From: Hymenoscyphus infarciens
Taxonomy: Eukaryota > Ascomycota > Leotiomycetes > Helotiales > Helotiaceae
Assembly: GCA_001414345.1 (NCBI GenBank)
Contig: LLCB01000172.1
Span: 56,497 to 120,496 of the forward strand
Length of the DNA: 64,000 bases
Direction: 5' to 3'
Below the pieces are notes generated by a model. That model had not been told where the DNA came from, made no database searches, and saw only the letters and a program-made list of their open reading frames with translations. Each line of letters begins with the position of its first letter. The first letter of the stretch is position 1. This document shows positions 1 through 64,000 of the stretch, piece by piece. A program made the position numbers and the translations under genes.

Positions 1-3000
1 AAGATAATAAAAGGATAGTTATAAAGACAACGTTTATCTACGTTTAAATATAGTTATATAAACTAATTTACTATACTTTTAGTACTATTATTATATCTAT
101 AAATAGATACTAAATAAGGTAGTTTCTAGATCTTTAAACCTATTACTTTTAATAATTATAGAGCTAAGAGTCGATTTAGAAACAGGTACCTATTTACTCT
201 TATATCTACTAAAGCTTATATTTTAATACTATATTCCTATATACTAAGAGTAGTATTTATAAGGAACTATTTTCCTCCTATAAGCTTAGAAAGGTTGAGT
301 TTAAATAGATTATATTTATATAAGCCTAAGAAGGTATTTTTACTTAGGCCTTTTTATTTTCCTCCTAACTTAGATTAGAGTTAAAGTACTCTTTAAATAG
401 TTGTTCTTTCTTAGATTAATCGTCTTCCTCTATCTCGTTAATACTAGGTAGATTAGAATAGTTAGGCTTAATATACCTAGGTTTCCTATAATTATAGTAC
501 TTTATACTAGTAGAGAGTTAGTCTATAAATAAAGTCTTTAATCTTTTACTAGTAGAAGGAGGTCTAGGAGATTAAGAAGTTTTTTAAAAAGTAGTATAAA
601 GTCTATATAAGAGTAGTAAGGGTTTTATTAAGGAACTAGATAAGGTTCGGTTAGTATTAGGCTTTTAGTATAATAAGCTTATTATAATAGGTTTTTTAGT
701 ACTTATTATACTAGTCGTATATAACTCGGTATTATAGCGCTGTTTCTTATCTATAAATAATAGGTCTCTTACTATCTTATTAAAGTTAGTATTCTAGTAC
801 CTCTTACTATTAACTAATTAGGTTTAAAGCTAAGATATAAGTTTATTCTATATATAGTAGAACTTATCTTACTTAGATACTTCTCCGAGTATTACTATAC
901 TTAAAAAGCAACTTTTAAATTCTATAAAACTTTCTTCTATATAACTCTTCTATTCTATCTAAAGAGACTAAAAAGCGTTCTAGGTATTCTCCTTCTTATA
1001 ACCTATTAGATAATAGGTATTAAGAAGCTTAATTATCTCTTTATAGTCTTTAAATACCGTCTTACTTATATTAGACTCGTATTAGGGCTCTAAGTAGTTC
1101 TAGGCAAGTTTTATTATCGTTTCTTAAATAAGAGCTTTATAAGTTAAAAGCGTCTAATAATAGTTAGCGTTTATATAGAGTCGATTATATATTAATATTC
1201 TCTATTACTTATATATAGGTAAAACGCTATTATCTAAAAGTTTAATTTTTTCTATAATCTTACTTTTAATAGGTTAAAAGGCTTTTAAGGTACTTTCAAG
1301 TTATAGGCGTAGAGTAGGTTATAGTAAGAGATAAATATCAGAGGTAGAGTCTCGTCTATAATAACGGTTTAAAGAGGTAGAAGAAGGTGTTTATATAGGT
1401 TAGATAGGACTTAGACTTTAGTTATTATTTAGGAGTTATTGACTTATTTACTATACTAGGTCTAATAATTAGATAATCTAATTATCTTACTCTAAAATTC
1501 TCTATTCTTTTTCTTAATCCTTAGCCTCTATAGCTTAGATTATACTCTATATCTCGTCTATATTAGAGAAGTCTTATTAATCTCTCTAGCTTCTAGGCGC
1601 TAAGCCTTTACCTTTATTATTCTTAGGTTTCTTACTATTCTTAGGTATATAGTACTAAGTTAAGAACCTTTTAGTAAGAGCTTAACTTTATTCTCTAAGG
1701 AGACGCTCTATACTTAGAAGTAGAGCTTAAGAGAGACTAGAAGTTACTCTAGATTCTAATATATTAAATATTAAATTAGAGAGAGAGGGAGTAGAATTAG
1801 ATTTAGAAGCCTTCTAGATAACTATTATAAGTCGGCTTATTCACTAAATCTAGGGTTATTAGAACTCTTAGAAAATACTTAGCATATTCTAATCTCTTAA
1901 CGTATACTAAAACACGATTTATATTAGCTATTTATATAGATAACAAACTCTACTATTACTAGCCGTCTAGATAGTCTCTAATTACCTAGCTATATAAGAA
2001 TATCGTTATAATATTCTAAATTAAGTATAAATCGACTTCTAAATAAAGAGTAGTAATAAGCTTAAAAAGAGATATTATTAAGGCCGTTACTAGTAAAGAA
2101 GAGTTATTGTTTTTATATAATAGTACGAAATACATATAACTATAGTAGAGGCATATAAGAGTACGTATAGTAGAATAACGTATATAGATACTAGGCTCTA
2201 ATATAGAAGAAAATAATAACTATCTCTCTACTATACTAAACATAAACGTCTATATATAAGAAGGTTAGAAGCTTCTAAGTTCTAATAACAATAATAACCG
2301 AGCTCTACCTAATATAGCTAATACTAAATAATAAGAGCTAAAAAGCTAAATATATAACCTCTAATCTTTTAGAAAGCTAAATATATAACATCTAAACCTT
2401 AATCCCTTCTATATATAAATATTAGATATTAATACCTTTAGCACTTCGCTTATATAAGTATTAGTTATTTATAATCTTAGCTCTAGAGGTATCAGAGGTA
2501 TCGGCACTGCTTAGAGGTATTAGTAGTTTTACAAATGCCGACAATTTAGAATAGTGCTATTATATAATAATCTAGCTATTATATAATAATCCAGGATAGT
2601 ATACTATTATAAAAATTAGCGAAATTTCAATATATTCACTCTTACTAGAAAACAATCGCCACCGCCTTTCTAAAAAGGTTTAGCTTTATATGTAAAATCA
2701 GATATAAATAATAAACAAAGCTTATAATAATAACAAAAGCTTATAATAATAAATCAATAGCTTAAAAAGCTCAAATCTAAGAAGAGCCTAATTAGGCTAG
2801 CGCTTTCTCTTTGCCTTCTATCTACGCTAGGTACTAGTATACTCTCCTACTAATTTTTATGAAACGTTATACTAAGGTCTATAGTAATCTATTTATCGAC
2901 TTCTATCTATTACTCTACGTTCTCTAGTCTCCGACTTAACTAGTAAAAAGGCTTGAATTTACTCTTATATATAAATAGAATACGCTTACTCCTAGTAGGT

Positions 3001-3700
3001 AGGTGTAGAAGAGTGTCTCTCCTACTAGAGAGTCCGAGAGGCTAGCCTCTCGGAGAAAAGAGTAAAATATATCTAGTAGAGTGAATAGAAGAATAAGAGA
3101 GCGAGTTACGTAGTAGCGCTCTTAGTATACTAGAGACCTCTAATAGCGTTGAGATAGAATAGCGTAATCTATAATAATAGTATAAGTATTTTAAAAGCTA
3201 TTTAAAAAATAAGTTTATAAATAAATAGCTTTTACTTAACTCTAACTTTTATTAAGCTAGATTTTTAAAAAGAGGCTTTATTATTAATATTTACTAAATA
3301 AAAATATAAAAATATAATTTAGTTTTAAGAATTTGAAGAATTTTAAGTAGTATAAAATAAAGCTAGAAGATAGCTAATAAGTATTAAAAGAAAGACTTTT
3401 ATAAATAAATTAGATATTTATTTAATATTTCTTAAAAGAGATTATAATATATAAAAGAGTAGTTATTGAAATATTAAAAGTTTAAATTAATATATTAAAA
3501 CTAATTTTACGTTTAGTACTAAAGCTATTACTATTATATCTTAGATTTTTATAGATAAGATATCTTCTTTACTAATTATCTATTATAAACTAGCTAAACT
3601 TAATAAATATTTTTTTAGTCTACTTTCTAAAAATGTTAAAGTAGCTCGTTATATAAGAAACTAAGATAATTAAGTAACTACTTATACCTTTTAATATAAA
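1..3700. repeat. RIP-degraded AT-rich block with LTR-retrotransposon remnants
   Basis: Very AT-rich DNA with almost no CA or TG dinucleotides while CC, CT and CG persist, as expected when RIP turns CpA into TpA on both strands. No open frame of useful length survives. Positions about 1795-2015 are the reverse complement of about 30030-30240, differing almost only by transitions, and about 2115-2225 matches the reverse complement of the end of the LTR at 32759-33112. The part at about 720-1310 resembles 33130-33660 in the same orientation. The block is therefore a reverse-oriented relative of the retroelements at 28-35 kb, running off the left edge of the window. A perfect 22-bp palindrome lies at 3033-3054. 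The last kilobase is less clearly retroelement-like. Confidence 0.85.
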
Positions 3701-4298
3701 CTGAACTAGAAGGAGTTTCTGCCTAGTAAAGCTAATAAAGGAATAAGTCACGCCTTTTCAAACCTGAAGACTCTAGAAGTGTAGACCTTTTATATAGATC
3801 TAGCTAGGCTGCTCTACTCCTTTGTTACGTGGGCTGTTCACTGAATAATTGTGGCTGTATATATTAACGAAAGGTGAGAATCATCCTAGATACCTTTCAA
3901 GAGACTGAATTTTGACAGCGGGGTATTCAGCCAGTTCTGTGAGTTTCTTCCAGCTGCTTCTATAGCAAGCAAGCTCTCCGTGAATGGGAATAATGAGGTA
4001 TAAATCACAGCTAGATGCTACCGATACCTAAGGTATCCTATTGTGACGACTAATTGTGTGTGAATCACTCTTCGCTCAAGGGCAGTGGTTGCCTTGAAAG
4101 GATCCCGAACTAGGCCTAGCGCGCTTTTCCCCAAGGCTCCTCAAGCTCAAAAGGCCCCGGCCATTCCATCCTCCCACCATCCAACCTCCACCATACAAAT
4201 ACCTCCTACCTTGTACCTCTCATACTCATACCAAAACAATACAATACAATACAATACAATACACCACAATCTTCTCAACACCACTTCACACCATCGCC
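3701..4298. promoter_or_regulatory. SKP1 upstream region with ACAAT microsatellite
   Basis: Return to normal base composition after the RIP block. The 5' leader just before the SKP1 start is C/A-rich and contains about five ACAAT units at about 4236-4261. No TATA box or other convincing core element was identified. Any 5' UTR intron cannot be judged from sequence alone. Confidence 0.4.
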
Positions 4299-4978
4299 AT
4301 GTCTGAAGGTACCACCACGATCCGCCTTACCTCCAACGATGGAGCCCCAGTCCCCGTTGGTAAGTTGCCCCGCGCATCGCACTCTCGCAAGACAAAGCTG
4401 ACAGACTTCAATAGAGCGTGCCGTCGCGGAGCGATCGATGCTCATCAAAAACATGTTGGACGATCTAGGAGACGCTGCCACTGAGGCCGACATCCCAATC
4501 CCCAACGTAAGCTTCCACGACCTCACCGTCGCCTTTGTCCATCTACTAACGTTTGTCCCAAGGTCAACGAATCCGTCCTCAAGAAGGTCATCGAGTGGTG
4601 CGAACACCACAAGAACGACCCCGCCGCTACTGCCGATGACGACTCTGATTCCCGTAAGAAGACCACGGACATCGATGAGTGGGACCAGAAGTTTATGCAA
4701 GTCGACCAGGAGATGCTCTTTGAGATCATCCTCGTAAGTACCTCAATCGGAACAGTGCCACGGAACAGTGCCACAAATTCAATACTAACATTCTACGATA
4801 GGCCTCCAACTACCTCGACATCAAGCCACTTTTGGACGTCGGATGCAAGACTGTCGCCAACATGATCAAGGGCAAGTCCCCAGAGGAAATCCGAAAGACA
4901 TTCAACATCACCAACGACTTCACCCCCGAGGAGGAGGAGCAAATCCGCCGCGAAAACGAGTGGGCCGAGGATCGTTGA
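4299..4978 (+). CDS. skp1: SCF ubiquitin ligase adaptor Skp1
   Basis: Four exons: 4299-4359, 4415-4506, 4563-4733 and 4802-4978; three GT-AG introns of 55-68 nt; 166 aa, the usual length for fungal Skp1. Skp1 links F-box proteins to the cullin scaffold of SCF E3 ligases in cytoplasm and nucleus. The N-terminal half has the POZ-like fold opening ([11 protein letters not shown], then the [13 protein letters not shown] helix); an acidic variable linker (about residues 70-88) precedes DIDEWDQKF and the C-terminal F-box-binding helices ([19 protein letters not shown] ... [11 protein letters not shown] ... DFTPEEE). It ends in ENEWAEDR, close to the family's conserved WCxDR-type tail. The start is the first ATG after a C/A-rich leader. 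All splice phases join in frame. Identification is secure. Confidence 0.97.
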
Positions 4979-7284
4979 ACGGGCTCGCGAAAGTGAATTT
5001 GTTGGGTGATGTGGCGGCCAGATGTCTTGATGTATTTTCGGACCCGGTCAATCGTCATTCCTCTTTGCTGCTTGCCCTTCTGTCTCGCTCTTCTTCTCTT
5101 TTATTACGACATACATGCGGAGTTATGAAACCCTTGGGTTTCTAGTCTCTGGGTAGTGGGAGTAGGTTTTGTGAGGCAGATTCCGGCATGGTTATTTGAC
5201 CTTGCAATACGTGTCTCCTTTCCTTTTTTTCTTCCGTTTGGCATGGCGTTTCGGGTTGCCCCAACTCTGGGGTTCTACACAACTTGAGACTTTCGAAGTG
5301 TTCATCTCAGGTTCACTAGTGTAGATAGAGAGGCCATCAAAAAATACTCACCTTGCATAATAATCTACTTGTACTGCTACGTGATAGAATTACTGGTGAC
5401 TTCTTGTATACTTGTTGTTCCTTTTCTGTACCCTCCGCCATTACTCTTCTTCCCTTAGCCAGAATTATTTTCATTCCTACATCCCTTCATTCATACTCTC
5501 AATCCACAATATATCCAACCCCTCTTGTATTTTCCAAGCCGCCTGAGTTCACCTTTTTCATGTCTTGAAGTAATGAATCATAAACCAAAAGCTCCCCAAT
5601 TCACATTTCCTCCAAGCGACTTCTGACCTACGACCACTAAGATTTAAGGATACTGTAGTAAACGAGACGCTTATGAAATTCATACCGACAATTGCAACAA
5701 ATGGCCAAACGATAAGAGAATATCGTATTTAAAGAATTAGATAACAAAATGATATATGCGGCGTCACTTAAAACCAACCCCCGCATCTGTTTTAGGATCT
5801 TTATAATTATCAACAAGTGATCCTTTTGTTGGAATAACAATTTTGACTTTCTTCCTCGTCTAGGTTCAGGGTTCCTAGATTCATAATTGTTGAGCTTCTA
5901 TCTTCAAGTACTTAGGGAGGTAAATTATAGTTGTTTGTCCAGAGCTCTCTATATATCAAATTCTTCCTTCCAGGAGAAGGTCAAAAATCTTGCCGCAGTA
6001 GAACTCTTAGACTTTATGCCATCGCTCTACGTGTCCGCCCACCCATACATACCAAAAGAGCCGAACAATAAACTAAGTTTTTTTTTTGAAGAGACTCGAG
6101 TAACGAAACTCAAATATCCTAGACTGTTCGTTTAAGTGACTTCGTGAATCCCAAACGCGTTCAGATAATTACTTCGATTGCTCGAGGCTGTTTAGTATAT
6201 TGTCAGCCTACCCATCATGAATACCTCAAACGCTGATGACGGAGATCCTCACAAAATCAGCATCCAGCTATTAAGATGCCTTCCAAGAGTCCAGAGTGCG
6301 TATCGACACCAGATTCTTCCAGCGTTTCCAAGGTTTCTTCTTTTGGGAAGATGGTCGGGTGACAATTGTTTTGACTCCAGTCAAATCAAGTCAAGTCAAG
6401 ATATGCTTCACGTTTTGAAGCAGAAGGGATGTTCAAAGCGAGAAATCCAAGACCCAATTTATGGCTACCGATTGTGCGAGATGTCAAGGTGACGACGGGG
6501 TTGACACTTCAAATCTACTTAGGGACTCGAAGATGGGAAATATGATTGATGGGGAGGTCCTGTAGTGATGTAAGATGTACTTACTCCCTCGGACCTCTTT
6601 GCACGGGGGCCACCAAAGGTTCTTCCTCATCAGTTGAGATGCCCTATATTTCCGAGAAAAGATGGAGTTAGTTAGGAGAGTAGATTCAGGAATAATTTGG
6701 CAGGGCTTTCAGCAAAAGCGCAACTTGGGAATGTGAGAGATCAAGGGAGGGGAAAGCGTGGCCACGACAAAATTTGGAAATCCAGATATTGACAGCTACC
6801 GGGTACCAAATCCGTAGGGCTGAAGCCTTAAAATTAGGAGTTAGTGCTAGGTCAAGATCGTACGAGGCAAATTCCGGCCTCTTGCTGATATCGAGCTGTG
6901 CTGGTTCACAGGGCACAAGTTGAGCCCACGCTCGTCGATCTTGATAACCACCCAACAAGCATTATCACAAATCCCAGTTCATGAAAGTCACCGCAATGAA
7001 AATCAAAGTGGAATGGCAAAGCATCAATTCATAATCAGCTGCCTTCATGCAAAGCACAGAATACGCCTCATCCCACGTCCATCCATGCAATCAGCATCCC
7101 AAATAAGACAACCAGTCCCATCCCCAAGCCCACTGCGTAAAATCGAAAGTCCATCAATCCATCCAGCCGTTTTGATTTTTTGATATTGCGAAAATTGAGT
7201 GGTCGAGGCGGGGGAACACGAAAGAGGGAAAATATCGAAGGATGTGGTCGAGTAATGCAGTGAGGTTGTGTCTGAGTTGTCCGT
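4979..7284. other. Intergenic region between SKP1 and RPL39
   Basis: About 2.3 kb without a gene I can support. Short open frames at 5353-5568, 5887-6135 and 6217-6492 encode no recognisable motif and do not join through plausible introns. The first part presumably carries the SKP1 3' UTR and the last part the RPL39 3' UTR. Composition is normal, with no RIP bias. Confidence 0.5.
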
Positions 7285-7713
7285 TCAGATACCGATACGA
7301 GTCTTACGCCAATGTCTCCTCTTTGCGTTGTATCTGTGATGCTAATGTTAGTCTACTGCTGTGCCCTGTATCCAACTTCGTGATGAATTGTGTTGATCGA
7401 GATCGATGGAGTGGGGAGGGGTAGTTGATAGGAGGGAGGGGGAGATCGTACCTGATGGTGTTACCGGTTCTCAATCGAATCCATTGTGGAATTGGTCTGT
7501 TTTGCTTTTGGGCTCTGGCGAGCTTAACCTTCGTACGGAAAGACTTGTGACTCTGTATCGCGATTATCTCGTCAGCATATTGCTCATTGATCTCCAAGTT
7601 GGCCGCATCGCCCATTCATCTCCCGGCGCGCCTCTGCCAGTATTCGATATCCCAAATCTCCGCGCTCGGTATCCTGATCAAACGAATCGTAGGAAATAAT
7701 AACTTACCGGCAT
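7285..7713 (-). CDS. rpl39: 60S ribosomal protein L39 (eL39)
   Basis: Minus-strand gene of three exons: 7708-7713 (Met-Pro only), 7452-7552 and 7285-7333; introns of 155 and 118 nt with GT-AG borders. The product is 51 aa, exactly the family length, reading [19 protein letters not shown] then [19 protein letters not shown] and ending KTRLGI. eL39 is a tiny basic protein lining the polypeptide exit tunnel of the large ribosomal subunit. A 6-nt first exon is typical of fungal ribosomal-protein genes and easily missed by gene finders. The gene is divergent from ARL1, about 620 bp separating the start codons. Identification is secure. Confidence 0.97.
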
Positions 7714-8337
7714 CTTGACGGCTGTCGTGGTCGAGGTTTGTGGTTATTTGGTCGTGAAGTTTGCAAAGTTACCGCGGACGCTACCTAAGAAATTCGAAAA
7801 TGACTGTGGGTCACGTGGGTACTAACTCCGAATCCGATGGCTCCTCCAAAAAGTAAAGTCTGAAAGCGGCGCTGACTAGGTAACAGACCTCGAAAGACTG
7901 TGAAAGACTTGAGAAATTTCATAAAAACGACTTAGTTACTTGAGAGACAAAGACTCTCATTCATTTCAATCAAAATAGCCCTATTTATCACAAACAACGT
8001 TATCACCAACCGCCATCAATGGCGGCTGCTGCTTTTGGTCTAGCCAAAGTCCCTGATAAAGTCTGGCCTAAGGCCAACCAGCACGGTCCACCAAACAAGC
8101 CGGAGCTTGAGGCTGTTGCAAGTCGGCCTTGGGTTGGAAATACATACTTTACAAGAGAGGTGTTTACTCCACGCGCAACACATAGCGAATTAATCAACCA
8201 TCTCCTCACCTCCTCCACGAAATCCGCCATCACTTCCGCGCAAAACTTACCTATTCGCACACGTCAAAGGGAACTTGAGGCCGTGGCAAAGACAAGACGG
8301 CGGTGTAACTGGGAGAGGAAAGGACAACAGTGCAAAG
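7714..8337. promoter_or_regulatory. Divergent RPL39/ARL1 promoter with long overlapping uORF
   Basis: Shared intergenic region. A CACGTG box with flanking G/C sits at about 7812-7817. On the plus strand an ATG in good context (position 8019) opens a 109-codon frame that ends at 8348, eleven bases past the ARL1 start codon and out of frame with it. Its product (beginning MAAAAFGLAKVPDKVW) resembles nothing I recognise. It may be an upstream ORF on the ARL1 transcript, a small separate gene, or chance. Confidence 0.35.
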
Positions 8338-9141
8338 ATGGGTGCTAGTGTATCGTGGTTGTCGGGGATGTTGTGGTCAAAGAAGGAAATTAGGATATTG
8401 ATCCTGGGACTTGTAAGTGGTGTTTAGATATGCCATCTTTCCGACTACTCTGTACCATGTCTTAATTACTAATTATGATATATCTGTAGGATAACGCTGG
8501 CAAAACGACTCTTTTGTATAGACTAAAGGTATGGCATATTGGAATCTCCGCGTGTGGAATAGTTGCTGATGCGGGGATAGATTGGAGAGGTCGTCACAAC
8601 AATACCAACGATAGGGTTCAATGTGGAATCGGTCACCTACAAGAATCTAAACTTTAATGTTTGGGTAAGTACATATCATTTGAGTCTGCGACTCGGGTTC
8701 TGACAATATTTTACAGGATCTTGGTGGACAAACTTCGATTCGACCCTACTGGCGGTGTTATTATGCAAACACCGCCGCGGTGATCTTCGTGATCGACTCT
8801 ACGGATATCGATCGTCTAGGCACGGCTTCGGAAGAATTAGCAGCAATGCTGAATGAAGACGAGTTGAAGGATGCTGCATTATTGGTGTTTGCGAACAAAC
8901 AGGATCAACCGGGTGCTAAGGGTGCTGGAGAAATAAGTGAAGCCTTGAAGTTGGGTGAGCTGAGAGATCGGAACTGGAGTATCGTTGCTTGTTCTGCGGT
9001 CGATGGAAGGGGTGTAGATGAGGGAATGGACTGGCTTGTTGTAAGTCTCTACTCTTGGGCTTGTGGTTCCAGGAGAAAGGGGGGATCTTTGAACATATCG
9101 GCTAACATTTTTGACAGCAAACTGTGCAGCAAGAATCCTAA
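8338..9141 (+). CDS. arl1: ADP-ribosylation factor-like GTPase Arl1
   Basis: Five exons: 8338-8412, 8490-8528, 8581-8664, 8717-9040 and 9118-9141; 181 aa. Arl1 is a myristoylated small GTPase of the trans-Golgi that recruits GRIP-domain golgins and supports vesicle traffic. Visible motifs: Gly2 after Met for N-myristoylation; P-loop GLDNAGKT (residues 24-31) split by intron 1; effector region [15 protein letters not shown] (67-71); NKQD (126-129); and the SAVDGRGV guanine-binding loop. Five residues from the end the chain is TVQQES, so the C-terminus lies in a 24-nt exon. Splice phases are all consistent. Divergence from ARF1 in the switch and C-terminal regions ([13 protein letters not shown]) favours Arl1 over Arf. 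Confidence 0.95.
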
Positions 9142-11146
9142 TTAATGATGGCTGGGTATCACCGTGTATATCACCCTGTCATCCTTGGGTAATTCGATTG
9201 GAGTACCACGTTCTCATCACAGGCGTTGAAGGATCAACTGGCATTTTGATTTTGGGAATGACACTTGCTTCCATTGGGAGGAGTTTGCTTGGGAGGTACA
9301 AGCATATGAGATCAAGTCAGAATGTAGATGATACGATAATGAAGATTCGGCAGCATAAACCCGAGATGGGTTTGGCATTAGATTTTCAGGAACACGATTA
9401 CATGGCCCATTCAGTCCACCGAACTTTGCACGTCTACACGGGCAGCTATATAACGCGGAGCTCGTAGGCGTATTTATACTTGAACACGTGAAGAATGACA
9501 GCCAACTAGCAAGTCCTTGTAGAGATAGCAACGTTAAATAGTCCATTTACTCATCAATTATCGCCATCCAGGTGGCTGAGAAGAATCTGTTGGCTGGCCC
9601 AAAGAGGGGTCAGCTGCATGGCATCTCTTCTTTAAGTTTGCATGCCAACACACCGCTCACCAAGTGAACATTTTGCAGAACCCAGAGTTTCTTGGAATGT
9701 GGCCGAAGTGGTTCCTTATCAAAGCTTGTAAGCACCAATCCATTTATATCCCCCAGTTTTCCTCTCTTCATATCCCGAATTGAAGAACGATGGTGATGCT
9801 TATTCTTATCATTGCCGAATCAACCAGTCAATCAGATATGTTCTGCCACTGCAAAGTAAGACCCCACAACCTAACAGGTCGGCCCCACGCATAGTAGACC
9901 ATATCGGTTGACAGGGAGAGCTGTTCCTCAACGTACGAGTGTAATAACACCAACCCAAAGGTGCCATGATCACCTCATATGGGGAAATTGAAGTTTAGCC
10001 GGACTTGATAATTTCCCTTAAAGGACGGTGCGGTCTATGAACTTTATACCTACCAGCAAAGCGAAAAAAGTCCGAGGCATATGATGCATTACAAAGTTCA
10101 CATCCTTGTACATGACGATAAGGATAGTGGCGCTACAGTATTTGGAAAATGCGGAGAAGCGATGTCGTCGGGGGAAGACTCCGAGAAACGTCGACACGGG
10201 CGGCTGGATGGTTTATGAATGGGGGCCCAAAGTGAAACTAACCTAACCTGGTACATTATGCAGGGTGAGAATGTCGAATTGAGCTCGTTTGTCCGGGAGG
10301 AGGAGGAGGAAGGCGACGCTTTTGGGTTCGTTGTACAGGTTTTACCTTGGTGGCACTTGAGGGTGGAAATGTCTAGAAAATCGGACGGATAGAGCTAAGT
10401 CCTAGGCAAACAGAGGCTGAATGCAGGATTTGTCAAGAAGGCTAAGTATAGGGGACCAGGCCATTGAAAGGCACTAGAACCTAGAACCTAGAACCTAAGC
10501 TTTTCAACGTCCGTCTTCATTCTGAAACTCTGATTTCCAAGCAACTACTAGTAGAAGTTCTGTCGAGATCGATCTGTGAGGTGGCGGTTTAGGTGGCTTG
10601 GCTTGCTCTTCCTACACTTACAAAGCTTTGGGGGAAGATGTGAAAATATTAGCAGCAATACATCGATACATCAATGCCGAGCGTCTAGCCTAGGTCTTCC
10701 GTACAATACGCAGCTATTCATTGTTCTCGAACGCTATGCTTGCTAATGAAGGCCGTCCGTGGATTTCCAGCGTTGATGTTGCTAGCAAATTGCTCCCCTC
10801 CCATTGGCCGGGCCCCTCTTGCCTGCCCCGCTCGCCTGCCCCTCTTGCTTGCCCCGCTCTGACTTGACTTGCCACAGAACATACGTAGTGTACAACATAG
10901 TTCCATACCCCCTGCAGCTACGGTCGATGTAGTAGGTACTTAAATGCTTCCCCCGCCTTTCGCTCATGACTTGGCCTTCTTCCCTTTGAATCAACTAATA
11001 CTTGCCACATCTTCCGACATCAACCAAAATCATACGACCGTCTTCATCTGTTGATCCAGCATCAAGACACAGCTTCTTCTCTACTATAACCTCGACGAAA
11101 TCACATATACTACCACTTCTGCAATTGTTGATCAATAGCCGTCACG
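9142..11146. other. Intergenic region upstream of catalase
   Basis: About 2 kb without a supported gene. Open frames at 9111-9467, 9217-9546 and 10718-10994 show no family resemblance. A minisatellite-like run with three copies of CTAGAAC lies near 10478-10496, and a GCCCCTCTTGC-like repeat occurs around 10812-10858. The stretch nearest the catalase ATG (about 10990-11146) is C/A- and CT-rich like a fungal 5' leader. Confidence 0.4.
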
Positions 11147-12736
11147 ATGGTTGCCGACGATAAGCCAGCTTCCACCTTCAAGTACTCCGAGAAGCCTCTT
11201 TACACCACCTCCAATGGTTGCCCCGTCGAAAACCCCGAGGCCTACCAGAGAGTTGGCAACAATGGCCCTCTCTTGCTTCAGGACTTCCACTTGATCGACT
11301 TGCTTGCTCATTTCGATCGGGAGCGTATTCCTGAGCGAGTGGTCCATGCCAAGGGGGCTGGTGCTTATGGAGGTTGGTTACCTTTACCCCGCTCCATGTT
11401 GCCATCGTCCACTTACTAACTCGATTCTGCAGAGTTCGAGGTTACACATGATATTACCGACATCACATCCGTCGATATGCTTAGCGGCGTCGGAAAGAAG
11501 ACTCATTGCGTCGCACGTTTCTCGACAGTTGGCGGCGAGAAGGGTTCCCCAGACACAGCCCGTGATCCTCGAGGATTCTCCGTCAAGTTTTATACCGAGG
11601 AGGGTAACTGGGATTGGGTCTACAACAATACACCAGTTTTCTTCCTCCGCGATCCCACCAAGTTCCCTCTCTTCATCCACACACAAAAGCGAAATCCACA
11701 AACAAACTTGAAGGATGCTACCATGTTCTGGGATTACCTCTCTACCCACCAAGAGGCAGTTCACCAAGTCATGCATCTCTTCAGTGACCGTGGTACTCCA
11801 TACTCGTACAGACACATGAACGGTTATTCCGGCCACACGCACAAGTTCACCAAACCAGATGGAACATTTAACTATGTTCAGATTCACTTGAAGTCCGACC
11901 AGGGAAGCAAGACCTTCACAAATGAAGAGGCCGGAAAAATGGCATCTGAGAACCCTGACTGGAATACTCAGGATCTCTTTGATTCCATTCAGAAGGGTGA
12001 CTTCCCAAGCTGGAGTGTCTACGTCCAGGTCCTCTCCCCAGAGCAAGCCGAGAAGTTCCGCTGGAACATTTTCGACTTGACCAAGGTCTGGCCACAAAAG
12101 GAGGTCCCATTGCGACCCTTCGGAAAGTTCACTCTCAACAAGAATGTTGAGAATTACTTTGCCGAAATTGAACAACTTGCTTTCTCGCCATCTCATTTGG
12201 TTCCAGGCGTTGAGCCATCTGCAGACCCTGTCCTTCAATCACGTCTATTCTCATACCCAGATACCCACCGTCATAGACTCGGTGTCAATTACCAACAAAT
12301 CCCAGTTAACGCACCATTGAGAGCTTTCAACCCATATCAACGTGATGGTCTCATGGCCGTGAACGGAAACTATGGTGCCAACCCCAACTACCCATCTTCA
12401 TACCGCAACATGACATACAAGCCTGTCAAGCCTACCAACGAGCACGAGAAGTGGGCTGGCGCTGCTGTTTCATTCTTATCTGAGGTTACTGATGAGGATT
12501 ATGTCCAAGCTAATGGTCTATGGAAGGTTTTGGGTACTCAACCAGGCCAACAAGACAACTTCGTTGGCAACGTCTCTGGTCACTTGAGCGCTGCTAAGGA
12601 GGACACCCGTAAGCGAACATATGAGATGTTCTCCAAGGTCGACAAGGACTTGGGTCGTCGCATCCAGGAAGCCACTGAGAAGTTGGCTCCGGCACCAACC
12701 AGCCAGGCTGCTGGCTCGGCTCAATCCCGTCTTTAA
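11147..12736 (+). CDS. Peroxisomal small-subunit catalase
   Basis: Two exons (11147-11372 and 11433-12736) with one 60-nt intron; 509 aa, the size of clade-3 small-subunit catalases. It dismutates hydrogen peroxide with a b-type heme. The distal active-site signature [20 protein letters not shown] places the catalytic His at residue 67; the essential Asn is residue 140 (DWVYNNTP); the proximal heme-ligand Tyr is residue 350 in RLFSYPDTH. Spacing of the three matches that in animal catalase. The chain ends Ser-Arg-Leu, a PTS1-type peroxisomal signal, and no secretion signal is present, so peroxisomal matrix is the likely site. The ORF is unaffected by the transposon that begins 211 bp after the stop. 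A 284-codon antisense frame within it is a shadow. Confidence 0.98.
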
Positions 12737-12947
12737 ATGGAAAGATTTAAGTGTAGGAGGGTAGAGTGGTAGTTATGATTAGGATGAACATAAAATTGAC
12801 GTGACTTAATGATGGGAAAATGGATCGGGGAGGAAATGGAATTAGCTTAGTTTACGGAATCACATACCCATACTATAAAACTGTTTTGTACCTTGTGGTG
12901 AATTGTGCTTCAATTTGGTGAGCTCTTAGCCCATCTAGTGTATAGTA

Positions 12948-13034
12948 ATCGCTCAGACTACCTCTCACTTAATCCGCTTCGCGTATTAGGTAAGGGAGGG
13001 TAATATAATAAAACTAGTAATATAACCACTTTTA
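12948..13034 (+). repeat. Left terminal inverted repeat of Fot1-like element
   Basis: Begins ATCGCTCAGACTACC and pairs with 14865-14951. Differences from the right repeat are almost all transitions, consistent with RIP acting on two once-identical repeats. Confidence 0.85.
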
Positions 13035-14864
13035 CTACTTTTACTACCCCCTCTTACTAAAGCTCTATTATTCTACTACTAATAATATACTAGTATCTTA
13101 AGAAGTTAAGGATTAAATATAGTATACTATCTAGTTCTTTAGTAGTAATCCTTATACTAAAATTACTAAATTAGCTAAGGATTTTAATATATTATACTAA
13201 CGACTTCGAAAACAACTTAAAGGATAACTAGCCTCTTATATATATAGCGGATATAATAAAAAGCTTATAATACTTAAAGATAAAGCTCTTAAAGAGTACC
13301 TCTTTCTCTTATATAGTACTAGTAAATCTATAAACCTTAAAACTCTTGTTCTCTTTATAAACCGACTTCTTTAGTATAATAGAGAGGAGATAACTATGTT
13401 AAGAAGGTAGGGGAAGGTATAGATAGCTAGGAATAAGGACTTCTTTAAGATAATATAGGCGAAGCCTTTCTTAATAAAGAGAAGAGATATATATATTAAG
13501 AAGGATATAGATAACTACTTTTAAGACTTTAAACGTTCTATAAACTACTAGAGTATTTAAAGTAAGGATATTTATAACTTTAACGAAACCGGGTTTTAGA
13601 TAGGTGTTATATATAGAGATAAGGTTATTATTTTAAAGAATTATAAAGCTACTTTTATTTCTAATCTAGAGAATAGAGAATTAGTTATAGTAGTTATAAT
13701 AATAAACTAAAGTAGAAAGAAGGTTCTATTAATAATTATCTTTAAAAGTATATATTACTTATAAAAGTACTTTAATAATATTATAGATCTAAATACCTTC
13801 TAGATATACTCTAATATAGTATTTATAAACGACTACCTTAGTCTTAAATATCTTAAATACTTTAAACTCTTTATAAAATACTTAATATATAGAAAGTACT
13901 AACTTCTTCTTTTTAATAGCTATAGTTTATACTTAATCTAGGACTTTGTTAACTACTACTAGGAGTATAATATCTAACTCTTCTAACTTCTCCCTTATCT
14001 TATATATATTCTTTAGCTTCTAGATATTAGTGTTTTTTAAGCTCTAAAATACTAGTTTAAGAGAGTACTTCTAACTAAGTTATATAATAGTATAAAAGAG
14101 ATAATAAAGGTAGACTTCTTTTAGTTTTTCTAATACTTCTAGAATAGAACGTTTATACTAAATACTATTTAGTTATTATTTTATAAGATAGGTCTTATCC
14201 TACTAAACCTAGAACTAGTTTTATAAAAGCTTAAGATCTATAAGAGTAAATAGTTAATAAAAGAAGAATAAGAAGAAGAAGAGAAGAAGTTATTAGATAA
14301 TAATATATTTCTAGCTTTTACTACTCTACTACCTTATACCCCTTCCTCTAAACTAACTTTTATAGATTAGCCTACTCCTTTAATAATATATATAAGAAAG
14401 AAGAGAGTAGATTATATATATATATATATAGTAGAAGCTTTTAAACTCTAATAACTAATTACTTCTTCTATTATTTATATATAAGATAAACTCGAATCTA
14501 CTTCCTAATTCTTAATACTTAAAGGCACGCTTACTTTATATAGGTTATATAATATCTCTATAACTAAGGAAAGATATAAGCTAATAGTAGATAGTAGAAA
14601 GGTAATTTAAAAGTATAAAGAGATATATAGGTATTAAGCTTTAAAAGATATAAGAGAAGAGAGAGTAAAGGAGGATTAAGTAGTAAATATAAGGAATATA
14701 AGGATTATAAGAACTTAGAAGCTAAAATAGAAGCTTATTTTTAAGTAGCTTTTAGAAAAGGTTTCTAGAATAGAAGAATATAATAGTTAAGTGTTTAAGT
14801 TATAGAAATATAATAGTTATAGATTTCTCTTTAATTTATTTAGATTTAGTATCTAATTTTCGCT

Positions 14865-14951
14865 TAAAAGTGGTCGTATTACTAGTTTTATTATATTACC
14901 CTCCCTTACCTAATACACGAAGCGGATTAGGTAAGAGGTGGTCCAAGCGAT
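14865..14951 (-). repeat. Right terminal inverted repeat of Fot1-like element
   Basis: Reverse complement begins ATCGCTTGGACCACC and is followed on the plus strand by the TA target duplication at 14952-14953. Confidence 0.85.
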
Positions 14952-15189
14952 TAGGTTGAATTACGAGTACCGACCCCACACTACCTGTACCCCTCCTTTT
15001 AGTTATACCTCCATCGTCACACTACAAACACATTGCGCTTTCGAGTGAAACGATTGCAGAGCCATTGTAAATCAACTTCGGGTTTTCATGTACAGCACTG
15101 CGATACACTAGATCACGAAATTCCATCCCACAAGTTACTCGCATTACTTAAAACATTGTCCCTCCCCACTTTGGAGAAGGACGGACAGG

Positions 15190-16764
15190 ATGAGCTACGC
15201 AGGTGATAAGAACGAAAATGGCATCCCGCCATTCGAAGCTCTGCCTCTGAGAAAGCAAGATCCTTATCTCTCAGCTTGGGCACTTTATGGCGAGGGTGAT
15301 CAGTTGGGGGCTTTGAATAGGTTGAGTGATGAGCATGGTTTGTTTCCCTTACTTCCTTCTTCCCCTTTCCCCTTTTCCTTTTCCCCTTTCCCCTTCCTTT
15401 CCCTCTTGAAACACGACTCATGGACCAAGAGAAACAGGGAAAAGAGAGGGAGAAGAAATTATAAGGCCATACTAATTGGATGAACAGTTGCCAACTCGGC
15501 CAAATCCGAGATCCAAACCGGTGTCAGAATCGGTCTCGATGCGCCTCTGAATTTGCAGACTCCGAGTGGGAAGGCGTTTTTTGGGCGGGAGTTGTTTCAT
15601 CAGGAGTTGGTTCTGAAGGGGCCGCGGGTTGTGAATGATGATGTTTGGACCTTTAATTCTCAGGTTTGTTTTCTTCTTCTCGCTCCCTCACTTTGGATTC
15701 CTTCCTTCACTTGCTTCAATTCAAGATAGGGGGAGTTTGGGATTTTGACTTTGGCACTGAGGGAAGGCTACCTAGGTTTCGACGCAATGGGATGGCCTCC
15801 GTCATTTCGCGTACCAGAAGGAAGGCCTTTATTATGGTGGCGTGACGCCTCGGGATATCCATGGTCCTACGCTTGCGGAGGGGAAGATTGCTACTCGAAC
15901 TGTGACTAGAGATTCTGGGACGGAGGTCTTGGGGATTCAGGGTTCGTAAAGCCCAAAAAACCAATTCAATTTGAGACTTCCTTGTTCGACAAGATCTTCA
16001 GGAACCTCCTGCTAAAATTGTCTCTCAAATACTAGAAATCGCAAAGCGAGGAATCATAGGAAGAGCAGTCCTCCTAGATTACCACTCCTGGCGTCTCGCT
16101 CAATCCAAGCCTAAAGAGTACGATCCCTTTGAAAGTGGATCCATTACTTTGGAAGAGTTGCTTGCTGTGGCGAAAGCTCAAGGAACCGAGATTAGATTTG
16201 GGGATATACTTTTTACGAGAACTGGTATGTGACCCCAAGCCTTCTCTTCAGAAGATATCGTGAAATGAAGACGATAAAATTCGCTTGGAAGGTATTTTCA
16301 AGGAAGAAACTAACAATAAATAGGCTACAAAGCAGTTCTCGACACCAAGAGCGACGAAGAGGTAAGCAAATTAAAGGACGTAATGCCACCTCATTTTGGA
16401 GGCGTCGAACAGAGTGAAGAGATGGTGAAATGGATTTGGGAGCATTTCAGTGCTTGCGCTGGGGATCAACCCAGTTTTGAATGCTGGCGTATGTTCTTCC
16501 TCTTTCTGCTTTCCCTCCTTAACTCGAATATCCTTCCAGAGATGTCAACTAACGAACCAAACCAAAGCATCTTCCAACCCAAAACTCCTTCTCCACGAGG
16601 TCCTCCTTGCAGGTTGGGGTATGCCAATCGGTGAACTTTTCGACTTGGAGAAATTGGCTGAGCATTGCAAGGAGACTGGACGATGGAGTTTCTTTCTTAG
16701 TAGTGAGGTTTGTAATGTTACTGGTGGGGTTGCGAGTCCACCTAATGCTGTTGCTATTTTCTGA
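15190..16764 (+). CDS. Cyclase family protein (PF04199, kynurenine formamidase-like fold)
   Basis: Six-exon model: 15190-15337, 15488-15663, 15776-15941, 15994-16224, 16324-16488 and 16568-16764; 360 aa. Landmarks common to the fungal members are present: the PPFEALPLRKQDPYLSAW and LGALNRLSDE opening, TQWDGLRHFAYQ, GIIGRAVLLDY, GDILFTRTGY, a HFGGVEQS substrate-side loop, and LLLHEVLLAGWGMPIGELFD near the C-terminus. The bacterial HxGTHxDxPxH metal motif is not present as such; DGLRHFAYQ occupies its place, as is usual in this fungal group. Substrate unknown. The intron 3 acceptor (GACAAG) and intron 5 acceptor (CCAAAG after a CTAAC branch site) were chosen because only they keep frame and family similarity. 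A long C/T tract fills intron 1. The gene is tail-to-tail with the acyl-CoA dehydrogenase, 107 bp apart. Confidence 0.85.
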
Positions 16765-16871
16765 TTGTGGTTTTGGAAAGCAAAAAGGGAGGGAACGAGA
16801 CAAACGTCAGCGAGCATGGGACTGGGAGAATAGTACAGACATGAATAGATATGATGGCATTTTCAATGTTG

Positions 16872-18546
16872 TTATAGCTTAGAGCCAGTGACTTTCTCTA
16901 ATTCCTTCGTCTTGCGTTGGAAATTCTTCACTAGTTGACGTATGGCTAAATCAAGCATCACATCCTCTGAGCCACCGGGAATCCTAACACCGGGGACTTC
17001 ACGATAGATTCCTAGGTTCATGTTAGGTTTGCCATTCAATTCAAGGACATAAGAAAGGGGGGCATACGCTCGGCGATCTCGCCCTGTCCAGATTTCGTAT
17101 ATCCATTCCCTCCGAAAAGAAGCACAGCAGTACTAGCACACAGCTCAATAACCCTCCCAGCCTGAGCCTTCACCAATGCTGTCAAGCCACCTAACTCTTC
17201 GTTCGCTTCCTTCTCACTGAGTTTAGTCATGCAATAAGTAAACTGCTCAACCAAAGCCCAATGAGCCTCCAAATCAACACCACACTTCGCCAATCTATGT
17301 CTCACAACCGGCTGATCCATCAATGTCTTTCCAAAAGCCTCTCGCTTTAGACAGTACTCGAAGGCCGAGCTTAATGCTACACGGGAGAGACGGTTGACGG
17401 AGATTGAGATTGTGAGACGTTCGTGGTTGAAATTTTGCATAATGTATCTCATGCCGTGACCTTCTGTGCCGATTAGATTTGAGACTGGGACTCGGACGTC
17501 GTCGAGTTCTATGAAGGTTGTTCCTGCGGAGGTTTGACCGCCTACTTTGAGTCGGCGCATTGTGACACCGGGGGTGTTCAGGAGAGGGACGACTAGCATT
17601 GATAAACCAGCCGGTCCGGGACCGCCGGTTCGTACGGCCATGGAAGCGTAGTCAGACCAGAGGCCGTTTGTGATCCTGTCTCGTTTTAATTTTGATATTT
17701 CATGAGAACGTAAGAGAGTCGAGCATTGCCTTTGCAAGTAATGCCCAAGAAAGTCCAGGGCAATTACAATCATTCTACGAGAACGTTTCAAAGAATCGGG
17801 AAATCGACTTCTCAATTTTTCCCAATGCTCTCGTACAATGATTCAATGGTGTAAGAAATTCTAGGGCAGGCAACAGAAGCAGAAGGGATAGGCAGAAGAA
17901 AGCTCAAGATCCTTACCATTTCTTCGTCCCGTTGACAATATACTCCTTCCCATCTTCACTCTTCACAGCCGTAGTCACAATACCAGAGACATCACTCCCC
18001 GCCTCGGGCTCCGTAATAGCGATGCAAATCCTCTTCTTGCCAGTAAGTAACTCTGGCAGAAATTTCTCCTGCAACTGATAACTTCCAAATTTCAATATTG
18101 GAGGAACACCAAATGCAAATCCAACACCGACTGCCCCGCCCGGACCGAGACTTCCAACACGTCCACCTTCATCGACGAATATCAAGGTATGGAGGTAATC
18201 GAAGTCTTCGACTTTAAGACCACCGGGCAGATGAGTGATACCGAGTTTATGGAGCCATTTCACAGGCAGGGGCGCGGAGAGATTGGGGATGAGGAGGTTT
18301 GCGGCTGCGAATTGGCCATAGAGGGTTTCTAGCGCGAGATATCAGTATGAGTTCTGGACGAAAGGCAATGCAAAACATACCTGGCACATCCCCCGCTTTC
18401 TCCCATTCTCCGCCCTCCGGCATCATCAATTCATCAATCAGAGCTCGACATGTCTTCTGCCACTTCCTATGCGAATCGTTGTAGTAGGCAGAGGGAAGGC
18501 CCATAAGCCAAGGAGGCTCCGAGAAGGGGATTGGTACTTTCGACAT
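16872..18546 (-). CDS. Peroxisomal acyl-CoA dehydrogenase
   Basis: Minus strand, four exons: 18381-18546, 17917-18328, 17068-17675 and 16872-17011; 441 aa. It is predicted to oxidise an acyl-CoA to the trans-2-enoyl-CoA with FAD. Domain order is standard: N-terminal helical domain (APLPVKWLHKLGI), middle beta domain with ITEPEAGSDVSGI and VNGTKKWITNG, and C-terminal helical domain (NHERL, AFGKTLMDQPVVRHRLA, FGGNGYTKSG). The typical C-terminal EGTSE is replaced by IPGGSEDVM, as in the fungal subgroup I am comparing from memory, so substrate cannot be inferred. The chain ends Ser-Lys-Leu, a canonical PTS1, placing it in peroxisomes rather than mitochondria. The 241-nt intron 2 is long for this window. 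Start is the first in-frame ATG. Confidence 0.93.
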
Positions 18547-18840
18547 TGTTGCGTTTGCAAGAGAGAGGATTGGATTGGGAAAGGGAGGGTATCAAGATGG
18601 GAGAAATGCGAAAAAGGAAAGATTGGATATCTTGTAGGTAAATACCAACATTGCGCTGATGTTAATCAAGTTGATTTTACGAGAGAGAGATACTGGGGAT
18701 GTTTGGATTCCCCCGTATCCACCCCCGCATTCTCGGTCCTCGGTTCTGAGCGGGCTCTGAGTGGTCGAGTGGTATCACCCTTTTTCCAACTAGGGTGTGG
18801 AATCCTAATCTACCTGGATTACATAGGTTATTCACCCCGT
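18547..18840. other. Intergenic region bordering a RIP block
   Basis: Normal composition falling into AT-rich DNA at about 18840. It should hold the acyl-CoA dehydrogenase promoter. No distinctive site was recognised. Confidence 0.4.
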
Positions 18841-21800
18841 ATACACTGTCTATACAGAGTAAATAGTCTATATAGGCTCTATATAAGCAACGTATATTAG
18901 GAATATATTCTTTATATATTAAAGAAGAGAATAGAAATAAGTACTTTATTTATATTATTATTATTACTCGAGAAGTACTTCTAAAGTACTTCTCTATTAT
19001 AACTACTAGAGAATATAGAAATTCGTAAGTAGCGAATAGTTAAATAACTCTCTACTACTTCTTCTATTATTTATCTAAGACTCGATAAATCGATTATATT
19101 ATTCTAAAAAGCTTAAATAATTAAGATTTTAATATATTTATTATTCTAAAAAAGTTAGAATAATTATAGAAGTATAAGTACTTCGAGAATATAGTTATAA
19201 ATTTCTATAGTCTCTAGTAAACGATATATAGATGTCGCTTATATAGACTATCTACTTTATATAAATAATATATATAAAGTAAATAGCTCTTATAATCTAA
19301 GTAGATTAGTATTATAGTCTCTTTTTATAATTCTATACTCTAGTAGAAAAAAGAGTAATACTACTTACTATCTCGTTCTAAGAGCTTCTACTAACTACTC
19401 TTTAGTAGATGAAATTTTTATTCTCTACTTCTTTAATATATTAGATCTATACTACTTATCTAGCTTATTACTACTCTAAATAAAGATTAAAAACCTAATA
19501 AAAGAGATTAATTAAGCTAGTTAGTTATCTAGTATAATAAAGAGTTATTATATAGATCTCTTAAAGCTAATATAGAAGTGAAAATAAGAATAACTTTTAA
19601 TAAAGTTAAAAAATAATTTCTTAGAGTTTTCTTATATAAAGAAAAGGAATTAGTAACTTAAAGTTCTTACTTTTTATTTTTATATTACTTTCTTTTTATT
19701 ATAAAGATTATAGTAAACTTTTATTAAAATATAAGAAGCTAGTCTCTCTATAATAGATTCTTTATTTATTTTTTAAAATATAAGCTAATAGAATATTTAA
19801 CTATTATAATAAAGTAGAAAAGAATAAGCTTTAGATAGAGCTATTTTCTCTTAGATATATACTAACTATTTTAAAAGTTAATTAAATAGCTTCTAATAAA
19901 ACTTTATATTTAAATAATAGAGAGATATTAAGTCTTTATTTAATTAAGAAGTTAGAATAATAAAAAAGAGCTATTTCTAGATCTTCTTATAGTAATTATA
20001 TTCTCTTTATTAGATTTATAGATCTTCTATAATAAAAGTCTAAGAATTAAGATATTACTATTATATATAATAAAAAAAAGAGTATATATTACTTATTTTT
20101 CTATAGTAGAATAAGTCTAGATACTTATCTAAGAACTTTAAAAATACTATAGATAAAAGTTCTATTAATAAAAAGTTAATAAAGAAATAATATAGAGATA
20201 TTATTTATAATATAGTATAAGATTTTTAGAAACTAATTCTAGAACTTAGATAAGTATTTAAGTCGAAGGTTTTAAACTAAGATTATAACTAGAGTAATAT
20301 AAGATTATATTTCTACTATTACTATATCTTTAGTTCTACTTATTATCTAGTAAATTAATTATTATATACTAACTATTAATTATAAATTAATACTAGTTAC
20401 TAATCGATTAAAGCTAATTTCTAATAATTAGCTAGTAGTTAAGATCTATTTATTATTTTAATCTTATATATAAAGTTTTTAATATATAAAGTAAAAGAGA
20501 GAATAGTTCTAAGCTTTATATTTCTACTTTTTAAAAGTAAGAATAACTTTTTTATAGCTATAGTCTAGATTAGCTTATTTAAGAATTAGCTCTAATAAAA
20601 GAACTTACTTAAGTAAGCGAACTTAAAGTAAAAAGAGTAGTTTATTATTAAAAGTTTATATTTAGCTACTTTAGTTATAAAGATATTACTTTTATAACTA
20701 GAATATAGTTTTAAAAGACTAAGAGCTATAGTACTAAAGAACTAGGCTTAGACTTAACTTCGAGAATATAATATAAAGATTAATAATAGATATTTACTAA
20801 ATTTATTATAAAAGAATAAAATAAAGTTATACTAAGATTTTTTTAAAAAAGTAATATAGACGAAGATAAGTACTAGTATATCTTTCTAATTATATCTCTA
20901 ACTAGAATACTAGTATTTTATAAACTTATTCAATAGTAAATTAAGCTTACTAACTTCTATTAGAAGTCTTTTAATTATTCTTATTATAGTATATACTAAA
21001 TCTTTTAACTTTCTATTTTACTTAAGATAAAATATTAACCTATATAATATACGTAGTAATAGATTTAAAAAAGACTACGAGATCTCTACTATTTATATCT
21101 TATTTTTACTAGAATAGAAACTACTAGTAAAATGTTAGAATTTAGTTTATACTCTAGATAAATATTAGAGTTAGAATAGTAAGAGATTTTCACTTATATT
21201 TTAGATCTATTTTATCTTCGCGCTTACTAAGTATTATAAATAGATTATAGAAGAATCTTTAGCTATTCGAGTTTACTTAATATAAGATTATTATTAGACT
21301 CTAGACTTAAGAAGTTTCTTAGTTTAGATATATTATTTAGTTATTTTTAAAGTTAATTCTTTAGATTAAAACTCTTAATATAATCGCTTCTTATATACTC
21401 TCTTCTAAAAAAAGACGTAGTATACTTTTATAAACTATTAGCTAAATTTTAATTATTACTTAACTAGATCTAAAACTCTAGACTAGTTAAATTTATATTT
21501 TATAACTATATTTATAATAATTCGCGCTTTTTAATAGCTAATAGCTATTAATACTAGCTTTTAAATAACTTTTAATATTCTAAGTTAGAAAATAGAAGTA
21601 GTTATACTATTTTATATAGATAATTTTATAACTTAAACTCTCTTAGTAGCTTATTAATATACTAAATAGTATTTAAAGCTTCTAAAATATATAAAGTTAA
21701 GTTTAATAATATAGCTTAAACTCTATTTTTAAACTAGTTTTTATTATAATTAATTAGTAATATCTAGTATCTCTCTTTGTCTTAACTTATTTCTTAAATA

Positions 21801-22680
21801 CTTCTTATATATAGTCTTAGTATTTTTATTAATAATACTTTATTATACTTATATATAGTTATATATATTCTTAATTTAGCTACTTAATATCTCTAAGATA
21901 TTATATAAAAGTTACTAGAAGTCTATTTAAGAGATATTATAGTTTATTTATAATATCTAGAATATAAAACTTTAAATCTAGTCTATTTATACTAGTATTA
22001 ATATAGTAATATATTAATCTATAGTAATATAAAAGTTACTATATTTAGTATAACTCTCTTATATAGCGTTTTATTAACTATATTTCTAACTATAGAGAGA
22101 AAAGTTTATAAGTTCTTAGTAAAGAAGAAGAGAATCCTAGAATAAGAGAAGAATAATAGAGACTAAGTAATCTAGCGATATTACTTTATCTATTGAAAAT
22201 TCTATACTAGCGAGTAAGCTAAAGCTTAGTATACTCTTTATCCGCTACTCTTTTTAATAAAGCTAATTACTTCTTATCTTAGAGATTTATCTACTAAACT
22301 TACTAATATTATTATCTAATATATTTAACTAAAATAATATATATATTAAGAGATATAATTAAAGAACGAAAATATAGAACGTGTAATATAGCTTATTATA
22401 TATTAATAGTTTATTTTCTTTTATCTAAGAATATTATTTAAATATATATACTCTTTTTATTATTATTTTCATTAGTATCTTAGAATCTATTACTAACGGT
22501 TTAGAATATCTATTTTATTTTAAAAGAGATAGAGTTATATAAGTAAAATAGATTTTCTAATATAGAAAGGTTTTCGTTACTTTATAGTAAATAGAAAAAA
22601 CTAGCTCTTTCGCTCTACTCAGTCCTCAGATTACTTACTCTTCAAAGAAATCTTAAAAGGTATTATAATTCCTCTTTTAT
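18841..22680 (-). mobile_element. RIP-degraded block with a Ty1/copia-like integrase relic
   Basis: 3.8 kb of CpA-depleted AT-rich DNA with no usable ORF. On the minus strand near 20900-21040 a conceptual translation through stops gives a stretch in the order Y-L-x-x-Q/N-N-x-K-x-x-R/K-x-G followed by an arginine/isoleucine-rich helix, IEVSKLNLLLNKF and a KYY segment. This resembles the copia integrase C-terminal core (PxxPQQNGxxER ... LPxxLWxE), which suggests a minus-oriented Ty1/copia polyprotein. I could not find convincing LTRs or the reverse-transcriptase box, so family assignment is tentative and element limits are unknown. Confidence 0.55.
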
Positions 22681-22681
22681 A

Positions 22682-25069
22682 TTATACCTTTTTAGCGTCC
22701 TCCTTCAGGCTGACAATTCTGTTTATAACAATTTTGTCATCAGTAGTGTCGCGATCCAGGCAGAAGTAGGCAACCCGCATTCCTTGGAAGCGGACAGTCT
22801 CGGGTCGAGTCTCCCCAGGGGCCATGTCCCGCTCCCCTTCCAAGTTTGGCCAAGGTGCTCTTCGTTTGATTTCAGCAAAACCTGTTTCAACCATAGCATT
22901 AGGATAGATTTCCTCTGATATCGGGTTGACAACAGCCAGAAAGCCGTCCGGATGCGCGTCAGGATTGTCGGAGTTGAAAAGAGGGTTGAAAACTCGGACC
23001 GTGGCATTGACGGGGCTGTTCTTAGAAGGACAGTCCGCAATCCAATGGATATAGCTATTTTAAGTTAGCATAAAGGGAACTTATCATTTATTGATCGACT
23101 GATGCAAGTTCTACTATGATGCTGATATGGAGACAAAACTTACGTCTTAGGCTTTTTGAACGTAACCCCTTCTTCCGGCTTTTCGTAGTGAGCACGCACT
23201 AAGGTCACCAGGCCAGTTGTCGGGTCTGTCTCGAACCCAGTAGCAGTGATGGGAAACGGTACTTTCAGTAGCCCAACAGAACCTCCAGGCGCAAGCCGAA
23301 AGAAGTCTTTTGCGGCCGTTTCGCGGAAATCGCTTCGATCAATGTAAACGGTCTTTGTGAAAGGGACGGTATGAACCTAGTGGAAGTGATATTCTTAGCT
23401 AATGTTGAGAGGAGAGCGGGATACATACCCCAAAGGCAGGATCCTTAGAAAATGGCAATTCCACCATCTCGATGTAATCCTCTGTCAGGTTTTCAATGAC
23501 CACTGGAATAGGGTCGAGCACTAGCATAAGACGAGGGACAGTGTTTTCTAGATATCGGCGGACAACTTGCTCGAATCTCTTTATGTCAATGGCAGTTTCG
23601 GCCTTGGTTACGCCAAGTTCATTGACGAATGTTAAGATCGACCCCGGAGGAACACCGCGACGACGTAACGCAAAAAGGGTATAGAGACGAGGGTCATCCC
23701 AATCCCGGACGCAGCTATTTTCGATGAGGCTTATAATCTTGCGCTTGGAAAGAACAGTGCCAGATAAATTGAGTCGACCGAATCTTTAAACAGTGTTAGC
23801 TGGAGTGAATTGGATTAAATTTTTATGAAAGGGCTAAGGGAATACATGACTTTCTTCGAACGAGGAGACTTGAAAATTGCCCAGATTCGAGGGATTAAAG
23901 GGAGGAGGAAGTGGGAGGCGTTTGGGAGATAGTAATCTAACTCCACTGAGATAAAGACTCACTCTCGCTGCATCGGCTTATAGACCTCCACTTCGTCACA
24001 TAGCCATTCATATGAAACCCTCGAAAGTTCAAATTCCATGGTGCATAGCGAGTGTGTAATGCCTTCGAAGCTATCGCATAAGCAATGAGCGAAGTCGTAT
24101 GTAGGATAGATCTTCCATTTATCACCAGTGCGATAGTGCCTCACTGGTTTTTCTTCCGAATCGAGAACTCGATAGGCGGCCAAATCCCACATTTGTGGAT
24201 TACCGTCTTCCAGGTTTTGCTTCATACGCAAAACAGCTTCCTGCGGCTTGTACTTACCATCTCGCATGGCTCTGAACTCGGTCAACGATTCGGAAGGAGG
24301 ACGGTTCCGGTGTGGGCAGGCGTATCTAGGTCTGTTTTTGCCCCCGCCGCGCTGGGCAACAACTTCAGCCTCTGTATTTAGTGTTAGACCCTGGCATCAA
24401 ACTAGGACCGAATATCATGGTAACGTTTGCCCCCCATCAAGAAACTTACTAGTACAATGGCAGACATAGGCACCATCCCTTTTGATCAGATCTTCTGCCA
24501 ACTCGTAAAGGTGGTCGAAATTGTCGCTAGAATGAGTGATCTTAATCGGTTTGAAGCCTAACCAACTGACCATTTCCTCGATGGCAGTGAAATACTTTTC
24601 TGCCTCGCCAGCAGGATTCGTATCATCAAAGCGTAGATAGCAATCTCCGCCGTGGAATCTTGCAAACCCAAAATTGATCATTATGGCTTTGCTGTGTCCC
24701 AAATGAAGAAATCCATTGGGCTCTGGTGGGAAACGGGTCACAACTTTGTAAATACCATTTTGACCAACGGGTCTCTCGCCATATACATCAGCAAGGAATC
24801 CGCCCTTGAACATCGAGTCTGGGTCAATTTGGACGCCCTTCGCTGGTGGCGGATTTTTGGGCTTTGGCGGGGTCGGCCCCTTTGGTGCTTTTGGTGCTTT
24901 TTCTTTCTTCGGTTTCAGCTTTGATTCAGCAGTATATTTAGGATGGTGGCCAATGCTCTTCACCAACGCACTATCTACTGCTTTGCTGGACTCCATGCTG
25001 TCTGCCATTGCCGATGTGGCGACGTTGATGTTGTGTATGAATGTTTCATGAGTCAACCTTTTTTCGTGC
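22682..25069 (-). CDS. Glutaminyl-tRNA synthetase core, lacking N-terminal exons
   Basis: Minus strand exons: 24450-25069 (acceptor at 25070-25072, reading open from there), 23963-24371, 23429-23783, 23144-23376 and 22682-23054. From the first in-frame ATG (25008) the product is 642 aa. It charges tRNA-Gln. Class I motifs are intact: [15 protein letters not shown] (HIGH-type), RFDDTNP, and VLSKRK (KMSKS-type), followed by the two C-terminal anticodon-binding beta-barrel regions, ending [13 protein letters not shown] Lys/Pro-rich linker precedes the core. Fungal cytosolic GlnRS normally has a further N-terminal domain of roughly 170-200 residues, joined here by the exon segment just upstream of Met ([15 protein letters not shown]). 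No upstream exon exists: about 90 bp beyond the acceptor lies a foldback element. The stop codon sits exactly at the edge of a RIP block. No frameshift or stop was found in the remaining exons. Confidence 0.9.
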
Positions 25070-25162
25070 CTGCAAAGCGTGTTAATGACGGGTTTTAGCG
25101 AGCCTCATCTCTATTTCCACCACAGGCACCACAGGCATGCTAAATTAGCCGAACCCCGGCCC

Positions 25163-25900
25163 GTGCAAGGGCTGAAACCAACGTAAGAATTCAGCTCTAC
25201 TAAGAGTTATAGAATCTTGTCTAAATTCTTATTAAAAAAAAGTTAGCTATTAAAAAAATAATCCTATATAAGAGCTAAAACTAATATAAGAATTCAGCTC
25301 TACTAAGAGTTATAGAATCGTATTTAAATTCTTATAATATATAAAGTTAGCTATTAAAAAAAGAATAGCTTAGAATAGAAGAAAGTTTATTAGAAGATAT
25401 TAAAGAGTTTATTAACTAATATTTTAATAAATTTATATTTTAATTAATATTATATAATATTTAAACTACTAAAAGTTATTAATAAAAGTAATAGCTTTAT
25501 ATAGATAAAGATATATAGATATATTAAAATAAAAATAAAAATATATATTCTATTTTAGTTTTAAAAGAGACTTTTAGTAGTTTAACTACTAAAAGTTATT
25601 AGTAAATAATTTATATAGAGACTTTTAGTTATTTAACTATTAGAAGTTACTAGTATATAATTTAGATAGAGACTTTTAGTAGTTTAAGTATTAACTTTCT
25701 ATTAATTAAATTATAAATTTATTAAAATATTAGTTAATAAACTCTTTAATATCTTCTAATAAACTTTCTTCTATTCTAAGCTATTCTTTTTTTAATAGCT
25801 AACTTTATATATTATAAGAATTTAAATACGATTCTATAACTCTTAGTAGAGCTAAATTCTTATATTAGTTTTAGCTCTTATATAGACTAGAGTTTAGTTA
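25163..25900. mobile_element. Foldback/MITE-like element with long inverted arms
   Basis: The arm at about 25270-25443 is the reverse complement of about 25722-25897, arms of about 175 bp sharing the outer motif AGAGCTAAAACTAATATAAG. A second, less mutated copy of the outer arm (CTGAAACCAACGTAAGAATT) begins at 25166, directly in front, as if one copy inserted into another. The interior has two to three tandem units built on TTTTAGTAGTTTAACTACTA, itself palindromic. No coding capacity. Target duplication not resolved. Confidence 0.7.
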
Positions 25901-27453
25901 AATTCGTATATCTATTTTAGAAAAACAAATTTTATAACTATCTTCTATTTCCGCGTCTCTAACGCTTAAAAGACTTTATATATAAATTAAAATAATCGTC
26001 TATAGCAGAGCTATACGTTGATTTAAAAATATTATATATATACTATATCTTCTAGCTTATCTATATATATTATAGTAGACTTCTCTATAATTATAGTTAG
26101 TTATAAGTTAAGCTTCTCTTTTAATAATACTTTATAAACTATATATTTTATAGTACCGCGGCTACTAAAAGTAATCTCTATTTAAATATTAAAAAATTAA
26201 GACCTTATTAACTACTACTACTCTCTATTATATTATATATATCTTTTAAAGCTTTTAAGTTTAATCTTATACTTTCTAATATATAATAACGTCTTAAATT
26301 AATCTCGATTACTATACTACTATTAAAATCGCTATTTAGAGTAGTATAAGTACTAGAAGAGATTAATTTAAGAAGCTTATAAAAGATTTTAGATATAGTA
26401 CTAAATTAATTTAAATTATATAGAATTAGAGGTTTTTAAGAAGATTAATCTTATCTCTTATTTATACTATAAAGTATAATCTAAGATAAGAGTAGTATAT
26501 AATAATTATAATATATAATTCTTTACTAAAGTACTATTTAATTAAAATAACAAGCTTATAATAAATAATATAGTAGATTATATATATAATATATTTAATA
26601 TTAAGTTATTAAGATTATAGATCTTATAGAGATATAAAAGAATAAGAAGATTAAATAAGAGATTATACTATAGTATAAGTTAGTAAGATATTAAATTAAT
26701 ATAAGTATAAAGAGATAAAGTAATACTTTAAGACTCTAAATATCTAGTATTTCTTAATAAATCTACTTCTAATAAAGCTATAGCTACGTATTAATATAAG
26801 TAAGTACTAATTAGTATAAGAGTAGAATCGAAGTATTAGCTTAAGAGATTAAAAGTATAAAGCCTTTTACTAGTATATATATTTAATAAATAGCTTAAGC
26901 TTATAATTATAAATAAAGCGATTATAATAGATATATTTAAGAATTAGCTAGAGTATATAATTCTATTACTTTATAATATATACTCTAAGAGAGAGTATTA
27001 AGATATTATTATACTAGATAATTATAAGAGTAATAAAGTAGTAGAGGTTTTTTTAATAAGAGAAGTAGTACTTAAGTACTTATTTCTATATTACTTTTAA
27101 TTTAATCTTATTAAAGAGAGCTTTAAAAACCTTAAAACCTTAATTTATAAATATTATAAATTTAAACGCTTAAATTATAATAGTTTTAAGAACTGTTTAA
27201 GAGTATCGATATATCTTCTTAGATAAAGAGTAGATATTAAAAAGAGAGTAAGAGATTACTTTAGAAATTACTTCTATAGTCTATCTTATAATTAGTTATT
27301 TTTAGTAAAAGAAAAGAGTATTTAATAATTACTTAAGTTAGTAAGAGCTAGACTATATACTATCTCTACTACGCTACGCTATTAATAATAAGAGTATTAT
27401 TAAAAGAGAAGAGAGACCTAGTAACTAACTTAGTATAAGATTATTAATAGTAA

Positions 27454-27497
<44 letters not shown>

Positions 27498-28364
27498 ATA
27501 TAAAGAGATAGAGAAGAATTCCTAAAGAAGAAGAGTAGTTATATTACTTAATTAGATAAGAGTAGAAGCTAGAATTATATTAAAGATAAAAACAATTATC
27601 TAGATTTAATTATATTATATACTCTATTTATACTAAAGGATTATACTCTTATTATATAGTCTCTAGCTACTTCTTATCTTATAAATTATAAGACTCTAGA
27701 TATATCTTCTACTTAGTTTAACTATTTTAAAGATTACTATTTAGATTAAAGTATTTATTATATTCGTTTAAAGAGAGAAGAAGGTATACTAGTACTCTAT
27801 ATTAGTCTCTAAAAAGCTTATATATATAATAAATTTAAGCTAGCTATAGAATATTCTCTCTCTAATACTAGAGATAATAGTAGAGTACTCTCTAATATCT
27901 TAAATATATATATATACTAGCTTATACTAATATTCGATATTATAAGTAGGTTATTATAGATAGTTAATAAGAAGATAAGTATAGTTTATTTTCTCTATTA
28001 AAATTAGTTTAAAGAAAGACTAGATAATAAACTCTAGATAATAAACCTATAAATAATAAAAGTATTTCTCACTTTAATTATACTTTTAAAGCGTTTATTA
28101 AAGCTTATACTATTATATAATAGAGTAGAAGTTAGTATAGTAGCTATAATTATTAATAACTAACGTTTATAGAACTCTTATTTTACTACTCTTAGTCTCT
28201 CTTTTCTTTAAAGCTTTATAGATATTATATTTAATCTAGATATATAAAACCTAAACCTCTTTTATAAATTCTTAATATTAAATACTATACTCTTAGTATA
28301 GTAGTCTAGTCTTCTAATATCTTTAAAAAATTAGATTATTATAATTTTCTCTTATTCTACTCTT
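25901..28364. repeat. RIP-degraded AT-rich DNA with an AG microsatellite
   Basis: CpA-depleted repeat-derived DNA. I could not assign it to a transposon family on either strand. A pure GA/AG dinucleotide run of about 40 bp lies at about 27452-27493. Confidence 0.6.
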
Positions 28365-28661
28365 TTATAATAACGCGAAACACGTACTCTAAAGAGATAT
28401 ATAGAAGTGTATTTAAGAGAGTGAATACGAGGTACTAGTATAGAAGAAAAGACTAAATTAAGTCTTTTCTAACTATAAGAGAGTAGATAGCTATATATAA
28501 GAGGTTTAGATAATATAAAAGAGAGTCGAATAATATAAAAAGATCTAAAAGCTAATACTAAAACCTTTCTAAATTAGATAATATAAAATAATAAATACTA
28601 AAACCTTATATATATAGTATATATTATAGAATCTTAGCTATTTAAGATAGCTAGCTATTAT
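28365..28661 (-). repeat. 3' LTR of outer retroelement
   Basis: Direct repeat of 34487-34737, RIP-mutated, with a possible CTCTT target duplication just outside it; the same five bases follow the other copy. This duplication is weak evidence in such AT-rich DNA. Confidence 0.6.
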
Positions 28662-29571
28662 ATCTCTCTCTTTTAAAAAAGACTTATTCTAAATCTTTAT
28701 ATTATTCTTCTTATTATTAAGATTAAATTAGAATAGTATAAGTATTATATTAATATTTTAATCGAAGGTTATTAAGTAAGAAGTTAGTTTAGATCTAAAG
28801 TATATCTAACTTAGTTTATAGATACTTATAAAAGAGACTTTATTCTAGTTGTTTTAATATTAAAGTAAGTATTTATATTTGCTAAAAGAGTATAATCTCT
28901 ATTCTAACTAGGCTATCTTATAAGTCAGAGAGTATTTAGAGTAAATTTAGAAGCGAAACGTTAAGAGGTAGTAATATCTTAGCTAAGAGTTTACTTTAAA
29001 AGAGAGTACTAATTTATATCTAATTCTAAAAAGAATTCAAATAAAAAACTTCTAGTCTAGCTAGAAGTAAAAGAATAGAAAGAAAGTAAGAAAATAAGAC
29101 TCTATACTAGAGTTAGTAAGGTTTTACTAGTAGCTAGTTAAAAAGAGTTATTACTGAATATTATTAAAGTTTGAAATTATTGTCTAAAGTTTAGAATAAT
29201 AAAAGAGATAGTTACTAGTACGATATTTATTAGTTCTAATATATAAACTATATTACTTAGACTAAATAGAGTATCTTATTTTCTCTTTAATTTAAATATA
29301 AACTAAGATACTCTATAAGAGCTTTTTATATCTTTCTATTCTACTTTCTTTTATACTATATAACTAAGAGTAGTTAGACTTAAAGTGTCTAAGCTTTCTA
29401 TAGTAGAAACACGTTCTACTAGCTAGGACTCGGTCTATAACTATAGTCTTTTAAGGTTTACTAGTAGATATAGATATTTAGAAAGTAGAGTAAATAGTTA
29501 AGAATTCGCTATTAGATTATAGAGAGTTCGATACTAGACTAGATAGAGAGGTATTCTCTTTAACTAATATA

Positions 29572-29925
29572 TGTGACGGCATGCCGTCCTGCATAGCCGA
29601 GATTACATGGCATATGCCGTGTTTCGGTAGTTGTTGTTTTGTATTGTCTAATTTAGGAAGGTTACGTACGTCTGTACGTCTGTCTAGACTTTTAGACGTA
29701 CTTCGTAGGGTTCGGGCTTTTATATTAGCCGACGTATGTCGTTGTTCGGTTTCGTACCCCTTTTTATATTATCCAAAACCTCTTGTATATAGCAGCCTAC
29801 TCTTAGAGTTAGAAAAGGCTAGTTATTGTTTTCTTTTGTATTAGAGCCTAGTATCTATATACGTTATTCTGTCATATATACTCTTATATGCCTCTACTAT
29901 AGTTATATATATTTCGTGCTGTTAT
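29572..29925 (+). repeat. 5' LTR of inner retroelement (heavily RIP-mutated)
   Basis: 354 bp, same length as the 3' LTR. Carries TpA where the 3' LTR still has CpA or TpG, especially in its last 150 bp. Confidence 0.85.
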
Positions 29926-30284
29926 ATAAAAATAATAACTCTTCTTTACCAGTGACAGCCTTAATAATATCTCTTTTCGAGCTTGTCGCTGCTCCTTATT
30001 TAGAAGTCGATTCGCTCTCGATTTAGAACATTATAATAACATCCTTATATAGCTGGGTAATTAGAGACTACTTAGACAGCTAGTAATAGTAGGGTTTATT
30101 ATCTATATAGATAGCTAGTATAAATCGTGTTTTAGTATACGTTAAGGGATTAGAATATACTAAGTATTTCCTAAGAGTTCTAATAACTCTAGATTTAGTG
30201 AATAAGCTGACTTATAATAGTTATCTAGAAGGCTTCTAAATCTAACCTTACCCCTTCCCTCCCTCTAAATCGACGAAGATATCG

Positions 30285-32345
30285 AAACTAGTTCCGCTAT
30301 AAGGCGTTAAATAACCTTCTAGGGCTACCCCCCTTCTCGAAAGCTACCTGAATAGCACCCGTATACTAAGATCTAGAAGATCCTAAAGAAACAACAATAG
30401 TTAAAGAGACTAGTAGGACTTCTTAAATATAGACTAGATATAGTTAGTTATATAAGCTTTAGAAGTAGAAAATCAAGAAATAAGGAATTAGCTAGTTAAG
30501 CTAGAAAGATAGATAAGCGATATTTAAAGTTAATAAATTACTACTCTGAACCCTCTTTAATCCGATCCTCTTTTAAACCTTCGATTAAACCCTCTCCTGC
30601 TTTAAAGCCTTAATTACCCTTTTTAGCTACGAGTAGCTACTCCTAATACCTTTTAACATACCCCTTATTAACATCTTTAAAATGTTAAACCTAGTTTTGT
30701 CGAAAGGCGTTGAGTAATAACCCCTTCTAGGGCTACTCCTCTTTTTAAAAGACCCTCTAAACCCTCTCTAATCTATAACCGTATACTAAGACCTAGAAGA
30801 TCTCGATAAAACAATAAGCGAGACTTCTTAGATATAGACGATATATCGACGAGATAGCGGTATATAAAGGATAAAACGATTAGTTAGACGAGATAGATAA
30901 AATTATAAGCGAACTTTAAAGTTAAAAACACTCTATCTCTAAACTCTTACTAATCTAACCCTCATCTGACACTCCTTTACTTTTATAGCCTGAATTTAGA
31001 CCTCTTTTGCTTAAGGGACACTACTGCCTCTAATGCCTTTCTACTACTTTCTAACCCTTGAATTAGATATAAATCAGTCGAAATACGCTTTCTATTAAGA
31101 TAAAACTCAGAAGCGAGCTCTTAGCTAAGTTATTACTATCTTTATTAATCCTAACTAAACATTATCTAACTCTACTTTAAACTTCCCTTAAAAATACCTC
31201 TACTAGCGAATAACTAAAAAGAATACGAATTACTTAGTTATAGACCGAGTCCTAGCTGCTGGTATAAAGGATAAAAGAGATAGAAGTTAAAAGAGATAGA
31301 AGTGGAATTAGGAGAAGATTATATTGAAGAAACTTTTACTAACTTTAAAAGGTTACTTTTTAAGTATAGCTATACTTGAAGAGAAGTATATAAATTAGAT
31401 AGGTTCTTCTATATATAAGATATATACCTTAGCTCTAAAACGCGTCTACTACTCTTAAGAGACGCTAGAACTATAACCCTGGATAAGGAGAGATACTAAA
31501 GCACTGAATATTTAGAAACGACTATGCTTATCGATATTAGTACTTTAGTTTAAAATACCTCTCCCTCCTTGTCTGATTTAGCTCTGAACTCTCTACAATT
31601 TAACAGTAATTCTTTTTCTAAAATTAGAAGATGAATAAGTCTTTAAGTACCTTGAAGGGAATAAGGCGGCCTACGGGCCTGAGTAACATAGTTCCTACGA
31701 CAGTACTGATAAATGTCGTACCTAAAACTATACCCCTTTTTTTAAACTTCGGTATTAAGCTTATTTAACTAGCTGAAACCCCACCTATTGTTGTCCTAGA
31801 CTTTAGACAACAATTTTAAACTTTAATAATATTTAGTAATAACTCTTTTATTTTGACTAGCTAAAACCATCCCTTTTATTATCCCTAGATACTCGGATAA
31901 TAGATTTTAACTTCGATAACTTAGTAACAACTTCGCCTTTGACCAGCTGAAACTACCCCTTTTGTTGTTCTAGACTTCGGATAATAATTTCAAATTCGGT
32001 ATTAAGTCTTTTGACTAGCCGAAACCTCACCGACTCTAGCATGGAGTCTTTCTCTCTTTCTTACTTTCTTTCACTTCTAGCCGGGCCAGAAGTTCTTTTT
32101 TCATTTGAACTTTTGAATCGGATACGAATCGAATTAGTACGCTCTTGAAAGGATAGTGAGCTCTTAACTAAGTCATCACTATTATCTACAACATTATCGG
32201 CTTTTCAGTTCAGACTTTACTCTAAATACCCGCCAACCTTAGTTCAGATAGACATACACTCTTTTTTCATTTGAATTCTTCGAATCGGATACGAATTGGT
32301 ACACCCTTGAAGTGAGCTCTTAACTAAGTTATTACTACCTCTTAA
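30285..32345 (+). repeat. Internal tandem repeats of the inner retroelement
   Basis: Three families. (1) About 30285-30420 repeats at about 30690-30830 (CTTCTAGGGCTAC ... CCGTATACTAAGA). (2) Four units starting with GACTAGCTGAAACC-like sequence at about 31767, 31855, 31941 and 32013, periods about 72-88 bp. (3) A CGGATACGAAT ... GAGCTCTTAACTAAG unit at about 32096-32180 and 32270-32340. None shows coding periodicity that I could establish. Confidence 0.6.
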
Positions 32346-32758
32346 CCGAACGACCTCTGACTCTACTCTAAACTTTTAAACTTTTTAAACTTTTGAATTT
32401 TTAAACTTTTTCTGATTTTAAACTTTGAACTTTAAACTTTTTCCGACCTACTAGACGGATCGGACTACACTCTTTTAGCAGACGCGAATACTTGCTTTTA
32501 ATATTGAAGGATTAGAAACGAAGTCTCTTTACAAGCATTTACGAAATCGATTCGGAACCGACATCTCACCTTGCTTACGATATTACGATAAACAAATAAA
32601 TAAAGCGTCTTCGAACCCGGGTTAGCTACGATTCAGACCCTAATCTACCTTTTCGTTTACGACAAATACGACAAATACAATAACTTACGCCATCCCGATT
32701 CAGCCCTGAACGATAAGATAGACAGACTCGAGGACGAGTCTTTTTCAAGGGAGGGGGA

Positions 32759-33112
32759 TGTGACGGCATGCCGTCCTGCATAGCCGAGATTACATGGCAT
32801 ATGCCGTGTTTCGGTAGTTGTTGTTTTGCATTGTCTAATTTAGGAAGGTTACGTACGTCCGTACGTCTGTCTGGACTTTCGGACGTACTTCGTAGGGTTC
32901 GGGCTTTTGTATTAGCCGACGTATGTCGTTGTTCGGTTTCGTACCCCTTTTTGTATTGTCCGAAACCTCTTGTATATAGTAGCCTACTCCTAGAGTCAGA
33001 AAAGGCCAGTTATTGTTTTCTTCCGTATCAGAGCCTAGTATCTACACACGTCATTCTGCCATACGCACTCCCACATGCCTCTACTGTAGTTGTGTGTATT
33101 TCGTGCCGTTAT
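32759..33112 (+). repeat. 3' LTR of inner retroelement (nearly unmutated)
   Basis: 354 bp, retains CA and TG dinucleotides. An open frame of 118 codons at 32768-33124 is fortuitous. Confidence 0.85.
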
Positions 33113-34486
33113 AATATAGTTTAGTATTACTTCTTATCTAGAGCTAAAAGATTAGATACTATTTCAACGAAGTTATAGTTCTAACGTCTCTTAAGTACTA
33201 TAGCTAAGTTTTAGAGCTATAGTATAATCTTATTCTATATATAGAAGAACTATTCTAATTCTAGTATTTCTCTAAGTATAGCTATACTTAAAAAGTAACT
33301 CTTAAAATTAGTAAAAGTTTCTTTAGTATAATCTTATATTTATAAAGCTTTAAAAGTATTCTAAGTATTCTTCTTTCTATAGCTAGTTAAAAAGTATATA
33401 TATAAAAGAGTAATTATATCTTCTTAATCTCTAAAAGTAAAGTAAACTAATTCTAATTTAGACTAGTAATAGAGCTTAAGATAGGTCTTAGCTAATCTAG
33501 TTATTATATTTTAGATAAGTGCTTTTTAGATTAGTAATAAATTATAATAATTAATATTTATAAGAAGTCTATTATATACTAATATTTTCTATTATTAGTA
33601 TATAGATAAAATACTATTATCTAAGAGTTTAATCTTTTTAGTAATCTTATTTTTTAAGAGTTAGAAAGTGTTTATACTATGTTTAGAACCGAGTTAGATA
33701 GTCTATTATTTAGAGAAAGTATTAAGAGTAGTAGCGTCTCTTACTAAAAAAGATATAAGTTTAGACTTAGAAGTAGAGAAGAGTTAGATTAGAGAGAGTT
33801 TAGTAGAGTAGCGTTAGCTAATCGAGAATAGCTTAGAGATGAAGTAATTTATTAACTTTAAACTTCGTATATTATTTAGTTTATACTTATCTCTATTATA
33901 GCTATTTAATCCTTTATTCTTTAATTCTCTACTTCTAAAGCTTATCTAACTCTCTATATCTCGTCTATATTTAAAAAGTCTTACTTATCTTTATTTCTTT
34001 AGAATCTTTTACTACTTTTAAGCGTATAGATATAGTTTAGAGAGAGTTCGAATAAGAGTCTAAATAAAGAGTATCTTTTAGAAAGAGAGATATCTCTAGA
34101 AGAGAGTTATTTAACGTTTTTAAGTAGAACTAGTTTTAATATTTTAATAATATTAGTTTTAGTAGAAGAGGTTAAAAGAGTAGATTTAGACGTTTTTATA
34201 ATAATAAAGTGTTTTATTTTTTATCTACTATTCTAAACCTTATATAGTAAACTCTAAATAGAGAGAGTTATTAAAAGCTTTAAAGATACTTAGCGTATCT
34301 CTCTCTCTATAATATATTAAGAATATAATATTACTAGCTATTTATAAAGTCTCTAGTTTTATAGCTATTTAAGCTTATCTTTAGTATAACTAATCTAAAT
34401 CTAGCTTAAAGTAAAAAGAGATACGCTAGCGTACTCGAGTAAGATAGTAGAATAGACTATCTCTAGTAAAGTTAAATTTAGTCTTT

Positions 34487-34737
34487 TTATATAATAATAT
34501 AAAACACGTATCTTAAAAAGACATATAAGAGTATATTTAAGAGAGTAAATACTAAGTACTACTATAGAAGAAAAGACTAAATTAGGCCTTTTCTAACTAT
34601 AGAAGAGTAGGTAGCTATATATAAGAGGTTTAGACGATATAAAAGAGAGTTAGATAATATAAAATAACAACTACTAAAACCTTATATATATAGTATATAC
34701 TATATAATCTAAGTTATTTAAGACGACTCGCTATTAT
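34487..34737 (-). repeat. 5' LTR of outer retroelement
   Basis: Direct repeat of 28365-28661; slightly shorter because it lacks one internal stretch. Followed by CTCTT. Confidence 0.6.
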
Positions 34738-37145
34738 CTCTTTATAGTTTATCTAAGTTATCTTTTCTCTTCTCTTCTTATATAGTATTAGTATTATTTT
34801 AAGCCTCTACTTCGTTCTTATAATTATTATCTTAATTATCTCTCTTATCTCTTTTATCTTTCTCTATACTTCTCTTTCTTACTCTTTCTCTAGCTTATAA
34901 TAGAGATAGAATATTACTTCTTTTATCTACTAATTTAAATTTAAATATAAGAGCTTTTACTCTCTTCTATACTCTAAGAGAAATACTTATCTCTTATCTC
35001 TGTTTTTTTTATAAGATTATAATATATCTTAAATATTAATTTATATATTTATAAAAGCTTAAGAGTCTCTTTTAAATTATATAATCTATAATAATTATCT
35101 TATATAGTATACTAAGAGTATATCTTCTACTAAAGGTTAACTAAGTTCTTATACTACTATTCTATAAAGTCTATTATACTTAAAGAATAGTAGATAAGAG
35201 TAGTAGTAAAAGAGGTATTATACTAAAGTAGTAGTAAATTACTCTCTAATTTAAGCTCTTCTAACTAGTCTTTTAATAAGATAATTTAGCTATAAATTAA
35301 TTAATTAAGTATAAAAGTAGATATAGTACTTCTATTTTAAGTAGTAAACGTTTAATTAAATATTAAATTTAAGAGTATTCTCTTCTTCTTAAATAGTAAA
35401 ACTATAGAGTCTCTCTCTTTTCTCTACTTTTATACTCTACTTTAAATTAGTAGTACTTATATATTTAGCTATTAATACTAGTAAGAGAACGCTTAATATA
35501 TAATTATCTTTAATAATTACTTAGTACTAAAGTATTAAATCCTTATAAGTTATAATATAATATACTTTTATATTATTATACTTTTACTAAGTATTATTAG
35601 AATTAGTATAGCTCTCTCTTATATATAAAAGTTATACTAGATCTTTCTTATTAACTTTACTCTATTAAAGAGAGAATTATATTTAATAAATATTTCTTTT
35701 TTAATAGATTTTAGTAATAGTATTCTAATTATATTATTTTTTAACTTTCTTTCTTATATTCTTCTTTAACTAAACCTTTATCTTATATCTTATAATAAGC
35801 CTCTTCTTATATAATTCTATAACCTCTATTCTTTAATTAGACTTTAAATACTTTTAAGTAGCTATTTTATTACTAGAGTCTATTATATTTAATATAATAG
35901 ATATATCGCTCTAGCTCTCTTTTCTACTTAAGTACTAGCTAATTAGTCTTTTATATAAGTATTTATAAGTATACTATTTAAAAAGAAAGAGATATTTTTA
36001 TCTTTTACACTTATACTATTCTCTCTCTCTATTATCTTTCTCTTATATTATCTTCTCTCTTTATATATAAGAGTCTCTTAGGCCTCTTAATTCTTCTTTA
36101 CTACTTTGAACTCTTTAAATCTCTATTTATAACCTTAGCTCTTCTAGCTTAATATACTATAGCTTTTATCTTAATCTCTTAATTCTCTTACTTTCTATTC
36201 TCTCTTTTCTTCCTCTTTTCTATAATATTCTTATAATTAATCCTCTCTATTAAATTATTATATACTATCTTTATATCTTCTATTTTATTCTTATTCTTAT
36301 TCTTATCTTTATTATTCTTATTCTCTTTAGTTATATCTTTATTACTACTTCCTTTTATACTTAGAAGAGTTACTAATACTCTTATAAATACTACTTAAGA
36401 GATATCTCTTATTATAAAAGTATTTTATAAGTTATCTAATATAATAAGATAGATTAGAGTATAAGATTAAGATCTTAATATCTCTTTTATTATAAGTACT
36501 CTCTTAGTAGCTCTTAATCTTAAATAACTTTTTAGAGAGTCTAATAATATACTACTTATACTTATAAATACTCTTATAATAAGCTTTATTATCGTTGATT
36601 TAAAGAGAGATTTTATAGAAGAAGAGGTATTCTAAGAGTACTTTAAAAAGTTAAGAAGCCTCTTATATAACGATTTATTAGACTTTTTAAGCATATTATT
36701 ATAGAAAAAAGAGAGTCTTACGTAACCTCTTTTCTCTCTATATATAGTAGAGTTTTCACCTCTAAATATAAAGCTTCTTAAAGTGTTTTAAACTTAAAAA
36801 TACGTTATAATATTAAGTACTCTACTATAGAGCGGATATAAGCGAATAGACTTATCGATTATAAATCTTTTTTTAGACGCTTTTAGAGAGACTTTGCTTT
36901 TACTTTTTATAAACACGCTTCTAAATTTCTACGCTTCTTCGCTATTTCTCTACTTCCGTCTGAAATTTAATATTACTATATTTTTAAAAAAGAAGAAAAA
37001 GAAGTAACTATAATTACGATTATAAAAGTAGGAGATTATATAACACATTTATCTCTTACTTAAAGTAAACGCCTTTTCTAAAATAGAGAGGAAAATATAA
37101 GAAAGATTATATAAAATATCTAAAGTAGTATAGTAGTTATAAGAT
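34738..37145. repeat. RIP-degraded AT-rich block
   Basis: CpA-depleted, no ORF. The part at about 36020-36260 is strongly pyrimidine-rich on the plus strand, so a minus-strand reading would be Lys/Arg/Glu-rich; this could be the basic tail of a transposase, but I cannot confirm a family. Composition returns to normal at about 37145. Confidence 0.6.
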
Positions 37146-37395
37146 GTCTAGTCTTAATCTCTATCCTGTATTCAGCTCTTGTTGTTATTCCATCGTGTTT
37201 CAATACAAGCTTTCAGGTTGACAGTCTCGCATGTTTCATAAACAAAGTGTATCACAAGAAGGGTATAATAAGAGGTTGAGAGCCCTCACTTTCGTATAGC
37301 AACCGCTGAGTTTTCCTCGGAAAACACTTCAAAGCTTCTTGACTATTTTTTAGTTCATTCCTATTATATTTGGGTTTTCTTCACGGATTTTCACC
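37146..37395. other. Short normal-composition leader before the transporter pseudogene
   Basis: About 250 bp between the RIP block and the transporter ATG; too little for a distant promoter, so any longer promoter was probably replaced by transposon DNA. Confidence 0.4.
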
Positions 37396-39245
37396 ATGTT
37401 GTCCTACCGCAGCTTCGGTTTGACGGATTTCTTGTTGACCTTCTGGGTCACGGTGGCCTGCGGCACAGATATGACACTTTTTGGCTATGTATGCAACTTT
37501 TCCCTTTATCCCCCCTTTTGAACTCCTAATCTTAGTGGTCGGCAGCAAGTTTTATCTTTACTCACTGCTCCCGGCTCCCGAGTCAACGAGAAGAAAATAT
37601 GCTAATTCGTTGCAGGACCAAGGTGTATTCGGCAAGTAGTCACCTCAATTTTTTTTCTTTTTTTCAATAGCTGACAGAAGCGTGTAGGTGGTGTCATTGT
37701 CACCGATGATTTCCTGGTATTCGGGGCAATGCTAATAATATTGCAATCGTCACGTCAATCTACAACATCGGTTGCTTTCTTGGTGCGATAGTTGCCATGT
37801 GGCTTGGAGACAAACTGGGTCGCAAAAAGATAATTCTCATTGGCACAACGATTATGATGCTTGTAAGTTGTTCGTTCTGAATGAATTACTAGCTCTAACA
37901 CAAACAGGGCGCTATTTTACAAATCGCAGCTTCTTCATTTAGCCTTTTGATGGCAGGCCGGATAATAGCAGGAATTGGAAATGGCATGAATACCTCCACG
38001 GCCCCGGTCTGGCAATCGGAAACCTCCAAAGCTTCTATGAGAGGAGAACTTGTTGTCATCGAGATGATTCTAAATGTTGCCGGTTTCTCGCTTTCCAATT
38101 GGATTACTTAAAAGGTTCGCGGAGGCTTGTCCTGGCGTTTTCCTCTTGCTTTTCAGCTGGTTTTCATCTTTGTTCTGTACGCGACTGTTCCTTGGCTTCC
38201 GGAATCACCACGTTGGCTCATTGCAAATGGCTATATTGATAAAGCTCGACAAATTATTGCTGCTCTCGAGGGTCTCGATAGTGACGACCCAGCGATTACT
38301 AAAGAGGTCAAAGCTAGTTCAGATGCTCTACACCACGAAGCCAAAAATTCAATTTCTTGGTGGGATCTTCTTCGCGGCAGAACTGGAAATCAGAAAGGAA
38401 CATCGACAATCCGCCGATTGCTACTGGGTGTAGGCACGCAGGTCATGCAGCAGCTTTCTGGAATCAATGTAGATTCTTACTACCTCCCAACCGTTCTCAT
38501 CGAATCGGTCAAATTGCCGACGGACACAGCCCGTCTGATCGCTGGAGTCAATTCGGTCTCATATTTGTGCTTTTCCTGTTTTGCCATCTACTTTATTGAA
38601 AAATTAGGAAGGAGGAACTTGATGATTTACGCCGCCGCTGGTCAGGCATTCTGTTACGTTTTCATTACCGTTCTCATTCGGTACACTCAACTCCCTGGTT
38701 ATGCGCATCAGGAACAGGTTGGAGCGGCCTCGGTCGCCTTTTTCCTCTTGTACTACCTCTTTTTCGGCATTGGTTGGCAAGGAGTTCCATGGCTTTACCC
38801 TACAGAAATAAACTCGAGTTCTATGAGAACGAAAGGTGCTGCGCTAGGCACCGCTGCAAATTGGCTTTGCAGTTTCATGGTGGTAGAAATCACGCCCATA
38901 GGAATCCAAGCCTTGGAGTGGAGGTTCTACATCATCTGGATGGTGTTCAATGCTAGCTTCGTTCCCATCATCTATCTCTTCTACCCCGAAACGTCGGATC
39001 GTAAACTCGAGGATATGGATCGTTATTTCAGAGAGAATCACGACATTTTTGTTTTTAGGTCTAAGGATGCCATTTCTGTCAAGAGACCCTTTGCATATGG
39101 CGAGACAGAGCTATACGAGAATGGTTCTTGGAGGTTGTCTGATGAGAGTGAAGATTCTTGGTCCTCTCTGGATAGCAAGCAGAGTGGGAGTGGGAAGCCG
39201 ATTTTTGCTCATAGTGAGAACCGTAATGGGAGTTCGTCATGCTAA
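37396..39245 (+). pseudogene. MFS sugar transporter pseudogene
   Basis: Sugar-porter family (PF00083) gene with at least two lesions. Exon 1 is 37396-37488; exon 2 begins at 37616 and ends at 37637 before a GC-AG intron; exon 3 starts at 37687 with GGVIVTDDFL. Between that motif and GNANNIAIVTSIYNIGCF (from about 37726) the frame shifts. A further intron starts at 37864. After GFSLSNWIT an in-frame TAA (38109-38111) stands where homologs continue with about 11 residues to WRFPLAFQ; about three codons appear deleted. From 38127 to 39245 the frame is open and keeps PESPRWL, GVGTQVMQQLSGIN, FIEKLGRRN, WLYPTEI and PETSDRKLEDMD. Twelve helices would be expected. Sequencing error cannot explain both lesions easily, but should be excluded. 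It lies beside the 12-kb RIP block. Confidence 0.8.
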
Positions 39246-40095
39246 ATGTTTAGTTGTGAAATTTAACTTTTTGGGGAGCATTGCATCGGAGTTTGGGGTT
39301 ACACTTGTTTAATTAGTATGTTAGCGTTTTGTTATAATGAGTCAATGGTCATCACACCCGTGCCTTTGTGCTAAGATTTGTGTCGAGCCAGGTAACTCGA
39401 CTTTACCATCAGGTTGTTGTGGAACGATCATTGAATATAAAATAGCTTTGTGTAAGCGCTTCGGGTCATTGCTCGCGTGATTTGATTTTATGTTGGATGT
39501 GCGTGACAGATCTTGCTTAGAAAATAAAGAAAGTCGGATTCCTGATTCTCCAATTACTCGCCTGGTTTTGCTCTAGAGCGATAAAATATATGACTGTACG
39601 TAGAGCAAAGAGCGAGGAATCCGGCATGTAAAGATTCAAGCTTGCGGTAGACAACAAAAGCGGTTGTGAATAGCTTTCGTTGTTCTAACTTTTTTTGAAA
39701 TATTAATTTAGAAAGCATTTACCCAGAAGTTTGGAAAAGTCGACTTCAGTTGTCCTAAATAGCTAGATTAATCACTTTGAATTTTGCTATGCAGTTGGAA
39801 CATCGAGAAGAACTGTCGCTGCCGCCTTCCACCTGGAGCGATAATCAGAACTGCAGGTGAGGAAAGCTTATCAGAACAAGCATCACAGCGGTTTATCTGC
39901 TATCGATCCACCTTTCAGTCAAAAAGTCCAGTTCCATTCATTATTTACTAAAAACCCCACTAAGGGATTGTGATCCGTCTAAATTCCAAGCTCACCCCAT
40001 TCCAATCTCTCAACCAAGTCCATCCCGTTCCACAAATTCCATTATTCCATCGAGTTTTGACAAGACGCTGCAGCAAAGGAGGCCGAACGAAGCCT
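39246..40095. other. Intergenic region
   Basis: 850 bp of normal composition separating the transporter pseudogene and the minus-strand precursor gene (tail-to-tail). No coding or structural signal recognised. Confidence 0.4.
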
Positions 40096-40820
40096 CTACT
40101 TTGCAACCTCGGCCGCGGCCTCACGTTTGTACTGTCCATAATTTGCATATGAAGAAGGGGGAGTATCAGGGTAATCGCCGTAATCAAGATACATAGTTAG
40201 CTTTGAGGTTTATTATTGAAGTCAAGGAAAACTTACCACCGTATGTACCATATGATTCGACTTGGGGAGCTGGAGCTGGTTCAGGGGCAGCAGCTGGGGC
40301 AGCGCTTTCCTCTCTTTTATATGAACCGTAATCCCCGTAAGCCCCGTAAGCTCCATATTCTGTCCCGTGAGTTAGTTACTTCTTTAAGAAAATGCGTTGG
40401 GAAATTGTGTGAAACAGTCCAAGACAACTACAAGTATTAACCGAGAAGGTTTAGAAGAATTGAGAGACTGAATTTTCAATTGTTCTAAGTCTTCTAGAAC
40501 AATAACCGGTGTTTGAGTATTGACAAACCCTCGTAAAAAGCAAGTGTTTCTGTAAATGACTGGGCTAGGAAACTTTTTGCTTACCAGTTACTGGCGTGGG
40601 CGTAGGTGTTGGAGTCGGTTCAACGGGCGGGTATGCACCGTAATCAACAGAAATAGTTAGCTTCGAGGTTTATTATTGATGCCACAGAAAACTTACCACC
40701 ATATGTACCATATGATTCGACCTGAGGAGCCGGAGCTGGCGCAGCTGGCTCAGACTGAGCAACTGGAGCAGCAAGTCCGACGCTGACGCATGCTAACAGA
40801 ACGATTTGCTGGATACGCAT
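40096..40820 (-). CDS. Secreted Tyr/Gly-rich Kex2-processed peptide precursor (candidate RiPP precursor)
   Basis: Minus strand. Start at 40820 gives a clear signal peptide (MRIQQIVLLACVSVGLAAP). Best model: exons 40697-40820, 40585-40638, 40237-40359 and 40096-40178, 127 aa. Two repeat units share APAPQVESYGTYGG followed by A/D-Y-P. Each leads to a Tyr/Gly segment ending in a dibasic site: DYGSY-KR (residues 74-75) then EES, and NYGQY-KR (118-119) then EAAAEVAK and stop. KR followed by Glu-Ala/Glu-Glu is the usual Kex2 plus dipeptidyl-aminopeptidase pattern. Introns 1 and 3 are both 58 nt, near-identical, with GTAAGT donors and GCTAAC branch sites, but end ACG instead of AG; splicing there joins both repeats in phase. 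Without splicing the product stops after 58 residues. A divergent UstYa gene starts 1.88 kb away. Product chemistry is inferred, not shown. Confidence 0.6.
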
Positions 40821-42699
40821 GATGAAGATGCTTTCTGTGAGATTCAAAGTGGAGAGAGATGAGATCAAAAGTGATGGTGAAGGAGATGTTTGAGTAGAAG
40901 GTGGTAGGACAGATGGTGGTGATGATGATGAGAAAAAAGAAGGAGAATGCTTCAGACTATATAGAAGAAGTTTATGAGCAATGAGGTATACCTTGACTTG
41001 GGAATATTATTTTAGGTACCGGCATCCGAAGCGATCGACATGATACGAGAGAAAGCCATGTCCCTTGGAACCAAGAATGAGCACGCAAGTTTGACAACTC
41101 GCTGCCTCATCCTCAGCCACGTTTGCTTTCTCTTTGATGATCTCAGAAAGCCCGGCCCAAAATACACCACTTGTGTGACCAGTGACGAGAAGATTGAAGG
41201 ACAAGCTTTGGGAGCAAACCTAGCTTTCCCCGCTTTTCCGGTCTTCCTTTTCGGAAAACCGTTCAAACCCAATTATGCCAGGTGGAAATCACAGGAAATA
41301 TTGAAAAGGCAGGTGCATAATGCAATAGGCCAGCCCGTAAGGAATCTGATTTGGTAAAGGTCGCATCCGCTTCAACAGCTGTCATCCCCGGCTGTGCATT
41401 GACCATAACTCTTAAAGCTTTCCTCGTGTCTGCACTTATGGTTTCTGCTGAGTTACTGAGTAGCTGCACATAACTTGGCATCTCGGTGGACAGTTGATAT
41501 TATATTCTTACCCGGAGAACCGGCGACGGAATAATGTATGGGTACGAGTACTCGTAGGGAGCGCATTTTACAGGACCAGCCCCGCCATGTAAGCTATACG
41601 ATCACGAATATTATTCATCACCCGCATGCGGGGAGTCAATTGGTAGCTTTCTGCTCATTGGGCACATTGGGGCTCTTCTAAACCGGGGCTGGGGGCTGGA
41701 AAGTAAGTCTGAGACTCTGAGTGAGATATCATATCCCAGATATGTTTCCATATGCTGTACGAGTAGAGGTACTTTGGTGGAGACTGAATTTGTAGGTGTT
41801 CTTTAGTCTTTACACTGAACTTTCCGGGCCCTTCAGCACCAGCATGAGAATTGAATGCCACTCCACTCCTCGCCGCTGGCCCTACAGCAACCAACCGACT
41901 CGGACCCTGCAACACGGTAATTCCTTCAACGCAATCCCAACTCATCTAAACCTCATTCTCACGCCATCGTCAAATGATATCAATCAAGGTGCAATCAACC
42001 CCTAAACAAGCAGAAATACATGGGTCCAAGCAGGAGGCCCGAATCAGCAAAGAGTTACTGGACTCTTCACGGATGTCGGTCGCTGCAATTCGCATTCAAT
42101 ACTCGTTCGTAATCACGAAATCTACGTACTGAGTCTACTGACCACGCTTCTCCGCAGCTACCACATCATATGATCGTTGATCTTCAAGTTGACGCTCGTA
42201 TTCCTGTCGGTGTGCTACAACATCATGTACCCCGCTGGTTGACAAATTTTGGTGCAGTTTAACGTCTTTTCCGGCTTCGTTCGTTCAGAACTCGGCTCCC
42301 CGTCAGCTGACGGTGGATTCCCTCGTATTAAAGCTTTCTCGAGAGTCGCTAAGCAAACAAGTTGGCCATATGCAGAGACTTGGCTGCGGATCCAGCCCTA
42401 TTCCTTCGTGTTCCTTGCTGCCGGTACAAGATACGACCAGCCTTATCATGGCCTTCCGCATCATGGATGAGGGCATCGTTCCCGGAAAAATGAACCCATC
42501 GCGGCTTACCTTGTGTCACTACCTATTGCTATTCTTGGTAAAACGTTTACGTGTACCGGTCGATTGACAAGGGTTTGAGTGACGCCTTTTTGAAGTGTCA
42601 CAATTCCGTCCGGTTTATCTTCAATTATCGAAGCTCTTCTACAACCCAAGCACAATCGAAGTTCATTTCTTCGAGTCAAAGTTCAGCATTCCATTTACA
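40821..42699. promoter_or_regulatory. Divergent region between precursor and UstYa genes
   Basis: 1.9 kb. No supported gene. A minus-strand open frame at 41263-41481 has a protein-like look (RKALRVMVNAQPGMTAVEAD) but no identifiable family and no exons that join to it; it may be a relic. The precursor leader near 40870-40940 carries GATGGTGGTGATGATGATGA. Shared regulation of the two flanking genes would have to act here. Confidence 0.4.
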
Positions 42700-43647
42700 A
42701 TGTACACTCCTCTCCAAGACCAGAGTGAAAGCTCTCAGTCATCCGCAGATGATCAAGATCAACTACTCGAGAAAGAATCTCATGACTTTTCTGCCCCATT
42801 TAGACCAAGCTCCAAAGCTCGTTTTGTTATTCCGATCTTAGTTACGATAGCAACTACACTCTCTGCATTTGTATTGGGGACTTGGTTTGGAAGCCAGAAA
42901 TTTTCTCCAACAAATCGAGAGTACCTGGAGCACATCCAGAAATATTGTATGTGGCTCCCCCAAATTTCCAAACCGGAAACTAATCATGAATAGCGCCAAT
43001 CTTAAAAGAGGTCGACACATCGTTACACACTGTACTATTCAATGGTTCTTTCATGAAGGAGAATGAGTTCCGGAAAGACGCTGGACCAGAAGTAGATGCT
43101 GCTTGGGAATCGATTGGGGTCAACTGTAAGTGTTCCTTCCTCCTCCCATTCTCTAGCATTTTTGACAATGTCTCTAGACAGAAGCATCGCCGTCCCCGTC
43201 AGCGAAGCTGCTGCTTCGGGATTGGATCACACCAAAGTACAAATTAATCCCAGATATGGGGGAGGGTTCCCTGCCAACATCGAAGGACTTCATCATCTCC
43301 ACTGCCTAAACCTTCTACGCCAATCTCTCTATTTCAACTATGATTATTATCATGAGAAAGGAGAAGGCGCTTTCAAAAACGAAGACAACATTGTCAAATA
43401 TCATGTCACACACTGTCTGGATATCATCCGCCAGCAGTTGATGTGCCAGCCCGATACTGGAGTATTCGGGCAAATTTGGTGGAATCCCAAAGCACCAAAA
43501 GCTTTCGTGGACTTTAATACTGAGCACAAGTGCAAAAACTACGAGGCTATCCGACAATGGGCCGAGGAAAGACAGATCCCTGAAAAGGTTGAAAGTGATT
43601 TCTTACAGCACCCAGAAAGCGAAGATATCTACGAAGCCATTCCTTGA
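42700..43647 (+). CDS. UstYa family (DUF3328, PF11807) oxidase-like protein
   Basis: Three exons: 42700-42946, 42994-43125 and 43178-43647; 282 aa, usual for the family. A short cytosolic N-terminus is followed by one transmembrane helix (FVIPILVTIATTLSAFVLG, about residues 48-66) and a lumenal domain. The family's diagnostic motifs are intact: HHLHC at 165-169 (HxxHC) and HC at 205-206 followed by IIRQQLMC. UstYa proteins act in fungal RiPP pathways, where they catalyse oxidative side-chain cyclisation of core peptides, often at Tyr, in secretory compartments. The motifs and the GGGFPANIEGLHHLHC context give confident family placement; the substrate is inferred from the divergent Tyr-rich precursor. 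DUF3328 genes are numerous in fungi and also occur in other pathways, so adjacency alone is not proof. Confidence 0.92.
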
Positions 43648-46187
<2,540 letters not shown>

Positions 46188-46700
46188 CGGAACTGTTGGT
46201 ATGGAAGTATGCCAACTCACTAAGGAAGCAGAGATGGTATAATATCCACAATTGGCGTTTACTCAATCTCAATTAAATAGTAACTATCAATGTTCCACGT
46301 ACTTGACTAAATGTGTTTCGAACAATGGATTTAATTATGCGAGCAGCTGAGGAGAACCGACCTCCATTACTTCTCTTTGGCTTCCTGGAATGATCGAAGG
46401 TATTATTATCCACCAGTTCAACAGTTCTGGGAATACTTAAACTCATTCTCCTAGATAATTCCCAAAAAAAAAAATGAATAAATCGTGGTTGGCCTAGCCA
46501 TCGGGAACAACTGAAATAATTCTCTGAGATGAACTAAGAGAATGAAGCGTTGTTATCCCATCTGTCTCAAGCAATTGTAACTTCGTTTACCTTAGTCAGC
46601 TGAACTACCTCAATTTATCAATGAGGGGAACTCTCACCGCTTCTCTCTCATCACAATACTTTTATGACGTAACACAACACTTTGTGTAACATACTCAAGC
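46188..46700. other. Intergenic region
   Basis: 510 bp holding the GH30 3' flank and the promoter of the next gene. No distinctive element seen. Confidence 0.4.
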
Positions 46701-47650
46701 ATGGAAAGTCTAGAAGCGAAAGCACTGCGACAATTTGATGCCCTCGTTGAAAGAGGTAGTGCGTTGTGGGAGGAAAACACCCCACGCTTGGTCAGCGCTA
46801 AACCATTTAACGTGAGTATGAATTTCCAAAGAAGCTCAACAGATGGCTGAACATTCCCCCAGTTTCAATTCCGCATCTCGCCAAGCTGGAAGACCAAACC
46901 CATACTCAAACCCAACGATCCAGGTCGTACCCGAGACCGCGGCGCTTTCGAGGATGATGACCCAGATTTCTTCCTTGAACACGTCAGTCCTTCACATACG
47001 CTGATACTCAACAAATTTTGTGTTGTGAGACCACAATATGTACTTCATACCACCAAATATGAACATCAGTTCGACAAGCTCTCCGCCTCGGATCTCTCGG
47101 CTGCTTGGAGCGTGCTGTCACGATTGGAAAGTGAGAATATAGTTATTTTCAACTGCGGGGTTGATGCTGGCGCTTCTCAGGGTCATAAGCATCTACAGAT
47201 TTTACCCCGTCCGGCGAGGGAGGAATTTGAGCTGTTTCCTGATTCATTGGGGATTGATGAAGGCAAGTCAGCTTCTTCTTGATGAGTAAAAATCCCAAGA
47301 TGCAGCCAGTCTAACAAAACCTAGAATCGCCCACCGTGTCAGGCATTCCCTTTGTACACGCCGTAAAGAAGTTACCTTCCCAACCAACTACCCCTGAGCT
47401 GGTCGACCTCTATGAGCAGTTGATGGTTTCTGCCCATATCAAAGACAATCCAGCACATAATGTGATTTTGACTCCAGACTGGCTTCTGGTAATTCCACGA
47501 GCATGTGCAAGACATGGAAACCTTGCTGCTAATGCAGCCTCCATGGTCGGCATGGTGTGGGTAACTAAGGAAGAAGATCTTCAAGATTGGCTTGATCAAG
47601 GTCCAATGGAAGTTTTATGTAGATTCGGGATCAAGAAGGATAAAACATGA
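46701..47650 (+). CDS. Diadenosine tetraphosphate phosphorylase (ATP adenylyltransferase)
   Basis: Three exons: 46701-46811, 46863-47262 and 47325-47650; 278 aa, a little shorter than yeast Apa1/Apa2. It cleaves Ap4A with phosphate to ADP and ATP. The catalytic HIT-like motif is HKHLQILPRP, preceded by NKFCVVRPQYVLHT; the C-terminal domain contains PAHNVILTPDWLLVIPR and a terminal GMVWV ... VLCRFG stretch typical of the family. The second intron uses a GC donor (GAAG|GCAAGT) with a normal AG acceptor; only that donor preserves the DEESPTVSG junction. No organelle signal is visible, so cytosolic. Confidence 0.93.
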
Positions 47651-48463
47651 GTCCGGAGATGGCTGTTCTAGATTTTAGGAGTCTTCGGAAGTTTTTATAG
47701 AGGGGGGAGCGTTGACAACGAGGGTACATTAGATATAGAAGTCAATCAAGGAAGGAATCCAGCAAGTGAGACGAAATAAGAAAGCAGTTTCGAAAGTAAG
47801 ATGGGAAAGAGAAGTAATAAAAATCCCTTCAATCAACAACGCATTTCATTCTGTCTGCCGCTTTACACTAAAACGGGCACTTGACTGATGAATGTTTTGA
47901 GGACTATTGGTAGGTAACCTATCAATAGCACCGAATACAACTGACAGGTTACTTGCAAATAGCGTAGTTTTTGTTCTACTTGCAGTTTACCTCAAGATGG
48001 AAATAAAGGGGGACATAATACAGGTAGATTGATTCTTGTTATTCTAACTTTAAAGGAGCAATTGGAGTCATTGCCTGCAACACTTCCAAAACAATTTCAA
48101 TGATTACCCCAAAATATATGGGATAATTAAATCAATTGTTTTAGGAATTTAGAACAATGATGGCCATTTACTGCCATCTTTGTTTTCCATCCCGAGATTC
48201 CCCACAAACAATATGCCGTGAACTCTGCATTTGTCCAACAGGGCAGCTATTTGGTAATATGCATCTTGGGAGGCACTGGGTAGGGTCTGGGAAGGCGTGG
48301 GAGATTTGTAGGTAGCCCCATTTTATGTTTCCAAAACCCCAGTATCCGAGGAACTGAATATCCATTGTATAAAGCCACCGTACTCCCCGGAAGGGAGAGG
48401 AGATCCCCAACTCCCACATCTTGTCCCAGATTCCATCTTGTATCCCATGAAAGGTCACAACCT
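47651..48463. other. Convergent intergenic region
   Basis: About 810 bp between two genes that end toward each other. Contains their 3' flanks; no further gene recognised. Confidence 0.4.
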
Positions 48464-49062
48464 TCATTCTTCCTTCCCCGCACCATCCTGCCCCGCAAGC
48501 TTCTCCTCCTCCAACTTTTTATATTTTCTCCTCGTCTTTTTCGTTGCACTACTCTTCCTCTTCTGCTTCACAGCCGTCTTAATAGCACTGCGACTCTGGT
48601 CTCCCTTCTCAATATCTTCCAGGCGATCTGCCAACATCTGGCGGGCAAGCTTTCGATTCTGGGTTCGTGATCGCGTGGCTTGCACTTTGAGTACTATGCC
48701 TGAGGCGGCATGCTTGAGTTGTACTGCTGAGGATGTTTTATTCTATGACATGAACGTTAGCCTCTGGCACCGAGTTACGGGCATTGAGAGAGGGCAAGGG
48801 GGTGGGAAATGGCAATAACAATATAGAGAATAGGATCTAGAGTGAAATGGGAGGATAGACGTACAATTTTCTGCCCTCCAGGCCCAGAGCCATGAAGGAA
48901 AGCTTCTGTGAATTCCTTCTCTGGAGGGGGCTTTGGACGATCGGGCATCTTCTTCGCGCATTTTGGAGGCGTGGTTGTCAAGGCGCGGGTGGCGATTGAT
49001 TTATGTAGCCCTTGTTTAGGGAGAACGATTTTTTTGAAGAGTGAGAAAGCCCATCGCTGCAT
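48464..49062 (-). CDS. Mitochondrial class I release-factor-like protein (MTRFR/Rso55 type)
   Basis: Two exons on the minus strand (48865-49062 and 48464-48742) with a 122-nt intron; 158 aa from the start MQRWAFSLFKKIV, which forms an arginine/lysine-containing amphipathic presequence for mitochondria. The catalytic GGQ lies in GSGPGGQKINKTSSAVQLKH, followed by GIVLKVQATRSRTQNRKLARQML and a long basic C-terminal tail (KQKRKSSATKKTRRKYKK). Such proteins have the peptidyl-tRNA hydrolysis domain but no codon-recognition domain and act in mitochondrial ribosome rescue. The size and basic tail match C12orf65/yeast Rso55 better than ICT1. In-frame upstream Met codons exist (to 49239) but the chosen start gives the best targeting peptide. 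Confidence 0.9.
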
Positions 49063-50826
49063 TGTGCATTTTGCAGACGAGGTCGTCTGTCGAATTGTCA
49101 AGTTGGGTTTGGTGTTGCCTATGGTGGTTTGATCTCTCAAGTTGGCGATAAACCTCGGCTTCTTTGCCCGATAAACGGTAAAAAGTGTCCAGCAAACATT
49201 CGACCTCCTAGAAAGGAAGCCAATGAACCAAATCGGCACTTTAACCTTTCCACGATTTGTATACCAAGGAATTCCCCACTCGAGCAGTTCTTAATCTCAT
49301 TGTGGTCATCTTTCCAGTAAATTTGAGCGACTGAGCATTCTTCCTCAATCCATTACTTCAAATATTCCAAATAAGCGTACCCAAATATTCTCAGACAATA
49401 TAAACTATTATTCGAAAGAGTTAGGAGAATTGAGATATATAATCTCTCGTTTTGCCAAACCTTCTCGGACAATGGTGTCTAGATTGTTCTGAATGATGGT
49501 TAGCAGAGGAAGTTTTCACTGAAGAAATCCCCAGAGGTGTTTGTTGTTGAAAAACACTGGGCTGTTGATGTAAAATTACTGTACATGAAGTTCCATGTTT
49601 CATTAACCTGCAGGCGAGAAGGATTCCAATACTTCTATGCGTTCGTACACTCCTCTACATAGGTATGTTACAAGCAACGTCCCTAGGTAAGCTTACCGTG
49701 TTTTATATGCTGTGTTACTTGGCAATAACGACCTATAACTTCTTTTCAAAAATTAGCTAGGCCTCTTTCTATCATTCAACTACTGCTATATTTTTTTTAA
49801 AATTCTCGAGATGAGTACTCTTAATTTCCACAAAGATTTCTGCGTCTGGGAGTCTAGTCATGGACCTATCCCATTCATGCTCAAGGATGTTGTCTGACGA
49901 ATCGCCTATGTACCTCAATTTCAATAAATTATGACCCCTGTGCGGGCACTGGGTCTAAATCCTATTGTTAAGCAGAAGATAATTGATTATGGGAAAACAT
50001 TCCAAAGATCTCATTCCTGAGCTCTATTTTGTTTGCTGCTTTTGGTACTACTACTCATGTATGCAAGCCTCGCAGTCATCGAGATCTTCTCCAAACGCTT
50101 CTCTTGCGGTTCTGTTTCGATCTTCGTTGCAGCTGATTCATGGTCGGCATGCTACCCAAAATTGGATTTTCTCGAGGAAAAGTCCTGTAAGGACTTTGGT
50201 TTTTGAAAGTACTCAAGTAATTGGCTTGCTAGTTTCAAACTTATGAGGGTATTCAGGGTCCCGGGGAAGCTTTATTTGTACACGTTTGTTGGGCTCTTTA
50301 TTACACGGCAGGGAGGTTGGTAAAGCTTTAGTAGTCTTATGTTGGTGACTGTCCCTGAGCTTTTCGTATGGATTTTGGCTACGAGTGCAACGGCTGCGAC
50401 GTCGAAAGATAAGTTGTGCTGGTGTTGGTTTTGATGAATCGTTGTAAATCGTAAATAGATCTCGTTGTTCCAAGCTGTTAGAATAATAACTGAAAAGATT
50501 GTTCTAGCAAACTTAGGTAAATGTTCGAAATCTTTAAATAATTCAATTGTCTTCCAGGTTGGAAAGTTAAAACAATAAGTTGTAGTGGGGGAAGTCGCGA
50601 TGAAAAGAAGGGTGGCTCTAGTGGAAAAACCTTCCGCCGACATTTTGACAGCGGCCGAGTCCGGACAAGTCGGATGAGATGAGATTAGAATTAAATAGCC
50701 CTCAACCCAACAACAGCTCGGCTCACAATCGTAACTCGACTTTCCAGCTGCTCACTAATACTCGAGAGAAACCAATCTACAACGCTCTCCCAAGATCTGC
50801 CACGAGAAAACACAATAAAAGACAAA
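49063..50826. other. Intergenic region
   Basis: 1.76 kb without a supported gene. Open frames at 49983-50246 and 50272-50643 lack family motifs and do not extend through plausible introns. Confidence 0.4.
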
Positions 50827-51391
50827 ATGCCAATGTTCTCATCCACCTTCCGCTGGCTCCAGCGCAAAAGATATCAGTATGAAGTACGTCCCAAAAGCCC
50901 CTTCTCGTCCACCAAGCAATCGCTTGCAGAAAATCATATGCCAATAATCCTCAAGGTCACATTCTCACTCTACATGTTAACACCAACCGAGAAATTCATC
51001 TTCAGTACGTCCGGTCCCCTCCTGTTCCCATCTTCCCCCTTTCGACCCATCCTCTTCCCCCTCCAGTATCCCATCCACACCTTAACCCTTCACCCTCTCT
51101 GGCTCCCCCGTCTAATTTACACAAACAGATTCCTTCCTCTTCCTCTTCTTCTCAATGATCATCATAGCCGCAACATTATACCTCCCCCAACACGTCGTTT
51201 TCCTCTTCCACCGCGCCTGGTTCTACTACAACGGCGAGGAGGGCGCGAAGCTAGCAGCCAATACTGCGGGAGAAGCAGCGGCGATAACGAGCGGGAATAT
51301 TAGTGAGACGGTGGAGAAGGTTGTTAGGGAGACCATTGCTGCTGTTTCGAGTGGGGTGAGGGCTGTGGGGGAGGGGAAGAGTGAGCTGTGA
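50827..51391 (+). CDS. Serine palmitoyltransferase small subunit
   Basis: Three exons: 50827-50883, 50956-51004 and 51129-51391; 122 aa. The hallmark of the family (PF11779) is clear: YQYEVTFSLYMLTPTEKFIF, an aromatic-rich hairpin with NSFLFLFFSMIIIAATLYL, then PQHVVFLFHRAW. Small subunits bind the SPT catalytic heterodimer in the ER and boost the first step of sphingolipid synthesis. The animal protein ends near the PQH helix; here an extra Ala/Glu-rich tail of about 50 residues follows (EEGAKLAANTAGEAAAI ...), predicted helical. The exon 2 acceptor (CCTCAAG) is chosen because it gives the EVTFSLYM junction. Confidence 0.85.
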
Positions 51392-51827
51392 TGGGAGCAG
51401 AGCAGCGTTATGATTGGAAACGTCATGATGGAAAATGGCATAAATGATGGCCCTGAGGGCGGAATTGGATTTCACTATGGGGATTTTGAGGAACAGGGTG
51501 GGGGAGGGTTGTGTAAAGGTTGACGAGAGGAAGGTACATGGGCATTTTTCTTCTTGTAGGAATACCTTTTTGGGGTCCACGCGGAAATGCGGGGTTTAAT
51601 GAAGAGGGGCGACGGATTGTATGTATGGGGTTTGGGAGTTGGGATTGAAAGTCGACTTTGGGGCCCCGCGGAAAAGGGAAAGGCACAGCAGGATATAATT
51701 TATAATACCAAGAGCGGAGTGGGTCAGAAGGTCCCATTAGAAGCTTCTGACAAAGTCACACAATTGGAAGCCTAATTTTAGAACGAGAGAAATGTTGATA
51801 GATTCAATTGATTACTAGATTGCTGTG
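51392..51827. other. Convergent intergenic region
   Basis: 435 bp between the SPT subunit gene and the minus-strand CENP-I gene; 3' flanks only. Confidence 0.4.
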
Positions 51828-54304
51828 CTAAACCTTCTCTCGGGCAGTCTTCAAAGCCTTCATAGTGTTATACATCAACTCCCCAACCCCAGTAACCCCC
51901 TTGCCCTCCAAAGACATCAGAACACCAAGTCTATATTCCTCCCACGAAACCTGTAACCCTCCATCCCGCTCCAACTGCTTCAAAGAATTCTGCGTCACCG
52001 GTCCCGGATGTCTCGTCATAATCTCATCTTGAGATTGATCCTCCAATTCCCTAACATGCTCAATAGCCAACAAACAAATACTCGGCGAAAAAGAAATTCC
52101 AAATAGCGATGGCAATGAAAGCGGTGGGGAGACTCCAAGATTTGAAATGTATTTTGTTAGGAGTTTCGTGACTGGTTCTGGGAGGAGACAACCTAGACTA
52201 ACTGCATCCGTGGTGTAGAAGGCTCGAGAGCGCCAAATGCAGTTACAGATATCCATCAAGAAGCCATTGAAGGAGTATATGTAGGCCTGGGGATGTTGTT
52301 TGGAGTTGAGGGTTCGGGCTTCTTCGAAGGCTGTTTTGTAGATTGAGATGAGGCCGCAGAGACGGGAGAGAGTGTTGAGGGATTGGGTGAAGTGGAGGAG
52401 GTAGACTATTTCTGCTGGTGGGAGGGGGATTCTGATTGTTTTTAGCAACTTTGATTGGGAGATCAAGAATCCGATTTGTTCGTAGAATGAAAGGACTGTA
52501 GAGAGCGTTGTGACTGTTGGGGTTGATTGGGCTAGGACTGTGGCGAGGATATTGGCGTGGGATACCAGGGAGGTGATTGAAACAACATCCGCATGTCCAA
52601 CTGCAAAGGACGTTTGAAATGAGATTGTCCAGTTTTTGAGGAGGCTGGTGTAGAACGTGAGTATGGCGGTTTGAAGTTCAACCGTGGTTTCTTCGAGGAT
52701 GGCTTCTTCCAAAGGTTGAAATATTTCCGAGTAGAGATCTGGTTTTGTTATTATGAGATTGAGGAAAACAAATGCGAGGGTAAATACCTTCAAATGGTCC
52801 AATGGTGGTATGTGACAAGAGTTCAAGGAGAGTTTGCCGGCCGACAACTCCATTCCAAGTAGGCACCATAGATTTGAGGTACGTGAAACATGCTGGTGGT
52901 AAAGTCTAGAAACCCGTTAGAAAAGGTACTGAGTGGGTCAGCTTGGTCCAAACGAACTTTTGTGAATATTGTGTATCCAAAAATTCCTTTCAGAATTTCT
53001 AATATCTTGGCTTCGGATGGTTCTGTAGCCTGAAGCTGGTCTTCGAAGAAAGACAGCAACCAGCTATCCAGACGTCTGTCATATGTGTCTGAGGATTGTA
53101 GCTGCAAATATTTTTGCAGGAGAGGATCCCCGATGACGGCGACTAATTGATTAGGTGCTTCGATCTTTTCAAATCTTTGTATAAAGTCATTGACACCTTC
53201 AATCTCTTCCAATGTTACAGACGACTATTCAAGATTAGCAGTAATCAAAACGACATTAAAACGAACTCACTTCTTTGGCATTAAAAGTATGGACTTCCGG
53301 TATGAATCTGGTCCGCCGTGTTGTTGCATTGCGATTGACACGAAAGGTACTCTGCTCGTGGCGTAATCCATCATTGTTTCTTTGAATGTGATTTGCCTGT
53401 ATCTCACTGAGTCTTTGACTCCATTCTTGGTTCGGATGCTGGGCACATTTTTCAGCGGGCATTTTAAACAACAGAACTAGTAAGAACTCACTGTAAACAC
53501 CGAAGCCCTTCCGGTAACCACATCTCCTACAATCACATCTGGGTAATAGTCCTTGAAGACTCGCATCAACCCAACAAGTGGCGGTTCATTTCCAGCTTGC
53601 CGAGTCAACTCCATACTTGACAAAAGTATTAGCATTCATAATGACTAGAATACGAAAATTTAAGCTTACAGAATCTGTATTCTATAAGGTCGAACATGTT
53701 TTCTTCGAGTAATGAGAGACAACACGTGACACAGCTGTGATCTTGACAATCTGTCAGTATTGGCACCTTGAGAACCATATGAGCTATGGGTATAAGATAT
53801 GTAAATACCTGATTGCTGCTGTATCGAGAAGATTAAAAAGAACGCTGTATAGTTGTGATAATACTTTCGGGTTCTCCAACACATGGTAAACCATGACTAG
53901 CCACTTCAACAACGCCGCTTGCGAGCTGTATGAAGGCTTAGTTCGTCCATGTCCAAGACCTGCTACGACCTTGATGGCAATAGCTGAGGGGATTCTGGTA
54001 GCTGGGTAAAGATTCTTGATTAAGCTATTGATGCTGGCTTGGTCCAACTCATTGGGTAACGTGATGAGGTCAACGAGCCTCTCCAAGGAAGTAGTGGAGA
54101 GACCATCTTCGTAAGCTTTTGCGCAAGTCCTTGCGACCTTGGTAGTTATTTTCGCGTGTCGTTGTTTTGCGGGGGTTTTGGCAGCTATGAGACCATCAGC
54201 CTTTTTTTCCAAAATTCGTCGCGTCCCAACACGCGTCAATTACCGTGTTCCAAATCTTCTAGCAACTCCTCTATATTCTCATCAGGTTGCGGAGACGCAT
54301 CCAT
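51828..54304 (-). CDS. mis6: Inner kinetochore protein CENP-I/Mis6
   Basis: Minus strand, eight exons: 54244-54304, 53809-54184, 53670-53750, 53492-53615, 53271-53438, 52958-53224, 52788-52905 and 51828-52738; 701 aa, close to fission yeast Mis6. CENP-I is part of the constitutive centromere-associated network and supports CENP-A loading. Family landmarks: acidic N-terminus MDASPQPDENIEELLEDLEH; SSQAALLKWLVMVYHVLENPKVLSQLYSVLFNLL (helical repeat core); LITRRKHVRPYRIQIL; QAGNEPPLVGLMRVFKDYYPDV; and SMVPTWNGVVGRQTLLELL. Intron 6 (52906-52957, 52 nt) was placed because reading through breaks the frame before MVPTWNG; its CTAAC branch site and TAG acceptor fit. The first intron is read through in an otherwise open frame. 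Confidence 0.92.
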
Positions 54305-57042
54305 GGCTTAGGCTGGTAAATTATCACGCGAGAAGAATATCAAATTAGGTTGTTGAATACTTTCCGAAGCATTCGTGGTGGATGCACTGAATGGGCCTGC
54401 TCCGGGAGGTTTGTGTAACGTTGGGACCTCCCTCCCGTTACTCGACTCAGACAAGGGTCATTTTGGGTGGTAGCAAACAACTCGCTTCTTCTCGGGAGAC
54501 CAACAACCTCCACTGTCTGACGGTCAACCTCAACGGTTCCTCCATCTATTTCCTCTTTCTCTCTGTCGGGGTGTCCGTGGGCATTGTCATCTTCTTTATT
54601 TTTATATATTCCTTCTTTTGCTCTTCCTTCTTCCTTCTCGAGCAATATATGTGTCATCACAAGATGTCGAAGAAGACTCCAACAACTGATTACAGTTGGT
54701 AGGAATTCGTCTCGACTTCCTGTTCCACGAAGCAAGTAACTTCAAGGGTGGTCTCACGGCGCGGTATTTATCTGCGAGCGAACAAATCATGGAGAGGCGA
54801 GATGGTCCTCGTGTCACCGAACTTTCTTTGGTGTTCCCTTTCTGCAGCAGGTTCGCAGAACCTGGACATCTACTGCATGCATGCCGATGCGAAGGTCAAT
54901 TCTAACGTCGTTGGAGACTTAACCGGCGCGAGGATGAGAGCGAGGATCCACACATTTTCCGATAACAGAGAGGACGGTCAGCAGAATATCTTCAGGGGGT
55001 TAGCAGGAACTATTGAACCGCCTCCGATTCCTCGAGCTCTGGTCGCCCTCCCAATTGAAGCTTTCAGCGTGGTGGTGAAGACGATATCCAGCTCACGGGA
55101 GTCAACAATTGGAATCAAGGAGGCAAGAGAAGGAAATCACGGGAGAACTGCACTGCTCGTCTCGTCTACTCTAATTCCCAAAGGAAACCTCGTCAGTTCA
55201 GCGACGATCGGAATGTGGCGATGCGATGCGAACATCCCAGTGGTCGGTCAATCACAATCAGCATCACGCCAGTTTCCAAGTGTCAAGTTATCAACAGACC
55301 AAGTGTGGCAGCAGCGTCCGGCTCGCGGATCAAGATGCGTATTGCTTGTGGTGCTACTAGTATTGTTGCACAAGAAGGTGGGGGAGGGGGAGTTGGCCGC
55401 CGAAAGGTCTACAAAGCCAGTGCCAGTGACGAGGGTTTCTGCGACATCGTTCCCTTCGCCCAGATTGCCCGTTGCGTCCGGCATGGTCTTCCTTTCCTAC
55501 CCGCGAGCACTCGTACAGGTCCAGTAAGTACTGTCTGTACTGTACTGTGCTGTGCTGTACTGTACTGCACTGTACACGTCCCTCTGGATTGGGAAGACAG
55601 ACACAAGGCCGGATTGGAGCGCTTCAGAACTGATGTCCTGCCTGAGGTGTACCTACGAGTACTCTACTTGCACACGCTGTACCGCTTTCACAGCTGTAGG
55701 TAGCAATTCCTACGGTGGTGGTGCTGACGTATTCTTCCAGGGTTCCAAGTCAAGTCTTCTTTTACACGCGGGCAGCACAGCACAGCACAGCACAGCACTC
55801 ACACCCTTCGGCAAGACCACCCCTCCTCCCCTCCCCTCCTTCATAAGGTATGATGCACTTCATCCCACCTGGAACATCTTCCCGTGGGTGGAAGGACTTG
55901 GGGTGTTGGGTCTTTGGGCGCACATCGTCAGATTCCAGGTTGTGCGACGGAGCGAGGGCGAGGTAGTTTTCCAGCCTCAGCCGTTCCTTTCTCTAGGCCT
56001 CCCAGTAGGCCTCCGAGGGCCCGAATGGTAGAAATATCCAATCTTTTCAGCGTGCCAGCGCAACATTTCTTCCCTTACACCTTCCCTCTCCAAGCCCCCT
56101 CCCCCGCTTCCTCCAGCGCCCTCTAGCGAGCGGGACTAAAAAAAGGTGAGGTACCTAGCTACGCTCGAACCACCTCCCCCCCCCCACCCCCGGTCGCTTC
56201 CTCGCCCACAACAAATTGATATCTCGATACATAGGTACTTCCCTCTTCACCCTGCCCATGTCTTCCTTTGCCTCGTGCTTGTGATGCCGCTACATTCGGT
56301 CTCCTTCCCGAGAAACCAACACTTTACTCGCTAAGGCGCGACTTCCGCTGCCGTGGTTGCGCAAGACGGGGACCGTTAGAAATCAAAGTCAAAGTCAACC
56401 AAAACTGCCCACTTATTGGCTGGAGGTGAGTCTTTCAAGCCCCCCCCCCCCCCCCCCGGGCTTGCAGAACAGCGTCTTGACATTGCTCCGCATTGTTCAG
56501 TTACACAGGCGTAGATTGATGTGACACTGTGTGTGGGCTCTTGTCAATCTCAGTCGAGTGCTTTACCGGGGTTGCAAGCTAATTTCAGGCTCTTTTAAAA
56601 GATACTTCGCCGCCACAGACTGAGGCAGTCTCAAATCCTCAATTATCACTTCACGGGCCTCCCAAAAATTTACTGAAATATCACAAGGAGAAGCCCTTGG
56701 GATCCTTGGGTGAAATAGTAAGGTTCGAATCTTTTGCTTTTCATATCCAGAATCTTTGGGTGGCGCCCACCTTGCCCTGGGAGTATCAGCTCCGTGATCG
56801 TATGGGGGTTTGTTTTACTGGCAGACAATCGAATTTTCTCGCCAATCCGCCCTTATCAGTGCTGGAACCTCCCACCGTCTGTGAACTAAATTTGATTCGA
56901 AGAATATGCCACTAGTAAGCATCATCAATCTGGAAAGTACCTAGCGTTATATACCTGTAGGTACCAAGTTCCCATTTCCACATGATCACTTACTGCTTTG
57001 AGAAAAACCCCCACTAAAACAGGTTTCCACCTAGATGAAAAC
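54305..57042. promoter_or_regulatory. Long intergenic region with simple repeats
   Basis: 2.7 kb. A 259-codon open frame at 54748-55527 looks non-protein-like and has no homology I recognise. Simple repeats: GTACT/GTGCT units at about 55527-55575, CAGCA units at about 55775-55797, and a run of C at about 56442-56458. The last 600 bp probably includes the promoter and leader of the GNAT gene. Confidence 0.45.
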
Positions 57043-58893
57043 ATGGCCTCTTCCCACGCCCAACAGTCAGCGAGTTCGGAAGACGATGACGACATGTAAG
57101 ATCGCCTTTCAAAAAATACAATGATAAAATTCTAACATGGTCAGGGACGTCGACGACGGCCCAGAAGCACGCCCTTCCAAAACGGGACGTCCCAACGCCA
57201 GCAGCAACGGCGGAAGTTTGGCTGTGGTGTTACGAGATGCAACTGATTGGCTTCCACACATCAAAACACTGCGAGAAACAGATGTTATCATTCTTCTTAC
57301 CCCCGTGGTCATCCCCATCAGTCAAGATCCAAACGATTTAAGCGATCCTTTTGAACCTCTTGGTCGATCACTGGCTAAGCGGCACGCAAAAATCCGACAA
57401 GTGCCATATACCCAGAGGTGAGGATCCGGGGAACGAAAATGCGAAATTTACTAACTCTATACCCCTAGGAATGGGATTACTTCAACTCACCTCGGGTTCA
57501 TCAAAAGGGGCCAAGTTATTATATTATGTTTTGCGCTCCGACCTGGTCAGCAGGTTCCCCTCGAGTTTGCAGACATTACTTTCGCTGTTAGTGACAATAA
57601 ACCTTGTATTATTGTCGTATGCTGTACTCCAATCGACGAAAATCTGGCCGTTCCATTTCCCACTGTGATTCAGACTGCTGGATACTCCCCGCCGGCCTTG
57701 GAGTCAACTGCAGCCTTGATTTTCGGAGAGACACCTTCTCGAGTTGAACATCAACAACTGAACCCTGATAATTTAGACCCGAAAAGTCCTCGCGTATGGC
57801 CGGTAGAACAGTGGATAGAAACAAGAGATATATCGAGCGTTCTAGAATTATGGAACCAGAATATCAATGGGCGATTCTTCCTCGACCAAGCAACCCTGGC
57901 CTCGCTTCTCCGTCGTCCCGGATACGCAAAACATTATGTTGTTCGTGATATGAGCACGGGAATAATACTGGGATTCTGCGCAACATACCTGGCATATGTT
58001 GACAAGGAAGGAGAGAAACTGATCGCGTCTTTAGCACTACTCCTCGTTCGATCCACACATCGCAAACTTGGAATTGGCTTGAGCTTGCACAGCCACGCAG
58101 TCAGCCAGCTCAAAAGAACAAGAGGTGTAATACGTTTACAATTTGGAAGTACTTTCCCGAGACTTCTTTATGGTCCACCCCTTGATATCCAGTTCAACGA
58201 GGAATGGTTTCGACGCAGATCATGGCTGCTGAACAAGGAAGTCCCGGGACAAGGGCTGATTATATATGATTTGATATTGGATATGGCGAAGTGGAAATAT
58301 ACCGCGACCTCTCCTTCGAAACCCGAGTTTAAAATATGCTCCCAGGAAGATATGATGAAAGTTATCGAGATGGTTGAGATTACATCGGCGAAACAAGGCA
58401 AGATGGGATGGTTTGACCAATACACGGCTCTTATGAATGGCCCGAACGTCAAGGATATTATCATAGCTGTTGAAGATGGTAATGTGGTTGCCACGGCACT
58501 CACATACAGCGGAGAAGGTAGCCCGATTTCGTCGAATTTACCGTGGGCGAGTCGGATTGGTGATGATGTTGGGGGAGTCACATGTATTTGTATTGGTCGT
58601 AAGTTCATTCCTTTCTTTGGTTGCGGGTTGTATTCACAAGTACTTTATCGCTAATTGGAATTTCTTCCAGCATCACAAGGCGAAGCAGTTTTAAAGGGGT
58701 TGCTGGATGCTTGTGTCAAGAATTTGCAAGCACACGGAACGAGGCAGATGTTTCTCGATGGAGTGTCAAGTGGTCTTGATACCTTACAAGAATTAGGTTC
58801 GTACTCCAATCCTCATACGATATGCAGCTTCTAATTCCATCAACAGGATTCGAGCAGTGGGCTCGCTACAGAGATGTTTGGAAGGATACTTGA
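57043..58893 (+). CDS. GH3 C-terminal-like plus GNAT acetyltransferase domain protein
   Basis: Five exons: 57043-57095, 57145-57417, 57469-58598, 58671-58796 and 58847-58893; 542 aa. After an acidic, low-complexity N-terminus (SSEDDDDMDVDDGPEA) comes an alpha/beta region (VIILLTPVVIP, FEPLGRSLAKRHAKIRQVPYT, THLGFIKRG, FPTVIQTAGYSPPALES) that matches the domain following the catalytic barrel in fungal NagZ-like GH3 proteins. Then a tandem GNAT region: RPGYAKHYVVRD, LIASLALLLVRSTHRKLGIGLSLHSHAVSQLK (acetyl-CoA binding R/QxxGxG/A-type loop RKLGIG) and a second copy ending GVTCICIG. No GH3 catalytic barrel lies upstream, so this is either a truncated relative or a naturally short form. The function is unassigned; acetyl-group transfer is plausible. 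Confidence 0.82.
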
Positions 58894-61627
58894 AAAACCC
58901 TTCAATTATTACGTTTTGAAATCACCCACAAAACTGCGACGGGATGATTCTTTGATCTGGAGATCTTCTTCTTCTCCTATGCATGTACTCCGGGCTTAAG
59001 CATCCGAGCAACAACAAATAAAAGCTCGAGATTCGGAGATCTGATTAGTACTGTAGTGACAAATGCAAGCGAGCGACCCGGGTTTTTAGGGATGGGTGAC
59101 ATCGCTGCATGACATATCTGCATCGATAAGTGAATATTTCGCCACCAACAATTTCTCCAACAGACTTCTGCTGTCCCTGGGAGGTACTCGGTGTTAAAGC
59201 ACGACGTGTACCTGGTTGATCAATGGCGATGGAGAAGTAAGTTGGAATCTTACATGCATACGGTAAACTTTTCTTCATTCGGTACTTCCCTGTGCGACAT
59301 TCCTCCCCTTTTTTTTTGTTTTGTAAATAACCGGTAGACACATCTTTCGAGGGTTAGTTCCTTGTACATTTTTGATATTAGCCGTTTGAGCGAGGCAGGC
59401 ATTTAACCGGCAACGAAACAGCGAGCGATGCACGAAGGATTTCCACACTGGTGTTACACAGCATTTAAGGGTAGGGATAGGGACCCGTGCTGGGTTCAGG
59501 GTTCTAACGGGATCCAGGGCTGTTTGGTGATGGGGCAGGTGTTTTGATGTGCATGCGATTCGATGATTCGATGCGCTTGAGGGGTACCCTGCGGTTAGGG
59601 TGGTATTTATCCTTTTTTTTTTGTTGCTTGCTATTGTGCCATCAGCTCGTGTGTTGTTGATTGGGTTGGGTTTGTGGTTTGTGTGACATGCACATATTTT
59701 CCTTTACGGTCGATCGATAGGGTGAGGGGAGGGTTGTCGGTGTGGTGATGTGGGGGGGAGTATTGTTCGCAGATATATTCTTTTAGATGACGATGAGCGA
59801 GGAAGGAAAGACGAACAAGTGTATAAAGGCATCGGGACCTCTACTCAACCAAATTATTCCCACATACCGTCGCTTCGTTTCGCTTCGGCCGATTTACAAA
59901 GCGCATCGGGGAGAGAATCTACTTTGACTTTCCCCTCTCTGTGCACGTAAACTTTAAAGTAATATCATCTGGCAAGAATTACTACTCCTTTTATTCAACT
60001 CGCTTGTTTCGACAGTAAAGAAAGTCTCGGCAGCAAACTACTTCAACTGGAAAATGAAAGTTGGTAGCTGGCACTGTTCCAGGCAGTCGCCAGTTCTCGA
60101 TCCACTCATCATCCTCCCGTTGCGACTCGTTTTAATTGGTCGATCTTGGTGATGCTCTACACCTTGAACCAAAGTTTAAGGCTGTTCTTTTACGAATTTC
60201 TACAGATCATTGTTAATTGACCAAGCAACATCCCCGGAATCTCGACTCGAAGTACAGTTTCGCGATACTAGTCTCTAGATACTTGACAGCTTGAAGTTCG
60301 AACACCCTACCGTCTAGTTTCTTTCTTGAATGTCCTTTTACCTACATATGCATAGCTTCGATGGTTGTGGCTTCTTCGTGAATCGCTAGATTTGTACTAA
60401 AGGAAAGAATCGGAATTCTCGCGAAAGATAGAGGCACCTATCTGGGCGGCTGGGAGGGAAATTCGAGTGGAACAACAGTCACAATGCTACACTCGTATCT
60501 TCTGTTGGTCTCCTGCTATTTATCTCAACTCATTTTTCATTTATTCTTTTACTCCACAGATGTTCACTCCACTTTCCTCGTTCACGTCACCCCATGTGTC
60601 GACTTTTTGGGCCGCGACCAGAGAGGCAAGAATGACCTTCGTTGCAAATAGTATACATGTCCTTCTTCTGCCCAGCAGACTCCACTCCCACAAGCATCAG
60701 TGCCAGGCCTCCAAGTTCTTAAAACTTCTCGGCTCGGCAGACTTCCAAAATTTCTGAACCACCATCAACAAACAATCTAGTTTGGTTTCTCCAAGGCCGG
60801 TAGCATTCTCAGCAACTTTAATTTGCAGGAATTATTAACCTTGGAGTTGCTTACACTCTAGTCTTTTTATTCGACGGTGAGGAAAACTCCGACAGCAAGG
60901 TTCGTCAAGCAAAAATTATACTCGGTAACCGCAACAAAAAGAGAACACGATGGCACTCCCAAATCAAAGCCTGTCCTATTTCTTGCAAGCTCTCGTTCCT
61001 CCTTGTATATCATCTCAATGCAGTCTCGCTCGTGGACACTTGTGAAAGCGCGCTAGCAGGTAAGCCCAAGTTACGTATCATTCTACGATTTCCGGAAGAT
61101 ATTTACAAGCGATAACTTTTATTCAAGAACCCGACAAAGCTCTCTCATCCGCTTTTTCCCGAGTCCTCTTTCACTCAAAATTCCCTTCCAAATTCTTAGT
61201 AAACCGCAAATCTGAACTAGAAGATTTTAGCCATAAGTATATCAAAAGGTACCGGTGTATGTGAGTGTTGACTTCGGTCGAACCAGGGAGGAGCGTGGCG
61301 CGGGGAGAGCAAGGAGGGAGAAGTATATAAACCTCTCTCCTCAAATAAGTTCTTCTTGTTCCACGGGGTCCCATCTTCTCCAATACCAAAGGACTGGCTC
61401 ATGAAAGCATTAAGGAGAAATCCACGCTGACCTCCTCAAAGGGCTCCGCAAATATAACCTTTTACCCCCATTAGATAAGAGAAAGTTAATTTTACGTTCA
61501 CTTAATTTCATTCGACAGTGAAGAGAGTTTCGGCAGCAAATTCCCCTGAACGAAAATTATCTAACAAAACTCTTTGCTCACTCAAAGAGACAAAACTTAT
61601 TCTAAAATTAGCAAGTATTGAGAGCTT
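58894..61627. other. Non-coding region with dispersed short repeats
   Basis: 2.7 kb without a supported gene. A motif of about 30 bp (TTCGACAGTGAAGAAAGT-like, then CTCGGCAGCAAA) occurs three times, at 60007-60037, 60871-60899 and 61511-61540. Another motif at 61047-61080 (TAGCAGGTAAG, then CAAGTTACGTATCA) recurs at 62115-62148. Short T-runs occur near 59311-59319 and 59611-59620. Confidence 0.5.
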
Positions 61628-62059
61628 AGGGCCTGTTTGGCTAGCATAATTTTTAGATAGTTTAGGATATATACTACTAAAAGGGCGTTATAATAATAAT
61701 AGGTAATTTAATATATTCAACACTTTGATATATGCCGAATCGTTTGGCCCGCGTATTTTTTAAGCCGGATTATTTAGCTAAATAATCTAATATTTATATA
61801 AAAGCTTATCCTTACTAAAAAAGGTTATTATCCTATTATCGCTAAAACCACGATAATTAGAACATATCCAGGTATATCTTTTTTCTTACTTAAGTACATT
61901 ACTACTATTCTAAGATATTAGATATACGAGCCAAACGATTACCGAATATATTATCCGAATAATTAGATAATAAATAACTATATGCTATACCACTTTTAAA
62001 AGGTCCCGGCATATTTATTAGATAAGTTAATATTATCTCATAGCTAGCTAAACAGGCCC
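61628..62059. mobile_element. Harbinger-like MITE
   Basis: 432 bp bounded by a TTA duplication (61625-61627 and 62060-62062). The left end reads GGGCCTGTTTGGCTAGC and the right end is its complement with one G-to-A change. AT-rich interior without coding capacity. TTA target sites and GGGCCTGTTTGG termini are typical of PIF/Harbinger (Tourist-type) elements. Confidence 0.82.
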
Positions 62060-62062
62060 TTA

Positions 62063-63190
62063 CCTCACTCATATCTTGTGGTTTTCCGCCGTCCTGTTCC
62101 ATAATTTTTGAGAAAGGGCGGTAGCAGGTAAGGTCAAGCTAAGTATCACTTGTGAAAGTCACCCTGGAGTGCTTATAAGTACATGGTACTGGTCACCAAC
62201 ACGTGGAGTAATCCTAAATTCATCAATTTAATCCTGACTCTAATACATTTGTCAAAGTTTCGCAACACTGTCATCCTATCACCCAAAAACTTGAAGTTCA
62301 TGAGCACTCCGCTCAACCAGAATTCTCGCGAAACTTGCAGCTATATGTAACCTAAATTTCAGAGGAGGGCACGCACTCGACTCTAATAAACTTTCTGCAG
62401 AATCGCGACATGGAGGTTTGAGAGAGATCTTGGAAATAAAATCTCTTTCAGTTTTATAAATTTGTGAAAAAACAAGTCATCGTATGTAAGCCGCTATTAC
62501 CTTAAACGATCTTAAGCAATCGCGCAAATTAATTGTGCGAACGTTTTAGGATAATGCGTTCTCGTTACTCTCCATTGTCCAAAGTCTTCTGGAATAATCA
62601 AGTTGCTTGTTTCAAGACTTCTAGTACAATAGCTTCTTAAAAAAACAGAGAACGATGATCGTCACTTCCACCAAATTTAGAAACCACTTTTCTATAACCT
62701 TTTCAGGAGACCAGAAATCCACAACTTGAAACACAGGCTTGTCATTATCGAAAAATATTTTGATTGCAAAAATCTCACTTCCAGCTCAACCAACCTCTAC
62801 CACTAGTGGAAAAATACCCCCTCTCAACTTGGGCTCATACTATTGATCAAGCTTCGGACTAAAATTCCACTTGAAACAAGAGGATAACTTTAAGCTCGTT
62901 CCAACCTTATAGCTTAGTTTAATTGGAATTCTGCGTAAATTATGTTGCAGTTGCTTTAATTAAAGAGTTACCATTGCCCAGCATTTAACAGGCGGAGTAT
63001 GGGTGCGAGGGATGTCATTGACGGAAGTGGAACAATCCACCTTATAAATTGGTTGAAAACTCCATATGGTTCAACACTATCACAACACAAGGTGCTAGGG
63101 TGGGAATATTGGTTGTCGTGATCTCAAAACTGCAGCTTGTGGTGAACCGCCCGACAGTTTTTTCTTCGGGTTTTGGAAGGTCAATTGGCC
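62063..63190. other. Non-coding region
   Basis: 1.1 kb of normal-to-AT-rich composition. Contains the second copy of the 34-bp motif noted at 61047 (62115-62148). No gene recognised. Confidence 0.4.
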
Positions 63191-64000
63191 CCGACGTAAA
63201 TAGCAAAGTATTACTTTTTATAAGTATAAAATATAATATTTTTTAATTTAAGTTCTCTCTCTCTCCTTCTCCCCTCTCCTCTCTCTCTATCTTAAGACTA
63301 TCTATAGTAACTAATTAGAGAATAAGAAGAGAGAATAAATATTATATATATAGTAGTAATATTACCTCCTCGCTATTATATCCTTACTCTTTATTACCTA
63401 ACTCTTATATTATATTCTTTCTATTATTTTTAGATAAATAAGAGAGAAGAAGGAGAAAAGGGAAAGAGAGGAAGAGTAGAGGGAATGTTTACTCTAAACT
63501 CCTCTTACCTATACTAGGAAAAACCTTCCTCTAGAATATTTACTTACCCTCTTACCTTACTCTTATTCTTCTCTAACTCTCTCCTACACTCTCTTAGTAT
63601 ACGTAATATATAGAAGAATAGAATAAGAGAGTAAGAGAGTAAGAGAATAGTATAATATAGTTTAAGATTTGCTATCTCTCTTAAAGGCTTTTGTTAATCT
63701 AGCTATAAATACTTAACTTTTATAATTTACGCTTTACGATTTAGTCGATTCCGGCTTTTAGTATATAGTATTAGGGCGTCCTAGATACACCAAAAAGTCG
63801 GAATCGACTAAATCGCAAATCGCAAATCGCAAATCGCAAATCGTAAATTATAAAGTCGAGCTAAAGTAGAACTTAATTATATTATCTAAGCCCTTTATTA
63901 AGGGGTAGGAGAGCATTTTGCTACTTCTTAGTCTCCCTCTCTCGCTACTCTTTCCTTCTTTAGTATATTATATAAATATAAAAGTATAGAAGAGAGGGAG
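63191..64000. repeat. RIP-degraded AT-rich block with palindromic heptamer repeats
   Basis: AT-rich, CpA-poor, running off the right edge. At 63736-63760 and about 63793-63818 two arms (GATTTAGTCGATTCCGGCTTTT and its complement with one transition) form an inverted repeat around a spacer of about 33 bp. The right arm continues into five tandem GCAAATC-type heptamers ending about 63846, and both arms end in the complementary AATTTACG/CGTAAATT sequence. Confidence 0.6.

Follow-up and report, generated by a model that had tools for sequence, protein, structure and literature searches.

Does the short, secreted, Tyr/Gly-rich precursor that lies next to a UstYa (PF11807, DUF3328) gene in Hymenoscyphus infarciens belong to a dikaritin toxin pathway, or to another kind of fungal peptide system? 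UstYa genes are commonly interpreted as components of mycotoxin clusters, and a sequence-only reading had called this locus dikaritin-type. We find that, as far as its sequence can tell, the locus is of the KEP/UstYa kind with new features, its chemistry and function being putative; while its kind (KEP plus UstYa) is ordinary, it stands out by its breadth, its architecture and its processing signature. The two genes probably form a compact RiPP-like system, in which a processed Tyr/Gly precursor would be oxidised by the UstYa. The window, i.e., the whole stretch of 64,000 nucleotides that was analysed, spans positions 56497-120496 of contig C82 in an assembly of 65.6 Mb and 742 contigs with AT-rich stretches, and the features of the locus are as follows:

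40096..40820, minus strand: precursor gene of four exons, 131-aa model (from gene model and homologues)
40697..40820, minus strand: exon 1, signal peptide, Ala/Pro spacer and start of Tyr/Gly block 1 (gene model)
40645..40696, minus strand: intron 1, 52 nt, with GTAAGT donor, CTAAC branch site and a TTG end, putatively used
40585..40644, minus strand: exon 2, end of block 1 and Pro/Thr linker (gene model and family consensus)
40360..40584, minus strand: intron 2, 225 nt, GT..CAG, carrying a dispersed repeat at about 40394-40504
40237..40359, minus strand: exon 3, second Tyr/Gly block of unit 1, DYGSY-KR, spacer and start of unit 2 (gene model)
40185..40236, minus strand: intron 3, 52 nt, with a TTG end, putatively used; duplicate of intron 1 (44/52 identical)
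40096..40184, minus strand: exon 4, end of unit 2, NYGQY-KR, tail and stop (gene model)
40821..42699, no strand: divergent intergenic region of 1.9 kb, a possible shared promoter to judge by the gene orientations, through which the two genes may be co-regulated
42700..43647, plus strand: UstYa (PF11807, DUF3328) gene, exons 42700-42946, 42994-43125 and 43178-43647, 282 aa

AT-rich islands lie in the surroundings, at window 19-22 kb, 25-29 kb and 34-37 kb; with a GC content of about 18-22% measured over 2 kb, they are suggestive of repeat-induced mutation. A near-identical stretch, a repeat in AT-rich surroundings, is common to two open frames (window 29494-29841 and 32717-33121). In the adjoining sugar transporter (PF00083; window 37899-39242), an in-frame stop near 38110 disrupts the frame, which starts after it, consistent with the transporter having earlier been described as broken. 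Intron 2 of the precursor gene holds an element of about 100 bp with an inverted repeat (window 40394-40504) that has 8 other matches in the genome (74-79% over 67-106 nt) and may represent a small mobile element or one resembling introners.

The N-terminus of the precursor is hydrophobic and, judged by eye, is a signal peptide. It is followed by two Tyr/Gly units, ending in DYGSY-KR and NYGQY-KR, and by spacers in which Ala, Pro and Glu abound; the 131-aa, four-exon model thereby bears out the signal peptide, duplicated units and Tyr-rich ends before KR noticed in the sequence-only reading. The units represent a duplication, visible as two 116-nt copies that are 85% identical and 460 nt apart. 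Each consists of a YGxYGxYGxY block that a Pro-rich linker joins to a second Tyr/Gly segment; counted from the first YGTYG to KR, unit 1 has 39 residues with 9 tyrosines and unit 2 has 24 with 7. The model has two KR and neither RR nor KK; Trp, which forms part of the pheromone core, is absent, the sole Cys lies inside the signal peptide, and the two-Cys pheromone core of the Leotiomycete type is not found. When exon 3 was used to search the same genome for another such precursor (E up to 1), both matches were the window locus itself.

The putative splicing of introns 1 and 3 is peculiar. Neither has an AG acceptor, and in both copies a TTG end follows the CTAAC branch site by 11 nt; joining the exons at TTG yields the family consensus with no extra residues. 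In a window scan for a GTADGT donor plus branch site, an AG lay within 20 nt of the branch site in 11 of 13 cases, these being candidate introns found by pattern only, and the two exceptions were introns 1 and 3. Read by eye, the next AG as acceptor of intron 3 brings an early stop before KR, while a CAG 106 nt from the donor of intron 1 skips most of exon 2 and leaves a six-base exon; both candidates were rejected. The sequence thus makes non-AG (TTG) acceptors probable in the two introns.

The alternative is a decaying precursor gene, with dead TTG acceptors, intron 1 retained and a stop soon after the first Tyr/Gly block, so that no KR would be reached. In its favour are the 2 of 13 donor/branch-site pairs that stand out in the window, the stop into which the unspliced reading runs and the partly AT-rich window. 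Yet the same TTG stands at the same distance from CTAAC in both duplicates and its use restores the family consensus; moreover, 36 human genes can use TG as an alternative 3' splice site, according to the available text of PMC2374985. The codons of the two unit copies also argue against decay: the 14 before the intron show 4 silent and no other changes and the 5 after it one silent and one other, while all six further upstream differ in amino acid, the alignment being doubtful there. The probability of at least 5 of 6 changed codons being silent is 0.005 for this block, which was chosen by eye, and over all 25 codons 5 changes are silent and 7 are not. We regard decay as unlikely. Where the sequence-only reading had suspected a decaying pathway, this does not apply to the UstYa gene, which is intact, but is possible for the precursor given its TTG acceptors.

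Both introns of the UstYa gene are GT-AG. A profile search, proposed in the sequence-only reading, gave 154 bits against PF11807 for the last exon (cut-off 25), with no match for the first-exon piece alone. The motifs that had been called intact are indeed so in the 282-aa model, which carries the HxxHC(x)nHxxHC pattern of the family as HHLHC at residue 165 and HVTHC at 202. In an alignment of 50 relatives H166, C170 and H203 are invariant and H169, H206 and C207 are at least 90% conserved (P0022 numbering). The best named match comes from Hymenoscyphus albidus (83% identical over 284 positions); a PDB sequence search with a UstYa yielded no solved relative, and no relative of the UstYa was confirmed in the viral contig and genome contig collections. 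The genome holds 41 PF11807 matches, only one of which is on C82, in agreement with the earlier remark that no second UstYa lies nearby, and the second-closest UstYa of the genome sits on C348. Several others are grouped elsewhere (C167:58-71 kb and C169:209-226 kb) as candidate UstYa clusters.

That the two genes belong together is indicated by their linkage in relatives. In H. albidus the UstYa homologue HYALB_00009473 and the precursor HYALB_00009474 bear consecutive locus tags, and since the window precursor matches HYALB_00009474 (E 9.4e-14, a value that low complexity may inflate) while the adjoining UstYa matches HYALB_00009473, the pairing goes beyond chance. In Amylocarpus encephaloides and Acephala macrosclerotiorum, precursor and UstYa are found on contigs of equal recorded size (72057 and 848192, respectively), which we took as the same contig. 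The genes are therefore together in all three organisms that appear in both match lists, so that the Kex2-type precursor beside a UstYa gene, which the sequence-only reading had proposed comparing with relatives, recurs in each of them. The UstYa exon search retrieved 562 proteins, and the figures rest on the best 120 of these: among the matches listed, 3 of 55 named organisms have the precursor and 52 do not, and 15 of the 18 named organisms in the precursor lists have no UstYa among the best 120 of 562, precursor genes being short and intron-rich and thus possibly unannotated and easily missed. The gap is nevertheless real, and many of these genes may lack such a partner. Comparison of recorded contig sizes by eye revealed no further pairs among the remaining matches listed, and a filtered six-frame listing of unspliced frames showed no Tyr/Gly (YG) precursor within 10 kb of the C348 UstYa.

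In a tree of 45 UstYa rows (midpoint root for drawing only), the main split, supported at 100/98, places the four precursor-linked enzymes among 28 rows on one side. These four form no exclusive group (2 changes), and the 24 others on their side include the powdery mildews Podosphaera, Golovinomyces, Blumeria and Erysiphe, close UstYa relatives for which no precursor was seen among the matches listed; 3 of the 27 database rows on this side have a precursor among the matches listed. Its named rows are presumably all Leotiomycetes (looked up for two). The C348 UstYa falls on the other side together with P0128, the second copy of Acephala, whose recorded contig size differs from that of the precursor's contig. 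Judged from the enzyme tree alone, the pattern suits vertical descent.

With the precursor model as query, 20 proteins were retrieved (E up to 1); when a profile built from 13 sequences was used, 58 of the 8000 candidates scored had an E of up to 0.01. Here too low-complexity matches may inflate the E-values. Combined, the searches gave 64 relatives, among which are members of five classes of Pezizomycotina: Leotiomycetes, Lecanoromycetes, Eurotiomycetes, Dothideomycetes and Sordariomycetes (the class was looked up for six of the species). Including the window precursor, at least two Y[GAS]xY motifs are present in 65/65, KR in 57/65 and Tyr directly before KR in 42/65, counts that describe proteins retrieved by similarity and do not test them. 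The three linked relatives have small precursors with 1-3 YKR-ended units, and none of eight relatives scanned against Pfam scored above the cut-off. A subgroup (P0007, P0009, P0142, P0145, P0162, P0163, P0168 and others) carries a short basic/aromatic tail after KR, e.g., AIDFVKRLWS or AVGDFFKKIFG, which is absent from the window precursor. P0146 of A. macrosclerotiorum has a Cys-rich insert between its blocks that weakly resembles an EB module (E 0.0058, below cut-off).

The processing signature lies in the spacers after KR. In 44 unique spacers Pro stands second in the dipeptide 127 times and first 10 times, a bias reached by 0 of 2000 shuffles; the Ala register is weak (88 second vs 58 first). 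With one spacer per protein (40 of 65 have one), 32 are in register, 2 out of it, 1 is tied and 5 have no Pro (sign p 3.5e-8, the relatives not being independent). In the relatives the spacer is a run of X-Pro/X-Ala dipeptides that mostly keep register as far as the first Tyr; in the unit-2 spacer of the window precursor the first dipeptide is EE, not X-Ala/X-Pro, and 5/5 prolines are in register. X-Ala/X-Pro dipeptides after KR are the Ste13 signature of alpha-pheromone precursors (PMC6339444), and the accessible part of this source states that the precursors of ustiloxin and phomopsin are not predicted to carry it. Profile matches in the genome comprise one Kex2-type P-domain and three DPPIV_N, the latter on two contigs. 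Because the Ste13 register puts the start of the core just before the Tyr/Gly block, the released peptide would be the long Tyr/Gly segment. The conserved unit bounded by KR and dipeptide spacers is this longer segment and not the YGSY/YGQY around which the cores had been placed by the sequence-only reading; the cores are thus likely to be the whole segments of 39 and 24 residues.

We propose that the precursor would enter the secretory pathway and be cleaved by Kex2 after KR, with a Ste13-like dipeptidyl aminopeptidase trimming the N-terminus at X-Ala/X-Pro and Kex1 the C-terminus. The products would be Tyr/Gly peptides in which a Pro-rich linker connects a YGxYGxY block with a second Tyr/Gly block. 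By analogy with CctR, in which the double HxxHC motif binds two coppers according to the text available (PMC12435403), the adjoining UstYa would be a membrane-anchored binuclear copper enzyme that oxidises the tyrosines, most likely giving side-chain cross-links (cyclisation). It shares with CctR and other DUF3328 enzymes the HxxHC(x)nHxxHC motif and, by eye, an N-terminal membrane helix; CctR, however, hydroxylates a non-ribosomal cyclic peptide, whereas a precursor-derived substrate is presumed for the window's UstYa. Cyclisation is not certain, as DUF3328 members have been implicated in hydroxylation and halogenation as well as in macrocyclisation (PMC12435403, as far as the accessible text goes).

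About as improbable as decay, in our estimate, is that the products are structural or adhesive cell-surface peptides, cross-linked into the wall by the UstYa or other oxidases with no small cyclic product. The long cores with their 9 and 7 tyrosines would suit this, the repeats of ustiloxin, phomopsin and asperipin being 13, 14 and 8 aa, and so would the Kex2-cut Rep1 of Ustilago, which gives water-repellent peptides required for aerial hyphae. Against it stand the small size of the precursors and their few units in the three linked relatives, the adjoining UstYa gene and, by eye, the absence of a wall-anchor signal.

A strict dikaritin locus, i.e., an ustiloxin- or phomopsin-like toxin pathway, is much less probable still. 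The ER signal, the KR (Kex2) sites, Tyr in the core and the adjoining UstYa gene are shared with these systems, but the window model has no YxIx core (Y-x-I occurs in 4/64 relatives, once each), has two units only and belongs to a family with Ste13-type spacers; tyrosinase (PF00264) and S41 peptidase, the companion genes searched for, have 0/31 and 0/4 of their genomic matches on C82, and close UstYa relatives occur even in powdery mildews. The dikaritin-type label therefore fails in its strict sense, while the earlier remark that no peptidase lies nearby holds for S41. The asperipin-2a locus likewise has a single UstYa and a core containing Tyr (PMC7329392, text available in part), yet its repeat has 8 aa, whereas the units here measure 24 and 39 residues and combine YGxYGxY blocks with a Pro linker. 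Least likely of all is an alpha-type mating pheromone precursor, which the precursor family resembles in its KR sites followed by X-Ala/X-Pro dipeptides (the window's own unit-2 spacer starts with EE and has its prolines in register) but from which the window precursor differs in its Tyr/Gly cores without a Trp/Cys motif and in its UstYa neighbour, pheromone genes being, three exceptions aside, not beside DUF3328 genes in the accessible text of PMC7329392.

The compact, UstYa-oxidised RiPP-like system that we favour is nearest to the KEPs, which like the window precursor are secreted and KR-separated. According to the part of PMC7329392 available, repeats containing Tyr occur more often where the KEP gene adjoins a DUF3328 gene (65.6% vs 38.2%), and KEP type G-6 is Tyr- and Asp-rich with 46/49 members beside DUF3328 genes; compared by description only, G-6 could be the same family as the window precursor. 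The first KEP pipeline, as given in the accessible text of PMC6339444, requires at least four fragments after KR/RR cutting and so misses genes carrying one or two KR sites; the window precursor gives three fragments. Six YG motif strings had no match in the literature searched, supplements aside, and the available portions of surveys of UstYa, Kex2, DUF3328 and Ste13 (including PMC7329392, PMC6339444, PMC12048977, PMC7099791, PMC12435403 and PMC5006380) name no YG family. It may have been counted before, e.g., as G-6, though no description was found.

With similar precursors in five classes, we may be dealing with an old, little-studied peptide system and not with a one-off toxin cluster. The breadth of the precursor family would favour a general role, for instance in development or signalling, over that of a host-specific toxin. 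Going further, one might tentatively envisage an old Pezizomycotina system of Tyr/Gly peptides, processed in the style of alpha-pheromones, cross-linked at many of their tyrosines by a dedicated UstYa copper enzyme and serving development or signalling, not toxicity; this is possible, though we hold it with some doubt. In the window's species, the non-AG splice of the two GT..TTG introns may even switch the peptide on and off. One- and two-unit members would have been overlooked by surveys demanding three or more repeats. The putative substrate, whose units carry 9 and 7 tyrosines at a spacing of mostly three residues, is unlike the published cores described in the sources available. If true, a widespread UstYa with its own Tyr/Gly precursor would offer a testable case of a UstYa role outside toxin pathways.
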